Assembly (NCBI GenBank): GCA_025362585.1
Contig: JANYFR010000020.1
Location: forward strand, 1 to 64,000
Origin: Acidimicrobiales bacterium
GTDB lineage: Bacteria > Actinomycetota > Acidimicrobiia > Acidimicrobiales > RAAP-2
Direction: 5' to 3'
Length of the DNA stretch: 64,000 bases
The notes below the pieces were generated by a model. It was not told where the DNA came from and ran no database searches. It worked only from the letters and a program-made list of their open reading frames with translations. Below, piece by piece: positions 1 to 64,000 of this stretch (positions are counted from its first letter, which is position 1; every line of letters starts with the position of its first letter). The position numbers and the translations under genes were made by a program.

Positions 1-63
1 GGAGTCGAACCCGCGACACCACGATTATGAGCCGTGTGCTCTAACCACCTGAGCTACGCCGCC
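1..63 (-). tRNA. tRNA-Met (CAT), 3' end cut by the window edge
   Basis: On the minus strand the sequence folds as a tRNA starting GGCGGCG, with D-stem GCTC/GAGC and an anticodon loop CTCATAA between stems CACGG and TCGTG, giving anticodon CAT. The T-arm reads GGGTTCGACTCC and the acceptor 3' strand lies beyond position 1. It is 5 bp from tRNA-Thr in the same orientation. A Thr-Met pair often precedes rpmG-secE-nusG in actinobacteria, so those genes may lie just outside the window; that is inference. Confidence 0.95.
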
Positions 64-68
64 TGGCG

Positions 69-140
<72 letters not shown>

Positions 141-224
141 GTTCGCGTCAAAATACGCGCGGAGGAGAATTGTACTCTTTCGTCGGCCCGACTTTCCACC
201 CGGTCCCCGGTACCCTTGTCTGTC

Positions 225-758
225 ATGAGAACCCGTTTCGTGGAGCTAGAGGACGCCGCGGCCCTCATGAACATCTACAACCCCGAGGTCGTCGAGACGA
301 CGGTCAGCTTCGACCTCGTGCCCCGGACCCTGGCCGAGCAACGGTCCTGGATCCAGAACCATCTGGCGACCCACCCCTGCATCATGGCGCTCAACGAGAA
401 CGACGAGGTCGGCGAAGTGGGGGCCCGGGGCGAGCGAATCCTCGGTTTCGCCATCGTCTCGCCCTTTCGCGAGCGTCCGGCCTACGCCACCTCCGTCGAG
501 AACTCCGTCTACGTCCATCGCGAGGCGCGCGGCCGCGGCGTCGGGGAGGCCCTGTTGCGCCAGTTGATCGCCGTGGCGGGCGAGTCGGGCTTTCACACGC
601 TCATCGCGCGCATCGTGGGCGAGAACGACGGCTCGATCCGACTGCACGAGAAGTGTGGGTTCACCCTGGTCGGAACCGAGATCGAGGTCGGGCGCAAGCA
701 TGGGCTGTGGCTCGACGTCGTTGAGTACCAGTACGTGATCGCGAACCGGCGCGGCTAG
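225..758 (+). CDS. GNAT N-acetyltransferase, phosphinothricin acetyltransferase-like
   Basis: A single-domain GNAT protein of 177 residues that should move an acetyl group from acetyl-CoA to a small amine in the cytosol. The acetyl-CoA loop is visible as RGRGVGEALL near residue 112, and the C-terminal pattern ENDGSIRLHEKCGF is typical of the PAT/Bar/YncA subfamily. The opening residues (RFVELEDAAALMNIYN) also match that group. I chose the ATG at 225 over an in-frame TTG at 216 because the family begins at this motif. The true substrate cannot be read from sequence. It converges with the mannosyltransferase gene and overlaps its stop by 4 bp. Confidence 0.85.
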   Translation: MRTRFVELEDAAALMNIYNPEVVETTVSFDLVPRTLAEQRSWIQNHLATHPCIMALNENDEVGEVGARGERILGFAIVSPFRERPAYATSVENSVYVHREARGRGVGEALLRQLIAVAGESGFHTLIARIVGENDGSIRLHEKCGFTLVGTEIEVGRKHGLWLDVVEYQYVIANRRG

Positions 759-2368
759 ATCGCGGGCTCCAGTTCGCGCTCGGGCCACGACCACTGCGTC
801 CAGCGGCCCATCGGCGCGATCAGGACACCGCCGAGGATCGCCAGCGTCAACGCGATGAGCAGCGGATTGCTGTGCACGAGGTCGTCGAGCAGCGTTCGCC
901 CGCCGGGAATTCCGATAAAGGGCCCGGTGATCGACAGGGCCAGCAGCCAGAAGTGCTCGCGACCCTGGTAACTGGCGGCGAGCAACACGAGACCCCAGGC
1001 GAGGTACCACGGCTGGACGACCGGGCCGAGCTCGACGAAGAGTAGGAGCGACAGTCCGAGCGAGCGGACCCAGCCGCGCCCTTCGGCGTGCCAGAGCAGC
1101 CACACCGCGAAGCCGGCGGCGGTGAGCAGCCCGAGGAATCTCGTCACCGAGAGCACGGTCGTTACCGAAATTGAATGAAGTCCGAGTGTCTGGAGCGCGT
1201 GCCCGAGACCGAGTCCGACGGCGGTCGCCGGCGCGGCCCACGAGCGCACCGTGCCGTTGGACAAGAGGTTGCGCACCCACCCGAAGCCGAAGCCGGCGAG
1301 CCAGGTCGACGCGCCGAGGACCGCCCCGGCGACGAGCACGGCGGCGCCAATGGGGCGCAGGCGTTCTTTGATCGACGCGGTCGGCCCGAGCCAGGTCCAG
1401 GCGACGTAGGCGAGCCCAATCGCCGCCGGCGCCTTGATCGCCGCGGCGCAACTACAGAAGAAGAGGCCCCAGAGCGGTCGTCGCTTGGCGGCGAGCGCCA
1501 CGCCCACGACCAAGAGTCCCGCCATGATCGCGTCGTTGTGGGCGCCCCCGACGAGGGTGAGCAGGACGAGGGGGTTGAGGGCGCTGAGGACGAAGGCCTC
1601 GCCCGGGTCGCGACCGAGCTCGCGAGCGAGCAGCACGACGCCGTAGCCAATGAGCACGACCGCCGCCGTCTCGAGCAGTCGCAGCCCGAGGACGGTCCAG
1701 AGCTGGTGGTGGTGAGTGACCTTGGCCATCGTGCCGTCGAGGAAGAGAAACAGTGGCCCGTAGGGAGCGGGCACGTTCGTCCAGATGGGGTCAACGGGGT
1801 TGACGTAGGGGCTCGAACCGAGGGTGAAGGGTCCGTAGATGTAGGGGCTGAGGTGGTAGCTCGTCATCTCGCCCTGCGCGGCGTAGCTGAACACGTCACG
1901 CGAGAACAGCGGCGGCGCGACGACCATCGGCGCGGCCCAGAGCGTCAGCGTCCACCAGAGGGTCTTGAGCGACGCGCCCGGATGGAGCTTCACGACCTCG
2001 GCGAGACGTAGCCAGACCCGCATCAAGAGCAGCAGTCCGCCGTAAACGAGCACGACCGAGAGGATGTACTTCGTCACGCTCGGCGCGCCCGACTGGTTGA
2101 GCGACGGCTCGGCGAAGTACCAAGTGTTCGGCAAATTGAACTTGAAGGGCGAGTTGGTGAACGAGCAGCCCGCGAGGATGAGGACCATGCCGACGAAACC
2201 GAGCAGGGCCGGCTGCCACAGGAACGACCAGCCCTCGAAGGGTCCGGGACTGAAGCGGCCGAGGGGCGTGTAGCGATGCTCGAGCACCTGGACGCCGGCC
2301 TCGAAGCGGAACGCGACTCGCTCGTAGTTGCGTCGGACCGAGCCCGCGAGCAACCTCAATCGTTTCAC
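755..2368 (-). CDS. mptB: MptB-like polyprenol-phosphomannose alpha-1,6-mannosyltransferase (GT-C)
   Basis: A polytopic membrane glycosyltransferase of about 537 residues with a dozen or so hydrophobic segments. The motif LFSRDVFSYAAQGEM, after the second or third helix, is characteristic of MptA/MptB enzymes that extend mannan cores of lipoglycans using polyprenol-phosphate mannose. GGAHNDAIMAGLLV is a second family block. The GTG at 2368 follows a GAAGGGGG ribosome site; a longer frame would run through the tRNA-Tyr gene and is rejected. Its presence suggests lipomannan-type cell-envelope glycolipids. The exact linkage formed is inferred from the family, and MptA-like activity is the alternative. 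Confidence 0.8.
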   Translation of the reverse strand: MKRLRLLAGSVRRNYERVAFRFEAGVQVLEHRYTPLGRFSPGPFEGWSFLWQPALLGFVGMVLILAGCSFTNSPFKFNLPNTWYFAEPSLNQSGAPSVTKYILSVVLVYGGLLLLMRVWLRLAEVVKLHPGASLKTLWWTLTLWAAPMVVAPPLFSRDVFSYAAQGEMTSYHLSPYIYGPFTLGSSPYVNPVDPIWTNVPAPYGPLFLFLDGTMAKVTHHHQLWTVLGLRLLETAAVVLIGYGVVLLARELGRDPGEAFVLSALNPLVLLTLVGGAHNDAIMAGLLVVGVALAAKRRPLWGLFFCSCAAAIKAPAAIGLAYVAWTWLGPTASIKERLRPIGAAVLVAGAVLGASTWLAGFGFGWVRNLLSNGTVRSWAAPATAVGLGLGHALQTLGLHSISVTTVLSVTRFLGLLTAAGFAVWLLWHAEGRGWVRSLGLSLLLFVELGPVVQPWYLAWGLVLLAASYQGREHFWLLALSITGPFIGIPGGRTLLDDLVHSNPLLIALTLAILGGVLIAPMGRWTQWSWPERELEPAI

Positions 2369-2451
2369 GCAACCCCCTTCTCGGACAGTGCCACCGTAGT
2401 CCCGCCACCCATTTTCGGGCATGGCCAATCCAGCGCTAACTGAATTGGCCG

Positions 2452-2536
2452 TGGTGGGCCGGGAGGGATTTGAACCCCCGTAGGCAAAGCCGTCTGGTTT
2501 ACAGCCAGATCCCATTGGCCGCTCGGGCACCGGCCC
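2452..2536 (-). tRNA. tRNA-Tyr (GTA)
   Basis: The minus strand begins GGGCCGG and pairs with CCGGCCC. The anticodon loop is CTGTAAA between TCTGG and CCAGA, giving GTA. A long variable arm (ACGGCTTTGCCTACGG region) fits a class II tRNA-Tyr. The CCA end is encoded at 2452-2454. It lies 65 bp upstream of yajQ, in the opposite orientation. Confidence 0.96.
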
Positions 2537-2601
2537 GTGGAGCATCCTACTGCCACCCCGCGGCCGTGTTCCAACCGGGGCCGACCATCTACCATCTATG
2601 C

Positions 2602-3090
2602 ATGCCCAGCTTCGACATCGTCTCCGAGATCGACCTGCAAGAGGTGCGCAACGCCGTCGATCAGGCCAACCGCGAAGCGACCACGCGCTTCGATTTCAAG
2701 AACACCAGCGCCAAGATCGAGTTCAGCGACAAGGAGTTGACGCTGTCGGCCTCGACCGAAGACCGACTACGCGCCCTCTACCAACTGCTCGAAGAGAAGC
2801 TCGTCAAGCGCGCGGTGTCGCTCAAGACTCTCGACCCGGGAAAGGTCGAGGAGGCGAGTCAGGGCGCGGCTCGACAAAAGGTCCCGCTGAAGGCGGGGAT
2901 CAGCCAGGACGTTGGCAAACAGATCAACAAGATGGTGAAGGAGATGGGCCTGAAGAACCTGAGCTCTTCGATCCAGGGCGATCAGGTCCGCGTCACTGGG
3001 AAACAGCGCGACGACCTCCAGCAGGCGATCGCCTTCTTCAAGGAGGCGGACCTCGCGGTCCCCCTGCAGTTCACGAACTTTCGCGACTAG
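2602..3090 (+). CDS. yajQ: YajQ family (UPF0234) nucleotide-binding protein
   Basis: A 162-residue protein matching UPF0234 end to end: MPSFDIVSEIDLQEVRNAVD at the N-terminus, TTRFDFKNT, and the closing FTNFRD. Family members have two ferredoxin-like folds and bind nucleotides; c-di-GMP binding is described for some homologues. I chose the ATG at 2602 because it gives the canonical N-terminus. It is a stand-alone gene, with a convergent 4-bp overlap to the GtrA gene. Assignment to the family is firm; the cellular role here is unknown. Confidence 0.92.
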   Translation: MPSFDIVSEIDLQEVRNAVDQANREATTRFDFKNTSAKIEFSDKELTLSASTEDRLRALYQLLEEKLVKRAVSLKTLDPGKVEEASQGAARQKVPLKAGISQDVGKQINKMVKEMGLKNLSSSIQGDQVRVTGKQRDDLQQAIAFFKEADLAVPLQFTNFRD

Positions 3091-3593
3091 CGCTGTAGGC
3101 GCTCCTCGGCGCTGAGGTGGCGGTCGATCTCCTCAATGGGATGGACGCGGAAGATTCGATTGAAGAGCGCCATCTTCAAGAACCAGAAGAGCGCGAAACA
3201 GAAGAGGTTCGTGAACGAGACGAGTGCCGTGTTGGCGAGGTGGGACCAGTGGTGCGAATGGACCACGTGGCGCGCCCACAACGCCCCGATCTGCGAGACC
3301 CCGATGCCGAGGAAGGTCATCGTCCAAAAGGGGATGATCTCTCTTCGAAAGTGGCTCCGACCCCGCTTACCCCACGTCCAACGACGGTTCAGTTGGTAGG
3401 CCGGCAGGGACGCCACGAGGTTGCCCGCCAGTGTGGCCCACAGGACACCGGGAATGATCTTAAGTCCGTAGAAGAGGGAGATCGCCGAGAACGAGGTCAC
3501 CGTCGAGACCGCCGAGACCGAGGTGAAACGGATGATCTTCTTTCCCTCGTGGCTCTTCGACCACGTGAGAAGGGAGCGAAGACGACGAATCAT
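3087..3593 (-). CDS. GtrA family membrane protein
   Basis: About 168 residues with four hydrophobic segments (RFTSVSAVSTVTSFSAISLFY, GVLWATLAGNLVASLPAY, PFWTMTFLGIGVSQIGALWA, LANTALVSFTNLFCFALFWF in pieces) and the NRRWTWG motif between helices 2 and 3, all typical of GtrA. These proteins are thought to help move lipid-linked sugars such as undecaprenyl-phosphate glucose across the membrane. The ATG at 3593 follows GGGTGGAAGAA; upstream frame extension is arginine-rich and non-homologous, so I excluded it. Confidence 0.82.
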   Translation of the reverse strand: MIRRLRSLLTWSKSHEGKKIIRFTSVSAVSTVTSFSAISLFYGLKIIPGVLWATLAGNLVASLPAYQLNRRWTWGKRGRSHFRREIIPFWTMTFLGIGVSQIGALWARHVVHSHHWSHLANTALVSFTNLFCFALFWFLKMALFNRIFRVHPIEEIDRHLSAEERLQR

Positions 3594-3829
3594 TTCTTCC
3601 ACCCTAGACGAGGCCCGCGCGCGGAGCCTCCAAACGACTCGGCGCCGGGGGCCGCTCGGGCTCGCTCTCGGCGACCAGACCGGGCAAGCTCCGATGGCGC
3701 CGTAGTCGCACTTCTCACGCGGTCTTCTCTCCACGGCCCCGAGAGGCGCCGCGACCGGTTCGTTCGCCGACGTCCGTGACGTTTCACCGTACCGACGGGA
3801 CCGCGTCGGTCGAGTGCCACAATGGTGGG

Positions 3830-4699
3830 ATGTCCGAAGCTCTCGAACTCCTGATCGAACTGCTGGATCTCGAGACGATCGAGGTCAACACCTATCGCGG
3901 ACAACATCCCGCGGAGGAGCGTCAGCGCACGTTCGGAGGTCAGGTCGCGGCCCAGGCCCTCATGGCCGCGGGGCGCACCGTCACCCAGGGTCGGGTCCAC
4001 TCACTGCACTCCTACTTCCTTCGCCCGGGCGATCCCCGCGTGCCAATCCTCTACGAGGTCGACCGCATTCGCGACGGGCACAGTTTCACGACTCGACGGG
4101 TCGTCGCCATCCAACACGGTCGGGCAATCTACAACATGCAGGCGAGCTTCCACAGTGACGAAATCGGTCTCGAGCACCAAATCGAAACGCGCGAGGCACC
4201 CGATCCCGAGACGATCCTGCCCCTGTACGAACGAGTCATGGCCGAGTTCGGCCAGGCCGACGAGTGGTCCAAGCGCGCTCACCCAATCGATCAGCGCTTC
4301 GTCGGCGAGCTGCCGTGGAGCCCACGTCGAGAGACCGACATGACCCAACAGACCTGGATCCGGGCCGACGGAACGCTGCCCGTCGACCCATTGCTGCACG
4401 CGTGCGTGGTGACCTACGCCAGTGACATGAGCCTCATGGACGTGATCTTGAAACCACACTCGGCTCGCTGGGACGACGGCTCACTAATGGCGGCGAGCCT
4501 CGACCACTGCATGTGGTTTCACCGCGAGGTGAAGGCCGACGACTGGCTGCTCTACGAGACCGACTCGCCCATCGCCCACGGCGGGCGCGGTGTCGCGCGC
4601 GGCTTCCTCTTCGACCGGGCCGGCAAGTTGATGGTCTCCATGGTCCAAGAGGGTCTGACCCGACTCGTCGACCCCGAGTTCCACGCGAGCACCGCGTGA
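3830..4699 (+). CDS. tesB: Acyl-CoA thioesterase II (TesB)
   Basis: A 289-residue double-hotdog thioesterase that hydrolyses acyl-CoA to free acid and CoA. The N-terminal domain shows QRTFGGQVAAQAL and VHSLHSYFLRPGD; the C-terminal domain shows LLHACVVTYASDMSLMD, carrying the catalytic Asp, and VQEGLTR, with the catalytic Gln. Length is normal for TesB. The ATG at 3830 follows GGTGG and gives the family start MSEALE. Its TGA overlaps the GTG of the DinB gene, so the two are probably translated together. Confidence 0.93.
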   Translation: MSEALELLIELLDLETIEVNTYRGQHPAEERQRTFGGQVAAQALMAAGRTVTQGRVHSLHSYFLRPGDPRVPILYEVDRIRDGHSFTTRRVVAIQHGRAIYNMQASFHSDEIGLEHQIETREAPDPETILPLYERVMAEFGQADEWSKRAHPIDQRFVGELPWSPRRETDMTQQTWIRADGTLPVDPLLHACVVTYASDMSLMDVILKPHSARWDDGSLMAASLDHCMWFHREVKADDWLLYETDSPIAHGGRGVARGFLFDRAGKLMVSMVQEGLTRLVDPEFHASTA

Positions 4700-5160
4700 G
4701 CCTGGCCCTCGACATTACCGACTACGGCGTCGCGACCCAGGTCTTCCTCGACGCCGCGCGGTCGGTCAACCCCTCGAACGTCGACCGACGCGTCGCGGGA
4801 GGCTGGAGCGCTCGCCAGGTGATCCACCACGTGGGCGACTCCGAAGCCCAGTCGTACGCGCGACTACGCCGCCTCCTCGCCGAACCGCTCGGCTCGCCGA
4901 TCCAGGGTTACGACGAAGCGGCGTGGGCCGCGAGTGACAAGCTCGGCTACGCCGTGCTCTCGGTCGACCACTCGCTGGCGATTTTCGTCGCGGTGCGCGC
5001 GGCGTCGCGCGACGTGTTGGGACTGATCAACGAGAGTGACCTCACGCGTTATGGCGAACATTCGGAGTCCGGTCGTTACACGCTGGCACTCTGGCTCGAG
5101 ACCTATCGAGCACACCCCCGCGCGCACGCGAGCCAACTCGTCGAGGCGATCAACTCCTGA
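4696..5160 (+). CDS. DinB/YfiT-like putative metal-dependent protein
   Basis: A 154-residue protein of the DinB four-helix fold. A histidine in VIHHVGDSEAQ and a pair in HPRAHASQL sit where the family binds a metal ion. Related enzymes transfer thiols such as mycothiol or bacillithiol, or have no known activity. GTG at 4696 overlaps the tesB stop (GTGA). The substrate is unknown; the link to thioester or thiol chemistry is suggested only by its neighbour. Confidence 0.75.
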   Translation: MSLALDITDYGVATQVFLDAARSVNPSNVDRRVAGGWSARQVIHHVGDSEAQSYARLRRLLAEPLGSPIQGYDEAAWAASDKLGYAVLSVDHSLAIFVAVRAASRDVLGLINESDLTRYGEHSESGRYTLALWLETYRAHPRAHASQLVEAINS

Positions 5161-5161
5161 G

Positions 5162-6433
5162 TTACGGGCGCTGGGAGATCGGCACGTACTTTCGTTCGTC
5201 GGCGCCAATGTAGAGCTGACGGGGTCGGGCAATCTTCACGTCCTGATCGAGCAGTTCTTGAAAATGCGCGAGCCATCCCGACGTGCGCGGAATCGCGAAC
5301 AGCACCGTGAACATTTCGACCGGGAAGCCCATCGCCTGGTAGATCAAGCCCGAGTAAAAGTCCACGTTGGGGTAGAGCCGACGCGAGATGAAGTAGTCGT
5401 CGGCGAGGGCAATCTCTTCGAGCTTCAAAGCAATGTCGAGCAGCGGGTTCTTGCCCGTCACCGTGAAGACCTCGTCCGCGGTCTTCTTAATGATCGTGGC
5501 CCGGGGGTCGAAGTTCTTGTAGACACGGTGGCCGAAGCCTTCGAGCTTCGTCTTACCGGCCTTCACCGTTTCAATGAAGGCCGGGATGTTCTCAATGCTG
5601 CCAATCTTGTTCAGCATCTTGAGGACCGCCTCGTTCGCCCCGCCGTGGCGTGGGCCGTACAGCGCCGCGGTGGCCGCGGCCGTGGCGACGTAGGGGTCGC
5701 CGTGGGACGATCCGACGACCCTCATTGCGGTGGTGCCGCAGTTCTGTTCGTGGTCCGCGTGCAGGATGAAGAGTACGTCGAGGGCCCGCGCGAGAATCGG
5801 GTCCGGCTCGTAACGCGGTTCGGCGACCTTCCACATCATGGAGAGGAAGTTCTGCGTGTAGCCGAGGGTGTTGTCGGGGTAGACGAAGGGCATCCCCACC
5901 GAAAACCGGTGCGCCGCGGCGGCGAGCGTGGGCATCTTGGCGATGAGACGCACCACCTGGCGGTGCAGGGTCTCGGGGTCGTCGAGGACCTTGGCGTCCT
6001 TGTAGTAGGTCGAGAGCGCGGCGATCGCCGAGACCAACATCCCCATCGGGTGCGCGTCGTAGTTGAAACCTTCGAGGAATCGCTTACGAACATTTTCGTG
6101 GATGTAGGTGTGGTAGGTGACCTCCCGCTCCCACTCGGCGGACTGTTCGGCGTTGGGCAGCTCTCCGTAGTTCAACAGGTACGCGACCTCGAGGTACGTC
6201 GAGTGCTCGGCGAGCTGTTCGATCGGGTAGCCCCGATAGCGAAGGATGCCGGCGTCACCGTCGAGGTAAGTGATTGCCGACTCGGCCGCGGCGGTCGCCA
6301 TGAAACCGGGGTCGTAGAACCAGACACCCGGGACGAGCTGCGAGAACGCCGAAGCCGCGATACCCCCGTTCTCAATGGGAATCTCCCGAGTCTCACCGGT
6401 GCGATTGTCGGTCACGGTAATGGACTCAGTCAC
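5162..6433 (-). CDS. gltA: Citrate synthase
   Basis: A 423-residue type II citrate synthase that condenses acetyl-CoA and oxaloacetate to start the TCA cycle. The active-site blocks are present: GPRHGGANEAVLKML (catalytic His), GFGHRVYKNFDPRA (second His and Arg), and ARPRQLYIG near the C-terminus. The GTG at 6433 has GAGGAA five bases upstream, which I prefer over an ATG 15 bp further out. It is monocistronic and converges on the DinB gene with one base between the stops. It competes for acetyl-CoA with the ethylmalonyl-CoA cluster 8 kb away. Confidence 0.95.
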   Translation of the reverse strand: MTESITVTDNRTGETREIPIENGGIAASAFSQLVPGVWFYDPGFMATAAAESAITYLDGDAGILRYRGYPIEQLAEHSTYLEVAYLLNYGELPNAEQSAEWEREVTYHTYIHENVRKRFLEGFNYDAHPMGMLVSAIAALSTYYKDAKVLDDPETLHRQVVRLIAKMPTLAAAAHRFSVGMPFVYPDNTLGYTQNFLSMMWKVAEPRYEPDPILARALDVLFILHADHEQNCGTTAMRVVGSSHGDPYVATAAATAALYGPRHGGANEAVLKMLNKIGSIENIPAFIETVKAGKTKLEGFGHRVYKNFDPRATIIKKTADEVFTVTGKNPLLDIALKLEEIALADDYFISRRLYPNVDFYSGLIYQAMGFPVEMFTVLFAIPRTSGWLAHFQELLDQDVKIARPRQLYIGADERKYVPISQRP

Positions 6434-6496
6434 TGTTCCTCGATTCAAAAATCATGCGCATGACCATCGTACGCGACCTGGCCGCAAACCCTTTGA

Positions 6497-6877
6497 ATCC
6501 TCGTGGACCGATGTCAGGTCCTCGTGCTGGAGAATCTGAATGTCGCGGACATGGCGAGGAGCCGACACTTGGCGCGGTCCTTCTCGGACGCCGCGAAGGG
6601 AGAGCTCTCTCGCCAACTCCTCTACAACGCCACACGGCACGGGGTCGAGGTCCGAGTGGCCGACTAATTCTTCCCGAGTTCCAAAACGTGCTCGGGCTGC
6701 GGCGAAGGCAAGGGCGACCTCGACCGCTCGACGCGGACCTACTCGTGTGGGATCTGCCGTCTGGTCATCGACCGTGACCCCAACGCAGCCATCAATCTCG
6801 CCCGTTGGCCGCCCAACGAGCCTTCCGCAGCGACTCTGTTGGTTCGTACGTGCGCACCGCTACTCTCGACTGCCTGA
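6497..6877 (+). pseudogene. tnpB: TnpB (IS200/IS605, IS1341-type) C-terminal remnant
   Basis: One frame reads like the last third of a TnpB RNA-guided nuclease: VLVLENLNV, then LARSFSDAAKGELSRQL, then FFPSSKTCSGCG and YSCGICRLVIDRDPNAAINL, which is the zinc ribbon with two CxxC pairs plus the RuvC III Asp. A TAA at 6665-6667 interrupts it just before FFPSSK, where the family has Arg. There is no start and the N-terminal two thirds are missing, so it is non-functional. It lies alone between gltA and an unknown gene, with no TnpA. Confidence 0.85.
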
Positions 6878-7058
6878 TCCCAATGGGATCTGCACCGCGA
6901 AGCACGCGGCAAGAGCCGATCGTCACCCGCACAACCATCACGGGAACGTGATGAGGGCCCTCGGTCGGAACCAAGTTCGCAGAACGAAGTTGCTCGGAGA
7001 ACTCGGACGGTGAGCGAGCACCGCTGATCCAGATGGCCCAGCTGGTCAAGGCACACCG

Positions 7059-7079
7059 GTGGGTCCAATTGGGACCCAC
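7059..7079. repeat. Perfect hairpin, possible element end or terminator
   Basis: GTGGGTC and GACCCAC flank a 7-base loop CAATTGG. It lies 4 bp beyond the stop of the minus-strand gene at 7084 and about 180 bp beyond the TnpB remnant. It could be the right-end hairpin of the old IS605-type element or a terminator for the 7084-8064 gene, although no T tract follows. Confidence 0.4.
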
Positions 7080-7083
7080 GCTG

Positions 7084-8064
7084 TTAGGGGGACATCGTCA
7101 CCTGGTACACACGACGCAGCGTTGTCTGGGGCGCCGCCGGTGCGCCCGACAACGAAATGACGAGCGTCGCGCGCTCGCTCGGAGTAGTGGTGAAGAGATT
7201 GGGCGCAAAGGCGAACGACCGGAGTGGGCCGAGCACGACGCGCATCGTCTGGCTCTGCACCCGTCCCGCCCTCGAGGTCAGGGTCACGCGTAGGGCCACC
7301 GGCTGGAGAACGTAACTCGCGTTGGTGACCGACACGCCCACGTCAATTGCGGTGACCGGCGGCATCAGCAGCGTCCCCTTCGGGGCCGGCAGGGGAGAGG
7401 GCTGCACCGCCACCGCCGTGATGCCGATACCTCGCGCCAACGCCAGCGTCGGTGAGGCCACGAGGCGCGTCAGTCCGACGTTCAAGTAGGCCGTCGCGCT
7501 ACTCGTCGTGAAGGCGTCGAGGTGCACGAGTCCCGGCTCGGCGACAAGGGAGAATCGCTTCGCCGCCCACGCCTGACTGGTCGCGAAGAGTGTGGAGGCG
7601 GGAGCACTCACCGCTCTCGACGTCGCTGGAATCGGCCAGGGCAGAGTGAGGGAGCGCGCGACGCTGGCGAGCAGCGACTGATAGGCGCCGATCCGCAGTT
7701 CGGTCAACTGCTCGATGGCGTCGTTGACGCCGTGCGCGAGTTTCGGTCGGCGCAACTGATCGGCCTCAACGGTCCAGAGCGCAAACTGTTGGCGTAACTG
7801 GTCGAGCCGGGCGGCGAACACGGGCCGACTGAGGGACTGGCCGTGCGCCAACAGGTACGCGAGGTGGAAGTCCAGCTGATTCTGCTGGGCGATCAAGACG
7901 TTGGCGAGGGCCCCGAAACTGCGGTTCTCGCTGCGGCGCGGACCGATCGATCCGTGGGCCGATCGCGAGACGTCGCGCGCGAAGAGCAAGACCACCAGGG
8001 TCAGCGCCAGTGCGATGCTCAGGTACAACGTCTGGCGGCGACGTTGTGCACGGGTTCGGGCCAC
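7084..8064 (-). CDS. Hypothetical membrane-anchored extracytoplasmic protein
   Basis: I do not recognise the family. The 326-residue product begins with a basic stretch (RTRAQRRRQ) and one transmembrane helix (LYLSIALALTLVVLLFA), so the rest should face outside. Residues 45-140 look helical and coiled; the C-terminal part looks like a beta-sandwich with terms such as VSVTNASYVLQPVALRVTL, reminiscent of an immunoglobulin-like domain. The start is GTG at 8064. It lies 11 bp downstream of rmuC on the same strand and is probably co-transcribed. Confidence 0.65.
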   Translation of the reverse strand: MARTRAQRRRQTLYLSIALALTLVVLLFARDVSRSAHGSIGPRRSENRSFGALANVLIAQQNQLDFHLAYLLAHGQSLSRPVFAARLDQLRQQFALWTVEADQLRRPKLAHGVNDAIEQLTELRIGAYQSLLASVARSLTLPWPIPATSRAVSAPASTLFATSQAWAAKRFSLVAEPGLVHLDAFTTSSATAYLNVGLTRLVASPTLALARGIGITAVAVQPSPLPAPKGTLLMPPVTAIDVGVSVTNASYVLQPVALRVTLTSRAGRVQSQTMRVVLGPLRSFAFAPNLFTTTPSERATLVISLSGAPAAPQTTLRRVYQVTMSP

Positions 8065-8075
8065 GTCAAGAGAAC

Positions 8076-9407
8076 TTACTCTTCGCTGTTTTGCACCAAC
8101 TCCTCGAAGGCTTCGAGTTCCAGGATCTCGAAGGCGCCTTCGGGCAAGGCATCATCGTCGCTCACGCCCCACTTGGTGTCATTCATGGGCGTGGTCAGCC
8201 GATCGACCGCCTCGAGCTCGGGCAGCTCCTTCGCTCTCTTCGCTCCCCCGAGTTGTCGCACGCTCCTCGCCGCCGGAATGAGTCGACCCTCAATCGAACT
8301 GAGCATCGAGTTGTAGTCGCGCACCGTGGCGTCGATCGACTTGCCCATCTTCGCGACCGGTTCGGCAACGTTGCGAATTCGGTCGAATATCTTGTCGGCG
8401 ATCTGATAGATCTGCTCGGCGTTGACGGCGACCTGGTGTTGCTGGACGATCACGGCCACCGACCAGAGCAGCGACAGGAGCGTGGTCGGACCGGCGATCA
8501 CGACCCGTTGGTGCGCGGCATCGGCGTGGAGCTGGGGGTCCGCCTCGAAGGCGGCGGCGATCGCGGCGTCGCTCGGCACGAAGCAGACAGTGAACTCGGG
8601 CGCCGGCGTGATCCCCTCCCAGTAGCCCTTCTCGCGGAGCGCCTTCACGTGGCCCCGTAAGTCTCTCGCGTGCTTCATCATCAGCTCGCGTCGAGCGTCG
8701 CCGTCCTCGGTGTCGAGCGACTCTTCGAAGGCGGCGAACGGGAATTTCGCGTCGACGGCGAGTCGGATGCCGTTGGGCAAATTGACGACGCAGTCCGGTC
8801 GTTGGACGCGGCCCGCCCCGCTGGACCCGGTGACCTGCAACTCGAAGTCGACCTCTTCGCGAAGTCCCGATTTGACCATCACGTTGGCGAGCTGAATCTC
8901 GCCCCAGGCCCCACGTTGGCTCGATCGACCGAGCAACTGATTCAGCCGCTTGGTCTCGTCCTGCGTGCGCTGTTGCGCGCCCAAGAGCTCTTCGGCCTTA
9001 CTCTTCACATCGGCGAGTGCACCCGCGTTCTGGGTGTTGAAGTCGGCGAGATTCTTTTTGTACTCGCCGAGCAACGTCTCGAGCGGTTTGAGGGTCGAGT
9101 CGAGCTTGGACTCTCGTAGACGGCCGACCTCTTCTTGGGAGAGGTTGAACTGCGCCACGGTCTGGGCCAGCACTCGGTTGGAGAGATTCTCAAACGTCTG
9201 TTCCAGATTTTCGATGGCCGCCGCGTGGTCGATGCGCTGACGTGCCAACTGATCGTTCGCGGCCGCGAGCTGTGACGCTCGCACCGCAAGATCGGACGTC
9301 AACGCGGCCAGCTCGTCGCGCAGTGCTTGGGCGCGCCGTTGCGAGAGTGCCCACGTCACGGCCACTCCCAGGGCGAGGCCCCCCAAGCCCGCGATTACTC
9401 CGATCAT
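8076..9407 (-). CDS. rmuC: RmuC family DNA recombination protein
   Basis: A 443-residue protein with an N-terminal membrane helix (GVIAGLGGLALGVAVTWAL), a long coiled-coil region (residues 25-150) and a PD-(D/E)xK-like nuclease core at QRPDCVVNLPNG and AVDAKFPF. RmuC limits DNA inversion and rearrangement at short repeats in E. coli. The ATG at 9407 follows GAAAGGGA. The closing acidic tail (EEFELVQNSEE-type, rich in Glu) is ordinary. It is divergent from phoU, with a 66-bp shared promoter region. Confidence 0.88.
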   Translation of the reverse strand: MIGVIAGLGGLALGVAVTWALSQRRAQALRDELAALTSDLAVRASQLAAANDQLARQRIDHAAAIENLEQTFENLSNRVLAQTVAQFNLSQEEVGRLRESKLDSTLKPLETLLGEYKKNLADFNTQNAGALADVKSKAEELLGAQQRTQDETKRLNQLLGRSSQRGAWGEIQLANVMVKSGLREEVDFELQVTGSSGAGRVQRPDCVVNLPNGIRLAVDAKFPFAAFEESLDTEDGDARRELMMKHARDLRGHVKALREKGYWEGITPAPEFTVCFVPSDAAIAAAFEADPQLHADAAHQRVVIAGPTTLLSLLWSVAVIVQQHQVAVNAEQIYQIADKIFDRIRNVAEPVAKMGKSIDATVRDYNSMLSSIEGRLIPAARSVRQLGGAKRAKELPELEAVDRLTTPMNDTKWGVSDDDALPEGAFEILELEAFEELVQNSEE

Positions 9408-9473
9408 CCAATCCCTTTCGACGTGACACCCCCACCCTAGATAGGCCCTGTAACGCGGCGATAGCCTTTGTCC

Positions 9474-11173
<1,700 letters not shown>

Positions 11174-11179
11174 CTAGGA

Positions 11180-12397
11180 CTAGGCGCCGTCGAGACCAAA
11201 CGCGGTGTGCAGGTGGCGCACGGCCTCCGCGACCCGATCGGCGCGCAAGACGCACGAGATGCGGATCGAACTGGTCGAGATCATCTCGATGTTGATGCCG
11301 TTCGTGGACAGTGTCTCGAACATCAGTGCGGTCACGCCCGGGTTCGACTTCATGCCGGCGCCGACAATTGACACCCGTCCGATGTTGTCGTCACTCGTGA
11401 CCTGCGCGGCGCCGATCTCGTCCTTCACCTTCTCGCACGCCACGATGGCGGCGGCGAGGTCGGTCTTGCCCACGGTAAATGAGATGTCGGTCATTCCATT
11501 CAGGCTGGTGTTCTGGACGATCATGTCAACGTTGATACCTCGATCGGCGAGCTCGCGAAATAGCTTGGCCGCAATGCCCGGTCGGTCCGGCACTCCACTG
11601 ACGGTGATCTTGGCCTCCGATGTGTCATCGGTCACGGCCGAGACGACGGCTTCTTCCATAGTCGGGTCCTCCTCCACAATCCACGTACCTGGCTCCCAGG
11701 TGAAACTTGAACGCACGTGCAACGGCACCGAATGGCGCCGCGCGAACTCGACCGAACGAAGCATCAGCACTCGCCCGCCCGTGGCGGCGATTTCCATCAT
11801 CTCGTCAAACGACACTCTCGGGAGGCGACGGGCCTTGGCGACCACGCGAGGGTCCGCCGAGAAGACGCCGGTCACGTCGGTGTAGATCTCACAGACGTCC
11901 GCACCGAGCGCCGCGGCCAGGGCCACGGCGGTCACGTCAGACCCGCCGCGTCCGAGCGTCGTAATGTCGCGCTCGGTCGACACGCCCTGAAAGCCAGCGA
12001 CGACGGGGACGAGCCCAGCGGCGAGGGCCTCGCGGATCCGTTCGGGGCGCATTTCGAGGATCTTGGCGCGGGTGTGCTCGGAGTCGGTGATGATGCCGGC
12101 CTGGCTGCCGGTGAAGGAGGCGGACTCCACGCCGCACGCGCCGAGCGCCATGCTCACCAGTGCCATTGAAATTCGTTCCCCCGCGGTCAGCAACATGTCG
12201 AGTTCGCGCGGCGGGCGCGTCGGCGAGACGTCGTCGGCGAGACGGATCAGGTCGTCGGTGAACTTACCCATCGCCGAAACGACGACGACGACGTCGTGAC
12301 CGGCCGCCCGCGTGCGCGCGACGTGGTCGGCCACCGAGCGGATCCTCTCGGCGTCACCCACGGAGGTGCCACCAAACTTCTGAACGATCAGCGCCAT
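11180..12397 (-). CDS. lysC: Aspartate kinase
   Basis: A 405-residue enzyme that phosphorylates aspartate. The N-terminal kinase domain starts IVQKFGGTSVGDAERI and has TLGRGGSDVTAVALA. Two C-terminal ACT domains follow (ITVSGVPDRPGIAAKLF and VSIVGAGMKSNPGVTALMF), the usual site of feedback inhibition by lysine and threonine. An internal start giving the beta subunit, as in Corynebacterium, is possible but not shown. ATG at 12397 has no clear ribosome site, so the mRNA may be leaderless. First gene of the ask-asd operon. Confidence 0.96.
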   Translation of the reverse strand: MALIVQKFGGTSVGDAERIRSVADHVARTRAAGHDVVVVVSAMGKFTDDLIRLADDVSPTRPPRELDMLLTAGERISMALVSMALGACGVESASFTGSQAGIITDSEHTRAKILEMRPERIREALAAGLVPVVAGFQGVSTERDITTLGRGGSDVTAVALAAALGADVCEIYTDVTGVFSADPRVVAKARRLPRVSFDEMMEIAATGGRVLMLRSVEFARRHSVPLHVRSSFTWEPGTWIVEEDPTMEEAVVSAVTDDTSEAKITVSGVPDRPGIAAKLFRELADRGINVDMIVQNTSLNGMTDISFTVGKTDLAAAIVACEKVKDEIGAAQVTSDDNIGRVSIVGAGMKSNPGVTALMFETLSTNGINIEMISTSSIRISCVLRADRVAEAVRHLHTAFGLDGA

Positions 12398-12457
12398 GGC
12401 GACCAAGGTTAGTTGAGGCAATTGAGCCACTTCCGAGTGGCTAGTACTGTCTTTCGA

Positions 12458-13315
12458 ATGGCTACTTCAAAACGTGAACGTCAGAAGGCCGCGCGCCGCG
12501 AGAAGATGGAACAGATGCAGCGCGCCGCCAAACGGCGCCAATCGACCCGTCGTTTGATCATCATTGGCTTCGTCGCCGTCCTGGTGCTCGGCACGGGTGC
12601 ACTGCTCTTCACCGGTAACGCCAAGACCTCCGCAGTAACAACCACGTCCACGGCCACCTCCACCACGTCCTCCACCACCACGACGACGATTGCCTCGTCG
12701 GTCGCGAGGGCCGACCAAGCGAAGGCCAACGCCCTCGCGGTCGCCGCGGGCTGCCCGGCCTCGCTCGCGACCAAGGTCAACAAGCTCACGTGGTCCAAGG
12801 CACCCAAAATGACTATTAGCAAAGGGAAGACGTACGACGCCCACTTCGTCACCACGGCCGGGTCGTTTGTCGTGCAACTCGATGCGTCGACGGCCCCGAT
12901 TTCCGTCAACAACTTTGTCTTTCTCGCCAGGCACAAGTTCTATAGCTGCGTGGTCTTCCACCGGGTCATCCCCGGTTTCGTGATCCAGGGAGGCGACCCC
13001 ACGGGCACCGGCCAGGGCGGCCCCGGCTACACGATCGCCGACGAGCTGCCGACATTGGGGGCGCCGACCTACCCGCTGTACTCGCTGGCCATGGCGAACA
13101 CCGGACAGCCCCACAGTGGGGGCAGCCAGTTCTTTATCGTCACCGGCGTACAGGGCGAGGCGCTGCCGGCGTCGTATTCGCTCTTTGGAAAGGTCGTCAG
13201 CGGACAGAACGTCGTGAAGACCATCAACGCCGAAGGCAATCCCGCGACGGCGAGCGGTGGGGTGCCACCGATCGTCGAGCACCGCATGCTGTCCGTTACG
13301 ATCACCGAAAAGTAG
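12458..13315 (+). CDS. Membrane-anchored cyclophilin-type peptidyl-prolyl isomerase
   Basis: A 285-residue protein with a basic cytoplasmic head (residues 1-30), one transmembrane helix (LIIIGFVAVLVLGTGALLF), a Thr/Ser-rich linker (residues 53-80) and a cyclophilin domain from about 120. Cyclophilin motifs VVFHRVIPGFVIQGGDP, GSQFFIV and SLFGKVV are present, with Arg and Phe of the catalytic core kept. It should isomerise proline bonds in exported proteins outside the membrane. Five bases separate it from a second, soluble cyclophilin. Confidence 0.9.
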   Translation: MATSKRERQKAARREKMEQMQRAAKRRQSTRRLIIIGFVAVLVLGTGALLFTGNAKTSAVTTTSTATSTTSSTTTTTIASSVARADQAKANALAVAAGCPASLATKVNKLTWSKAPKMTISKGKTYDAHFVTTAGSFVVQLDASTAPISVNNFVFLARHKFYSCVVFHRVIPGFVIQGGDPTGTGQGGPGYTIADELPTLGAPTYPLYSLAMANTGQPHSGGSQFFIVTGVQGEALPASYSLFGKVVSGQNVVKTINAEGNPATASGGVPPIVEHRMLSVTITEK

Positions 13316-13320
13316 GCCAC

Positions 13321-13872
13321 ATGAGTGACAACATCCCCAACCCCGACGGATCGAGCGAGCGGCGCCAACGCTTTAGCGCCGCGCCGCCCATGATCATCGA
13401 CCCGACCAAGACCTACACCGCCACCATGGTGACGTCCCAGGGAACCCTGGAGATCCTCCTCGACCCCCTGGCGGCGCCCGTCACCGTCAACAGTTTCGTC
13501 TTTCTCGCCCGCTGGCACTACTACGACGGCATCGTGTTCCATCGGGTCATCCCGGGCTTCGTGCTGCAGGGCGGCGACCCCGAGGGCACGGGCGCTGGGG
13601 GGCCGGGCTACCGCTTCGATGACGAGTTGCCCAAGGCCGGTCGTTACGAACTCGGCTCGCTCGCGATGGCCAACGCGGGCCCGAACACTAACGGCTCACA
13701 GTTCTTCGTGATATCGGGACCCGACGGCATGCGACTGCCTCCGCTCTACGCTCTCTTCGGCAAGGTCGTCAAGGGCCTCGACGTGGTCGCGACTATCAAC
13801 GATATTGGCACGCCGTTGGGCAAACCGAAGCACGACGTCGTCATTGAGTCGGTCACCATCACCGAGTCCTAG
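13321..13872 (+). CDS. Cytosolic cyclophilin-type peptidyl-prolyl isomerase
   Basis: A 183-residue cyclophilin without signal or membrane segment. IVFHRVIPGFVLQGGDP, GSQFFVI and ALFGKVVKGLDVV match the active-site blocks. It starts 5 bp after the membrane-anchored paralogue, so the two form an operon that probably arose by duplication and serves both sides of the membrane. It converges with the next gene with a 4-bp overlap. Confidence 0.92.
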   Translation: MSDNIPNPDGSSERRQRFSAAPPMIIDPTKTYTATMVTSQGTLEILLDPLAAPVTVNSFVFLARWHYYDGIVFHRVIPGFVLQGGDPEGTGAGGPGYRFDDELPKAGRYELGSLAMANAGPNTNGSQFFVISGPDGMRLPPLYALFGKVVKGLDVVATINDIGTPLGKPKHDVVIESVTITES

Positions 13873-14492
13873 AGCGTCGCGACGTCCGGTCCGCGCGTCA
13901 CGACGACGTCGTCATTGATGACGCGCCACGACGCGCCGTCCCACGCGACGACTCCTTGGCGCCCGAGCACCACCAACGCGACGTCCGACGCCAGTAGCGA
14001 CCTCGTTCTCGCGGTCTGCTCCTCGGTCGCCGCCACGGCGAAGGCGACGCCGCGGCGATAGCCGAGGCCGGTCGTCGGCGCCCCGCCGCGGGGATCGATC
14101 ATCACCTCGCCGAGCACCGTGGCAACCGACCCGATCGCCACCAGGCACGCCGCGCGCTCGAGCGATTCGCCGACGGGCGTCGCCCGCCACGTCGCGCGGG
14201 CGTGCAGCGGTGAACCGTCGCAGAGCACGACCAGGTCGGCGGCGCCAATCCGTTGGACGAAGGAGGGGTCGTGACTCGCTGCCCGGTCATCAATCATGAG
14301 CGCCTCGACCGCGTAGCCAAACTCCTCGCAGAGGCTCGCCACCGCGTTCGCCGCGTCGCCACTTCCGACGAACGCGGCCGCCGTCGGTACCACCACCACG
14401 TGGGCCCCTTCGCGCAACGCCAGTCGCTCGTTGTCACGCAGTTCGTGCGCGAGGGCGTCGAGGGAGCCGACGGCCATGGTCATCGTGCGCAC
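13869..14492 (-). CDS. Hypothetical protein, resembling peptidase S51/class I amidotransferase fold
   Basis: The 207-residue product has alternating strands and helices similar to S51 peptidases: HVVVVPTAAAF, then YAVEALMIDDR, then AADLVVLCDGSP, then CLVAIGSVATVLGEVMIDPRGG. In active S51 enzymes the fourth block carries a Gly-x-Ser-Ala-Gly nucleophile elbow; here it reads AIGSVATVLGE, so the catalytic serine may be missing or shifted. The start is uncertain among GTG 14492 and two ATG codons within 15 bp. Function unknown. Confidence 0.6.
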   Translation of the reverse strand: MRTMTMAVGSLDALAHELRDNERLALREGAHVVVVPTAAAFVGSGDAANAVASLCEEFGYAVEALMIDDRAASHDPSFVQRIGAADLVVLCDGSPLHARATWRATPVGESLERAACLVAIGSVATVLGEVMIDPRGGAPTTGLGYRRGVAFAVAATEEQTARTRSLLASDVALVVLGRQGVVAWDGASWRVINDDVVVTRGPDVATL

Positions 14493-14544
14493 GCGTGCAG
14501 TCTCGCAGAACGGTCACGCGGAACGTTCCAACTAATGTCGCACC

Positions 14545-15399
14545 ATGAGCTTCCAGCGAGTCGGCATCCTCGGTTCGGGCATCATGGGCAGCGGCATCGC
14601 GGAAGTGGCGGCCGCCGCCGGCGCCGTGGTGATCGTACGAAGCCGATCCCAGGGAACGGCCAACGCCATGCTCGCTGGTCTGGAGAAGTCGCTCGCCAAA
14701 CAGGTGGAACGCGGCAAGCGCACCCGCGAAGAAGCGGACGACCTCCGCTCTCGGGTCAGCGCCACCACCAGACTGGCCGACCTCGCCGACTGCGACCTCG
14801 TGATCGAGTCCATTGTCGAAGACCTCGATGCCAAACGCGCGCTGTTCAATGAACTCAATCACCTCATCAATCCCGACGCGATCCTCGCCACCAACACCTC
14901 GACGCTCTCGGTGATTGAGTTGGCCATGGAGACGTCGCGGCCCGATCGCGTCTGCGGCATCCACTTCTTCAACCCCGCTCCCCTCATGTCCATCGTCGAA
15001 GTGGTGCGCCCGCTCTGTGCGAGCGGCGCGACGATCGACGCCGTCACTGCTTTCGTGGTGGCCTGCGGCAAGGAGCCGGTGCACGTGAAGGACCAGGCCG
15101 GCTTCGTGGTGAACGCCCTCCTCTTCCCCTACCTCAACAACGCCGTGCGCCTCTTGGAGCAGGGCGTGGCCTCGAAGGAGGACATCGACGCGGCGATGAA
15201 GGGCGGGTGCGGATTCCCCATGGGCCCCTTCGCGCTGCTCGACCTCGTAGGCCTCGACACGTCACTCGCGATCCTCGACGCGCTGCACTCGGAGTTTGCC
15301 GAGGCGAACTTCGCCCCGGTGCCGCTGCTGCGTCGAATGGTGAGCGCCGGACAGCTCGGCCGAAAGTCCGGCCAGGGATTCTACGATTACCGTCAGTAG
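14545..15399 (+). CDS. hbd: 3-hydroxybutyryl-CoA dehydrogenase
   Basis: A 284-residue NAD(P)-dependent dehydrogenase that reduces acetoacetyl-CoA to 3-hydroxybutyryl-CoA or the reverse. The Rossmann loop is ILGSGIMGSGIAE; the catalytic His-Glu pair lies in IHFFNPAP and the SIVEV segment; the C-terminal domain has QAGFVVNALLFPYLN. It sits 25 bp before the ethylmalonyl-CoA mutase gene on the same strand, which places it in the acetyl-CoA assimilation cluster together with the thiolase at 21155 and Ccr at 19676. Confidence 0.93.
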   Translation: MSFQRVGILGSGIMGSGIAEVAAAAGAVVIVRSRSQGTANAMLAGLEKSLAKQVERGKRTREEADDLRSRVSATTRLADLADCDLVIESIVEDLDAKRALFNELNHLINPDAILATNTSTLSVIELAMETSRPDRVCGIHFFNPAPLMSIVEVVRPLCASGATIDAVTAFVVACGKEPVHVKDQAGFVVNALLFPYLNNAVRLLEQGVASKEDIDAAMKGGCGFPMGPFALLDLVGLDTSLAILDALHSEFAEANFAPVPLLRRMVSAGQLGRKSGQGFYDYRQ

Positions 15400-15424
15400 T
15401 GAGTTCGTTCGTTGAGGGGGGCAC

Positions 15425-17392
15425 GTGGTTGATCGTTCGACGCCGTGGGTGATGCGAACCTATTCGGGCCACTCGACTGCCGTGAAGTCCAACGAGCTCT
15501 ACCGGAGCAACCTCGCCAAGGGCCAGACGGGCCTCTCGATCGCCTTCGACCTGCCAACCCAGACCGGCTACGACCCCGACGACCCCGAGGCGGCTGGCGA
15601 GGTCGGCAAAGTGGGCGTACCGGTGGCGCACTTGGGCCATATGCGCCAACTCCTCGACGGCATACCCCTCGGCGAGATGAACACCTCCATGACGATCAAC
15701 GCGACCGCCGCCTGGCTCTGGGGCCTGTACCTCGCGCTCGCCGACGAGCAGGGCGTCGAATTGGCGACGCTGCAGGGCACGACCCAGAACGACATCGTCA
15801 AGGAGTACCTCAGCCGCGGCACGTACATCTTCGCCCCCGAACCGTCCAAGCGGCTGATCGTCGACATGATCGCCTACGGCATCGACCACACCGCCCGGTG
15901 GAACCCGATCAACGTCTGCAGCTACCACCTCCAGGAGGCCGGGGCGACGCCGGTCCAGGAGATCGCCTACGCCCTGGCGACGGCGGTCGACATCCTCGAC
16001 GCGGTGCGCGACTCGGGCAAGGTCGAAGCCAGTCAGATGGCCCGGGTTGTCGGGCGCATGTCGTTCTTCGTGAACGCCGGGGTCCGCTTCATCGAGGAGG
16101 TGGCGAAGGTCCGCACCTTCACCGCCATGTGGGACGACATCTGCCGGACCCGTTACGGCGTGCAGGATCCCTCGCTGCGCCGGTTTCGCTACGGCGTCCA
16201 GGTGAACTCGCTCGGACTCACTGAACAACAGCCCGAGAACAACGTGCAACGCATCGTGCTCGAAATGCTCGGCGTCGCGCTGTCGGCCGACGCGCGGGCG
16301 CGCGCCATCCAACTCCCGGCCTGGAACGAGGCGTTGGGCCTGCCCCGACCCTGGGACCAGCAGTGGAGCTTACGAATCCAGCAGGTGTTGGCTTACGAGA
16401 GTGACCTGCTCGAGTACCCCGATCTCTTCGCTGGCTCGCAGGTCATGGACGCGAAGGTGCGCGAGCTCACGCTGGGCGCCAAGGTGGAACTGGACGAGGT
16501 CCTGGCGCTCGGGGGCGCCTTCAACGCCATCGACGAACTGAAGAGCCGACTCGTCAAGAGTCAGTCCGAGCGGGTGGCCCGGATCGAATCGGGTGAGCAG
16601 ATCGTCGTCGGCGTCAACCGGTTCACGGAGACCGCCGAATCGCCGCTCACGAGTGACCCGACGTTCGACGCGATCATGACCGTCGACCCCGCCACCGAGC
16701 ACGAACTACGCGAGGACGTGGCGACGTGGCGACGCTCGCGCGACGGTGCGGCGGTCGACGCGGCGCTCGCCGAACTGGTGCGGGTCGCGCGCAGCGCCGA
16801 TACGCGCGACAACATCATGGTGCCGACGATCGCCCTGGCGAAGGTCGGTGGCACGACCGGCGAGTGGGCGAACGCCCTGCGCGCCATCTTCGGCGTCTAC
16901 CGGGCGCCGACCGGGGTCGGTTCGGGCGTGGCCGGTCGCGGGCCGCTCTTCGCTCTCCTGGTCGAGCGATCTCGCGCGATCACGGAGCGACGCGGCGCAC
17001 CACCGAAGCTCCTCGTCGCCAAACCCGGTCTCGACGGCCACTCCAACGGCGCCGAACAGATCGCCGTCGCCGCACGCGACGCCGGGTTCGAGGTCGTCTA
17101 CCAGGGCATCCGTATGTCACCCGAGGAGATCGTGGCGACCGCCCGTGACGAGGACGTTGACGTCGTGGGCATCTCCATCCTCTCGGGTTCGCACCTCGAC
17201 CTCGTGCCCCGGGTCATCGACGGCCTTCGAGCGGCGGGGGTGGAGGCGAAGGTGGTCGTCGGCGGCATCGTGCCCGCCAACGACGCCAGCGTGCTGCGCG
17301 CCAATGGCGTCGCCGCGGTGTACACGCCCAAGGACTACTCGCTCGGCGCGATCATGAGCGACCTGCTCTCGATGGTCGAGTCGACTAGTTGA
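15425..17392 (+). CDS. ecm: Ethylmalonyl-CoA mutase (coenzyme B12-dependent)
   Basis: A 655-residue single-chain mutase with a TIM-barrel domain (1-520) and a C-terminal cobalamin domain (about 525-650; LDGHSNGAEQI holds the B12-ligand His in DxHxxG). I call it ethylmalonyl-CoA mutase rather than methylmalonyl-CoA mutase because it opens VMRTYSGHSTA and continues FDLPTQTGYDPDDPE, as in proteobacterial and streptomycete Ecm; methylmalonyl mutases have YAGFST and a different following block. It would convert (2R)-ethylmalonyl-CoA to methylsuccinyl-CoA. GTG at 15425 follows GAGGGGG. The neighbouring Ccr and epimerase support the call. Its stop overlaps the epsilon-subunit gene. Confidence 0.9.
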   Translation: MVDRSTPWVMRTYSGHSTAVKSNELYRSNLAKGQTGLSIAFDLPTQTGYDPDDPEAAGEVGKVGVPVAHLGHMRQLLDGIPLGEMNTSMTINATAAWLWGLYLALADEQGVELATLQGTTQNDIVKEYLSRGTYIFAPEPSKRLIVDMIAYGIDHTARWNPINVCSYHLQEAGATPVQEIAYALATAVDILDAVRDSGKVEASQMARVVGRMSFFVNAGVRFIEEVAKVRTFTAMWDDICRTRYGVQDPSLRRFRYGVQVNSLGLTEQQPENNVQRIVLEMLGVALSADARARAIQLPAWNEALGLPRPWDQQWSLRIQQVLAYESDLLEYPDLFAGSQVMDAKVRELTLGAKVELDEVLALGGAFNAIDELKSRLVKSQSERVARIESGEQIVVGVNRFTETAESPLTSDPTFDAIMTVDPATEHELREDVATWRRSRDGAAVDAALAELVRVARSADTRDNIMVPTIALAKVGGTTGEWANALRAIFGVYRAPTGVGSGVAGRGPLFALLVERSRAITERRGAPPKLLVAKPGLDGHSNGAEQIAVAARDAGFEVVYQGIRMSPEEIVATARDEDVDVVGISILSGSHLDLVPRVIDGLRAAGVEAKVVVGGIVPANDASVLRANGVAAVYTPKDYSLGAIMSDLLSMVESTS

Positions 17393-17573
17393 GCGGGTGG
17401 GGTCGCCGGTTGGCGAAGCGCCCGGCGTTGAACCAGCGTCCCGAGAAGCGCCAGACCGGGACCTCGTCAACGGCCACCGGCTTCGCGTGGCCCAGGATCT
17501 CGTGGGCGGCGGCGGTGATCGCGGCGAGGTCGTCGGGCGACACTCCGGGACGTGGTGTCAGTCCGTAGTTCAC
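17385..17573 (-). CDS. Acyl-CoA carboxylase epsilon subunit
   Basis: A 62-residue protein matching small actinobacterial carboxylase epsilon subunits: residues 12-25 (SPDDLAAITAAAHE) resemble the usual helix, and the end VWRFSGRWFNAGRF is the conserved C-terminal block. Such subunits stabilise the alpha-beta propionyl/acetyl-CoA carboxylase complex. GTG at 17573 overlaps the beta-subunit stop (GTGA), so production is coupled. Its own stop overlaps ecm on the other strand by 8 bp. Confidence 0.85.
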   Translation of the reverse strand: MNYGLTPRPGVSPDDLAAITAAAHEILGHAKPVAVDEVPVWRFSGRWFNAGRFANRRPHPLN

Positions 17574-19126
17574 AGCGGGACGTTGCCGTGCTTGCGCTTG
17601 GGCAGGTCTTCGCGCTTGGCGCGTAGTAAGTCGAGTGACCGACTGAGGACTTGGCGCGTCTCGGCCGGATCGATGACGTCATCGATGAATCCACGCTCGG
17701 CCGCGACGTAGGGGTTGGAGTAGCGCCGCGCGTAGTCCTCGACGAGCGTGGCGCGCAGCGCCTCGGGGTCGTCGGACTCGACGAGGTCACGTCGATGCAC
17801 GATCTCCACGGCTCCCGACGCGCCCATGACCGCCAGTTCGGCGGTCGGCCACGCGTACGCGAGGTCGGCGCCGATGGACTTCGAGTTCATCACCACGTAC
17901 GCGCCGCCGTAGGCCTTACGGGTGATCACGCAGATCCGGGGCACGGTCGCCTCGCAGAACGCGTAGAGCAGCTTCGCGCCGTGGCGGATGATCCCGCCGT
18001 ACTCTTGGTCGGTACCGGGCATGAAGCCCGGCACGTCGACGAAGGTGACAATCGGGACGTTAAAGGCGTCACAGGTGCGCACGAATCGGGCGGCCTTCTC
18101 GGCCGAATCGATGTCGAGCACGCCCGCGAGGACCTGGGGCTGGTTGGCCACAATCCCGATGGTGTGACCGTCGACGCGCGCGAAGCCGCAGGTAATCTGC
18201 TGGGCGTAGGTCGCGTGCACCTCCATGTAATCGCCGCCGTCCACGACCGACGTGATGACCTTCTTCATGTCGTAGGGCTGGTTCGCTGACTCGGGCAGAA
18301 TCTCGCGCAAGTTCTCGCAGAGGCGGTTCGGACTGTCGCCGGACATGATGCGCGGCGGCTCCTCCATGTTGTTCGACGGCAGGAACGAGAGCAGGTAGCG
18401 CACCTCGTCGAGCACACTCTTCTCGTCGGGCAACACAAAGTTCGCCACGCCCGACTTGGTCGCGTGGGTCTGGGCTCCGCCGAGCTCCTCGAGGGTCACG
18501 TCCTCGCCGGTCACGGCCTTCACCACGTCCGGGCCGGTGATGAACATGTGGCTCGTGTCCTTCACCATGAAGATGAAGTCGGTCAGCGCCGGCGAGTACA
18601 CCGCGCCCCCGGCGCAGGCACCCAGAATGACCGAGAGCTGCGGGACGACGCCGGACGCGCGGGCGTTGCGCCGAAAGATCCCACCGTAGGCGTGCAGCGC
18701 CGCGACCCCCTCTTGGATCCGGGCGCCGGCCCCGTCGTTCAGCCCCACGATTGGCAGTCCCATGGTCGTCGCGAGGTCCATGATCTTTTGAATCTTCTCG
18801 CCGTGGGTCTCGCCGAGCGCTCCCCCAAAGACGGTGAAGTCCTGGGAGAAGACGCAGACCTTACGGCCGTCGATCGTGCCAAAGCCGGTAATCACGCCGT
18901 CGGTGTAGGGACGCGACTCCTCGAGGCCCATGCCGGTGGCGACGTGGCGGTTCAGCATGTCGAGCTCTTGGAACGACTCCTCGTCCATCAGGTACTCGAT
19001 GCGCTCGCGCGCCGTCATCTTGCCCTTGGCGTGGTGGCGCTCGATTGCCTTGGGGCCTCCGGCGAGGCGGGCCTCGGCCTTGCGAGCGGCGAGTTCAGCG
19101 AGGCCATCGGCCATGGAGTGGTCCAT
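17570..19126 (-). CDS. pccB: Propionyl-CoA carboxylase beta subunit (carboxyltransferase)
   Basis: A 518-residue carboxyltransferase that moves CO2 from biotin to propionyl-CoA, yielding methylmalonyl-CoA. Family blocks include KGKMTARERIEYLMDEESF, SQDFTVFGGALGE, GLNDGAGARIQEGV and GGAYVVMNSKSIGADLAYAW (oxyanion-hole glycines), ending KHGNVPL as in AccD5/PccB. ATG at 19126 was chosen because the longer frame has no homology. No biotin carboxylase alpha subunit is in the window, so it must be encoded elsewhere. In the ethylmalonyl-CoA pathway it handles propionyl-CoA released by the lyase. Confidence 0.93.
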   Translation of the reverse strand: MDHSMADGLAELAARKAEARLAGGPKAIERHHAKGKMTARERIEYLMDEESFQELDMLNRHVATGMGLEESRPYTDGVITGFGTIDGRKVCVFSQDFTVFGGALGETHGEKIQKIMDLATTMGLPIVGLNDGAGARIQEGVAALHAYGGIFRRNARASGVVPQLSVILGACAGGAVYSPALTDFIFMVKDTSHMFITGPDVVKAVTGEDVTLEELGGAQTHATKSGVANFVLPDEKSVLDEVRYLLSFLPSNNMEEPPRIMSGDSPNRLCENLREILPESANQPYDMKKVITSVVDGGDYMEVHATYAQQITCGFARVDGHTIGIVANQPQVLAGVLDIDSAEKAARFVRTCDAFNVPIVTFVDVPGFMPGTDQEYGGIIRHGAKLLYAFCEATVPRICVITRKAYGGAYVVMNSKSIGADLAYAWPTAELAVMGASGAVEIVHRRDLVESDDPEALRATLVEDYARRYSNPYVAAERGFIDDVIDPAETRQVLSRSLDLLRAKREDLPKRKHGNVPL

Positions 19127-19256
19127 AAGTGGCAAGGCTACCCAACTGCGACGACAGTGACGAGGGTCGGGTACGGACGCACCTCGGCGATCGCACGGAG
19201 CATTCGTTGCCGCCCACACGGCGGGCAGCCGAGGCGACCGTCGCCCCGCGGTGTCG

Positions 19257-19673
19257 TCACCGGTGAGGATCCTCCACGAGTTCGATCAAGGTGCCAAACG
19301 AGGCCTTCGGGTGGACGAACGCGACGATCGTTCCACGCGAACCGGGCCGGGGTGTTTGATCGATGACGCGTGCACCGCTCGCCTTCACGGCCGCCAGGGC
19401 GACGGCGCAGTCGTCCACGCGATAGGCGACGTGGTGCAGGCCCTCACCGCGCTGCTCGAGATACTTCGCGACCGGCGAGTCGTCACGCGTGGGCGTGAGA
19501 AGTTGGACGTAGGACTCGGCGACTCGCAGCAGCGCCTCGTCGACGCCATCGGACTCGACCACCTCGCGGTGCACGACCGTGGCGCCCAAGACCTCGGCGT
19601 ACCAGGCAATCGCCGCGTCGAGGTCGCGTACGGCAATGGCGACGTGGTCAATCTCGGTGAGCAGTGACGCCAT
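19257..19673 (-). CDS. epi: Methylmalonyl-/ethylmalonyl-CoA epimerase
   Basis: A 138-residue vicinal-oxygen-chelate protein that switches the 2S and 2R forms of methylmalonyl-CoA and ethylmalonyl-CoA. Metal ligands are visible at TEIDHVAIAV (His), QRGEGLHHVAYRV (His) and TLIELVEDP (Glu). ATG at 19673 begins three bases after the Ccr stop, so the two are translationally linked. That tight link suggests it acts on the (2S)-ethylmalonyl-CoA that Ccr makes before Ecm can use it. Confidence 0.92.
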   Translation of the reverse strand: MASLLTEIDHVAIAVRDLDAAIAWYAEVLGATVVHREVVESDGVDEALLRVAESYVQLLTPTRDDSPVAKYLEQRGEGLHHVAYRVDDCAVALAAVKASGARVIDQTPRPGSRGTIVAFVHPKASFGTLIELVEDPHR

Positions 19674-19675
19674 TG

Positions 19676-21019
19676 CTATCTCGCGTCGTGACGTCGAAAG
19701 ATGCTGAGGCGATCTTCGCCCACGCGCGCACGAAGTTCGGGGTCCGAGATACCTAGTCCTTGGGCGGGTGCGACGCAGAGAATGCCAATCTTTCCCTCGT
19801 GACGGTTGTGCTGCACCTCGTACGCCGCCTCGCCCGTCTCCTCGAGGGGAAAGACCGCCGAGAGCGGTGGCACGACCTTGCCGTCGACAATGGTCTGGTT
19901 CGCCGCCCACGCTTCGCGGTAGTTCGAGAAGTGCGAGCCCTTGATCGTCTTGAGCTTCATCCAGAGGTGTCGATTGTCGTACTCGATCATGTAGCCACTC
20001 GTCGCCGCGCAGGTCACGATTGTGCCGCCGCGCTTGGCCACGAACACGCTCGCCCCCATCGTCGTTCGACCAGGGTGCTCGAAGACAATGTCGGGATCGT
20101 CGCCCACGAGGGCGCGGATGTCCTTGCCGAGCCGTCGCCATTCGCTCTCGTCCTGGGTGTGGCCGTCCTTCCAGAACCGGTAATCCTTCTCCGCGCGGTT
20201 GATGACGTGGCGACATCCGAGTTCGTGCAGGGTCTCGACCTTGTCCTGGCTCGACACCACGCCAATTGGCGTGGCGCCCGAGTTGAGTACGTGCTGGACG
20301 GCGAACGATCCAATGCCGCCCGAGGCGCCCCAGATGAGCACCTTGTCACCCTGGGTGACCGGCGCACCGTTGCGCGAGACGAGCATGCGGTAGGCCGTCG
20401 AGTTGCACAGAGCGTTGACGGCGGCCTCCTCCCAGGTGAGGTGGGCGGGCTTGGGCATCAACTGGTTCGCCTTGGCCACGCAGATGTCGGCCAGTCCGCC
20501 GAAATTGGTTTCGAACCCCCAGATCCGCTGGTTGCCCGCCATCATCGAGTCCTCGTGGCTGCTCGGGTCCTGGTCGTCAACGTAGTTGCAGTGGACGGTG
20601 ACCTCGTCGCCCACGCTCCAGTTGCGCACCTCGGAACCGGCGCGCAGCACGACGCCCGCGGCGTCGGAGCCGATCACGTGATAGTCGAGCGCGTGGCGCC
20701 GACCCCAGAATGACTCCTTCGCCAACCGATCGAGGAAGCCGAAGGTCGACAACGGCTCGAAGATGCTCGTCCACACGCTGTTGAAGTTGATCGACGAGGC
20801 CATCACCGCGATGAAGACTTCGTCGGGCGCGAGTTCGGGGAGTGCCACCTCGTCGACGTGCAGGCTTCGTCGAGGGTCCTTGTCCTCGCTCGCGAGGCCG
20901 GCGAACATCTCCTGCTCGTCGCGGCGCACGAAGACCGCTCGCGTGGTCGCCGGCAGCGCGGTCGACGCGAGCGTCGCCCCCGAGGCACCGGCCAGTACCG
21001 CTTCGAGAATCTCACTCAT
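19676..21019 (-). CDS. ccrA: Crotonyl-CoA carboxylase/reductase
   Basis: A 447-residue medium-chain reductase that reduces and carboxylates crotonyl-CoA to (2S)-ethylmalonyl-CoA using NADPH and CO2; it is the signature enzyme of the ethylmalonyl-CoA pathway. Typical segments are SSINFNSVWTSIFEP, WGFETNFGGLADICV, VLIWGASGGIGSFAVQ (NADPH loop) and NRHLWMKLKTIKGSHF. The four residues known to hold CO2 in the Kitasatospora enzyme, Asn, Phe, Glu and His, all appear in these blocks, so carboxylation should be intact. ATG at 21019 was chosen over a 24-codon upstream extension without homology. Confidence 0.95.
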   Translation of the reverse strand: MSEILEAVLAGASGATLASTALPATTRAVFVRRDEQEMFAGLASEDKDPRRSLHVDEVALPELAPDEVFIAVMASSINFNSVWTSIFEPLSTFGFLDRLAKESFWGRRHALDYHVIGSDAAGVVLRAGSEVRNWSVGDEVTVHCNYVDDQDPSSHEDSMMAGNQRIWGFETNFGGLADICVAKANQLMPKPAHLTWEEAAVNALCNSTAYRMLVSRNGAPVTQGDKVLIWGASGGIGSFAVQHVLNSGATPIGVVSSQDKVETLHELGCRHVINRAEKDYRFWKDGHTQDESEWRRLGKDIRALVGDDPDIVFEHPGRTTMGASVFVAKRGGTIVTCAATSGYMIEYDNRHLWMKLKTIKGSHFSNYREAWAANQTIVDGKVVPPLSAVFPLEETGEAAYEVQHNRHEGKIGILCVAPAQGLGISDPELRARVGEDRLSIFRRHDAR

Positions 21020-21154
21020 CTGGGCGAGGTTACAACCCACGTCGCTGGACGTGATTCGGTCGGTTCCGGCGAAGTGCGTCGGTGATTCCAAGGCTCTTTC
21101 GTGACGGAACGTCTATCGTGGCAACTGGTTGGCGTATTCCACGAAGGAGCCGAG

Positions 21155-22333
21155 ATGTCACGCAGCGTTATTGTCGCCGGCAGTCGCACGGCTATTGGCA
21201 AGCTCTCGGGGGCCTTTGCGACACTCAGCGCGCAGGAACTGGGCGGCGCGGCGATCAAGGCGGTCCTCGAACGCGCCGGCGTCGACCCCGCCACCGTCGA
21301 CGTGGTCTTGATGGGCCAGGTCGTCCAAGCGGGCCAGGGCCAGATCACCGCTCGACAGGCCGCGGTCAAGGGCGGCATTCCGATGACCGTGAACGCGACG
21401 ACGATCAACAAGGTCTGCCTCTCGGGCTTGCAGACGATCTACCTGGCCGACCTCATGATTCGCGCGGGCGAGGCCGACGTCATCATCGCCGGCGGAATGG
21501 AGTCGATGACCAACGCCCCGTACCTGCTACCCGGCGCGCGCGCCGGCTACCGGATCGGCGACCAGACCGTCGTCGACTCGATGATGTTCGACGGGCTGAC
21601 CTGCGCCTTCGACCGCTGCGCGATGGGTCTCGCGACCGAGCGCTACAACGCCGGGCGCATCACGCGGGCCCGGCAGGACGAGTTCGCCGCGCGCAGCCAC
21701 CAGCTGGCCGGCGCGGCGATCGCCTCGGGGAAGTTTGCCGAAGAAATCACCCCGGTGGCGGTGCCCCAGCGCAAGGGAGACCCGCTGATGATTGACGTCG
21801 ACGAGGGCGTGCGCGCCGAGACGACCTCCGAGTCACTCGGACGGCTCCGCGGCGCCTTCGAAAAGGACGGGACGATTACCGCGGGCAACGCCTCGCAGAT
21901 CTCCGACGGTGGGGCGGCCGTCCTCGTGATGTCGCTCGCGCGGGCCGAACAGTTGGGACTGTCACCGATCGGCGAGCTCATCGGGTACGGCCAGGTCGCC
22001 GGTCCCGACGCCTCGCTCCTCACCCAACCCGCGCGCGCCATTGCCCTGGCGGCGAAGAAGGCCGGCCTCGACGTGAAGGGCCTCGACCTGTTCGAGATCA
22101 ACGAGGCCTTCGCCGCGGTCGGTCTCGCCTCGGCCGACGAACTCGGCATCGACGAGGAGAAGATCAACGTCAACGGTGGCGCGATCGCCCTCGGCCACCC
22201 CATCGGGATGTCGGGTACGCGCATCGCGCTCAGCGCGCTGCTCGAGCTGCGCCGGCGCGGTGGCGGGGTCGCGGCGGTGGCGCTCTGTGGTGGTGGCGGG
22301 CAGGGCGACGCCGCCATCCTGCGGTCCCTCTAG
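21155..22333 (+). CDS. phaA: Acetyl-CoA C-acetyltransferase (thiolase)
   Basis: A 392-residue thiolase that condenses two acetyl-CoA to acetoacetyl-CoA. The catalytic cysteine is in TTINKVCLSGLQTIYLA, the His in NVNGGAIALGHPIGMSG, and the second Cys in ALCGGGGQGDA. A strong ribosome site (AAGGAG) precedes ATG 21155. It is transcribed away from ccrA across a 135-bp shared promoter region, supplying the first step of the route that ends in Ccr and Ecm. A role in polyhydroxybutyrate synthesis is possible, but no phaB or phaC gene is seen here. Confidence 0.95.
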   Translation: MSRSVIVAGSRTAIGKLSGAFATLSAQELGGAAIKAVLERAGVDPATVDVVLMGQVVQAGQGQITARQAAVKGGIPMTVNATTINKVCLSGLQTIYLADLMIRAGEADVIIAGGMESMTNAPYLLPGARAGYRIGDQTVVDSMMFDGLTCAFDRCAMGLATERYNAGRITRARQDEFAARSHQLAGAAIASGKFAEEITPVAVPQRKGDPLMIDVDEGVRAETTSESLGRLRGAFEKDGTITAGNASQISDGGAAVLVMSLARAEQLGLSPIGELIGYGQVAGPDASLLTQPARAIALAAKKAGLDVKGLDLFEINEAFAAVGLASADELGIDEEKINVNGGAIALGHPIGMSGTRIALSALLELRRRGGGVAAVALCGGGGQGDAAILRSL

Positions 22334-22845
22334 TTCGGCACGTAGCTCGCGACAACGTCGTAGCGCTGGAGTCCGATCGTTCGGTCGTCGGGCAGTTCGA
22401 GCACGAAGGCGCCCCCCAAGGGGTAACGGTCACCGCGCAGAATCTTGGGCAGCTTCGTCGCGAGGCGCAGCATGAACTCGTGCACGGTGGGACTGTGCGC
22501 GACGACCAACAGCGACGTCGTCACCGGATCGACCGCCGCGAGTTCGACAAGGAGGTCCTCGGCGGTGACGTCACGGCGTCCGTTGTAGATACCGTCACTG
22601 AATTCAACTCGTCCGGCGAAAGCGGTCCCCTCGAAGGCGCGGGTGAAGGTCTCGCGGGTCCGCGCGGCGGCGCTGACGAGGGCGGTCGTTGGACCGAACC
22701 GACCGAGTTCGTCGGGGTCCCTCGCCCACCGACGCAGTCGCGCGCACTCGTCGTGGCCGCGCGCGGCCAGCACCCGCTCGACGTCGGGCGCGCCGGGCGC
22801 GCCGGGCACCGCTTTGGCGTGGCGAACGACGGTCAAATAGCGCAC
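22330..22845 (-). CDS. SixA-like phosphohistidine phosphatase (histidine phosphatase family)
   Basis: A 171-residue histidine phosphatase-fold protein. The phosphate pocket shows RHAKA at the N-terminus (catalytic His), an Arg in AARTRETF, and the second His in VVAHSPTVHEFM. This short form resembles SixA, which dephosphorylates phosphohistidine on signalling proteins. The substrate here is not known. It converges with phaA with a 4-bp overlap and is divergent from uppP. Confidence 0.82.
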   Translation of the reverse strand: MRYLTVVRHAKAVPGAPGAPDVERVLAARGHDECARLRRWARDPDELGRFGPTTALVSAAARTRETFTRAFEGTAFAGRVEFSDGIYNGRRDVTAEDLLVELAAVDPVTTSLLVVAHSPTVHEFMLRLATKLPKILRGDRYPLGGAFVLELPDDRTIGLQRYDVVASYVPN

Positions 22846-22906
22846 GACCCGATTCTGGTCGATGCCGACGTCGTGAGGCGACCGCCCGGTTGGTTAGCGT
22901 TGTGGG

Positions 22907-23806
22907 ATGCACGCCTCGATCACCTACTGGCAGGCCATCATCATGGGCCTTACCCAGGGAGCCACCGAACTCTTTCCGATTTCGAGTCTCGGACACTCGG
23001 TGCTGCTGCCGGCCCTGTTTGGCTGGCACAACCTCGTGAACTCCCAGAACCGCTCCGAGTCCTTCTTCCTCGCCTTCATCGTGGGACTCCACGTGGGCAC
23101 CGCCGTTGGCCTCATCATGTACTACTGGCGAACCTGGGCCGCCCTCTTTCGCGGGATGTGGCTCCAACTCACGCGCGTCGGAGAACGGGGGATGGCGTCA
23201 CTCTGGCACCTGGGCGACCCCGAGATGGACCCGAACTATCGACTGCTCGTCGTCCTCGCCGTGGCCACCGTGCCCGTCGGGATCGTCGGGCTGGCGCTCG
23301 AGCACAAGTTGCGAGTGCTCTTCGCCAATCCCCTCGCCGCCGCGATCTTTCTGAGCATCAACGGGGTCATCCTGCTCGTCGGTGAGTACCTGCGTCGCTC
23401 GCGGGGCCGCCACGTTGCCTACGGCCACCTCGAGACGATGACCCTCGGGACCGCGCTCGCGATTGGCTCGTCCCAGATCCTGGCACTCTTCGCGGGCATC
23501 TCGCGCAGTGGTTCCACCATGGTCGCGGGTCTGATGACGGGACTCGACCACGAGGAGTCGGCCAACTTCGCGTTCCTCCTCGCGACACCCGTTATCTTGC
23601 TCGCCGGCCTCTACAAGTTGCCCGACCTGCTGGGTCCCCTCGGCAACGGCGTGCGCCTCCAAACGGTCGTCGGTGCACTTTGTGCGATGGTGACCGCCCT
23701 CGTGTCGGTGCGGTTCCTCACGAAGTGGTTCACCACCAAGACACTGATTCCCTTCGGGATCTACAGCTTGGTGGCGGGCCTCGCCTGCGTCGTGCGCTTC
23801 GCCTAA
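22907..23806 (+). CDS. uppP: Undecaprenyl-diphosphatase (UppP/BacA)
   Basis: A 299-residue multi-pass membrane enzyme that recycles undecaprenyl diphosphate to the monophosphate carrier used in cell-wall and glycan synthesis. The two catalytic regions are visible: GATELFPISSLGHSVLLP (Glu-rich loop with PISS-x-GH) and LFAGISRSGSTMVAG (SRSG loop). Length is slightly above the E. coli enzyme. Bacitracin sensitivity is usually affected by such genes. ATG 22907 gives the family start ITYWQAIIMGLTQG. Confidence 0.93.
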   Translation: MHASITYWQAIIMGLTQGATELFPISSLGHSVLLPALFGWHNLVNSQNRSESFFLAFIVGLHVGTAVGLIMYYWRTWAALFRGMWLQLTRVGERGMASLWHLGDPEMDPNYRLLVVLAVATVPVGIVGLALEHKLRVLFANPLAAAIFLSINGVILLVGEYLRRSRGRHVAYGHLETMTLGTALAIGSSQILALFAGISRSGSTMVAGLMTGLDHEESANFAFLLATPVILLAGLYKLPDLLGPLGNGVRLQTVVGALCAMVTALVSVRFLTKWFTTKTLIPFGIYSLVAGLACVVRFA

Positions 23807-24405
23807 TCGCTAAGAATTCGCCGGCCGTCAATCGCTCGACCGAGGGTGAGATCGTCGGCGAACTCGAGGTCACCACCGACCGGTAGTCCGCTCGCCGGTT
23901 GGGAGACCACCAGGCCGGGGACCTGCAGTAGTCGACTGAGGTACATCGCGGTCGCGTCACCCTCGACGTTCGAGTTGAAACAGAGGATGACTTCCTTCAC
24001 CGGACCGTGGAGGCGCTGGACCAACTCCTGGATCCGCAGGCGGTCCGGTGTCACGCCCTCGAGCGGATTGAGCACCCCGTGCAACACGTGATAGGTGCCG
24101 TGAAAGGCACCCGACCGCTCGACCGCCACGACGTCCGGCGGGTTTTCGACCACGCAGATCACCGTCTGGTCCCGCCGATCGTCGAAGCAGATCGGGCAGA
24201 GCCCCCCGCTCTCGGCAATGTTGCAACAACGCTCGCAGAACGACAGTTTCGTCTTCATCTCGTCGAGGGACTGCGCCAGTCGCGCGACGTCCTCGTTCGG
24301 CTGGCGCATCAGCCAGAAGGCAATGCGCTGGGCCGATTTCGGTCCGACCCCGGGGAACCGACCCAATTCGTCAACCACCGCTTGCAGGGCCGGCGGATAG
24401 GTCAC
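23803..24405 (-). CDS. recR: Recombination protein RecR
   Basis: A 200-residue RecR that works with RecF and RecO to load RecA at single-strand gaps. The order is helix-hairpin-helix (GRFPGVGPKSAQRIAFW), a C4 zinc finger (SFCERCCNIAESGGLCPICFD in pieces), and a Toprim domain with VVENPPDVVAVE and NSNVEGDATAMYL, closing with the C-terminal Walker-like end. GTG 24405 overlaps the dnaX stop by 4 bp, so RecR is made from the dnaX message. Confidence 0.96.
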   Translation of the reverse strand: MTYPPALQAVVDELGRFPGVGPKSAQRIAFWLMRQPNEDVARLAQSLDEMKTKLSFCERCCNIAESGGLCPICFDDRRDQTVICVVENPPDVVAVERSGAFHGTYHVLHGVLNPLEGVTPDRLRIQELVQRLHGPVKEVILCFNSNVEGDATAMYLSRLLQVPGLVVSQPASGLPVGGDLEFADDLTLGRAIDGRRILSD

Positions 24406-26114
24406 GGGATCTCCTTGGCGCCGGGAAAGGCCTCCGTGATGAGGTGTCCCGCCGCCGATTGGACGACAATCGAGGACTCGTCGGGTGAGTAGGTCTCCTC
24501 CGGGGGCACCGACGCGCGTCGCGAGGTCGCCGGCGCCGGCGCCGGCCCGTCGCTCGAGAGCGCCAGGTCGACCGTCCAGACGATCTGCAACGGACCCTTG
24601 AATTCGTGCTCCATCGCGCTGCGCAGACCTTGCGCGATCAGTGCAGTGTTCTGGCGCATCTCCTCGCTCGGTAGCGCGATCGTCAGTCGCTGCCCGTCGA
24701 GGGCACGGACGCTCGCAGCCTTCAAGAGGAGCTGGGCGGCCCGCGACGTGCGCGGCACGACGTGCTGGACGAACCGCTCACGGACGTCCTCGAAGTCGAG
24801 CCCGGCACCACGCTCGGTCGTGAGCGCCGGGGTGACGGGCCGCGCCTCGACGTCGGGCGGCCCATCGGGGGTCACCTCGGTCGCTGGTTCGAGCGCCCCC
24901 TTCATCGTCGTGGGCGCGGGCGTCGACGTCGTCGAACCAATCGGTCGCAGGACGGCCGGTGTCGGGGCGCTCACGAGTGGTGGCGACCGCAGCCCGTCGC
25001 GCTCGAGACGGGTCATCCGCTCGTCGAGCGCCTCGAGGGTGGCGTCGAGCTCGGGTCTCACGAGCCGGACCAGTGCGACCTCGAGCATCACAATCTTCTC
25101 GGGCGCGCTCTTCATCTCTCGCATTGCGCGCCCAACGGTCTCGAGAATCCGTACTGTGCGGGGAAGGCCCAGCTCCGAGCCCCACGCCACCAGTCGATCG
25201 CGATCGGCGTCGACGGCGTCGGCGACCTCGGGGGCGACTTGGAGCAGGAAGACCTGGCGGACCTCGGCGGCGAAACTCTCGGCGAGCTGCTCGGGGTCCC
25301 AGCCCTCGCGGGACAGTACGGCGAGTGACTTCAGCGCTTTTGCCGCGTCGGCCTGCACGAGCGCCTGAAAGAGGCCGTCGAACTCGGGCTGCGCTTCGGC
25401 GATCGAACCGGTCGCGATGAGCTGGTCGAGGGCGCTCAGGGCGTCGCGGGCGGAGCCTCGCCCGAGGCGCACCGCCGCGTCGATGGTGGCCTCGTCGACA
25501 GTGAGTCCGGCCGCCCCCTGCACGTCGTGCAGTAGTGAGCTGAGCGTCTCGCCGCCGATAAGGCGAAACTCCAAGTGCTGCGTGCGGCTGCGGATCGTCG
25601 GGGGCACCTTATGGGGGTCGGTGGTCGCCAGCACGAAGATGACGTGCGCGGGCGGCTCCTCGAGGGTCTTCAGCAGAGCGGCCGACGCGGCCTTGGAGAG
25701 TTGGTGGACCTCGTCGAAGATATAGACCTTCCAACTCCCGGGCGTCCCGTGCCACGCCCCAGCCGTAATCTCACGGATATCGTCGACGCCATTGTTGGAG
25801 GCCGCGTCGAGTTCGATGACGTCAAGCGACGAACCCTTGGTGATCGCCACGCAGCTCGCGCACGTGTTGCAGGCGTCGCCCTCCACGGCATTCTCGCAGT
25901 TGAGGGCCTTGGCGAGGATGCGCGCCGCGGTCGTCTTGCCGGTGCCGCGAGGGCCTGAGAAGAGGTAGGCGTGACTGACCCGGTCGTTCTTTACCGCCCC
26001 CTGCAGGGCCCGCACCACGTGGTCCTGGCCCCGTAGTTCGGCGAAGCGCCCCGGACGGAACCGACGGTAGAGCGACGTCACGCCGTCGATCGAGGTCGGG
26101 GTGGTGTCGGCCAT
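24402..26114 (-). CDS. dnaX: DNA polymerase III subunits gamma and tau
   Basis: A 570-residue clamp-loader ATPase. Walker A is GPRGTGKTTAARILA, the zinc cysteines are in NCENAVEGDACNTCASC, Walker B is VYIFDEVHQLS, and the SRC box region is GRGSARDALSALDQ. The C-terminal half is a proline/threonine-rich linker plus a tau-type end that contacts the polymerase. ATG 26114 has no clear ribosome site; a TAGCAT box about 15 bp upstream could drive a leaderless message. I saw no obvious frameshift signal. The SRP RNA gene lies 30 bp upstream on the same strand. Confidence 0.94.
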   Translation of the reverse strand: MADTTPTSIDGVTSLYRRFRPGRFAELRGQDHVVRALQGAVKNDRVSHAYLFSGPRGTGKTTAARILAKALNCENAVEGDACNTCASCVAITKGSSLDVIELDAASNNGVDDIREITAGAWHGTPGSWKVYIFDEVHQLSKAASAALLKTLEEPPAHVIFVLATTDPHKVPPTIRSRTQHLEFRLIGGETLSSLLHDVQGAAGLTVDEATIDAAVRLGRGSARDALSALDQLIATGSIAEAQPEFDGLFQALVQADAAKALKSLAVLSREGWDPEQLAESFAAEVRQVFLLQVAPEVADAVDADRDRLVAWGSELGLPRTVRILETVGRAMREMKSAPEKIVMLEVALVRLVRPELDATLEALDERMTRLERDGLRSPPLVSAPTPAVLRPIGSTTSTPAPTTMKGALEPATEVTPDGPPDVEARPVTPALTTERGAGLDFEDVRERFVQHVVPRTSRAAQLLLKAASVRALDGQRLTIALPSEEMRQNTALIAQGLRSAMEHEFKGPLQIVWTVDLALSSDGPAPAPATSRRASVPPEETYSPDESSIVVQSAAGHLITEAFPGAKEIP

Positions 26115-26143
26115 GCACCGATGCTAACGGGGGGGTGCGAGAG

Positions 26144-26275
26144 GCCGAGGTCCACAGCGATGGCCAGGCGATCCGTGGCACCCGGCACGATTCGCTGAGA
26201 GCTGCTGGCTTCCACCCCTGACTCGGTTCACGAACGGCCGTCGCACGGGACCCGACCACCGCTATGAACCTCGGC
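26144..26275 (-). ncRNA. ffs: Signal recognition particle RNA (4.5S type)
   Basis: The minus strand has the conserved SRP core: GTCAGG, a GGAA tetraloop at 26210-26213 closed by GGT/GCC, then AGCAGC, flanked by GTGAACC and GTGCCGGGTGCC, the same order as in Bacillus and E. coli SRP RNAs. Beyond the core the two arms 26254-26275 and 26144-26165 form a 22-bp helix without mismatches if the minus strand is transcribed. The RNA binds Ffh to target membrane proteins. Its ends are estimated from this helix; a location next to dnaX is common in actinobacteria. Confidence 0.85.
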
Positions 26276-26280
26276 GATGC

Positions 26281-26323
26281 CAAGGCTACCGGACCGACTC
26301 CTGGGGCGTCTCGGGTAGCCTTG
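26281..26323. repeat. Inverted repeat between SRP RNA and tRNA-Ser
   Basis: CAAGGCTACC at 26281-26290 and GGTAGCCTTG at 26314-26323 form a perfect 10-bp stem around a 23-base GC-rich loop. It lies between the divergently transcribed SRP RNA and tRNA-Ser genes, where a terminator would not be expected. It may be an extra 5' domain of the SRP transcript or a protein site. Confidence 0.6.
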
Positions 26324-26360
26324 CGAACCGGCACTCATTTGATGGTGAATGCTTCATTCG

Positions 26361-26448
26361 GGAGGAGTGCGAGAGCGGCCGAATCGGCACGATTGGAAAT
26401 CGTGTGAAGGGCAACCTTCCGTGGGTTCAAATCCCACCTCCTCCGCCA
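26361..26448 (+). tRNA. tRNA-Ser (GGA)
   Basis: The sequence starts GGAGGAG and ends CTCCTCC plus G and an encoded CCA. The anticodon loop TTGGAAA between ACGAT-type stems gives GGA. The long variable arm GAAGGGCAACCTTC confirms a class II serine tRNA. Its last 30 bases are identical to those of tRNA-Ser(CGA) at 39058, in the same orientation. Confidence 0.97.
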
Positions 26449-26639
26449 GCGGCCAGGTTCTTAACGCTGACCACAGCTCATTACGAATGTAGTGCGATGT
26501 GGATAGCGCCCTAGTCACTGTCATGCGCCAAGGTGGTACTGAGTGTGTGCGAACATCACCGCACGTTTCGCTGCGTCGCCATCGGACCGTCGATAACGCT
26601 AGGACTGGCAATCACCCCGTTCTAGGACATCGTGGCGGG

Positions 26640-27194
26640 CTCGGATGCCGGTTCCTCGACGACCGCCACGGCGTCGCCGCGACCTTTCTGCCCGCTGGAG
26701 AAGGTTGGATCCTTTCGGGGTACCACTGCTCGACGGGTGTCTGCTTGGCGGTGAAGAGGACCATGGACGGACGGACGTGGACGTCGCTCCCTCTCCCTTC
26801 GAGTCTTCGTACGGTGGCCACTTCATCAAGGGCGAGCTACTTCCTCTCATTCAGCAGAACATCTACTTCGCCGACGCGAACGACGATTGGATCTACGGAT
26901 CGGTATCACCCGTTGAATCAGTTGGACACAAATCTCACCTTCGACGCTGAAATCTGGTCGACGCACGATGGTGGTGCCAGGTGGTCCGTACTCGGCACGA
27001 AGTCGCTGGGAATGAAGTTCGATGTCCTCTCCGTGTCGGCGAGCCGGGGATCGATCTACGCGATCAGTTGGTTGAAAGATCAGACCTTCGGACTCTGGCG
27101 GTCTTCGGTCACGAACGACTCGTGGCAACGGGTAAGCACTCCCACTCTCACTTCAGCGGCCGGAGGATCGAAGTTGGAGGGCGCGTTGACCTGA
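26640..27194 (+). pseudogene. Frameshifted beta-propeller (BNR/sortilin-like) gene
   Basis: Pieces of one BNR-repeat protein lie in two frames. The first frame gives ATFLPAGEGWILSGYHC and TMDGRTWTSLPLPSSL (to about 26810); a second frame gives QNIYFADANDDWIYGS (about 26850-26900); then the first frame resumes with EIWSTHDGGARWSVLG and SIYAISWLKDQTFGLWRSS. Asp-box-type turns (DGGARW, DGRTW) identify the fold. At least two frame changes are needed to join the parts. A start and signal peptide were not found. Sequencing error is an alternative to real decay. Confidence 0.6.
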
Positions 27195-27460
27195 CTGAGA
27201 CCCTGGACGGCCGAGGGCGCCGTTCGAAGAGCGATGGTCGGCACTCGCTTGGCCCCACCAATCAACATGTCGGGCAGCGCAGCGTCATCGGTCCACCATT
27301 CTTCGTAGGGGCAATGGTCGTGATCCGCCACAGTTCACCCCGACGCGGCATTTGACGAGCGCAACGACGTCGAACCGCGCAACCAAAGTTGGCACTAGTC
27401 AACCGAGAGGATGACGGGTACTGTGAAGCACTGCGAGAGGTTGGGCCAGCAAGGGGGGCG

Positions 27461-28576
27461 ATGAGCCGAGTTCGAGTTCTAGTTGGCACCCGTAAGGGTG
27501 CGTTCATTCTTGAAGCGGACGGTCGCCGTGACAAGTGGGAAGTTCGCGGACCGTTCTTTGGTGGGTGGGAGATGTACCACGTCAAGGGATCGCCGGTCGA
27601 TCCGAATCGCATCTACGCGTCGCAGTCGACCAGTTGGTTCGGTCAGCTAATCCAGCGATCGGACGACGGAGGCCAGACGTGGCGTCCCGTGGGCAACGAA
27701 TTCAAGTACGACGGCGTGACCGGCACGCACCAGTGGTACGACGGCACGCCCCACCCCTGGGAGTTCGCGCGCGTATGGCACCTCGAGCCGTCGCGCACCG
27801 ACCCCGACGTCGTGCTCGCCGGGGTCGAAGACGCTGCGTTGTTCCAGTCAAGTGACGGCGGACTCAGTTGGAATGAGTTGTCGGGGCTGCGCACCCACAC
27901 GACCGGGGCGGCCTGGCAGCCGGGGGCCGGGGGCATGTGCCTGCACACGATCATCGTCAGTCCGAGCGATCCCAATCGCATCTTCGTCGCCATCTCGGCG
28001 GCCGGCGTCTTCGGCAGTGACGACGCCGGAGTGACGTGGCGTCCGCTCAACAAGGGCCTCAATTCGGGCGAGATCCCCGACCCCCACGCCTTCGAGGGGC
28101 ACTGCGTCCATCGCATCGCGCTGCACCCGTCCAAGCCCGACGTCCTCTTCATGCAAAAGCACTGGGACGTGATGCGCAGCAACGACGCCGGCGAGTCGTG
28201 GTTCGAGATCAGCGGTAACCTGCCGTCGGACTTCGGTTTCGCCATCGACGTGCACGCCCACGAGCCAGAGACGGTTTACGTCGTCCCCATCACCAGTGAC
28301 TCCGAGCACTTTCCTCCCGAGGGCAAACTCCGCGTCTACCGCAGCCGCAGTGGCGGCAACGAATGGGAGCCGCTGGTGCACGGACTGCCGCAGGGTGACT
28401 GTTACGTCGACGTCCTGCGTGACGCGATGGCCGTCGACGCGCTCGACGAGTGCGGCATCTACTTCGGAACGACCGGAGGCCAGGTCTACGTCTCGCCCGA
28501 CGCCGGTGACCACTGGCAGGCGATCGTGCGCGACCTGCCCGCGGTCCTCTCAGTCGAGGTTCAGACGATTCCATGA
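27461..28576 (+). CDS. Sialidase-like beta-propeller protein (BNR/WD40/YVTN type)
   Basis: A 371-residue cytosolic beta-propeller with Asp-box repeats: [52 protein letters not shown] and [13 protein letters not shown]. Related proteins are annotated as glycosyl hydrolases or exo-alpha-sialidases, but no sialidase catalytic set (Arg triad, Tyr/Glu) can be recognised, and there is no signal peptide, so enzyme activity is doubtful. AAGGGGGG precedes ATG 27461. Its stop overlaps the ATG of a MoaD-like gene (ATGA), so the two act as a unit. Confidence 0.82.
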
Positions 28577-28977
28577 TCCGCGTCGTGCTCCCGGCACACT
28601 TGAAGGTGCTGGCCAACGTCGCGCGCGAGGTCCAACTGGAACTGACGGGTACCGCGACGCCGGAGGCCGTGATTGACGCACTCGAGGCCGCGTATCCAGC
28701 GCTGCGCGGCACTATCCGTGATCCGGCGACGAAGCGTCGTCGTCCCTTCGTGCGGTTCTACGCGTGCGACCTCGATCTGTCACACGAGCCGATCGATCTA
28801 CCACTGCCCGAGGCCGTGGCGAGCGGTGTCGAGCCGTTCATCGTGATCGGCGCGATGGCCGGGGGGCGAGCCGCATGCGGAAGGCCACTGGCGGCGTACG
28901 CGGCGTACGCAAGCTTGTCGGCGCACCTCGTCCCCACGGAGCGACGACGCGTTCGTTTGCGACGGGCGACGCGCTGA
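28573..28977 (+). CDS. MoaD/ThiS-like ubiquitin-fold protein with C-terminal extension
   Basis: A 134-residue protein. The first 97 residues fit a MoaD/ThiS beta-grasp: [33 protein letters not shown] and [12 protein letters not shown]. In the family the chain ends at the double glycine, which is adenylated and charged with sulfur. Here another 36 residues follow, rich in Ala and Arg, which would block that chemistry unless cut. Simple one-base changes near the G run do not restore a stop at the GG. The ATG overlaps the beta-propeller stop, so the pair is co-translated. Confidence 0.7.
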
Positions 28978-29368
28978 CGCGACTCGTTCGCACGGAATCG
29001 CCACGTCAGTGAACCTCAACCGAGCGTCACCGGGCGGCCCTTCACCGGTGTCGCTAGGAGCCCCTTGGTCCGCCGGCCAAAATAGTGCACCGTCTCACGG
29101 CGTCGCCCGATCCCGGTCAACCCGAGAAGGGGGACCGGTCCGACCGTCCGGCCCCGCTTCGCGAGCCGTTCCTCAGTTCCTTCAGAGTGGACACTAGGAC
29201 AAAATGGTCGACTCGGCGAGCCGAATTGGGCACAGCGGCCCCCACGTGACCGTCGACCGGGTCGCGCCTATCCGAGCGGTCCAATGGCCGCTCGAGCACC
29301 CGGTGCCACAGGCGGGTCAACGTGGCTGCGGAGGGGCCGAAGCATTCCGCGGCTGGCCCGACACCACG
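28978..29368. other. Intergenic region without a supported gene
   Basis: About 390 bp between two convergently transcribed genes. The short frames present have no recognisable motif or ribosome site. I saw no strong hairpin or tRNA. Confidence 0.6.
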
Positions 29369-30031
29369 TCAGCGGCGGTCGGACGCTCCCCTCGCTTCAT
29401 CGAGCCAGGCGGCGGCGTGGCGAGCGGCCCACTCCTCTCGAATCGTGCCATCGAACATTGAACGCAGGGAAGGTGGGTGGGTGAGTGCGAACGCGACGTG
29501 TCCGACAATGACCACAACCAACGTTGTCGCGAGTACGTCGTGGACGAAGGTCGCGCCGGTGCGAAGAGTGAGCGCGAAGTCGTACCACTGCATGATGAGC
29601 CCGGTGGCCAACATCACCACGATGCTCCCCGCGACGAAGAGTGCGTTGAGTTTCTGACCGGGGTTGAACTTATCGGTGACGGGCTGGGCTCGACGCCCGA
29701 AGGAATACAGCCAACGGACCTCGTTGGCCGACCAGAGGTTGCAGCGACGCAGGTCGCGGCGAAGGTTCGACCCCCAGGGTCCCAGCACCGAAAGGACGAA
29801 GGGCACCGGCAGGGCCACGCCGGCCCACAGGTGGACGTGCGCGACGAGCGAACGACGTCCGACGAAGCTCTCGACTCGAGGGAAGTACAACGGAAGGGCG
29901 GTGGCGATGAGGACGAAGAACAGCACCGCGGTGCTCCAGTGCATCAGTCGCTCCCCGACGTCAAAGCGCACGACGCGACGCACGACGACGTCGCGCGGCT
30001 CGACCTGCGACGCGCGGCGAGGGCTAGACAA
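29369..30031 (-). CDS. Cytochrome b subunit (formate dehydrogenase gamma/cytochrome b561-like)
   Basis: A 220-residue membrane protein with four helices and paired histidines in GERLMHWSTAVLFF, VAHVHLWAGVALP, TFVHDVLATTLVVV and VGHVAFALTHPP, as in di-heme cytochromes b that pass electrons between a periplasmic molybdoenzyme and the quinone pool. It overlaps the end of the upstream molybdopterin oxidoreductase gene by 8 bp, so it is most likely that enzyme's membrane partner, comparable to MsrQ for MsrP though not homologous in detail. Confidence 0.82.
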   Translation of the reverse strand: MSSPRRASQVEPRDVVVRRVVRFDVGERLMHWSTAVLFFVLIATALPLYFPRVESFVGRRSLVAHVHLWAGVALPVPFVLSVLGPWGSNLRRDLRRCNLWSANEVRWLYSFGRRAQPVTDKFNPGQKLNALFVAGSIVVMLATGLIMQWYDFALTLRTGATFVHDVLATTLVVVIVGHVAFALTHPPSLRSMFDGTIREEWAARHAAAWLDEARGASDRR

Positions 30032-30734
30032 GCGACCGCTCGATTCGCTGCAGCGAACCGTTGATCCACGCGTCGGCGGGGAAACCGTCGTGCTCCCAGT
30101 AGCCGAGCGGGGCCGACTCGACCACCCTGATCTCCTTCAGCCACTTGATCGATTTGTACCCGTACATCGGAGCCACGTACAGCCGCACCGGTCCGCCGTG
30201 CTCGCGAGTGATCGGGGCACCGAGCATGCGGTGCGCGACCACGACGTCCGACCGGCGGGCCTGGGCCATCGTCAGGCTCTCGGTGTCGAGTCCGTCGTAG
30301 GAGGTGAACGCGAGCATTTGCGCGCGCGGGTGCGCCCCGGCCGCGTCGAGGACGTCGGCGAGTCGGACACCCATCCAGTGGACCTTCGGCACACGCCAGC
30401 CCGTGACGCACTGAAAGTCCCGAACCAACTCCGTCTGGGGCATCGACATCAGATCGTTGAGGGACAACTCGAGCGGCCGCTCGACGAGACCGGTGACCTT
30501 CAGTCGGTAGACGCTCGGTTCAATGGCGGGGTACGAACTCGTGATGGAGTAAATCCGAAAACGGTCGCCCCCGGGCACGAGTCCACCGAATCCCGAACCC
30601 ACGACGTCGCCAACCACGTGCTGGACCTTGGCGCCGAAGGCCACGCCCGCGGCCGCGCTGGCGACCATGGCGAGTAGGACCCGACGCCCGACATGAATCG
30701 GTCGTTCGGGCCCCGCGCCAGATTCGCTCGTCAC
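30024..30734 (-). CDS. Sulfite oxidase-type molybdopterin oxidoreductase, exported
   Basis: A 236-residue protein of the sulfite oxidase/YedY fold. The N-terminus has a basic region with GRRVLLAMVASAAAGVAFGA, consistent with Tat export of a folded cofactor enzyme. The molybdenum-ligand cysteine is in RDFQCVTGWRVPKVHWMG, and MYGYKSIKWLKEI and GGPVRLYVAPMYG are family blocks. It resembles MsrP (methionine sulfoxide reductase), but the substrate is unknown. Its message continues into the cytochrome b gene. Molybdate uptake and cofactor genes lie directly beside it. Confidence 0.85.
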   Translation of the reverse strand: MTSESGAGPERPIHVGRRVLLAMVASAAAGVAFGAKVQHVVGDVVGSGFGGLVPGGDRFRIYSITSSYPAIEPSVYRLKVTGLVERPLELSLNDLMSMPQTELVRDFQCVTGWRVPKVHWMGVRLADVLDAAGAHPRAQMLAFTSYDGLDTESLTMAQARRSDVVVAHRMLGAPITREHGGPVRLYVAPMYGYKSIKWLKEIRVVESAPLGYWEHDGFPADAWINGSLQRIERSLV

Positions 30735-30776
30735 GCCACCATGCTACGAGTGGCGTCCTCGCCGTACCGTCGGCAC

Positions 30777-31829
30777 TCAGGCGCCGTAGACGTCGATCTG
30801 GGTCGCCTTCACCGACGCCCAGACCGGCGCACCCTCCCCCAGGCCCAGGTCGCTGACCGCTTCGGAGGTGACTTCGGCGGCGATGGGCACCGGTGCGCCG
30901 AGCAGCACGCGCGCCCGAGTACCGAGCCGGTGGATCTCATCGACCCGCGTTGACCACGTGTTACGCGGGCTGCCGCCCGGCGGCGACGAGTACAGGGCCA
31001 CGTCGCGCGGCGCGATGACGGCGAACACGTCACCGTTCGCGTCGACCGACGTCTGCAGCGTCGTGCCGTTCGCCAGAACGAGGTGCGTACCGCGAGCGCG
31101 ACCCCGCAGCAAGTTGAGACCCATGAGCTCGGCGACGTACGCCGTGCGCGGCCGCGCCGTCACCTCGGCCAAGGTCCCGGACTGCACGACGTGTCCGTCC
31201 TCGACAATGAGCAATCGATCGGCCAACGCGGCGGCGTCCAATGGGTCGTGGGTCACCACGACGCAAGGACCGGCGAACCCCTCGAGATGACGGCCCAGCT
31301 GATGGCGCACCGACGCCCGCGCGCCCGCGTCGAGTGCGGCCATCGGCTCGTCGAGCAAGAGCAGCCGGGGACCGGTCGCCAGGGCTCGTGCGAGCGCGAC
31401 GCGTTGGGCTTGGCCGCCCGAAAGTCGATCGGGACGTAGGTGCGCCGTACCGGCGAGTCCCATCGTGTCGAGCCATTCGAGCGCCCGGTGATGCGCGTCG
31501 GCCTTCGAAACGCCACGACTGCGGGGACCGAAGGCCACGTTCTCCTCGGTCGTCAGGTGCGCGAACAGGCAGTAGTCCTGGAAGACCACGCCGCACTGGC
31601 GATGCTCGGGCGCCACGAAGATCCGCGCCGATGGATCGTCCAGCACCACGCCATCCAACGTCACGTGACCGGCGCGGAGGGAGTGCAGTCCGGCGAGGGC
31701 TCGAACGAGCGTCGTCTTGCCACCGCCGTTCGGTCCGAGCACCGCGACCACCTCGCCGTCGTCCACGCGCAGCGCAACGTTGAGCTCGAACGGGCCGAGC
31801 GTGACGCTGACTTCGGCGTCGAGGCTCAT
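30777..31829 (-). CDS. modC: Molybdate ABC transporter ATP-binding protein
   Basis: A 350-residue ATPase: Walker A GPNGGGKTTLVRALAG, signature LSGGQAQRVALARALA, Walker B LLLLDEPMAALDA and the His switch VTHDPLDA. Residues 270-345 form a MOP-type molybdate-binding domain, as in ModC. ATG 31829 overlaps the modB stop (ATGA). It drives molybdate import with ModB and ModA. Confidence 0.94.
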   Translation of the reverse strand: MSLDAEVSVTLGPFELNVALRVDDGEVVAVLGPNGGGKTTLVRALAGLHSLRAGHVTLDGVVLDDPSARIFVAPEHRQCGVVFQDYCLFAHLTTEENVAFGPRSRGVSKADAHHRALEWLDTMGLAGTAHLRPDRLSGGQAQRVALARALATGPRLLLLDEPMAALDAGARASVRHQLGRHLEGFAGPCVVVTHDPLDAAALADRLLIVEDGHVVQSGTLAEVTARPRTAYVAELMGLNLLRGRARGTHLVLANGTTLQTSVDANGDVFAVIAPRDVALYSSPPGGSPRNTWSTRVDEIHRLGTRARVLLGAPVPIAAEVTSEAVSDLGLGEGAPVWASVKATQIDVYGA

Positions 31830-32620
31830 GACCGTATTGCTCCGAGCCACCAGCCGCGCAACGAGACGAGGATGACGAGTGAGACCGCGAGCAGGGCGAG
31901 CGACAACGCAATCGCCACCTGCTCGTTGCCCTCGAGGGCGACGTAGACCGCGAGCGGCAGTGTCTGCGTCCGACCCTGAATGTTGCCAGCGAACGTGACG
32001 GTCGCGCCGAACTCACCGAGCGCCCGCGCCCACGTGAGAGCACTGCCCGCGACCAGCGAGGGGGCGATCGTGGGCAGCGTCACGCGGCGAAAGACCTTCC
32101 ACCGTCCGGCCCCCAACGTCGCGGCGGCCTCTTCGAAACGAGGATCGACCGTGCGCAGCGCGGCCTCCACGGTGATGATGAGGAAGGGCATCGCCACGAA
32201 CGTCTCGGCCATCACGGCGCCCGCGGTGCTGAAGGTCAGCTGGACGCCGAAGACGTCGAAGAGCGGTCGTCCGAGAATTCCATTTCGACCAAAGGCGAGG
32301 AGCAGCGCCACGCCGCCCACGACCGGCGGAAGGACCATGGGCAACGTGGCGAGCGCCCTCACCAAGCTGCGCCCGGGAAAATCGAATCGGGCGAGCACCC
32401 AGGCGAGGGGCACGCCGAAGGCGAGCGAGATCACGACGGTCCACAGCGAGCAGACGAGGGACAGTCCCAACGCTGCGGTGGCCACCGGCGACGTGAGGTC
32501 ACCCCAGAGACTCGACCACGAGACCTTGGCGAGCAGACCGACGAGCGGAACGGCGAGGAACGCGACGGTCGCGGTGGCTATCGCCACGACGGCGAGCGGG
32601 GGACGCCGTTGGATGGACAC
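31826..32620 (-). CDS. modB: Molybdate ABC transporter permease
   Basis: A 264-residue permease with about six helices. The EAA-loop region TVDPRFEEAAATLGAGRWKVFRRVTLP contacts ModC, and LVRALATLPMVLPPVVGGVALL is a typical ModB/CysT segment. GTG 32620 starts 15 bp after the modA stop. Confidence 0.94.
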   Translation of the reverse strand: MSIQRRPPLAVVAIATATVAFLAVPLVGLLAKVSWSSLWGDLTSPVATAALGLSLVCSLWTVVISLAFGVPLAWVLARFDFPGRSLVRALATLPMVLPPVVGGVALLLAFGRNGILGRPLFDVFGVQLTFSTAGAVMAETFVAMPFLIITVEAALRTVDPRFEEAAATLGAGRWKVFRRVTLPTIAPSLVAGSALTWARALGEFGATVTFAGNIQGRTQTLPLAVYVALEGNEQVAIALSLALLAVSLVILVSLRGWWLGAIRS

Positions 32621-32635
32621 CGTGACGAGCCGGGA

Positions 32636-33445
32636 CTAGTGGGCCGCGAGGAAGTTCGCGGCCCGCAGCGCCCGCTGGCCGACCGGTCCGAGCACGTAGG
32701 CAATCCACGCCCAAGCGAGCGCGCGACGCGTCGTTGTCTTCACCAGGCCGATCGGGTAACTGGTGATGACGTTCTCCGAGGTCGGAATCGCGACGGTCGA
32801 TCCCTTAGCGCCGACGGTGCGAGCGTCGCTCACGTAGACGATCGCCGCGTCGGCGTCACCGGTCGTGACCTGAGCCAGCGTGGACTTCACGTCCTGACCC
32901 AGGGTGATCTTGGAGGTGGGGAGCACGACGTGGCTACCCGCAAGGGCCTTTCGGGCCGCCGCCCCGCAGGGTGCCGACGGTACACAGATTGCCACCACTC
33001 GCACCTTCACGAGGTCCGCGAGCGAGTGGATGTGCAGCGGATTCCCGGGCTTGACCACGATCGCCAAAGTGTTGCGCGCGAAGATCGAGACGCCTCCGGC
33101 GATGTCGCCGGCCCTTTGAACGTGGCCCATCTCCTTGGTCGAGGCCGAAGCGAACACGTCGGCCGGGGCGCCCTGTTCGATCTGCGTGGCGAGGGTGCTC
33201 GAGGAAGCGAAGTTGAACGCCACGGTGGCACCCGGATGAGCGAGCGCAAAACTCCGCCCCAACTGCGTGAAGACGCTAGTGAGCGACGAGGCCGCCGATA
33301 CCGTGATGGTGCCACTCAGTGACGCGGCGTCGGCGGCGATCGGCGTGGCGACCCCCGTCGCCAACGCGAGTATGAGCACGAGGGGGCTAACGAGCCTCCG
33401 GTTGGACGAGGCGCGCGACCCACGGGGCGACGTCCGAACTCTCAC
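32636..33445 (-). CDS. modA: Molybdate-binding protein of the ABC transporter
   Basis: A 269-residue exported binding protein. Signal peptide LVLILALATGVATPIAADA precedes ITVSAASSLTSVFTQLG, the standard ModA start with its oxyanion-binding serines, followed by FASSSTLATQIEQGAPADVF and DAAIVYVSDA. No lipobox cysteine is seen, so it may be anchored by an uncleaved helix or be soluble outside the cell. GTG 33445 overlaps the stop of the upstream regulator. Confidence 0.94.
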   Translation of the reverse strand: MRVRTSPRGSRASSNRRLVSPLVLILALATGVATPIAADAASLSGTITVSAASSLTSVFTQLGRSFALAHPGATVAFNFASSSTLATQIEQGAPADVFASASTKEMGHVQRAGDIAGGVSIFARNTLAIVVKPGNPLHIHSLADLVKVRVVAICVPSAPCGAAARKALAGSHVVLPTSKITLGQDVKSTLAQVTTGDADAAIVYVSDARTVGAKGSTVAIPTSENVITSYPIGLVKTTTRRALAWAWIAYVLGPVGQRALRAANFLAAH

Positions 33446-33840
33446 GAGACCGCCACCTCAACCATCACGTCCGTCGATTTCACGATCGCCGTGGCGAGGT
33501 CGCCCACGGCCAGACGGAGGGCGTCAGCGGCTTCACGGGTGAGCAACGAGACCACCCGGAACCGACCGGCCCGAATCTCAATGATGGCGGTGAGAGTATC
33601 GCGCTCGACGCTCGTGACGACGCCGGTGAATCGATTGCGCGCCGATTGGGAGAGGAACTCCTCGGGAGCGTAGGCCGCTTGCTCGTCGTGGATGAATCGG
33701 GCGAGCGAGGCCCCGTCGACCATGCGGTGACCACCCTCGGATCGAACTGTCTCAAGACGACCAAGGTCGCACCATCGCCGCACCGTGTCGGCACTGACAC
33801 CAAGCAGCTCCGCGAGCTGTCCCGGACGATACTGAGCCAT
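33442..33840 (-). CDS. HTH-Mop fusion: probable molybdate-responsive regulator
   Basis: A 132-residue protein with two parts. Residues 1-50 are an excisionase/MerR-like winged helix (QLAELLGVSADTVRRWCDLG, then a Gly-Gly-His-Arg turn). Residues 65-130 are a Mop domain that binds molybdate (RNRFTGVVTSVERDTLTAI, ending VKSTDVMVEV). It is the first gene of the operon and overlaps modA (GTGA). The build suggests a sensor that represses or activates modABC according to molybdate level, a small analogue of ModE without sequence similarity to its HTH. Storage of molybdate is an alternative role. Confidence 0.85.
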   Translation of the reverse strand: MAQYRPGQLAELLGVSADTVRRWCDLGRLETVRSEGGHRMVDGASLARFIHDEQAAYAPEEFLSQSARNRFTGVVTSVERDTLTAIIEIRAGRFRVVSLLTREAADALRLAVGDLATAIVKSTDVMVEVAVS

Positions 33841-33877
33841 CCGCCCACCCTAGTCAGAAACCTCGCTAATCACAAGA

Positions 33878-33901
33878 TTCTAATTAAAAAAGTACCTTTT
33901 T
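33878..33901 (-). promoter_or_regulatory. Candidate mod promoter and operator
   Basis: In an AT-rich island just upstream of the HTH-Mop gene, AAAAAG-TAC-CTTTTT (33887-33901) is a perfect inverted repeat. On the minus strand a TAGAAT -10-like box (33878-33883) directly follows it, 38 bp before the ATG. The palindrome would therefore lie between -35 and -10, where a repressor could act. It does not resemble the E. coli ModE site. Confidence 0.4.
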
Positions 33902-34193
33902 GTTATAGTTTCCTCCGATATCATCGCAGCAAAGCCCGTCAACGCCCCTGCGGGGCCGCGCGATTGCCGCTCTCAGTACTCGTACGTTGTCGCGCTCGAC
34001 GGGCGTCGCCGATTCCTCGGCGGCCATCACGAGCCATGGGACCCGCCTAACGTCGGCGAGTGATGGTGTCCACTCCACTCGAACGGTCCTTTCACCGAGC
34101 GACGTACGTGCTCACGCGCAAATTGCATGATCCTCGTCGCGGCCCGGTTCGACGACCCGGACGCACCTCGGGAGCGATCGAGGGCGCCGGACA

Positions 34194-34727
34194 GTGACGG
34201 GCGACTCACCGAGAACTGGCCCGTCGGGCGGTCCCGTCGAGCTCACGCACATCAACGAACACGGTGAAGCACGTCTCGTCGATATCACGGGCAAATCGCC
34301 AACGCATCGCCGAGCCCGTGCCCGGTGTGAGGTGGTCCTCGCGCGCGAGGCCCTCGACGTCCTGGCCGACCACGAGGAGGCCGATCGCATCTTTGGCGAG
34401 GCCCGCGCCGTTGGGATCTTGGCGGCCAAGCGCACGTGGCGGCTCATTCCTCTCTGCCATCCAATACTGGTCGGCGACGTCTCACTCGACTTTCGAATTG
34501 TCGACGGCTTCGTGGAAGTTGAAGCGGTGGCCGAAGCCTTCGAGCGCACCGGCGTCGAGATGGAGGCGTTGACCGCGTGTGCGGGGGCCGCGTTGTCCAT
34601 CGTGGGCGCACTGCGCAAGTTCGAACCCAACGCGATGATCGGCGCCCTGACCCTCTGGGAGAAGACCGGTGGGCGATCGGGCCTCTGGCAACGATCGGCC
34701 GACGGCGCGCCGCCTCGAAACATCTGA
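34194..34727 (+). CDS. moaC: Cyclic pyranopterin monophosphate synthase (MoaC)
   Basis: A 177-residue MoaC that finishes formation of cyclic pyranopterin from the MoaA product. Core motifs: LTHINEHGEARLVDITGK, LIPLCHPI with the active-site Cys-His, and VEMEALTACAGAALSIV. The last block is slightly divergent from the usual AVSVAALTVYDM and lacks the Asp there. GTG 34194 gives a 15-residue lead before the conserved start. First gene of a rightward cofactor operon. Confidence 0.9.
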   Translation: MTGDSPRTGPSGGPVELTHINEHGEARLVDITGKSPTHRRARARCEVVLAREALDVLADHEEADRIFGEARAVGILAAKRTWRLIPLCHPILVGDVSLDFRIVDGFVEVEAVAEAFERTGVEMEALTACAGAALSIVGALRKFEPNAMIGALTLWEKTGGRSGLWQRSADGAPPRNI

Positions 34728-34801
34728 CGTCACCCGTTGGTCATCGGTGGCCCGTCTCCCGCCGATGTCATTTCCCACGGCCAACCGGTATCGTGACCAT
34801 C

Positions 34802-35314
34802 ATGTTCGAGAAGTCTGACGACGTGTTGTGGGCCGGTGTCGGTGAGGCGTCGCTTCCCGTGGCCGAGGCAATGGCGTGGGCGTCGGATCGGGGCTGCGGG
34901 GCGGTCGTGACCTTCTGCGGTACGGTGCGAGATTTCTCCGACGGGCGACCCGACGTCTCGTCCCTCGAGTATGAGGCGTACTCCACGGTCGCCCAACAGA
35001 TGCTGCGCGAGGTGGGCGAAAAGGCCTGCGCCCGCTGGGCCGACGTCCGACGGGTGGTCCTGCTCCATCGGACCGGAACGCTCGCCGTGGGCGACGTCGC
35101 GGTCGTGGTGGTGGTGTCCTCAGCGCACCGGGACGGGGCGTTTGAGGCGGCCCAGTTCTGTATTGACACCCTGAAGCAGACGGTGCCGATCTGGAAGCGC
35201 GAGACCTGGGCCCACGGACGCGAATGGTCGTTGGCGTCGGAGTCATTGGCGTCGGCGTCGAGAGCGACGCCAGATTCGCGGGCCGCGACCGGGGACCGGC
35301 GGACGGAGCCGTGA
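34802..35314 (+). CDS. moaE: Molybdopterin synthase catalytic subunit (MoaE)
   Basis: A 170-residue MoaE that, with MoaD, puts two sulfurs into cyclic pyranopterin. Motifs: CGAVVTFCGTVRDFSDGR, LEYEAYSTVAQQML, LLHRTGTLAVGDVAVVV and TLKQTVPIWKRETW with the catalytic Lys. The last 20 residues are a non-conserved tail. Its TGA overlaps the GTG of moeA. Confidence 0.94.
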   Translation: MFEKSDDVLWAGVGEASLPVAEAMAWASDRGCGAVVTFCGTVRDFSDGRPDVSSLEYEAYSTVAQQMLREVGEKACARWADVRRVVLLHRTGTLAVGDVAVVVVVSSAHRDGAFEAAQFCIDTLKQTVPIWKRETWAHGREWSLASESLASASRATPDSRAATGDRRTEP

Positions 35315-36588
35315 GCGCGCTGGTCTCCGTCGATGAGGTCGTGCACCTGACACTCAGTGGCACGACGCGACTTCGTGCGCGCGACACGCCCCTCGACGAC
35401 GCGCTCGGCTGCGTCCTCGCTGAAGCGGTCGTGGCGAACGAAGAGGTGCCCCCCTTCGCCAACTCCTCGATGGACGGATTCGCGTTGCGCTCGAGCGACA
35501 CGGTGCGGGCCCCGGTGGCCTTGACGATCATCGGGACGGCACTGGCCGGCCGGCCCTCGTCAGCCGTGGTGGGACCGGGCGAAGCGATCCGGATTATGAC
35601 GGGCGCCGTGCTGCCGGGCGGTGCCGACGCGGTCTGCATGGTCGAGCGCACGCACCTCGAAGGCGCGAACCAAGTCGTCGTCGAGACGCCCATTGACGTG
35701 AACCAGTTCGTCCGCGCCGCCGGTGGCGACCTTCGTAAAGGGACGTTGGTCTTTCGTGAAAGCACGGTGCTCGGTCCGGCCCACCTCGGAGTCCTGGCGA
35801 GCCTCGGACGCCCGTCGGTGAGCGTCCATCCCCGACCCCGGGTTGGCGTCATGTCCACCGGCGACGAGCTGGCCGATGGCCCGTCAACCCTCGCGCCGGG
35901 CGCGATTCGCGACTCCAATCGCCCGACCCTGCTCGGGCTGGTGCGAAGCGCCGGCTTCGTCGCCGTCGACCTCGGCATCGTGCCCGACGACCGCGACGCG
36001 CTGATCGCGGCACTGCACGTTGGCGGTGCGACGTGCGACGCGGTGCTGACGTCGGGTGGAGTGAGTGTCGGCGACGCCGACCTCGTGAAAGAGGTGCTCG
36101 CCGAGTTGTGCGGTGACACCATGCGATGGTTGAACATTGCCGTGAAACCGGCCAAGCCCTTCGCCTTCGGCCAACTCGCCGCGACCAACACCCCCGTCTT
36201 CGGGCTTCCGGGAAATCCCGTCTCCTCCCTCGTCTCCTTCGAACTGTTCGCCAGACCGGCCCTTCGCCAGATGGCCGGACACGCGGCACTCTTTCGGCCC
36301 GTCGTTCGGGCCGTCGCCGACGAGGCGTTCGTGCGCGAGACCGACGAGAAGCTGCACGTCATCAGCGTCGTGGCGCGCATCGACGACGACGGGCGAGTCC
36401 ACGTCAGCTCCGCCGGAGCCCAGGCGTCACACGTGCTGAGTTCGATGGCCCGCGCTAACGCCCTGGCGCTCGTGCCCGACGGTGGCGGCGTGGCCGCCGG
36501 CGCCAACGTCGAGACACTCCTGCTCGACGCCGACTCCCTCGGTGGGCTGAGCCTCCTTCTGGGACGGGCGATCGAGGTGAAGGCGTGA
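35311..36588 (+). CDS. moeA: Molybdopterin molybdenumtransferase (MoeA)
   Basis: A 425-residue enzyme that inserts molybdenum into adenylated molybdopterin. Domain order fits MoeA: PPFANSSMDGFALRSSD, IMTGAVLPGGADAVCMVE, RVGVMSTGDELADG, SNRPTLLGLV, TSGGVSVGDADLVKEVL and VFGLPGNPVSSLVSFELF. GTG 35311 overlaps moaE, and its own TGA overlaps moaA, so the three are read as a coupled unit. Confidence 0.95.
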   Translation: MSALVSVDEVVHLTLSGTTRLRARDTPLDDALGCVLAEAVVANEEVPPFANSSMDGFALRSSDTVRAPVALTIIGTALAGRPSSAVVGPGEAIRIMTGAVLPGGADAVCMVERTHLEGANQVVVETPIDVNQFVRAAGGDLRKGTLVFRESTVLGPAHLGVLASLGRPSVSVHPRPRVGVMSTGDELADGPSTLAPGAIRDSNRPTLLGLVRSAGFVAVDLGIVPDDRDALIAALHVGGATCDAVLTSGGVSVGDADLVKEVLAELCGDTMRWLNIAVKPAKPFAFGQLAATNTPVFGLPGNPVSSLVSFELFARPALRQMAGHAALFRPVVRAVADEAFVRETDEKLHVISVVARIDDDGRVHVSSAGAQASHVLSSMARANALALVPDGGGVAAGANVETLLLDADSLGGLSLLLGRAIEVKA

Positions 36589-37643
36589 GCGGCGCCGACC
36601 TCGACCCGACGACCCCCGTCGTGATCCGACGAGGGCCGTCGCCAGTGATGCCGCTCACGGGTCCGCTGATCGACGGCTTCGGCCGGATACACACCGACCT
36701 GCGCGTCTCAGTCACCGATCGATGCAATCTGCGCTGCGTGTACTGCATGCCCGAAGAGGGAATGGTCTTCAGTGCGCGAGAGGACGTCTTAACGTTCGGT
36801 GAGTTGTTGCGGGTCGCGCGCGTCGCGCACGGGCTCGGCGTACGGACCGTGCGCCTGACGGGCGGCGAGCCGCTCGTGCGACGTGGCATCGTCGATTTCG
36901 TGAAGGACCTAGCGCACCTCGGTTTTGACGACATTGCGATGACCACCAACGCCATGGACCTCGCGCGTCTGGCCGGACCGCTCGCCAAGGCGGGCCTCAC
37001 GCGCGTAAACGTCAGCTGCGACTCCCTGAAGGAGGACCGTTTCGCCGCCATCCGGCGGCGCGGCGATCTCGCCACGGTCCTCGCCGCGATGGACGCCGCG
37101 GACCAAGAGGGACTTGGTCCGGTCAAGGTCAACGTCGTGGTGTTGGCGGGAGTCAACGACGACGAGGTGCTGGATTTTGCCGCGTTCGCCCGTCAGAGTG
37201 GCCGGGTCGTGCGATTCATTGAGTTCATGCCCCTCGATGGTGACCACAGTTGGACTCCGTCGCGCGTCGTCGCCTCCGCAGCGATCCTGGAGCGCATCGA
37301 CCGGGTGTGGCCCCTCGAACGGGTGACGAGCGCTCACGAGATTGCGCCGGCCGTCCGCTACCGTTTCCGCGACGGTGGTGGCGAGATTGGGGTCATCGCC
37401 ACGGTGACGCAGCCGTTCTGTGGCACGTGCGACCGCCTCCGTCTCACGGCCGACGGTCACATTCGCAACTGCCTCTTCGCCGAAGACGAGACCCCGCTAC
37501 GCGATCTGATGCGGGCCGGGTGCGACGACCCGGCCATTGAACGAGCGATACGACGCGCCGTGTGGGAGAAGAAGGCCGGGCGCGGGAGCGACGATCTGAC
37601 GTTGTTGCGACCTCGACGATCCATGTCGATGATCGGGGGCTGA
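36585..37643 (+). CDS. moaA: GTP 3',8-cyclase (MoaA), radical SAM
   Basis: A 352-residue radical SAM enzyme for the first step of cofactor synthesis from GTP. The N-terminal cluster is DRCNLRCVYCMPEEG, the SAM-binding block is RLTGGEPLVRRG, and the C-terminal cluster is QPFCGTCDRLRLTADGHIRNCLF. It ends in Gly-Gly, needed for activity. GTG 36585 overlaps moeA (GTGA). Confidence 0.96.
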   Translation: MSGADLDPTTPVVIRRGPSPVMPLTGPLIDGFGRIHTDLRVSVTDRCNLRCVYCMPEEGMVFSAREDVLTFGELLRVARVAHGLGVRTVRLTGGEPLVRRGIVDFVKDLAHLGFDDIAMTTNAMDLARLAGPLAKAGLTRVNVSCDSLKEDRFAAIRRRGDLATVLAAMDAADQEGLGPVKVNVVVLAGVNDDEVLDFAAFARQSGRVVRFIEFMPLDGDHSWTPSRVVASAAILERIDRVWPLERVTSAHEIAPAVRYRFRDGGGEIGVIATVTQPFCGTCDRLRLTADGHIRNCLFAEDETPLRDLMRAGCDDPAIERAIRRAVWEKKAGRGSDDLTLLRPRRSMSMIGG

Positions 37644-37644
37644 C

Positions 37645-37881
37645 GTGGCGACTCTCTTGTTCTTCGGACCGCTGGTCGACATCACGGGCTGTCGACGCGA
37701 CGACATGACCGGACGGACCCTCGACGACTTTGTCGAGCAGGCGCGGCAACGCTATGGCGACTCCTTTTCGCTCGCCCTGTCGTCGTGCGCGATTTGGGTC
37801 AACGGTGAGGCGATATCGCGCGACGCCCCCGTGCCCGAACAGGCCGAAATCGCGTTCCTGCCACCCGTCTCGGGTGGTTGA
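37645..37881 (+). CDS. moaD: Molybdopterin synthase sulfur carrier subunit (MoaD)
   Basis: A 78-residue beta-grasp protein that ends VSGG at its terminus, the form required for thiocarboxylate formation. ATLLFFGPLVDITG and AIWVNGEAISRDAPV are typical. GTG 37645 is two bases past the moaA stop. It is the genuine MoaD of the operon, in contrast to the extended homologue at 28573. Confidence 0.92.
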   Translation: MATLLFFGPLVDITGCRRDDMTGRTLDDFVEQARQRYGDSFSLALSSCAIWVNGEAISRDAPVPEQAEIAFLPPVSGG

Positions 37882-37885
37882 CGGC

Positions 37886-38383
37886 TCAGCGGGCCGTTGG
37901 TTCACCACTCGGACTTCGATGAGGCTGTGCGCCAATTAACAGTTCGAGGGCGTGAGGAATCACGTCGATTACCGCGCCCAGACACTCAATCGCGCCGCGG
38001 GGACTGCCCGGAAGATTGACGATCAGCGTCGTCGCGCGAGTGCCCGCAATACCTCGTGAAAGGCGCCCGAGCGGATTGATGAGGCGCATTGCCTCAGCCA
38101 CGCCGGGAGCCTCGCGCTCGATCACCTCCCGCGTTGCCTCGGGGGTGAGGTCGCGGGGCGAGAACCCGGTACCGCCGGTGGTGACGAGCAGGCCCGCGAA
38201 GCCGTCGCACATCTCGCGCAGGGCGCTGGCGACCGGCTCAATCCCGTCCGCGACCACCCGGCGAAGATCCACTGCAAAACCGGCGGCACCCAAGTACCGC
38301 TCGAGATCGGGGCCATTGCGATCCTCGCTTTGACCGCTGGAGACCGTGTCCGAGACGGTCAGTACGCGAGCGAAGTGTGGCAC
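37886..38383 (-). CDS. mogA: Molybdopterin adenylyltransferase (MogA/MoaB family)
   Basis: A 165-residue protein that adenylates molybdopterin before MoeA acts. Motifs: VLTVSDTVSSGQSEDRNGP, LLVTTGGTGFSPRDLTPEAT and IVNLPGSPRGAIECL. GTG 38383. It is on the opposite strand from moaD, with the stops 4 bp apart, so it is controlled separately from the moaC operon. Confidence 0.93.
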   Translation of the reverse strand: MPHFARVLTVSDTVSSGQSEDRNGPDLERYLGAAGFAVDLRRVVADGIEPVASALREMCDGFAGLLVTTGGTGFSPRDLTPEATREVIEREAPGVAEAMRLINPLGRLSRGIAGTRATTLIVNLPGSPRGAIECLGAVIDVIPHALELLIGAQPHRSPSGEPTAR

Positions 38384-38404
38384 AGAGTCGGAGCATAGAT
38401 GGAC

Positions 38405-38436
38405 CGACGCGATTGGCGCCCGACGCGATTGGCGCC
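38405..38436. repeat. Two-copy 16-bp tandem repeat
   Basis: CGACGCGATTGGCGCC occurs twice in a row without mismatch, upstream of mogA. It lies 22 bp from the mogA GTG and could affect its promoter, or it may be neutral. Confidence 0.7.
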
Positions 38437-38471
38437 CGGCGGCGAACGGCGATCACGAGGGTGACGCGCGG

Positions 38472-38489
38472 GCGGGCACGGGTGCCCGC
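38472..38489 (-). terminator. Short GC-rich hairpin after tadA
   Basis: GCGGGCAC and GTGCCCGC form an 8-bp stem with only two bases between them, about 25 bp beyond the tadA stop. The loop is too small as drawn, so the end pairs would open. No T tract follows, as is common in high-GC terminators. Confidence 0.35.
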
Positions 38490-38512
38490 TCCACGACACT
38501 ATTGCGAGGCGC

Positions 38513-38989
38513 CTAGATTGCGCGTCGTTCGAGGAAGAACTCGCGTAACAACGCAGCCGACTCGTCGGCGAGCACCCCGTAGGCGAGGCCCGCTTCGTGC
38601 AGCAGGCGCGGGTCACTCAGGACGTTGTAACGCGAGCCCACCGCGCCGGTCTTTTCGTCGAGGGCGCCGATCACCACCCTTTCGACGCGTGCGTTCAACA
38701 GGGCCCCGGCGCACATGACGCACGGTTCAAGCGTCACGTAGGCCGTCACGCCGTCCATCCGCCAACGGCCGCGACCGACCGCCGCCATCCGCAGTGCCAC
38801 CACTTCGGCGTGCGCGGTCGGGTCGCCGTCGACCTCGCGTCGGTTCTCTCCCACGCCAATGACGGCACCGCCCTCGACCAACACGCAGCCCACGGGCACG
38901 TCATCGTGGCGGCGAGCGACGCGGGCGGCGTCCAACGCGAGGCGCATGAATCCTTCATCGTCCGCCGCGACCTCCATGTCGTCGAACAC
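38513..38989 (-). CDS. tadA: tRNA-specific adenosine deaminase
   Basis: A 158-residue deaminase that makes inosine at position 34 of tRNA-Arg(ACG). Zinc site motifs TAHAEVVAL (His and proton-shuttle Glu) and LEPCVMCAGALL are intact. The start is GTG 38989 or ATG 38977. It sits 68 bp from tRNA-Ser(CGA), divergent. In many actinobacteria tadA, tRNA-Ser, ffs and dnaX are close together; here 12 kb separates tadA from dnaX. Confidence 0.93.
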   Translation of the reverse strand: MFDDMEVAADDEGFMRLALDAARVARRHDDVPVGCVLVEGGAVIGVGENRREVDGDPTAHAEVVALRMAAVGRGRWRMDGVTAYVTLEPCVMCAGALLNARVERVVIGALDEKTGAVGSRYNVLSDPRLLHEAGLAYGVLADESAALLREFFLERRAI

Positions 38990-39057
38990 TACGAGGTGGG
39001 CCCGTAGGCCATCCGTGCCGCGGAAGCGAGCCCGAATGGCGCGGTAGACTGTTCGAC

Positions 39058-39145
39058 GGAGGGGTGCGAGAGCGGCCGAATCGGGCAGTCTCGAAAACTG
39101 CTGTGTCTACGGGCACCGTGGGTTCAAATCCCACCTCCTCCGCCA
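39058..39145 (+). tRNA. tRNA-Ser (CGA)
   Basis: Starts GGAGGGG, pairs with CTCCTCC, discriminator G and encoded CCA. The anticodon loop CTCGAAA between GCAGT and ACTGC gives CGA. The long variable arm confirms serine. Its 3' 30 bases are identical to tRNA-Ser(GGA) at 26361. Confidence 0.97.
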
Positions 39146-39181
39146 ACGAAGAACGGGTGACTTCAGTCACCCGTTCTTCGT
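39146..39181 (+). terminator. Strong hairpin terminator of tRNA-Ser(CGA)
   Basis: ACGAAGAACGGGTGAC and GTCACCCGTTCTTCGT form a perfect 16-bp stem with a TTCA loop, starting at the base after CCA. It should end tRNA transcription before gabT. Confidence 0.9.
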
Positions 39182-39255
39182 TAAGTGACGCAGGCGCGAC
39201 GCGGAACTACTCTGGCATCGTCCCACGTTGTTGGACCCCGTACCAGGAGCGCACC

Positions 39256-40593
39256 ATGGTTTCGTCAATCGAATCGTCCGTAGGCATCGAACGCAAGGTC
39301 GTGACCGAACTGCCGGGACCCAAGTCCCGCGCCCTACACGAGCGCCGCCGGGCGGTGGTCAGCGCCGGGCTCACCGTCGGATTTCCCATCTACATCGAAC
39401 GGGCCGAAGGGGCGATCCTGCGCGACGTCGACGGCAACCAGATCCTCGACCTCGGCTCGGGCATCGCCGTGATCTCAGTCGGCCACGCCGTCCCCGAGAT
39501 CATTGACGCCGTCAGCGCCCAAGTGGCCGCCTTCACCCACACCTGCTTCATGGTGACGCCCTACGAGAGCTACGTCGAAGTCTGCGAAGAGTTGGCCGCC
39601 GTCACTCCCGGCGACTTCGCCAAGACCAGCGTCCTGATCAACTCGGGATCCGAGGCCGTGGAGAACGCGGTGAAGGTGGCGCGCTTGGCGACCGGCCGTC
39701 AGGCAATCGTCGTCTTCGATCACGCCTACCACGGCCGCACGAATCTCACGATGGCGCTCACGGCAAAGAACATGCCCTACAAGGACCGCTTCGGCCCCTT
39801 CGCGCCCGAGATCTATCGCGCTCCCATGAGCTACCCCTTCCGCGACGGCCTGAGCGGCGCCGAGGCCGCCGAACGGGCCATCAAGTACATCGAGACCCAG
39901 GTCGGAGCGGCCAACGTGGCCGGCCTACTCATCGAGCCCATCCAGGGCGAGGGTGGCTTCGTCGTCCCCGCCGACGGCTTCCTGCCGGCACTCTCGGCCT
40001 GGACGACCAAGAACGGCGTGGTCTTCATCGCGGACGAGATCCAGAGTGGCTTCTGTCGCAGCGGGGACTGGTTCGCCGTGAACCACGAGGGGGTGGTGCC
40101 CGACATGGTGGTCACCGCCAAGGGCCTCGCGGGGGGCATGCCCCTCGCCGCGCTCACCGGTCGCGCCGAACTGATGAACGCCGTGCACGAGGGCGGCCTC
40201 GGGGGCACCTTCGGCGGCAATCCGGTCGCCGCCGCGGCCGCGCTCGCGACCATCAAGACCATGCGCGACCGCAACCTGGTCGCTCGGGCGCGCGAGATCG
40301 GCGAGGTCGTCTTGAGCAAACTGCGCTCGCTCCAACAAGACGTCGCGATCATTGGCGAGGTCCGCGGTCGCGGGGCCATGATCGCGATGGAGCTCGTGGT
40401 GCCGGGCACCAAGGACCCCAACGCCGCCGCCGCGAAGGCCGTCGTCAACTACTGCAACCAGCAGGGCGTGATCGCCCTCGTGTGTGGCACCTACGGCAAC
40501 GTCATTCGACTACTGCCGCCGCTCGTGATCACCGACGAGCAGCTCGCCGACGGTCTCGGCGTGGTCGCCGCCGCCGTACGCTCCGCGGGCTAG
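39256..40593 (+). CDS. gabT: 4-aminobutyrate aminotransferase-like (class III PLP)
   Basis: A 445-residue class III aminotransferase, probably 4-aminobutyrate to succinate semialdehyde. Motifs: SGSEAVENAVKVARLATGR (PLP phosphate), VFDHAYHGRTNLTMALT, VFIADEIQSGFCRSG (PLP Asp) and VTAKGLAGGMPLAAL (Schiff-base Lys). ATG 39256 follows AGGAGC. The substrate could be another omega-amino acid such as beta-alanine, which would fit the pyrimidine breakdown genes at 52-57 kb; that is inference. Confidence 0.85.
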   Translation: MVSSIESSVGIERKVVTELPGPKSRALHERRRAVVSAGLTVGFPIYIERAEGAILRDVDGNQILDLGSGIAVISVGHAVPEIIDAVSAQVAAFTHTCFMVTPYESYVEVCEELAAVTPGDFAKTSVLINSGSEAVENAVKVARLATGRQAIVVFDHAYHGRTNLTMALTAKNMPYKDRFGPFAPEIYRAPMSYPFRDGLSGAEAAERAIKYIETQVGAANVAGLLIEPIQGEGGFVVPADGFLPALSAWTTKNGVVFIADEIQSGFCRSGDWFAVNHEGVVPDMVVTAKGLAGGMPLAALTGRAELMNAVHEGGLGGTFGGNPVAAAAALATIKTMRDRNLVARAREIGEVVLSKLRSLQQDVAIIGEVRGRGAMIAMELVVPGTKDPNAAAAKAVVNYCNQQGVIALVCGTYGNVIRLLPPLVITDEQLADGLGVVAAAVRSAG

Positions 40594-41744
40594 TTCAGGC
40601 ATCGCCCGGTAGACGCCACACCGCTGCGGGGCGTGGCGGCGAGGTCGCGCTGGACGACGTCGGCCGGAACCGCGTAGGCGGTCAGTGCCTGACCATAGGA
40701 CTTCGCGAAGATGACGCCCGCGACGTTGGAACCGACGAAGACGGGGCTACCCGAACTGCCCGGTGCTACCGACACGTCAACGACCAGCACCGTCCGATCG
40801 AAGGACGCGCCGTTGTAAATATCGCGAGCCTGGGCGGTGATCTCGCCCTGGAGAATGGCCGGTGCTCCGGTGCGGGTCTGGTCCCCGGGGAAACCGACGA
40901 CCCGAGCGGACGAGCCCGGCGCCGGCGAGTTGCCGACGAAGGTGACCGACGGTTCACTGAACGACGGCACGCGCAGGACCGCGACGTCGTTCAGGGCGTC
41001 GAACGACGCGACGTAGGCCACGGCGCCCCCGACCGTCACGTGGCGAGACCCCGCCACCACGTGAGCGTTGGTGACCGCCACGTGCGGTCCGATGAAGAAC
41101 GCGGTGCCCTGGCGGTCGTTCGCGCACCCGCTCGCGATCACCTTTAGAACGCCGCGCGGAGCGCTTAGTGACGTGACGACGTGACCAAGGCGACTCGGTG
41201 TCGCCCCCGGCACCGTCGGCGTGACGACACTCGAGAAGGCGCTCGGAAAGTCGCCGTAGCGAAAGAGCGCCTGCACTCGCGCCTCGATCGACGCCAGAGG
41301 GGGCATCAAGCGGTCCATCGCGGCGATGATCTGCGACTGCTGGATTCCTTGGTCCAGTCCTCCCCACGACGTAGCGTTCACCAGACCGGCGAACAGCCAA
41401 CAGACGACCAGCGTTTCGGCGACGCCGAGCGCGACGCCCGCCACCGAGTCAATGATGCCCACCTTCAGGTGCCGCAACGTCTGGCGAATGGAGGTGCCGA
41501 GGAGCATCCCCAGATGGCTCGTAACGATCGTTGACGCTACGACGATGGCGAGGGCCAGCAGCGATCGCCAGTGGGCGTGAGTGATCGCCGACGACAGGGC
41601 CGGAGCGATCCAGAGGCCGAGCACGTAGCCCGCGACCATGCCGGCGAGGGCGCCCACTTGGACGAGCGCCCCGCGCGATCGACCGCGCACCGCCTGAATG
41701 ACGACGAAAACGCCAATAACCCAGTCGACCCAGTTCATCGCCAT
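40590..41744 (-). CDS. CvpA-domain membrane serine protease (MarP-like)
   Basis: A 384-residue protein with a four-helix CvpA-like membrane part (residues 1-150) and a periplasmic trypsin-like domain. The catalytic triad can be read as His in VTNAHVVAG, Asp in ALNDVAVLRV and Ser in APGSSGSPVFV. This architecture matches mycobacterial MarP (Rv3671c), needed for acid and oxidative stress survival. ATG 41744 starts MNWVDW-type after one codon; upstream frame was rejected. It converges with gabT with a 4-bp overlap. Confidence 0.88.
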   Translation of the reverse strand: MAMNWVDWVIGVFVVIQAVRGRSRGALVQVGALAGMVAGYVLGLWIAPALSSAITHAHWRSLLALAIVVASTIVTSHLGMLLGTSIRQTLRHLKVGIIDSVAGVALGVAETLVVCWLFAGLVNATSWGGLDQGIQQSQIIAAMDRLMPPLASIEARVQALFRYGDFPSAFSSVVTPTVPGATPSRLGHVVTSLSAPRGVLKVIASGCANDRQGTAFFIGPHVAVTNAHVVAGSRHVTVGGAVAYVASFDALNDVAVLRVPSFSEPSVTFVGNSPAPGSSARVVGFPGDQTRTGAPAILQGEITAQARDIYNGASFDRTVLVVDVSVAPGSSGSPVFVGSNVAGVIFAKSYGQALTAYAVPADVVQRDLAATPRSGVASTGRCLN

Positions 41745-41920
41745 ACGGTAGACGTCGGTTACGCCATGGCGCCGAACGCTGACCACGGTTGGGTCCCGTT
41801 GTCCGATTGTTGACGCCCAGCAATGCCGCGGCCACGTCGAGTGCTGTCCGACGGCCCGACGGTGACGGCGAAAAGTAACATCAGTCGAGCGACAGAGGTC
41901 GACCCGAGCGCGAGGAAGCC

Positions 41921-42955
41921 ATGAGCCGAGTACCAGCCAGTGCGCGAGCGACGGGGCAGTTCGTGGCCGTCGTCGTCGCCTCCCTGGCGCTGGCGGCGTG
42001 TGGCACGGTCAGAGTGGCCCTCGCCCACGCGTCGGGAACGCCATCAATCAGCATCTCGGTGCCGCTCTCGGCGATCGCCTGCACGGCGTCGAACTCGTGC
42101 CTGGCCGTGGGCACGTCGAGTGCCAGTGTCGGGCCGACGTCGGTTGGCGAGTACCGACTACCGGGTGGGCGGTGGGCGCCAATCGCCGTCCCTTCGTCGA
42201 GCTCCTCGTCCATTGTCACGGGATCGTGTCGCCTGCACGACTGTCTCTTGGGTGGCGCGCAATCGAGTGGCGACCTGCTGTGGACGTACCACGCAGACGC
42301 TCACACCGTGACCTCGTCACCGGTACCGGCCGGAGGTCTCGGAGTGAACGCCATCAGCTGTGACGCGGGGCGATCGTGCGCGGTGATCGACACCGGTGCC
42401 GGAACGTCTCCGCGCCTGTCGGTCACTCCCGACGGTGGAGCGACGTGGACGACGCCCCACGTGATCGACGCGGCGAAGGGCGACGTCGTGACCGCCTTCG
42501 CCTGCGCGTCCGAGTTTCACTGCCTGGTCGCCACCACGACGCCGACCGGTGCGCTCAACCTCTTTGCCACGAGTGACGGAGGAATGTCCTGGAGTCTGAC
42601 CACGACGCCCGTCACGTGGACGGCGCTACGATCGCTCCACTGTCGAGCGCGACGCTGCGTCGCCGTCGTCTCCTCAACCACCGGCGATCGATTCGTTCGA
42701 ACGACGAACTTCGGCGAACGTTGGAGGGGAGTGGCGCTCGCCCACGGCGCCAACGCGGTGGCCTGCACCGCATTCGCCACCTGCGTGGTCGCGGGACTGA
42801 ACGGTACCAGCGGAGCCTGGCTCGGCATCGTGCACGGACGAACCGTCACGAGCGCGACGCTGCAGTACGTCCCGTCACCCCTACTCGGCGTCGCGTGCGG
42901 CTCCAGGGTCTGCGCCGCCGTCGGCGTGACCACGGTCCTCGCCCTGGCGCCCTAG
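41921..42955 (+). CDS. Lipoprotein with beta-propeller repeats, function unknown
   Basis: A 344-residue exported protein. The signal ends in a lipobox (VASLALAACG), so it should be lipid-anchored outside. The rest has six or seven repeats with a Cys pair (IACTASNSCLAVG, ISCDAGRSCAVID, LHCRARRCVAVVS, VACTAFATCVVAG, VACGSRVCAAVG) and Asp-box turns (TPDGGATW, TSDGGMSW), indicating a disulfide-stabilised beta-propeller. I do not recognise a function. It converges with the aldehyde dehydrogenase gene. Confidence 0.8.
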   Translation: MSRVPASARATGQFVAVVVASLALAACGTVRVALAHASGTPSISISVPLSAIACTASNSCLAVGTSSASVGPTSVGEYRLPGGRWAPIAVPSSSSSSIVTGSCRLHDCLLGGAQSSGDLLWTYHADAHTVTSSPVPAGGLGVNAISCDAGRSCAVIDTGAGTSPRLSVTPDGGATWTTPHVIDAAKGDVVTAFACASEFHCLVATTTPTGALNLFATSDGGMSWSLTTTPVTWTALRSLHCRARRCVAVVSSTTGDRFVRTTNFGERWRGVALAHGANAVACTAFATCVVAGLNGTSGAWLGIVHGRTVTSATLQYVPSPLLGVACGSRVCAAVGVTTVLALAP

Positions 42956-44694
42956 CCCTTCAGCGCGGCGGCGAACAGTCCGGGCAACTTGGCCCACGAC
43001 GGCCTCGCCTCGAAGGCGAGGAGCCTGCGCATGACGTCGCCGGCGTTCCGGTTCGTCGCGAACCACGCCGGATCCGGCCGCACGACGAACGGGCCTCGGA
43101 CGACGGACTTTTGGGGCCGAGCGAACAGCATCGCGTTGCCGACGACGCCCTTGCCCGACTGGATGTCGGTGACCGGGTGACCCGGGTACGCACCCCAGGT
43201 CGTCGTTGAAAAGGCGAAACTCATGGCGTGCCAGAGGTTCACGCCAATCGAGCCGTAGCGCAGGTCGGCAATCGCCTGATCGATCGCCGGCCCGGTCTGC
43301 GGGTCCGCCATGGTGCGCGGGTCGGCGAGCAGGGTCATGGAGAGCGTGCCCCAGACCACGTCGTTGCAGAAGTCGGTCGCGACGCGCACGAAGTCGGCGG
43401 GCGAGTTGGCCGCGAGCGCCGTCTCACTGGTGAGCGCGCAGAACGCCTCGACGTTCAGACAGATGTCGTGGTGATTCGACGAGTCGACATCGCGAACGAT
43501 GGTCCACGCCACCGCGTCGGCGTCGGCCCCACCAATCCGGTGGGCCTCGGGGTGCGCGGCGAGGAACGAGGCCATCCTTTCGGTGGCCCCCGGGTAGTAG
43601 GCCTTTCTGGTCGGCAACGACGCGAGGACCGTTTCGAGCGCGTCGAGCAGTTGGTCGCGCTGATCCCAGCCCGCGTGCGTGATGATGACGCGTGGGGTCA
43701 GGCAGTTGAAGCCGGCGTTGTTGGTGAACATCGTGGCCAAGTGTCGGGCCTGGTACTGAATCTCCTTGTCCGTCCACTTTCCGGGCACGATCACCACGGG
43801 CGACACGTTGCCGAGCTCGCAGCTCACGGGCTTCGTGACGACCGGTTCGTTCGCCGCCTTTCGTCGGGCGCCCTCGGGTCCAGGGCCAAAGACAATGGCG
43901 TCGTGCGTCTTGTCCGATCCCGTGACGTGGATCTCCTCGACCAGGTGGTGGTGGGTGAGGTACGCACCGACCTGCGCTCCACCACACACGATGCGCAAGT
44001 ATCCCGGTTCGATGAGCGCCGCGAAGGCCCTCGACCAGAAGGGCACCAGGTAGTCGTTGACCGGATTGGCCTTGAGGACAACAACCTTGCCCTCAGCGAA
44101 CAGCTTGGTGAGGACGTCGCGTGGTCCGAGCGAGGCGACGTTGCCCGCCCCAAGGACCAGAGCCACGCCGGCGTGCGAACTCGGCGACTGGTAGGCCCAC
44201 GCCTGGGTGGACCGCACGTCGTCCTCGGAAACTCCCGGCTCCATCCACACCTCGCCGCTCGTGGCGCGGTACAGCAGTCGGTCGAAGATGCTGTTCGGCA
44301 GGACCTGGATCGCGATGCGGTTGCCGGGACGGTGACGCACCGGTCCCGGGTAGTGCGGTCGCCCGCGCGAACCAATCTCGAGCATCGACCGACGAAAGGC
44401 TTGGGCCATGCGAACGAACGTACCGATACCACTGAACAGTTCCTCGCCACCCTCGGGACTCTGCGCGTCGTATCCCTTGGCGGCGCAGGCGGCTCTATTC
44501 CACTCGTCGGCCACGGCGTAGGTGTCGGCGATGATCCGCTCGAGCAGTTCGGCCCGCTGCCGTGGCGTGTTCGCGGCCCAGTCGCTTGCCCGAACGGCGA
44601 CTTCGCCGACCGCGACGTCGAGCGCGCGCTCGTCAGTGTCGACGTCGTCGTGGTTTCCCGACGTCGGGGCTTGGGCTCCTCGGCCTGGGCTCAC
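42952..44694 (-). CDS. Aldehyde dehydrogenase family protein
   Basis: A 580-residue ALDH, longer than the usual 480-500. NAD-binding and catalytic blocks are present: VLGAGNVASLGP, EIHVTGSDKTHDAIVFG, the general-base Glu in SCELGNVSPVV and the nucleophile Cys in NNAGFNCLTPRV. The extra length is in the N-terminal and C-terminal parts. Substrate unknown; oxidation of the semialdehyde from GabT is possible but not supported by close similarity to GabD. GTG 44694. Confidence 0.8.
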   Translation of the reverse strand: MSPGRGAQAPTSGNHDDVDTDERALDVAVGEVAVRASDWAANTPRQRAELLERIIADTYAVADEWNRAACAAKGYDAQSPEGGEELFSGIGTFVRMAQAFRRSMLEIGSRGRPHYPGPVRHRPGNRIAIQVLPNSIFDRLLYRATSGEVWMEPGVSEDDVRSTQAWAYQSPSSHAGVALVLGAGNVASLGPRDVLTKLFAEGKVVVLKANPVNDYLVPFWSRAFAALIEPGYLRIVCGGAQVGAYLTHHHLVEEIHVTGSDKTHDAIVFGPGPEGARRKAANEPVVTKPVSCELGNVSPVVIVPGKWTDKEIQYQARHLATMFTNNAGFNCLTPRVIITHAGWDQRDQLLDALETVLASLPTRKAYYPGATERMASFLAAHPEAHRIGGADADAVAWTIVRDVDSSNHHDICLNVEAFCALTSETALAANSPADFVRVATDFCNDVVWGTLSMTLLADPRTMADPQTGPAIDQAIADLRYGSIGVNLWHAMSFAFSTTTWGAYPGHPVTDIQSGKGVVGNAMLFARPQKSVVRGPFVVRPDPAWFATNRNAGDVMRRLLAFEARPSWAKLPGLFAAALKG

Positions 44695-44729
44695 GGTACC
44701 CCTCTCGATATCTATGCGAGGCTAGTGCC

Positions 44730-45350
44730 GTGAGTTCGACCCTTCCCAGCACGCCACCGCCGGGTTGGTACCCCGATCCGGCGGGTGATCGACAGTGGCG
44801 AGTGTGGACGGGCGCGCAGTGGTCGCAGTTAACCCGACCCTACGGACTTCTCGCCGACGGCGACCTCGGGAGTCGCCTTACCCTGATCCAAGCGCTGCAT
44901 CGCCTCGTGCGCGTTGGCATCGTCGGACTCTTCGCCGGACTCGCCATCGTCGTGGGCGTATTGGCGCATTGGCCCGGCACGGCCCACCCCGTGACGCCCA
45001 CGTTCGCCCTAATCGCACTAGACGCCGGTTTGGCCCTCTTGATCATCGGCACGGCCTGTTTCGCCTTCGCCGGACGCGAACTCGTCGGACGATGGTCACC
45101 CTGGACGTTCGTGCCGGGCGTCAACTTGATGGTGGTCAACGCCCTCGTCACCCAACGCCTCGGGGGTCGACCGGGTCGGCGCGTCGCGTCCGAGAGCATC
45201 CTGATTGCCATCTTCATCGCCCAGTTCCACGTGCAGCCGTGGCTCTGCATCGCGCCGGCAATCGTCGCCGTTGGTCAGTCGAGCTGGACGACCTCGTTGA
45301 TCGAACATTTGAGCGGACCGGCGACCGGATCGTCACCGGGCGCCTCGTAG
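44730..45350 (+). CDS. DUF2510 membrane protein
   Basis: A 206-residue protein. The N-terminal DUF2510 box PPGWYPDPAGDRQWRVWTGAQW is followed by four helices (IVGLFAGLAIVVGVLAHW, FALIALDAGLALLIIGTACF, and two near the end). DUF2510 is common in actinobacteria with no known activity. GTG 44730 gives the box 10 residues from the start. Confidence 0.8.
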   Translation: MSSTLPSTPPPGWYPDPAGDRQWRVWTGAQWSQLTRPYGLLADGDLGSRLTLIQALHRLVRVGIVGLFAGLAIVVGVLAHWPGTAHPVTPTFALIALDAGLALLIIGTACFAFAGRELVGRWSPWTFVPGVNLMVVNALVTQRLGGRPGRRVASESILIAIFIAQFHVQPWLCIAPAIVAVGQSSWTTSLIEHLSGPATGSSPGAS

Positions 45351-45394
45351 GATGGTTCGCATAACGCGGCGCGCGCACGTGAGGAGACGTCGCG

Positions 45395-45547
45395 ATGACG
45401 CCTGAACGGGCGGACGCGCTGAACTCACCGATCACAAGAGGTGCGTCCGGCGTCGACCGGATCACCGCGCCCAACGACTCGCGCGCCGCGACACCAGTCG
45501 TGCTCGCGTTCCGCCACCGCCGCGAGCTCGTCGGCCGAGAGGACTGA
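45395..45547 (+). CDS. Possible 50-residue protein upstream of acyl-CoA dehydrogenase
   Basis: ATG 45395 follows GAGGAGA by eight bases, and the frame stops 4 bp before the acyl-CoA dehydrogenase ATG. The product (starts MTPERADALNSPITRG) has no recognised domain or membrane segment. The ribosome site and spacing suggest a leader-type gene, but codon evidence is weak. Confidence 0.35.
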   Translation: MTPERADALNSPITRGASGVDRITAPNDSRAATPVVLAFRHRRELVGRED

Positions 45548-45551
45548 GACC

Positions 45552-46775
45552 ATGTACGACTGGTCCGACGAACATCAGGCAATCATCGCGGTGGTACGAA
45601 GGTTCGTCGACGAGGAGATTCGTCCACACCTCGACGACCTCGAGCACCACGACCTCCCGCCCTACGAGATCCTGCGAAAAATGTACGACGTCTTCGGCCT
45701 GAAGGCGTCGGCGCGCGAACACTTCCAACGCCAACTCGAGCGAAAGATCGCGGGCGACGAGGGGGCCGCGCGCCGCGACGGATCGGACCCCTCGGCCCAG
45801 TTGATCACCACGATCGAGCTCTGCCGGGTGAGCCCGGGACTTCTGACGTCGCTCGGGGTGTCGACGGGGCTCGCCGCCGGTACCATCAACAAGCTCGGCA
45901 CGCCCGCCCAGATGGAGCGGTGGGCGCTCGACCTGATGACCCTCGACAAGATCGGCGCGTGGGCGATTACCGAGCCCGACTCGGGCTCGGACGCCCTCGG
46001 CGGCATGCGAACCAGCGCGCGCCGTGACGGTGACGAGTACGTCCTCAACGGGCAGAAGACCTGGATCACGAACGGCCCCTACGCCGACACGATCGTCCTC
46101 TACGCGAAGCTCGACGACGGGAGCGGGGCGGACCTGCGCGCCCGCAAGGTCCTCACCTTCGTGCTCGATCGGGGCATGAAGGGGTTGGAGCAGGCGAAGC
46201 GAATGCGCAAAATGGGTCAGCACGCCTCGCCGACGGGCGAGATCTTTCTCAGTGACGTGCGCGTCGGACGCGATCGTCTGCTTGGCGAGACCGAGGAGCC
46301 CGTCGGCGGCGGACGCCAGAGCGCGAAGGACAACTTCGTCGCCGAGCGCGCGGGCGTCGCCGCGATGTCGCTCGGCATCATCGAAGAGTGCGTGCGTCTG
46401 TCCGTCGACTACGCGAAGCATCGCACGCTCTGGGAGAGGCCGATTGGCGACTTCCAGCTCATCCAATTGAAGCTTGCCGACATGGAAGTCGCTCGGCTGA
46501 ACGTCCGCAACATGGTCTTCGCCCATATCGAACGTTCCGTGGCGGGCGGCGTGCCGACCCTCGCCGAGGCGTCGGTGATGAAGCTCTACGCGGCCCAGGC
46601 CGCCTGTCGGGTCGCCGACGACGCGATCCAGGTCTTTGGTGGCAACGGCTACATCGCCGAGTACCGCGTCGAGCAGTTGAGCCGCGACGCGCGGGTGCTG
46701 CGGATCTACGCCGGTACCGACGAGATGCAGGTCGTCGCGATCGCCAAGGACCTCATCCGCGGCGAGCTCGCGTAG
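45552..46775 (+). CDS. Acyl-CoA dehydrogenase
   Basis: A 407-residue flavoprotein. FAD and substrate blocks are AWAITEPDSGSDALGG, EYVLNGQKTWITNG and AIQVFGGNGYIAEYRVE. At the usual catalytic-glutamate position (IYEGT in medium-chain enzymes) this protein has IYAGTDEMQ, so the base must be elsewhere, as in isovaleryl-CoA dehydrogenase-like groups, or the enzyme has a different specificity. Whether it serves as the methylsuccinyl-CoA dehydrogenase of the ethylmalonyl-CoA pathway cannot be settled; it is shorter than known Mcd. Confidence 0.87.
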   Translation: MYDWSDEHQAIIAVVRRFVDEEIRPHLDDLEHHDLPPYEILRKMYDVFGLKASAREHFQRQLERKIAGDEGAARRDGSDPSAQLITTIELCRVSPGLLTSLGVSTGLAAGTINKLGTPAQMERWALDLMTLDKIGAWAITEPDSGSDALGGMRTSARRDGDEYVLNGQKTWITNGPYADTIVLYAKLDDGSGADLRARKVLTFVLDRGMKGLEQAKRMRKMGQHASPTGEIFLSDVRVGRDRLLGETEEPVGGGRQSAKDNFVAERAGVAAMSLGIIEECVRLSVDYAKHRTLWERPIGDFQLIQLKLADMEVARLNVRNMVFAHIERSVAGGVPTLAEASVMKLYAAQAACRVADDAIQVFGGNGYIAEYRVEQLSRDARVLRIYAGTDEMQVVAIAKDLIRGELA

Positions 46776-47260
46776 TAGCGCTGGTAGCCAGCGATCCAGT
46801 TGGTCGCGAACAGCCGCTGGGCGAGGGCGAGGGACACGACGCCCGAGCAGACGAGCTCGTGCATCCGATTCTCGAACGCATCCTTTCGCGCGGCGCCCCA
46901 GACGATGTAGCGGGGCTGGGGCCAGAGGTTCTTCACCGACGTGGGGCTACCACCCAACTCGAGCGGAATGAGGTGATCCTCTTCGTAGTGCGAAAGTCGG
47001 GTATCGCCGTGCAGGTTGTAACCACTGTCGAGCTGATGGATTTTAATTGGTTCGGTGTACCAGAAGGGTGGACGAATCGATTTCGAGTAGCCGTCCACGC
47101 AGATGGTCGAAAGGACGTTGCCCTGGGTCACCTTCGCGTTGAGCGCTCCGGGGGTCGTCACCGGATTCGGCAGTCCCGCGTCACGCCCCGCGGCACCGGC
47201 GACGGTACCGGAGATCGACACCGTTAGCACGACGCCTGCCCAGATTCGTCCCCATCGCAT
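46706..47260 (-). CDS. Secreted HNH-like protein
   Basis: A 184-residue protein with a signal peptide (WAGVVLTVSISGTVAGAAG) and a HYEEDHLIPLELGGSP-NLWPQP block, which resembles a beta-beta-alpha-metal/HNH nuclease motif (Glu-Asp-His and a later Asn). Similar exported proteins occur in many bacteria with no proven activity. The last 22 residues are read from the strand opposite the acyl-CoA dehydrogenase end, a 70-bp convergent overlap. ATG 47260 was chosen at the base of the signal peptide. Confidence 0.7.
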   Translation of the reverse strand: MRWGRIWAGVVLTVSISGTVAGAAGRDAGLPNPVTTPGALNAKVTQGNVLSTICVDGYSKSIRPPFWYTEPIKIHQLDSGYNLHGDTRLSHYEEDHLIPLELGGSPTSVKNLWPQPRYIVWGAARKDAFENRMHELVCSGVVSLALAQRLFATNWIAGYQRYYASSPRMRSLAIATTCISSVPA

Positions 47261-47270
47261 CAGTGTTCCA

Positions 47271-48110
47271 TCATGGTCCACGGCCGTGACCTCGCTCCTC
47301 GAGCACCAATCGAAGCCGGTCGGCGACGCCGTGCCAGCCCTTGTACTCCAGGGTCCGCTCGGGCGCGGTATCGAGCGAATGCAGCAGCAGTGCGGCGAAG
47401 TCGGGCTCCACGTCGCACATCTGCTGGGCCGACGTCACGTAGTTGTGAATCGTGAAGACGACTGCCCGGGTCTCGGGCAGTTGGCGAATCGTCTGACGTT
47501 CAACGCGAAAGAACCACTGGGCGAGGTCGCCTTCGGGACTGCGCCTCGCCGCCGTTGGTTGGTGGAGCGTCGAGCTGTCGATAAGGGTCCAGTTGAGGCG
47601 CCAGAACGATCGTTCCGGTCCCAGTCGGTCGAAGACGGACCGGGTCGGCGCGGCGAGCTGCTCGTCGTAGTACGGGACCGTGTCGTGGATCTGGTCCAGT
47701 GTCGTGCCGATCTTGGTGGCGAGGTTCCAGCGCGACGGAAAGCAGACGCACGCCGCCGCTAAGCGCCACTCGTCGTCGCGCACCAAAACGCAGAGGTCCT
47801 CTTGGACGAGGCGACTCGCCGCGACGACCGGGTGTTCGTCGAGCGACGGTCCGGTCGCGACGTCGGGATGATGCAGAGCGAGGTTGGCTCGCACTTCATC
47901 GAGAAGCTCGAGGCTCGCCTCGTGGCCCGCAGGACGAGTCGCCACCACCACGTCGAAGGCGTTGGCCAGGAGTTGGCGCTTCAGTGCCAGCTCCGCGTCG
48001 CGGTGCTCGTCGACCTCGAGCCACGCCGCGAGGTCCAGCGGGCGCAGTCCCATGGCGAGGCGCCAGCCCCGGGGGTCGATCGGCGAGTAGGGAGACGTTC
48101 GATCGCTCAC
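47271..48110 (-). CDS. DUF3445 protein (heme-dependent oxidative N-demethylase-like)
   Basis: A 279-residue protein of the DUF3445 family; family members related to a heme-dependent oxidative N-demethylase act on dimethylamine. Recognisable blocks are RPLDLAAWLEVDEHRDAEL, LVQEDLCVLVRDDEWRLAAACVCFPSRW (in pieces), WRLNWTLIDSSTLHQP, FFRVERQTIRQLPET and VVFTIHNYV. GTG 48110 overlaps the stop of the small membrane gene (GTGA); a longer frame through that gene was rejected. Substrate unknown. Confidence 0.8.
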   Translation of the reverse strand: MSDRTSPYSPIDPRGWRLAMGLRPLDLAAWLEVDEHRDAELALKRQLLANAFDVVVATRPAGHEASLELLDEVRANLALHHPDVATGPSLDEHPVVAASRLVQEDLCVLVRDDEWRLAAACVCFPSRWNLATKIGTTLDQIHDTVPYYDEQLAAPTRSVFDRLGPERSFWRLNWTLIDSSTLHQPTAARRSPEGDLAQWFFRVERQTIRQLPETRAVVFTIHNYVTSAQQMCDVEPDFAALLLHSLDTAPERTLEYKGWHGVADRLRLVLEERGHGRGP

Positions 48111-48262
48111 GGGTGACGCCGGCGACGAGCGACTAACCAGTAGAGGATGACCGCGATGAGCGGAATCGCGACCACGACCACCCGCGCCGCTGGCAGGACG
48201 GCCCCGCGGTGGAGATTGGCGACCGTCGTTCCCGCCCACTGAGACGCGAATAGTTGACTCAC
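48107..48262 (-). CDS. 51-residue single-pass membrane protein
   Basis: Starts GTG at 48262, seven bases after a near-perfect AGGAGG site, and ends in a GTGA overlap with the DUF3445 gene. The protein starts MSQLFASQWAGTTVANLHRG, has one helix (VVVVAIPLIAVILYWLVA) and ends with a basic tail RRRRHP, so it should sit in the membrane with its C-terminus in the cytosol. The strong ribosome site and coupling argue it is real. I do not recognise the family; it may anchor or supply the DUF3445 protein. Confidence 0.72.
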   Translation of the reverse strand: MSQLFASQWAGTTVANLHRGAVLPAARVVVVAIPLIAVILYWLVARRRRHP

Positions 48263-48919
48263 GAATGACCTCCTCGTCCCTCTAATCTCTCACGTCGCCG
48301 ACCTCGGGTCGCGTCGATACGAAATCGGCCACGGGAGATCTCTGCTCGCTCACGCCACTGTTGTGGTCGGGGGCACGAGCGGCTACACGAGCGACGGTTG
48401 CGCCCATCGCCCGACGGGCCCACTGCTCCTCGAGACGCGAGCATCGACTCGTCACCTCCACAGCCGACCTGGCCTTTTCGACCCACCAGACCTCCATCCA
48501 CGAACGCGGGATGCCCGTCGAGAACTTCCGAGGCGTCCTCGACGAGGGTCACCTCGCAGCGCCGCCAACCAGTTCCGGCGAGACTTCGTGCTCGAATTCG
48601 GTCTCGCGGGTGCTTGGCATCCCCAGATTCGCGGCGCGGCGCGGCGGCAGAGGTGGACCTGGTGGACCTGGTGGCCGTGGCACCGCTGCTGACGCGTCCC
48701 CCGAGCAACGCGACCGCCTCGCCAGCGTGGCCGCGCCATTACCTCTTTGACGACGGGTCACGTTGCGAGTGGGCGTCGGCGACGTGCGTTACCGAGGACG
48801 TCGCGCAGTTCACTGAGCCGTTTCGCCGGGGCCTCGTGCGCCTCGGTGGTGGCGTGGGAGGAACGCTGCGAGTTGGTGACGCTGTTCGAGCACCACTGCA
48901 CCGCCACCCACGAACGGAG
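48263..48919. other. 650-bp region without a supported gene
   Basis: Open frames exist on both strands because of high GC, but none combines a ribosome site with family-like sequence. A low-complexity Gly/Trp-rich stretch occurs around 48640-48690 (repeats of TGGACCTGG and relatives). It may be a decayed gene. Confidence 0.5.
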
Positions 48920-49393
48920 CTACGCCTTCTTCTCCTGCTGGGCCATAAGCACTTCGATTCGCTCAACGATGTTGGAGATCGCCTTGTCCTGGGCGAGCAG
49001 GTGCTGTTGGATCTCCTCAGCCTCATGCAAGACCGCCTCGGCGTCCTTGTAGGTGTCCTCGGAGCGCTTGTCGGCGGCGGCGGCCTGGATGTTCTGACCG
49101 ACGATGATGATGGGCAGCAGCACCAACTGCAGAAAACTGCTCGAGAGCCAGACCACGATGAAGTAGGTGCCCTGCCTGATGGCGTCCGGCAGGGCGAACA
49201 GGGCGATGACCGTGAAGAGGTAGGCCATCCACATGGTGCCGACCACCAGGGTGATCCTTAACCCGAAGCGCGCGTTGAATCGCACGATCGCGTTCTGATG
49301 ATCGACCCTTCGCACGTCGAGGGACTTGACCGGGCCTTGCGCGTTGCGCTCGTCCACTCGAGGGTGACGAACGTAGTCGTAGATGTTGGACAT
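48920..49393 (-). CDS. Hypothetical membrane protein with coiled-coil tail
   Basis: A 157-residue protein. A charged head (MSNIYDYVRHPRVDERN) leads to two helices (LRITLVVGTMWMAYLFTVIALF and FIVVWLSSSFLQLVLLPIIIVG in pieces), then an Ala/Glu-rich coiled coil (residues 110-155). The layout resembles DUF1003-type proteins, but I would not assign it firmly. Start at ATG 49393. No operon partner. Confidence 0.65.
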   Translation of the reverse strand: MSNIYDYVRHPRVDERNAQGPVKSLDVRRVDHQNAIVRFNARFGLRITLVVGTMWMAYLFTVIALFALPDAIRQGTYFIVVWLSSSFLQLVLLPIIIVGQNIQAAAADKRSEDTYKDAEAVLHEAEEIQQHLLAQDKAISNIVERIEVLMAQQEKKA

Positions 49394-49454
49394 CACCGGA
49401 TTCTCACACGCCGCCCGACGCGACGTGGGGAGTCACCCCCGAGCGCGACCCGGC

Positions 49455-50651
49455 CTAGCTGCGCATCAGGTCCGGCGAGGTCTCCATGCCCTTTCGCCAC
49501 ACGGAACGGGCGATGATCTTGGTGGTGTCGGCCCGGTCCTTGTAGCGCAGTGCGATTTCGCGCACCTCCTCGAGAAGGCCCTCGGACAGGTACGTCGGGT
49601 CGAGACCGAGTTCGAGGAACTGGTCGCGACTCACGTTCAGATCGTTCTCCGCGGCCTCGCGACGGGGGTTCGGCAGGTTCGCGACCTCGACGCCAGTGAG
49701 CTTGGAGAGCAGCGCGGCGAGGTCGCGAACGCGGTAGGTCTCGGTGACCTGATTGAGGACCATCACCTTATCGCCGCGATCAGGCGCGTTCTCGAGGGCC
49801 AACTGCACGCATCGCACGGTGTCGCGAATGTGGATGAACGCGCGCGTCTGACCGCCGGTACCGTGCACCGTCAGCGGATGACCGATCGCCGCTTGCATGA
49901 GGAAGCGATTGAGCACCGTCCCGTAGTCGCCGTCGTAGTCGAAGCGGTTGATCAGTCGCTCGTCGAGCGAGGTCTGAGGGGTCTGAGTCCCCCAGACAAT
50001 TCCCTGATGCAGGTCGGTGATGCGCAATTGGTCGTTCGCGCAGTAGAAGGCGAAGAGCAGTTGGTCGAGGGTCTTGGAGAGGTGGTACACCGATCCCGGG
50101 TTCGACGGGTGCAGGATCTCGCGCTCGATGTCCCCGTCGGGCGTGGGCACCTTGACGGTCAGGTAGCCCTCGGGAATCGGGGCCGATCCCGACCAGCCGT
50201 AGCCGTAGACGCCCATCGTGCCGAGGTGGACGACCTGAATGTCGAGCCCGGAGGCGACAATGCCGGCCAGCACGTTGTGAGTGCCGCGCACGTTGTTGTC
50301 GATCGTGTAGCGCTTGGCGATGGTGCTGCGCATGGAGTACGGCGCGGCGCGCTGCTCACCGAAGTGGACCACGGCGTCGGGCCGCTCCGCGCGCAGTAGC
50401 GATTCGAATCGGTCGTACTCTTCGGCGAGGTCGAGGTGGACGAACCCAATCTGGCGACCCGAGAGTTCCTTCCAGACGCGGATGCGCTCGCCGATCGGGC
50501 GGATGGGGGTCAGGGACTCCACTTCGAGTTCGAGGTCGATTTCGCGCCGGCTGAGATTGTCGACGATGGAGACGTCGTGGCCGAGTTCCGAGAGATGCAA
50601 CGAAGTGGGCCAACCGCAAAATCCGTCACCGCCGAGTACCAGTACCTTCAT
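49455..50651 (-). CDS. sqdB: UDP-sulfoquinovose synthase (SQD1/SqdB-like)
   Basis: A 398-residue short-chain epimerase-fold enzyme closely patterned on plant SQD1: VLGGDGFCGWPTSLHLS, VESLTPI, VVHFGEQRAAPYSM, LGTMGVYG (catalytic Thr), SVYHLSKTLDQLL (Tyr and Lys), FDYDGDYGTVLNRF, IGHPLTVHGTGGQTR and SVWRK at the end. It should convert UDP-glucose and sulfite to UDP-sulfoquinovose for sulfolipid or sulfated glycans. ATG 50651 is the natural start. No sulfoquinovosyltransferase is adjacent. Length equals the family. Confidence 0.92.
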   Translation of the reverse strand: MKVLVLGGDGFCGWPTSLHLSELGHDVSIVDNLSRREIDLELEVESLTPIRPIGERIRVWKELSGRQIGFVHLDLAEEYDRFESLLRAERPDAVVHFGEQRAAPYSMRSTIAKRYTIDNNVRGTHNVLAGIVASGLDIQVVHLGTMGVYGYGWSGSAPIPEGYLTVKVPTPDGDIEREILHPSNPGSVYHLSKTLDQLLFAFYCANDQLRITDLHQGIVWGTQTPQTSLDERLINRFDYDGDYGTVLNRFLMQAAIGHPLTVHGTGGQTRAFIHIRDTVRCVQLALENAPDRGDKVMVLNQVTETYRVRDLAALLSKLTGVEVANLPNPRREAAENDLNVSRDQFLELGLDPTYLSEGLLEEVREIALRYKDRADTTKIIARSVWRKGMETSPDLMRS

Positions 50652-50787
50652 CAGTTCTCCTCAATCGAGGCTGCGCTCAGCCTCCATTATGCGACGACGT
50701 CCTCACCGGGGATTCGCAACTAGTAGACCTTACCAGCGACTGAATTGCGACCCCGACTGGGGCGTGGGCTCGAACGGACAGTCCCGA

Positions 50788-51282
50788 CTACGAGCCGAAA
50801 ATGGGCACCATCTGGGCGCGCGCCAACGTGTGGAAGCGGAGGTTGAATCCGACAACGGCGGGCGACACGGTGGCGTCGACGTCGAGGCGCTCGATGTCGA
50901 GCGCGTGGACCGTCGTCACGTACCGATGCGGCGTATCGCCCGGCGGTGGTGCGGCGCCCATGAAGCCACTGGGGCCGGCGTCATTGCGGATCTGCACGGC
51001 ACCGCCCGGCAGTCCCTTCGAGTCGCTCGAGCCCGCACCGGTGGGGAGTTCGTGGACGCTCGCCGGAATGTTCACGACCACCCAGTGCCAGAAACCACTC
51101 CCGGTCGGTGCATCGGGGTCATGCATCGTGACCGCGAAGCCCTTGGTCTCGTCGGGAAAGCCGCTCCAGGCGAGATGTGGTGACTGATTGGCGCCGCCGT
51201 AACCCATGCCGTCGGCCACCTGGGTGTCGTTCAGCCGCTCGCCGTCGGCGATATCGGTGCTCGTGAGAGTGAAGCCCGGCAC
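50788..51282 (-). CDS. YbhB/YbcL-type phosphatidylethanolamine-binding protein
   Basis: A PEBP-fold protein of at least 164 residues. DPDAPTGSGFWHWVVVNIP is the hallmark ligand-site block, and GGANQSPHLAWSG and HRYVTTVHALD are further matches. Function in bacteria is unclear. The annotated start is GTG 51282, but homologues begin about 15 residues earlier; that stretch (TFSFFPEVPGFTLTS) is in frame here and is led by an ATA at 51327 with GGAGG five bases upstream. It overlaps the end of a broken channel gene. Confidence 0.85.
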   Translation of the reverse strand: MPGFTLTSTDIADGERLNDTQVADGMGYGGANQSPHLAWSGFPDETKGFAVTMHDPDAPTGSGFWHWVVVNIPASVHELPTGAGSSDSKGLPGGAVQIRNDAGPSGFMGAAPPPGDTPHRYVTTVHALDIERLDVDATVSPAVVGFNLRFHTLARAQMVPIFGS

Positions 51283-51319
51283 CTCGGGAAAGAATGAGAA
51301 GGTCAGTGGTGGTCGGGTC

Positions 51320-51993
51320 TCAGTTATGGCGTCCTCCGTTGATGTCGACGTAGTTGTCGCCTCGAGCGTAGCGAGCGCGGCTCGCCGCGCACGCCTCGAG
51401 CGGCTCGACGTCTACTGCGCGACCTTCCGGCCCAGCCCCCGTCTCGATGTAGTCCGGCCCGCGCCGGTCGGGAATGAACCAGGCGACGGCAACCCCCACG
51501 AAGATGATGGTCGATCCCCACCGTCAGGAGAGCACGTACGTGCCGAGCGAGAGTTTGGCCCTGAGGTCGCGGCCGAGCGCGACCCCGAGACGAGAGTCCG
51601 TCCCATGCGACGCCACGATCACCGTTTGCAGAGCGGTGTAACCGAGCGCCGCGCGCACGCAGACGATGGCGTAGCCCGCCACGGTGTTCGGGGCGAATCC
51701 GTGCTCGGCCCTCCAGGCCGTTGCGAAGGAGAAGAGGGATAGAAAGAAGAGGAAGACCAAATTGGCCCACAGAATCGACGGCGTGACCCGAAAAATTGCC
51801 CTCGTCAGGTGGTGGTGATGCAACCAGTAAATCGCGATGTTCACGAAACTGAGTCGGAGGCGAGCAGCGAAGGGAACGAGGAGCGCCGGTCTCCGAACGA
51901 CGTGCGGTGCGGTTGGCGCAGTTGGAGCACCTTGATCGTGACGAGGATGGCGACGACGCCGTCACTGGAAGTCTCCATTCGTCCCGCCGTCAT
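51320..51993 (-). pseudogene. TMEM175-type (DUF1211) potassium channel gene, disrupted
   Basis: Three parts of a TMEM175 protein are present. The start (ATG 51993) gives RMETSSDGVVAILVTIKVLQL. After a frame change near 51905 comes LSFVNIAIYWLHHHHLTRAI, SILWANLVFLFFLSLFSFATAW and GYTALQTVIV. A TGA at 51524-51526 interrupts the same frame, which then continues STIIFVGVAVAWFIPDRRG to TGA 51320. Both lesions must be repaired to make the six-helix channel, so it is non-functional as written. Confidence 0.82.
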
Positions 51994-52049
51994 GTGCTCG
52001 CCTCGTTTCAATTCGGTGACGTCGCCGGCTGGGTCTATTGGACCGGCGA

Positions 52050-53072
52050 CTACGTCGTGGCCTTTGCTCGACGTCGCAACGCGGGAATGATGGTCTCGCC
52101 GTAGGCTTCGAGCGTCGCGGACTTGTTGTCGTGTTGGAGGTAGAGCGCGAACTGATCGACGCCGAGGTCGCGCAACTCCTCGAGCCGCTCGATGTGCTGG
52201 GCCGGCTCGCCCAAGAGGCAGAAACGGTCGATCACCTCATCGGGCACGAAGTCCGCGTGCGTGTTGCCGGCCCGCCCGTGCTCGTTGTAGTCGTAGCCCC
52301 GGCGCTCCTTGATGTAGTCGGTCAGTGCCTTCGGGATGGTCGAGTCAGGGCCCTCCCCGTAGCGCTCCACGATGTCGGCGACGTGATTGCCAACCATGCC
52401 CCCGAACCAACGGCACTGGTCGCGCTGGTGCGCGAGGTCCGCGCCGACGTAGGCCGGCGCGGCGACGCAAAACGTCAGCGACGCCGGGTCGCGTCCCTCG
52501 TTGGCGGCCGCCTCACGCACCGTACCGATCATCCAGCGCGCAATGTCCGGATCGGCCAACTGCAAGATGAAACCGTCGCCGACTTCGCCGGCGAGCTGGA
52601 GGGCCTTGGGTCCGTAGGCCGCCACCCATACTTCGAGCGAACTCGAGGCTCCCCACGGAAACGAGAGAGTCGAGCCGTGGTAGTTCGCACTGCGGCCGTT
52701 GGCGAGTTCGCGGATGACCTCGATCGCCTCTCGAAGCGTGGCGAGTGTCGTTGGCTTGCCGTTCGTGACGCGCACCGCCGAGTCACCGCGACCGATGCCA
52801 CAGACCGTACGATTGCCGTACATCTCGTTGAGCGTGGCGAAGAGGCTGGCCGTCACTGTCCAGTCACGGGTCGCTGGATTCGTTACCATGGGCCCGACAA
52901 TGACCTTTCGCGTCGAGGCGAGAATCTGGCTGTAGATGACGAACGGCTCCTCCCACAAGATGTGCGAGTCGAACGTCCAGACGTAGTCAAAACCGAGCTG
53001 TTCGGCACGAGTCGCCAACTCCACGACGCGCGACGCGGGAGGGTTGGTCTGTAGCACGACTCCGAACTTCAT
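52050..53072 (-). CDS. LLM-class (F420-type) flavin-dependent oxidoreductase
   Basis: A 340-residue TIM-barrel of the luciferase-like family. FDYVWTFDSHILWEEPFVIY, RKVIVGPMVTNPATRDWT and CGIGRGDSAVRV are typical; the closing FALYLQHDNK resembles the CPS_4043 subgroup (TIGR03842), which is found beside dihydropyrimidinase genes. Cofactor F420 or FMN cannot be told apart here. It is the last gene of the operon with hydA, 30 bp upstream, and may reduce the pyrimidine or hydantoin ring. Confidence 0.85.
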   Translation of the reverse strand: MKFGVVLQTNPPASRVVELATRAEQLGFDYVWTFDSHILWEEPFVIYSQILASTRKVIVGPMVTNPATRDWTVTASLFATLNEMYGNRTVCGIGRGDSAVRVTNGKPTTLATLREAIEVIRELANGRSANYHGSTLSFPWGASSSLEVWVAAYGPKALQLAGEVGDGFILQLADPDIARWMIGTVREAAANEGRDPASLTFCVAAPAYVGADLAHQRDQCRWFGGMVGNHVADIVERYGEGPDSTIPKALTDYIKERRGYDYNEHGRAGNTHADFVPDEVIDRFCLLGEPAQHIERLEELRDLGVDQFALYLQHDNKSATLEAYGETIIPALRRRAKATT

Positions 53073-53102
53073 GGCTCTCCCTTCGTTGGTCCCCAGTAGG
53101 CG

Positions 53103-54515
53103 CTAGAGCAGGTACTGGCTCAGACCGCGACGCAAGAACGCGCCACGGCCCGTCGCGCCCGTGAACGAATTGTTCTCAATGATGACCCGTCCGCGGGCGA
53201 GCACCGTCTCGACCCGGCCGTCCACGTGGATGCCCTCGTAGGCCGAATGGTCCATGTTCATGTGGTGGGACTTCACGCCGATATCGGTCGTCCCCCGGGG
53301 GTCGTAGATCACCACGTCGGCGTCGGAACCGGGGGCGATGACCCCCTTCTTTGGGTAGAGACCGAACATCCGCGCTGGCGTCGTGCAGGCGATCTCCACC
53401 CAACGCGCCAGCGATAGTTCGCCGGTGACGACGCCCTGGTAGAGGAGGTCCATGCGATGCTCCACCGATCCAATGCCGTTCGGGATCTTCGAGAAGTTGG
53501 CGAGGCCGAGCTCCTTCTGGTCCTTCATGCAGAAGGGACAGTGGTCGGTGCTCACGACCGACAGTTCGTTGGTGCGAAGGGCGCGCCACAGCGAGTCCTG
53601 GTGGCCCTCGGCGCGCGAGCGCAGCGGGGTCGAGCAGACGTAGGCCGCGCCTTCGAAGCCGGGTCGGGCGAGATGCTCTTCGAGGCTCAAGTAGAGGTAC
53701 TGGGGACAGGTCTCACCGAAGACGTTGGCGCCCAGGTGGCGAGCGTGCGCCACCGCCTCGACGGCCTCGCGGGCACTCATGTGCACGATGTAGAGAGGCG
53801 CCTTGGCCACTTTCGCGAGCATGATCGCGCGATGCGTCGCCTCCTCCTCCATCTCCACGGGTCGCGTCAGTGAATGGAAACGGGGATCGGTCTCGCCACG
53901 CGCCAGTGCCTGGGCGACGAGGACGTCGATCGCTGGACCGTTTTCGGCGTGCATCATGATCATCGCGCCGAGGTCGGCCGCGGTCTGCATCGCGCGCAGG
54001 ATCTGTCCGTCGTCGGAGTAGAAGATCCCCGGGTAGGCCATGAAGAGCTTGAAGCTGGAGACGCCCTCGTGCAACGTGAGGTCGGCCATGGCCTTCAGCG
54101 ACGCGTCGTCGACGCCGCCAATGATCTGGTGGAAGCCGTAGTCGATCGCGCAGTTCCCGTCGGCCTTCTCGTGCCACGAGGCCAGCCCGTCGTGCACGTC
54201 TTCGCCGGTTCGTTGGACCGCGAAATCGATGATCGAGGTCGTGCCCCCGAAGGCCGCGGCGATCGTCCCGCTCTCGAACGTGTCCGACGCGAACGTGCCG
54301 CCGAAGGGGAGCTCCATGTGGGTGTGGACGTCAATCCCCCCGGGCAGCACGTACTTCCCCTTCGCGTCAATGACTCGCTCGCACGTTCCGGCGATCGCGT
54401 CGAAGTAGCCCGGCGCGCCCAGGGCCGCTATCAAGTCGCCGTCAATCAGCAGGTCGGCCGACTGGGCGCCGCTCGACGAGATGACTTCGCCGCCGGTGAT
54501 GAGGGTGAGGGCCAC
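53103..54515 (-). CDS. hydA: Dihydropyrimidinase/hydantoinase
   Basis: A 470-residue cyclic amidohydrolase that opens dihydrouracil or hydantoin rings. Metal ligands: HxH in GGIDVHTHMELPF, the carbamylated Lys in SSFKLFMAYPG, His in MIMMHAENGP, His in YIVHMSAREA and Asp in VVSTDHCPFC. GTG 54515 starts the family N-terminus (TLITGGEVISS); the longer frame is rejected. It lies seven bases from the amidase gene and is followed by the LLM gene. Confidence 0.93.
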   Translation of the reverse strand: MALTLITGGEVISSSGAQSADLLIDGDLIAALGAPGYFDAIAGTCERVIDAKGKYVLPGGIDVHTHMELPFGGTFASDTFESGTIAAAFGGTTSIIDFAVQRTGEDVHDGLASWHEKADGNCAIDYGFHQIIGGVDDASLKAMADLTLHEGVSSFKLFMAYPGIFYSDDGQILRAMQTAADLGAMIMMHAENGPAIDVLVAQALARGETDPRFHSLTRPVEMEEEATHRAIMLAKVAKAPLYIVHMSAREAVEAVAHARHLGANVFGETCPQYLYLSLEEHLARPGFEGAAYVCSTPLRSRAEGHQDSLWRALRTNELSVVSTDHCPFCMKDQKELGLANFSKIPNGIGSVEHRMDLLYQGVVTGELSLARWVEIACTTPARMFGLYPKKGVIAPGSDADVVIYDPRGTTDIGVKSHHMNMDHSAYEGIHVDGRVETVLARGRVIIENNSFTGATGRGAFLRRGLSQYLL

Positions 54516-54522
54516 GCCGACC

Positions 54523-55365
54523 CTACGCCTCGGCCAGCGGACCGTACATGTCCGGTCGGCGGTCGCGGTAGAAGGCCCACTGCGCACGAACCTCTTTCAA
54601 GAGGTCCATGTCGAGGTCGCGCACGACCAGTTCATCACTCGACGTGCTCGCCACCTCGCCGACGAACTGACCACGCGGATTGACGAAGTAGCTCTGACCG
54701 TAGAAATCGTTCGTGCCAAGGTCCTCGACGCCAATTCGGTTAATCGCGCCGACGAAGTACTCGTTGGCGACCGCCGACGCGGGCTGTTCGAGTTGCCAGA
54801 GGTACGCGGAGAGGCCCCGACTCGTCGCCGACGGATTGAAGACGATCTTCGCACCGGCGAGACCGAGTGCACGCCAACCTTCGGGGAAGTGGCGGTCGTA
54901 ACAGATGTAGACGCCGATGCGCCCCACGGCCGTGTCAAAGATGGGGTAGCCGAGGTTGCCCGGACGGAAGTAGAACTTCTCCCAGAAGCCCATCACCTGG
55001 GGGATATGAGTCTTGCGGTACTTGCCCAAGTACGCACCGTCGGCGTCAATCACGGCCGCGGTGTTGTAGAGCACGCCTTCCTGTGCGGCCTCGTAGACCG
55101 GCAGGATCATGACCATGTGGAGCTCTTTGGCGAGCGCCATGAAGCGTTGCACGGTCGGTCCGTCGGGCACCGCTTCGGCGTAGTCGTAGTAGCGCGCATC
55201 CTGCACCTGACAGAAGTACGGTCCGTAGAAGAGCTCTTGAAAGCAGATCACCTGTGCACCCTGGGCCGCCGCTTCCCGGGCGTGGCGCTCGTGCACGTCG
55301 ATCATTGACGCCTTGTCCCCGGTCCACGCGGCTTGGACGAGGGCGGCCCTGACGAGATCGGTCAT
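54523..55365 (-). CDS. Beta-ureidopropionase/N-carbamoyl amidohydrolase (nitrilase fold)
   Basis: A 280-residue nitrilase-superfamily enzyme. The Glu-Lys-Cys triad is visible in VICFQELFYGPYF, LGKYRKTHIPQ and GVYICYDRHFPEGW. It should split the N-carbamoyl beta-amino acid made by HydA to beta-alanine, CO2 and ammonia. GAAAGGAG precedes ATG 55365. Its position directly before hydA supports the pyrimidine pathway role over N-carbamoylputrescine. Confidence 0.9.
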   Translation of the reverse strand: MTDLVRAALVQAAWTGDKASMIDVHERHAREAAAQGAQVICFQELFYGPYFCQVQDARYYDYAEAVPDGPTVQRFMALAKELHMVMILPVYEAAQEGVLYNTAAVIDADGAYLGKYRKTHIPQVMGFWEKFYFRPGNLGYPIFDTAVGRIGVYICYDRHFPEGWRALGLAGAKIVFNPSATSRGLSAYLWQLEQPASAVANEYFVGAINRIGVEDLGTNDFYGQSYFVNPRGQFVGEVASTSSDELVVRDLDMDLLKEVRAQWAFYRDRRPDMYGPLAEA

Positions 55366-55506
55366 CGTGACTCCTTTCGCGTGATCGCATCGACCACTCA
55401 AATTCGGGAATATGGAGAACGATAGACTCCACGCAGGCCGACAATCATGCGTTCTGGCGAATGGCGCCGCGCCAAATGGTGAGCGCGTCGAACCGCTGGG
55501 CGGGCG

Positions 55507-56970
55507 TCAGGTCGGGAGCGACCCCACGCGGGCCACCCCCCGTTCGAGAAACGTGACAACGTCAGCGGCCCCGTAGTCACTGCGGTCCCCGAGGAGGGTC
55601 GCCAACTCATTCGTGCAGTCACCCGTCGTCACGATAGGCAGTTCGCGCCGTCCCGGGGGCCGAATCTGTGCGTATCCCGCCGTCGCCATCAGCGCATTGC
55701 AGAGACAGACTCGGTCGGTGGTCTCTGCGAGCTCACCGCCCTTCGCGACGAAGATCTCGATCGGTTCGGAGGGACATCGATAACCAACGGCACCGTCGTC
55801 CTTCAGGTACGCCTCTCGCAAGTAGCCCAGGTCGCAGATACGAACTCGATCCTCGTAGGCCTCGTCCTCGGAGAGTGTTCCTTCAATCAGCGCCACCTTG
55901 AACGGATAGCCGGTCGACGACGCACTCGTCGAGGTCGTCACCTGCACCGAAGCGGATCGCACCGCCTCGAGAACGCCGGCCTTCAGGCCCGCCTCCAGGC
56001 CGGACTCGCGACAGTAGGCGAAGAGCGTGCCGACCTGGACGCCCACCGCGCCGAGATCGAGTGCTTCGCGCACACGCTCGGGCGTCGTGATCCCCCCGGC
56101 GATCCAGAACGGCACACCGAGGTCGCGCAACACCGCGAAGTCGACGCGGTCGCGCTCGCCGTAGATCGGGTTGCCTGCCTCGTCGACGCTTAACGGTCCG
56201 CGCGGTGGCGCGTTGTGGCCTCCGGCGATTGGTGCCTCGACCACGAGACCGTTGACGGTGCCGCTGCTGCGCTTGATGAGCGCGCTCGCGAGCACGTGTG
56301 ACGAGACAATGCCGAGGAATTCCGGACGACGCACGTCGCCGGCCCCCGCGAATCGCCTCGGATCAAATCGCAACGTGGGCGCCGCACCGCTCGGGACGCT
56401 CCCCTGCATCACGAGTTCGGTCTCGACGACCTCGCTCCTCGCCAACTGATCGAGAATGCCAGGAATGTGGCTCGGGATTCCCGCCCCCATCACGACGTAA
56501 TCGACACCCGCGAGCATCGCGCCATAGATCGTGGGCACCGTAGGGATCTGCACCTTGGTCAAGAGGTTGATGCCCACGGCACCGTCGTGACCGGACTTCG
56601 CGAGAGCGACCTCCACGAACGCGGCGAGTACGAGGAGGTCTTGGGCGGACTGGACGTTGCGGTGCGTCGACATTGGAGTGGTCTTGTACGGCGCGTTCGG
56701 CCGCGTCCTCGTCCCGGAATATTTGGCGACGACCTCCTCAATCACTGACGAGAGGGGGAACCGATCGAGGACCGCTCGAAGTTCGCCGTCGACCCCGAAG
56801 TCCTGGAGTCGTCGAATGAAGACGGTATCGAGACCAGTGCCCGATACCACACCGAGTTGACCGACCCTTGATACCTCACGGGCCAATTTCCATCCCGAAA
56901 TGGCAATCCCCATACCGCCCTGAATCAGCCAGGGAGGTTCGTGCTTCGGGAATGGACCTTTCAGTGTCAC
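55507..56970 (-). CDS. Nitronate monooxygenase-like flavoprotein
   Basis: A 487-residue flavin TIM-barrel of the 2-nitropropane dioxygenase/PfaD superfamily. PWLIQGGMGIAISGWKLAREV at the start, YVVMGAGIPSHIPG, VEAPIAGGHNAPPRG (catalytic-type His region) and FWIAGGITTPERV with AVGVQVGTLFAYCRESG for FMN binding are visible. It is longer than nitronate monooxygenases (about 350) through a C-terminal Cys-containing extension (CLCNALMATAGYAQIR). Substrate unknown. GTG 56970. It probably begins the hydantoin operon, although 141 bp precede the amidase gene. Confidence 0.78.
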   Translation of the reverse strand: MTLKGPFPKHEPPWLIQGGMGIAISGWKLAREVSRVGQLGVVSGTGLDTVFIRRLQDFGVDGELRAVLDRFPLSSVIEEVVAKYSGTRTRPNAPYKTTPMSTHRNVQSAQDLLVLAAFVEVALAKSGHDGAVGINLLTKVQIPTVPTIYGAMLAGVDYVVMGAGIPSHIPGILDQLARSEVVETELVMQGSVPSGAAPTLRFDPRRFAGAGDVRRPEFLGIVSSHVLASALIKRSSGTVNGLVVEAPIAGGHNAPPRGPLSVDEAGNPIYGERDRVDFAVLRDLGVPFWIAGGITTPERVREALDLGAVGVQVGTLFAYCRESGLEAGLKAGVLEAVRSASVQVTTSTSASSTGYPFKVALIEGTLSEDEAYEDRVRICDLGYLREAYLKDDGAVGYRCPSEPIEIFVAKGGELAETTDRVCLCNALMATAGYAQIRPPGRRELPIVTTGDCTNELATLLGDRSDYGAADVVTFLERGVARVGSLPT

Positions 56971-57330
56971 GCCATCATCCCGTGGTGCTCGCTGGTCGCC
57001 GTCGTGTCGTTGAAAGTTTCATGTTGTTGCGGGCAACCGCCTATCTCTACGTTCGACAGTAATCCATGGCCTACGCAGTCCCTGCACACCTGATCCGACG
57101 GCGTGGCGCGACGCCAACGACCATCGAGCGCCAACGACGCTCGATGGCGCGTCCTGGTGCATACGGCGGCACCGGTGGTGCAATGAGGCAAAAGCCTCTC
57201 GATGGATGGATGGCCGGGCCTCAGCCGGCCAGTCCGGGACGCGGGCCTGATCGGGGAGCATCCGAGCCCCAGCAGAAGAATCCCGCCACAATCCATCAGA
57301 TCGGCCTCCCCGCCTCGTACCCTTTATTCC
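56971..57330. other. Structured intergenic region
   Basis: 360 bp without a supported gene. It holds a hairpin CCATCGAGCG-loop-CGCTCGATGG (57121-57147), a small stem GAGGC-AAAA-GCCTC near 57185, and a GGCCGG/CCGGCC stem near 57212-57230. The cluster of stems might be an untranslated leader or an RNA gene. I could not match a known riboswitch or RNA family. Confidence 0.45.
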
Positions 57331-57648
57331 GTGGAAGGTGAACGAGTTCGAACGACGCGCGCGGCGTGGCTCTACGCCATCCAGTTGTACCAGGACGAAG
57401 CGCGCGAGTTAACCGGTTCCCCAGCACTGGCAGCGGCCGTCTGGCCCTGCATGGACGAGACGCGTCATCGCGAGTTGATCGCCAACATTGATCACCTCCG
57501 CTACGAGTACGAAGCGGAGATCTACCTCGATGGCGGTCATCTCCCCCGACGACTGTCGCCCGCCCGCGACCGGGTCACGACGGCGGTGTCGGACGCTCCA
57601 CCCAACGGAGCCGGCCGACACTTCGATAAACTCGACCAGACGGGCTGA
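57331..57648 (+). CDS. Hypothetical 105-residue protein
   Basis: GTG 57331 starts a frame with helical, charged sequence (WLYAIQLYQDEARELTGSPALAAAVWPCMDETRHRELI in part, residues 15-51). The C-terminal third (after HLPRRLSPARD) looks disordered. No known domain. No clear ribosome site, so the start is uncertain. Confidence 0.4.
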   Translation: MEGERVRTTRAAWLYAIQLYQDEARELTGSPALAAAVWPCMDETRHRELIANIDHLRYEYEAEIYLDGGHLPRRLSPARDRVTTAVSDAPPNGAGRHFDKLDQTG

Positions 57649-57921
57649 CCTCGTTGGCTCGCGGCGTAGTGACCCGAACCGCCGATCGCCCCACGTGGAG
57701 TAGCGACGACATTCGCTGACGCTTCCTTGACCCACGGTTCCGATGAACTGTTCCACAACCATCTTTCGGAATGTGATTGAAAATTCTGCCCGTTGTCACG
57801 TCATGAGCAGCGTGTTCATGGGGGAGCAACACGCAAGGTACGGCGATAGGTACAACTTCAGGCACGAACTCGACGAACCTCTTCATCGATTTTCTGCGCT
57901 GACGTAAGTATTACCTTCCTT

Positions 57922-58836
57922 CTAAATTTTCACTCGGGATCTTGTCGCAACGAGCGCCGCCATCAGATCGCCCATCTTCTCGACTCGTTTCAGCACCTCC
58001 TTCGCTTCGAACCGAAGGAGGTCAGGGTTGCCGTTCTTGGCGCACTTGTCGACCTCTTGCCACGACACTGGTGTCGACACGGTCGGTTCGGGCCGCGCGC
58101 GAAGAGAGTACGCGGCAACGGTGGTCTTCGATGAGTTGTTTTGACTCCAGTCAATGAGGACTTTGCCGGCGCGGAGTGTCTTTTTCATTACCGAGACAAC
58201 GCTGTCGCGATGGTCTCGTTCGATCGCCTTGGCATGGTCGTGCGCACGTTCTCCCAACTGTTCCCAGGTCGTACGTTGAACGCGCTCATAGAGCTGGAGA
58301 CCCTTTGAACCACTGGTTTTCGCGAACAGTGACTCGCGACCCAACCGGTCGCCAAGCCACTGGGCCACACGACAACACTCGACGATCGTTGTTCCCGGGC
58401 CGGGATCGAGGTCGAAGACCATGTAGTCCGGGGGCGCCGGAACGGCCTTGCCCTTCGCGATGTGCCAGAGAGGCACGTGAAATTCAATGGCTGCCCGATT
58501 GGCCGCCCACAGCAGCGTGGGGCGATTGGCGACCGTCGTGTAGGTGACGGGCTCGTGCTCCCCTCGTTTGGAAGGAACTTCGATGGTCATGATCCACTCC
58601 GGGCGTTTCACTGGCGCGTGCTTTTCGTAGAACGACGTGCCTTCGATTCCGTTTGGATAACGGCGAAATGTGGTGGGTCGAGAGACAAGGTGCGGCACCA
58701 TGACGTCGGCGACTCGGGCGTAGTAATCCAGCACCTGGCTCTTCATAAATCCGGTGTCGGGGTACAAGACCTTGTCGAGGTTCGAGAGCGACAGTTCGCG
58801 GCCGTCGATCTCAGTGAAAATTCGGTCAAAACTCAC
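57922..58836 (-). CDS. ligD: LigD polymerase domain (NHEJ primase-polymerase)
   Basis: A 304-residue archaeo-eukaryotic primase-type polymerase that fills or extends broken DNA ends. The catalytic Asp pair is in YMVFDLDPGPGTT, and KTSGSKGLQLYERV is the nucleotide-binding block; LSNLDKVLYPDTGFMKSQVL is the family start. GTG 58836 overlaps the ligase gene end by 11 bp. In mycobacteria this domain is fused to the ligase; here it is a separate protein. Confidence 0.93.
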   Translation of the reverse strand: MSFDRIFTEIDGRELSLSNLDKVLYPDTGFMKSQVLDYYARVADVMVPHLVSRPTTFRRYPNGIEGTSFYEKHAPVKRPEWIMTIEVPSKRGEHEPVTYTTVANRPTLLWAANRAAIEFHVPLWHIAKGKAVPAPPDYMVFDLDPGPGTTIVECCRVAQWLGDRLGRESLFAKTSGSKGLQLYERVQRTTWEQLGERAHDHAKAIERDHRDSVVSVMKKTLRAGKVLIDWSQNNSSKTTVAAYSLRARPEPTVSTPVSWQEVDKCAKNGNPDLLRFEAKEVLKRVEKMGDLMAALVATRSRVKI

Positions 58837-60298
58837 GGACCACGTCCTGCGCTCTCTTATCCGTGCGAAGTCCGCGCCACGACGGTTGACGCAGATTGGC
58901 GTCATTGGTCCACTCCGCGAACTGGACCTCACCCACGATTGTGGGGCGAACGAAGTGAGCGAGCGCCCTGTCCGAGCGGCCGAGCGGGGTCACGAACGGT
59001 GTCGACTTTCGCGCCAGCGGCTTTAGTTGCTCGAGCAGTTCCTCACGCGTCGCGGCGGTGAAACCGGTGCCCACTTTGCCGACGTACTCCAGTCCTTGCT
59101 CGGAGTGAACGCCAAGTAGCAGTGCACCGAGGCTGCCCTCGCGCTCGCCCCTTCCCTCGGTCCACCCACCAATGACCACCTCTTGCGTGAAGAAGTTCTT
59201 GACTTTGATCCACTGGCCACTTCGCGAACCCGGAATGTAGCGAGCGTCTCGGCGCTTTACAACGACGCCTTCGAAACCGCGTTCTCGTGAGATACCAAGC
59301 ACCTTGGCGCCGGTGGCGTTCGTGATTGAAGGTGGCGTCGCGAACGTCTCGCCCTGCAACTGAAGTGACTCGAGCGCAGTACGTCGCTCGTCGTAGGTGA
59401 GGTCCATGATCGAATGGTCGTCGAGATACAACAAGTCGAATGCGAAGAAGCTTGCGGGTATCGAGCGTCGCAGCTGTTCGATCGCCGGCTTGGACGTCAC
59501 GTGGAGTCGCTTCGACAGTGTCGAAAAATTCGGACGGCTGTCCTTATCCAACGCAACAATCTCGCCGTCCAGGATCGCTGATCGTGAACCTAGGTGCAGG
59601 CCAATGTCGCGTAGTTCGGGAAAGGTCGACAGCAGACTCTTCTCGTTGCGCGTGAAGGCCCGCACGCGCCCGCCGTCGACGTACACCAGAGCCCGTACGC
59701 CGTCCCACTTGAATTCGTACGCCCAGCCGGCCTCCCTCGTGGGTAGTTCACTCGACAGTGCCCGCATGGGCTTGACGTGTTGGGGCATGGCCTCGAAGTA
59801 CGCCGGTGCCGGGTCCATGCGATGAATCATCCAGTTCTTCTCGTCGATGGGAAAGAGGACGTAGCGGCCGGACGCCCGCTTGCCGTGCAGCACGACCATG
59901 ACTTCATTGGTCCGCCACTTTTCTGTGTCGTACGTGCCGTGATCCCAAATGGTCACTTGACCGGCACCGTACTGGCCTTTGGGAATGATCCCTTCAAACC
60001 CTCCGTAATCGAATGGATGGTCTTCGACGTGCACGGCGAGGTGATTGACGTCAGGGTCCATGGGAAGACCCTTGGGGAGCGCCCACGACACCAGGACGCC
60101 GTCTCGTTCCAAACGAAAGTCCCAGTGCAGAGCCCGGGCGTGGTGCTCTTGAATGACGAACGTCGGGAGATCCGATCTCTTCGCATTCTTCTTCGTCGTC
60201 GCACCCATTGGTTCAGGCGTGCGCTTGGAATCCCGCTTCGCCCGATAGGTGGTGAGCTTTGAAGGTGGGATGGCGGGGCTGTCGTTGGCGCGAGCCAT
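58826..60298 (-). CDS. ligD: LigD: 3'-phosphoesterase plus ATP-dependent DNA ligase
   Basis: A 490-residue bifunctional protein. Residues 45-165 are the phosphoesterase (FVIQEHHARALHWDFRLE, SWALPKGLP, DHPFDYGGFEG), which trims 3' ends; residues 190-490 are the ligase with the adenylated Lys in YEFKWDGVRALVY, later GFEGVVVKRRDARY and KVKNF. The order phosphoesterase-ligase without polymerase differs from the three-domain mycobacterial LigD. It lies between ku (8 bp upstream) and the polymerase gene. Confidence 0.94.
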   Translation of the reverse strand: MARANDSPAIPPSKLTTYRAKRDSKRTPEPMGATTKKNAKRSDLPTFVIQEHHARALHWDFRLERDGVLVSWALPKGLPMDPDVNHLAVHVEDHPFDYGGFEGIIPKGQYGAGQVTIWDHGTYDTEKWRTNEVMVVLHGKRASGRYVLFPIDEKNWMIHRMDPAPAYFEAMPQHVKPMRALSSELPTREAGWAYEFKWDGVRALVYVDGGRVRAFTRNEKSLLSTFPELRDIGLHLGSRSAILDGEIVALDKDSRPNFSTLSKRLHVTSKPAIEQLRRSIPASFFAFDLLYLDDHSIMDLTYDERRTALESLQLQGETFATPPSITNATGAKVLGISRERGFEGVVVKRRDARYIPGSRSGQWIKVKNFFTQEVVIGGWTEGRGEREGSLGALLLGVHSEQGLEYVGKVGTGFTAATREELLEQLKPLARKSTPFVTPLGRSDRALAHFVRPTIVGEVQFAEWTNDANLRQPSWRGLRTDKRAQDVVREF

Positions 60299-60306
60299 GA
60301 AGCCGA

Positions 60307-61305
60307 TCAGTCCGATTTCTTCTTGGCGTTCTTGGCGGCACTCACGACGCGAATCAATTCGTCCTTGGTCATCTTCGCGTTGACGTCCAGTTTGAGTTTC
60401 TTCGCACGCTCGATGAGATCGGCTTTGGTCATGGCGTCGAGTCCCTGTCGCTCACGATGGGCCGAGACACTGATGCTCGCGCCTTTGGTGGCACCAGTCG
60501 CCTTGGCCGCCGACCGGGTTGGTCGCTTCGCCGAGCGGTCGATTGACGCCTGCAACGCCGACATCAGGTCGATGACGTTCGACTTCGGTCGGTCCTCGGC
60601 GCCGTGCACGACAGCATGGCCAGCGCGCTTTTGCTCGACGAGCTCCTCCACGCGTTCGCGGTACGTGTTCTTGTAGCGACCCGGGTCCCACTCGTCCGTC
60701 AACGATTCAACGAGCTTCTTCGCGATGGTTAGCTCGCGGGCGTTGGCGTTGCCAACCGTTGGCAAGGTGTCGAGTTCTTCTTCGGGATTGCGGATCTCAT
60801 CTTCGAAGAACATCGTCTCCAGCATCAACACCTTCTCAGCGGGCCGCACGGCGACGAGGTGTTCCTTGTCGCGCAAGACTAACGTTGCGATGCCCACCTT
60901 CTTGGTTTCGAGCATCGCCTGGAGCAGCAGTGCGTACGCCCGATCGGCACCTTTGCCCTTGGGCGCGAGGTAGTACGACTGTCGAAAGAAGATCGGGTCG
61001 ATCTCATCCAAATTGACGAAGTCCATAATCTCGATCAACTCCGACTTTCCAGGAGCTGCTTCGGCCATCTCTTCGCGGGTGACGACGACGTACTCACCTC
61101 CGCCGAGCGGGTAGCCGTTGACGATGTCCTCGCCGGAGAGCTCCTCACCGGTCTCTTCGTCCACCTTCTTGTAGCGCACCCGGTGCGAGGTGTTCTTGAC
61201 CAGTTGGTTGAAGTGAATGGTCTGGTCCGACGTTGCGCTATAGAGGCCCACGGGGACACTGACCAATCCGAAGCTCAAAAAGCCTGACCATGTGGAACGT
61301 GCCAT
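60307..61305 (-). CDS. ku: Ku protein with C-terminal SAP-like domain
   Basis: A 332-residue bacterial Ku that binds double-strand ends as a ring dimer and recruits LigD. WSGFLSFGLVSVPVGLYSA starts the beta-barrel; YKKVDEETGEEL and DPIFFRQSYYLAPKG are conserved. After the core (residues 1-255) there is a basic linker and a SAP-type helix pair (MTKADLIERAKKLKLDVNAK, then KDELIRVV) ending in lysines, which should add DNA binding. First gene of the repair operon. Confidence 0.95.
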   Translation of the reverse strand: MARSTWSGFLSFGLVSVPVGLYSATSDQTIHFNQLVKNTSHRVRYKKVDEETGEELSGEDIVNGYPLGGGEYVVVTREEMAEAAPGKSELIEIMDFVNLDEIDPIFFRQSYYLAPKGKGADRAYALLLQAMLETKKVGIATLVLRDKEHLVAVRPAEKVLMLETMFFEDEIRNPEEELDTLPTVGNANARELTIAKKLVESLTDEWDPGRYKNTYRERVEELVEQKRAGHAVVHGAEDRPKSNVIDLMSALQASIDRSAKRPTRSAAKATGATKGASISVSAHRERQGLDAMTKADLIERAKKLKLDVNAKMTKDELIRVVSAAKNAKKKSD

Positions 61306-61453
61306 GAATTTCTCCTCGACGAGTGATTCGTGAGACCGACGGAAGAAAATTTATCATCGGGAGACCACACTTCACAAAAATCTTGGCAACTCTGGTGGAC
61401 AGGTAAATCGCCGGGGCTATCGCGATGTCACAGGGCCGCTTTATGGTGAACGC

Positions 61454-61645
61454 ATGTCCCTACCAATGCACCAAGCGTCTTTGATTGAAGCCTGCGAGAT
61501 GTGCAATGACGAGCTCTTGCACTGCCACGGAACCGCAATCGTGCTGGTCAGTGGATCGCACGTCTGCTCCGATGACCCCGACTGCGTGCTCGCCATCAAT
61601 GAGCACTGGTTCATGTCTATCGATGACGGAGGGACATTGTCCTAG
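61454..61645 (+). CDS. Small Cys/His-rich protein
   Basis: A 63-residue protein with ACEMCNDELLHCHGT and CSDDPDCVLA, four Cys and two His that could bind zinc. Similar small proteins with a C-x2-C...LHCHG...C-x4-C pattern are common in actinobacteria. Divergent from ku. Function unknown. Confidence 0.65.
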   Translation: MSLPMHQASLIEACEMCNDELLHCHGTAIVLVSGSHVCSDDPDCVLAINEHWFMSIDDGGTLS

Positions 61646-61903
61646 GCCTCTGGCGGATCGCAGCTGATTGCGGGATGAGGTTGGAGTGGGGTTCTTAGTT
61701 AAGCCCTTACGAAACGCCGCACTCCCGGTTCGGTGGTTCGAATCCCATCAGCCACACTCGGCGATTTTGGGATAAGTGATAGGGACGACTGAAACGTCCG
61801 ATTTCTTCGAATCTCCCGCCATGCCGAGTGCATTGACTAATCACTCGAAGAACGACCTCGGGTGGCTAGGTGACTGAGAATCAACACCTGTGAATAAAGT
61901 CCA

Positions 61904-62263
61904 TCATTGATCGAACGTGCCGCATCCGCTGAGGGAATATTCCTCCGTCGTGCTCGTCTTCAGCACATTAGAAATGCTGTCGCTGCCGTCAGTCCTTCGC
62001 AGTCCTTCCCCCGTCAAATAGAACGTTTGGATATCTGGCGCTACACGCCGAAGTAATAGTGCGTCCCAACCGACGAATGCGCTGTAGTTCTCGTGCGGGA
62101 TCCCAGTTTCGGGACGGAGAAATAGGCCATCTGTCAGCGGATGGGCTCTACCGACACGACGCTTTTCATTGTTATGAACCCACCATGTGACGAACGCCCA
62201 AATGCCACGGTCATCATTGGTCCTGGCATTACTAGCCCGCACCACGTTGCTCTGCAACTTCAT
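61904..62263 (-). CDS. Hypothetical 119-residue protein, doubtful
   Basis: ATG 62263 opens a frame without known domain. It lies in clearly more AT-rich DNA than the rest of the window. Aromatic-rich stretches (GIWAFVTWWVHNN, ENYSAFVGWDALLL) look protein-like, but there is no ribosome site. It may be a recently acquired gene or noise. Confidence 0.35.
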   Translation of the reverse strand: MKLQSNVVRASNARTNDDRGIWAFVTWWVHNNEKRRVGRAHPLTDGLFLRPETGIPHENYSAFVGWDALLLRRVAPDIQTFYLTGEGLRRTDGSDSISNVLKTSTTEEYSLSGCGTFDQ

Positions 62264-62475
62264 CGTCCGGTGGCTTAACCAAGTGGCGACCTAGGCACTT
62301 TTCAACACCGCGTCCTAAGGGGCGAGTCGTTCTCATCCCCGGAAGCTAGGAAATGCACGGTGCTGACGGGTGCGAAACTTGCGGGGACTCGCGCCTTGAC
62401 AGCCTAAAAACTATCCGATATCCTGACCGAAAAATCCGGTCTCCGTATTGAGCAGATGTTTTGGGGGAAGGGCAC

Positions 62476-63252
62476 ATGTCTCGAAATTGGCGAACTGCAC
62501 TCTTGGCCACCGCGGTCGCAGGTTCGGCGTTGTTGGGGCCAGCGCAAGTGGGAGCGGCGAAGACACCCTGGAGTGGCAACGCCGCTGCAATTGCGTACTA
62601 CCGCACATCGGTCGCCAAGACCAATTCGCTGCCGGCACTCCGAGACGTCTATATCGGCTACTACTGGATCTGGGATAACGCCAACGTCATCGGGAGGGGG
62701 GGCAACAGTCAGTTCAAACTCTATTGGGGCTACGCCTCAAAGCCGGCGGCCGAAATGGTTCGGGCGAACGCTACCTTCGTATCTTCATTGGTCGACGGCA
62801 AACAGTCTTGGTATGTTGTCTCGTTCACGAATCCCTGCGCGATTGGAAGCACCTGCGCTTCTTCGATCGCTCCCCTTGACATCTACGTCACTAAGAGTGG
62901 GGACTATTGGGGCTATCAACTTAACGGCTCGAGTCAGGTGAACTGTTGGCACCCAGCAACGCAAACCGCTGCTTGGATCGAAAAGACCTTCACCCTGGGA
63001 GCGCCATGGAAGACTTACGGCAAATACAGCCCTCTAGTCAAGAAGGGCAACCGTGTCTTCGCGACGTCTACGTACACGAACCAAGGAGCGAAGGTGACCG
63101 AGACTGACTCAATTGACGCGACTTCCAAGTTCTTCACGGGAAGCGTTTATCACGTCGGCCGCTCGACCAAGTTTGCCGCAACCAGCTATTCAGTGTTCGA
63201 GACCGATCCGGCTTCAGTTCCGGCGGCACCTTCATTGTCGCTGTGTCGCTGA
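62476..63252 (+). CDS. Secreted protein of unknown function
   Basis: A 258-residue product with a signal peptide (WRTALLATAVAGSALLGPAQVGA). The mature part is rich in Tyr, Trp and Ser (YYWIWDNANVIG, FKLYWGYASKP, YWGYQLNGSSQVNCW) and has three to four cysteines, consistent with a small extracellular beta-rich domain. GGGGGAAGGG precedes ATG 62476. Base composition is lower in GC than most genes here. I recognise no family. Confidence 0.72.
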   Translation: MSRNWRTALLATAVAGSALLGPAQVGAAKTPWSGNAAAIAYYRTSVAKTNSLPALRDVYIGYYWIWDNANVIGRGGNSQFKLYWGYASKPAAEMVRANATFVSSLVDGKQSWYVVSFTNPCAIGSTCASSIAPLDIYVTKSGDYWGYQLNGSSQVNCWHPATQTAAWIEKTFTLGAPWKTYGKYSPLVKKGNRVFATSTYTNQGAKVTETDSIDATSKFFTGSVYHVGRSTKFAATSYSVFETDPASVPAAPSLSLCR

Positions 63253-64000
63253 TCTGACGTAGTCGCGGACTCCTTTTTGAAAAATTTAGAGTGTGGACGA
63301 CTTCGAGTTGTTCGACCAGTTCCAGTTTTCCGGAGTTCTCCGGCTCGTCTGTGGAGGCCCGTAGGGCACGGACGTGACACCACACCTCGTCAGTTGTTCG
63401 TCCGAAATATGTTTCGAGCCGATACTTCGTCATCACTCTACGAAGTGAGCGATGAATCTTCTCACCGAGAAATTGAAATCAACCCTATTTGCTCAAACCG
63501 ATTGAACGCAGGAATTTCCGTGTCAAGCCGTTGGTCTTGGCGTACACCTTGCGACGAGCGTATCGCTTTCCAAACGATGACGGCCCCTTCGCAGCAGCTT
63601 CCAGATTTCCCAGATCTCGTGCCGCTCGGTACAGTTGTGAACGAGCGGTCTTCCTTCTTGCCATTGTGCCCTTCCGACTTCAACGATCAGCACCGAGTTT
63701 GATCTCTCCTCGACAATGTAGGCATACCACGGGAGCGGTCGGAGCGGCATCCCTGAAGCGTCGACAGCCTCCTTGATAGGGCGCGATTCAATTCAGTGCC
63801 ATGACCGCACCTACGATGCTGCTCGGCTGCAGAATGAAGGCGCCTTCCAGAGGCGGCGAAAACGGAATCTGGGAATTTGCTCCAGTGACCCTCTTGATAG
63901 GTGCCAGCCAGCAAACTTGAGAAGGCAAGTGAACTCGCGTTCCATCCGGTTCTCTCGGTCGTACGCATCGTACGTCCTGTTGCCGCCGAGGTGCTGGAAT
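63253..64000. other. AT-richer region without a clear gene
   Basis: Short frames only. On the minus strand around 63520-63780 two frames carry protein-like text (PLPWYAYIVEERSNSVLIVE, then TERHEIWEIWKLLRRG), possibly a broken gene, but I cannot name it. Nothing else recognised up to the window end. Confidence 0.45.

Follow-up and report, generated by a model that had tools for sequence, protein, structure and literature searches.

A predicted SqdB-type UDP-sulfoquinovose synthase in an Acidimicrobiales genome with no recognisable known sulfoquinovosyltransferase

In plants the UDP-sulfoquinovose synthase SQD1 works with the GT4 enzyme SQD2, and the sqdB gene of S. meliloti was reportedly found by Weissenmayer and others in 2000 to be needed for SQDG. 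In R. sphaeroides sqdB has been deleted to prevent SQDG synthesis (PMC11346425). For the archaeal enzyme Agl3 of Sulfolobus acidocaldarius, a 2015 study describes mutants in which His95, Arg101, Met145, Tyr182 and Lys186 proved essential, Ser180 and Tyr148 important and Thr144 dispensable; Glu147 and Tyr148 were proposed to serve the dehydration step, the Glu147 mutant being less active rather than dead, and sulfite transfer to the synthase in vivo was stated there to be unknown (PMC4388408). The fingerprint of the enzyme is given as [ST]MG...Yx3K, with its acid and base listed as unknown, in Table 1 of a review (PMC8987622).

The window analysed here, a stretch of 64,000 nucleotides from an Acidimicrobiales bacterium of soil (contig JANYFR010000020.1, contig C25 of our set), carries a gene of this kind together with the following elements.

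49455..50651, minus strand: predicted UDP-sulfoquinovose synthase, SqdB type (398 aa, P0001), with a full-length match to SQD1 and SqdB, a GGDGFCGWP NAD-binding motif, TMG and YHLSK
50657..50661, minus strand: AGGAG, likely ribosome binding site, read from the upstream sequence
50727..50735, minus strand: TGGTAAGGT, putative extended -10 promoter element, 76-84 bases 5' of the ATG
48920..49396, minus strand: DUF1003 protein (158 aa; Pfam PF06210, E 4.6e-8), the next gene downstream after a gap of 58 bp

The synthase frame is intact, running from an ATG at 50651 to a stop that ends at 49455 (398 codons, no internal stops). In an alignment of 48 upstream stretches, from relatives whose proteins are 80% or more identical, the TGGTA of the putative -10 element is conserved in no fewer than 80%, which suggests that the synthase gene has a promoter of its own; a sigma-70 consensus scan and a terminator scan at the gene both came back empty. 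The DUF1003 gene is possibly co-transcribed with the synthase gene, and the DUF1003 cluster, which lies close to the synthase in 40 of 100 loci, is the sole conserved neighbour of the window gene. Elsewhere in the window, positions 47271-48239 encode a HODM_asu-like protein with a haem-dependent N-demethylase domain (PF11927, E 1e-54), members of whose cluster (c3) lie close to the synthase in 20 of 100 loci. Positions 57922-61305 hold NHEJ repair genes, with the LigD polymerase and the LigD phosphoesterase-ligase as two overlapping frames followed by Ku. A tRNA-Ser gene at 39058-39145 overlaps the start of a listed 509-aa ORF at 39064, and as the GABA-transaminase match of this ORF begins only at residue 69, its real start lies further downstream.

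The window gene very probably encodes a UDP-sulfoquinovose synthase. When compared with solved structures using phmmer, the protein matched Arabidopsis SQD1 (1qrr) over residues 2-390 of 398 (344.7 bits, E 7.8e-102), and the best PDB match other than SQD1 entries reached E 1.1e-9; a full-length match of 345 bits to a crystal structure fixes the fold. Among the features expected of EC 3.13.1.1, homology to SQD1 over the full length and the [ST]MG...YxxxK fingerprint (T145 M146 G147; Y189-H-L-S-K193) are present. The original prediction, that of a UDP-sulfoquinovose synthase matching SQD1 along the whole chain with catalytic Thr, Tyr and Lys, was therefore borne out, with Thr145, Tyr189 and Lys193 in place. 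Pfam returned superfamily-level matches only, the best being PF01370. The window protein scored 312.7 bits against the NCBIfam model for UDP-sulfoquinovose synthase (NF041015), under the curated cut-off of 575, as did the two reductase-synthase fusion proteins described below; we considered this score as an argument against the identity and set it down to a limit of that model. The protein shares with Arabidopsis thaliana SQD1 (1qrr, 1i24) the full-length homology, the catalytic Thr-Tyr-Lys and the TMG motif, but differs in the residue that follows TMG, Val rather than Glu, and in having a longer loop at that point.

The active site was compared with that of Agl3 by matching motifs. P0001 has His96, Arg101, Thr145, Met146, Tyr149, Ser187, Tyr189 and Lys193, and so holds equivalents of all five essential Agl3 residues (His95, Arg101, Met145, Tyr182 and Lys186 corresponding to H96, R101, M146, Y189 and K193), whilst differing from Agl3 in having Val where the archaeal enzyme has Glu147. 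Across 161 loci with a match, representing 141 distinct sequences, conservation in Agl3 numbering was 141 of 141 for His95, 140 for each of Tyr182 and Lys186, 139 for Arg101 and 137 for Met145. The residue after TMG was Val in 125 of the distinct sequences, Glu in 14, Asp in one and Lys in one, a Val:Glu ratio of 125:14 that is biased towards the window's clade since the window protein served as the query for collecting the homologues. Glu directly follows TMG in Glu-type proteins (Arabidopsis SQD1, Agl3 and loci L106-L110), whereas Val148 places the window protein in the Val-type (SqdB) subfamily, to which the S. meliloti (L112) and roseobacter (L117, L119) homologues also belong; the sqd names used for these three clusters are our own, following the sqdBDC gene order (PMC11346425) and a published gene list (PMC10315480). 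These SqdB-like proteins are 61-63% identical to the window protein over the full length (61% for L112) and share its TMGVYGY and RAFIH motifs, but in their clusters a GT8 (SqdD-like) gene and a gene for a SqdC-like epimerase come after the synthase, whereas the window gene has no such companions and searches of its genome yielded no GT8. Because Val occupies the site in these cluster-linked SqdB-like proteins, the comparison argues that Glu would not be required there. In a tree of 53 sequences the 39 Val-type rows formed one group (100/95), and the window fell among 18 rows, mostly from actinobacterial bins and isolates, that cluster together (99/97) and have the S. meliloti/roseobacter sqdBDC-like rows as their sister (86/78). 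Several of the deep forks in this tree are open, the branches of L110, L113, L114 and L118 are long, and the program flagged that long branches had come together.

A synthase-like paralogue was also seen at L111:5206-7704 (+) and G057:C16:11295-12410, in an 846-aa open frame that has lost the catalytic Tyr and Lys (GSMGDPG, FGHLSQ); it is possibly a non-catalytic relative, and at L111 a GT2 lies at a distance of 2.3 kb.

Synthase homologues were present in 33 of the 37 genomes of the genus, the window's own included, the others being 81-90% identical, and chance is thereby excluded as an explanation for the gene. In the rest of the order 5 of 24 genomes carried a homologue, and in a sample of the phylum 87 of 396 matched at E 1e-40. 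Cultured carriers of the clade include Kutzneria sp. 744, Kitasatospora sp. MAP5-34 and Catenulispora rubra. Among the closest relatives, most contigs that bear a name come from Acidimicrobiaceae or actinobacterial bins, several of them named for palsa and bog; bins labelled Saccharibacteria (L072, L074) and Acidobacteriota (L036) may reflect binning errors. An alignment of UDP-sulfoquinovose synthases published in 2015 already included sequences from the heterotrophs Mycobacterium, Propionibacterium and Saccharopolyspora (PMC4388408), and PMC4796936 cites work that detected sqdB in heterotrophs from the environment. Thus, whilst the enzyme call of the earlier interpretation is well supported, its surprise at a heterotrophic actinobacterial host does not survive these records and the 87 matching genomes. 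As a gene the window synthase is ordinary, and it extends a known enzyme family by one lineage.

Genes for a sulfite supply were found on a different contig of the genome (C11), where CysN and CysD lie side by side with CysH divergent to them. In several other carriers such genes adjoin the synthase: CysH, CysD and CysN are upstream of it on the opposite strand in Kitasatospora (L048) and Kutzneria (L051), as are CysD and CysN in Catenulispora (L054), and CysH comes after it on a Pelagovum plasmid (L116). In two relatives, a Nocardioidaceae bin (L084:7086-9206, +) and a Nocardioides bin (L100:4311-6416, +), an APS/PAPS reductase and the synthase share a single frame of 707 and 702 codons respectively, in the order N-terminal reductase, Thr/Pro-rich linker of 82 (L084) or 52 (L100) residues and full synthase. 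The reductase halves match PF01507 (E 1.4e-40 for L084 and 8.4e-42 for L100) and carry the CC, CxxC and ECGIH motifs; against the APS-type model TIGR02055 (cut-off 235.3), L084 passes with 240.4 and L100 just misses with 233.9. The absence of any stop between the halves means that reading of the reductase leads into the synthase, and the difference between the two linkers speaks against a shared assembly error. As GAAGGG precedes an internal ATG in the fusion frame, free synthase may be made besides the fusion product. The synthase halves are 68-69% identical to the window protein and have the same motif type, whereas the window genome encodes CysH as a separate gene on its other contig rather than as an N-terminal domain. 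Both cases come from bins, none having been found in an isolate; none of 37 matching plasmid records covers 80% of the fusion, and a limited search of open-licence literature returned no report of one.

The window genome's own CysH (L133:9306-9983, on contig C11) keeps CC and ECGLH and has GCAAM where L048, L051, L084 and L100 have CxxC, and the CysH of L070 has GCAAV at the same site; one iron-sulfur ligand seems to have been lost in this lineage.

The absence of a transferase neighbour, as originally noted, was upheld on the window's contig, to which none of the genome's PF00534, PF13439 and PF00535 matches (10, 9 and 14 respectively) belongs, and PF01501 is absent genome-wide. The genome search that had been proposed alongside likewise returned neither SqdX nor SqdD from this 96.4% complete metagenome-assembled genome. 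With the Corynebacterium GT4 of L087 (P0002) as the SqdX query and all 16 candidates scored, the best match in the genome reached E 1e-24 over half the chain. This protein scored 373 bits against the MshA model TIGR03449 (cut-off 462.5) and by that comparison is MshA-like, a relative of a mycothiol enzyme, and a profile built from five synthase-linked GT4 proteins gave those five 630-673 bits and the genome's own protein 103 (12 fetched stretches of the genome). An S. meliloti SqdD-like query gave no match at E 0.01 in a search run without a positive control, and PF01501 (GT8), which does recognise the S. meliloti SqdD-like protein (E 5e-11) and matched 4 of 14 controls, gave none in this genome. 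For Agl16 the best score was 63 against a cut-off of 575 among six of the ten PF00534 proteins.

Although a single loss from a 96.4% complete genome could be a gap, the absence recurs across the family. All 12 listed genomes of the window's family, in a listing ordered by kinship that omits 289 genomes lacking a match, carry the synthase, and none of the 12 gave a SqdX match at E 1e-45 with at most four candidates scored per genome, whereas at the same depth all 26 synthase carriers of another actinobacterial family (f47) did. A SqdX match of at least 40% identity, a split chosen after viewing the list, was seen in 28 genomes, 27 of which carry the synthase (the exception being G155), with 26 of those 27 belonging to f47, and the two genes were adjacent in 10 of the 28. 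These phylum-wide searches took at most four first-look candidates per genome and could miss a SqdX among many GT4 proteins; as far as tested, SqdX tracks the synthase in f47 and was not found in the window's family. No conserved transferase adjoins the synthase in the window's own genus. What is unusual about this UDP-sulfoquinovose synthase is that none of the known transferases could be recognised in its genome or, to the extent searched, in its family.

By homology, the synthase would bind NAD+ tightly and oxidise UDP-glucose at C4, then eliminate water across C5-C6, add sulfite at C6 and reduce C4 to yield UDP-sulfoquinovose, following the mechanism published for SQD1 and Agl3. Sulfate would be converted to sulfite via CysN-CysD-CysH, whose genes are present on the other contig and whose flux is presumed, and UDP-sulfoquinovose would be used by a glycosyltransferase encoded elsewhere, from outside the SqdX and SqdD families. 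Taken as a whole this chain is, in our judgement, likely, a rating tempered by the four-candidate depth of the family-wide SqdX search and by the lack of a positive control in the SqdD search. The SQD1 match, the identity to L112, the Agl3 residues, the tree, the SqdX-like and Cys neighbours, the fusions and the genome's own CysN, CysD and CysH were counted in its favour; the NF041015 score, Val148 at the position of a Glu whose loss weakens Agl3, and GCAAM in the genome's own CysH were counted against it. The failure to find any of the known sulfoquinovosyltransferases would be compatible, too, with a gene retained for another purpose. As the acceptor, we rate diacylglycerol, giving an anionic sulfolipid, and a surface glycan as about equally probable.

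We give only slightly less than an even chance to the production of SQDG, a phosphorus-free anionic membrane lipid, from UDP-sulfoquinovose by a so far unrecognised glycosyltransferase, which corresponds to the phosphate-replacement sulfolipid of the earlier interpretation. The SqdB-type clade includes the sqdBDC-like clusters of S. meliloti and roseobacters, sqdB of the former is listed as a member of the Pho regulon (PMC10315480), and the 10 PF00534 matches of the window's genome are candidate transferases. To be set against this are the failure to find SqdX or SqdD in that genome, the MshA-like character of its best SqdX-like protein and, weighing little because it rests on one crude regular expression, the absence of a PHO-box-like pattern from all 48 upstream stretches.

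The use of UDP-sulfoquinovose for a surface polysaccharide or glycoprotein, possibly by way of a sugar linked to polyprenyl phosphate, the product of a GT2 that has GtrA or GT-C partners, is plausible too, at a chance that we place somewhat below even. Agl3 makes UDP-sulfoquinovose for glycoconjugates (PMC4388408). The neighbourhoods of relatives were called with a simple ORF finder and seeds, used for presence only as the E-values contain self-matches, and checked with Pfam for the examples; glycosyltransferase signals were seen within 7 kb of the synthase in 20 of 57 loci (L044-L100, many with a short flank). A GT2 directly follows the synthase in L072, L074, L154, L155 and L157; a DUF2304-GT2 fusion does so in L148-L151 (domains confirmed for L148, L149 and L151) and also in the Glu-type L161-L162; GT-C membrane proteins are near it in L146-L151 and L156, the one in L156 being PMT-like, with a PIG-V-like protein in L177 and a TMEM260-like one in L179; and GtrA is near it in L071, a genus member, and in L094 and L095. 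Judging from these partners, the GT2 enzymes would act on polyprenyl phosphate. On a Rhodococcus plasmid (L113) the synthase is followed by a GT2 and by a protein that matches BcsB weakly. The window gene, however, has no such neighbour, the best GT2 of its genome sits among housekeeping genes, and DUF2304 was not found in that genome; L094 moreover has a SqdX-like GT4, so GtrA alone does not exclude a lipid. SqdX-like GT4 genes adjoin the synthase in L087, L090, L094 and L098 (85-118 bp) and lie 2.8 kb from it in L089. Across the carriers, GT2, GT-C and GtrA neighbours point to glycans in some and SqdX or SqdD neighbours to lipid in others.

Three of these regions may be described further. 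At L071:3264-7835 GtrA and GT2 are divergent to the synthase. A DUF2079 membrane protein of 712 aa accompanies them, as does an epimerase that shares 50% identity with another found close to the synthase of Saccharomonospora (L095). L137 and L071 are one and the same DNA and make a single case, and the window lacks the GtrA-GT2 pair. The Rhodococcus qingshengii plasmid stretch L113:1430-12945 holds a SulP transporter, the synthase, the weakly BcsB-like protein, the GT2 and an alkyl sulfatase within 12 kb, and is perhaps a sulfonated exopolysaccharide cluster. In the window's own genome the best GT2 (L188:6163-6963) is 36-39% identical to the group of L108, L109, L148-L151 and L161-L162; as an orthologue of the synthase-linked GT2 it is unconvincing, lying among ORFs read as IspH, PlsC and AroA.

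A different nucleotide sugar, made by a dehydratase or epimerase that has lost the sulfite chemistry, would fit Val at the Agl3 Glu147 site and the NCBIfam score under the cut-off, but is very improbable, given that Val is likewise found among members linked to SqdX or CysH and in the homologues from S. meliloti and roseobacters, that the protein has TMG as in SQD1 where 4,6-dehydratases have [ST]DE (PMC8987622, Table 1), and that relatives show the fusion and the linkage to sulfite-producing enzymes.

Returning to the preferred chain, in which the synthase draws on CysN-CysD-CysH sulfite and supplies a transferase outside the SqdX and SqdD families, an extension to the whole actinobacterial family may be put forward tentatively: a SqdX- and SqdD-free pathway in which another transferase would carry the sugar to a surface glycan or lipid and, in the Val-type clade, sulfite would be handed directly from APS reductase to synthase. 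The hand-over is suggested by the reductase-synthase fusions in two relatives, and we think it rather doubtful that every part of this extension holds.

Two features deserve to be followed up, the fusions with the reductase and the Val-type active site. The Val-type clade, members of sqdBDC-like clusters included, argues against a required Glu at the Glu147-Tyr148 site proposed in PMC4388408, and a natural fusion of APS/PAPS reductase and synthase offers a direct way to test sulfite channelling. Actinobacteria that carry the synthase and none of the known transferases suggest that a further kind of sulfoquinovosyltransferase exists.
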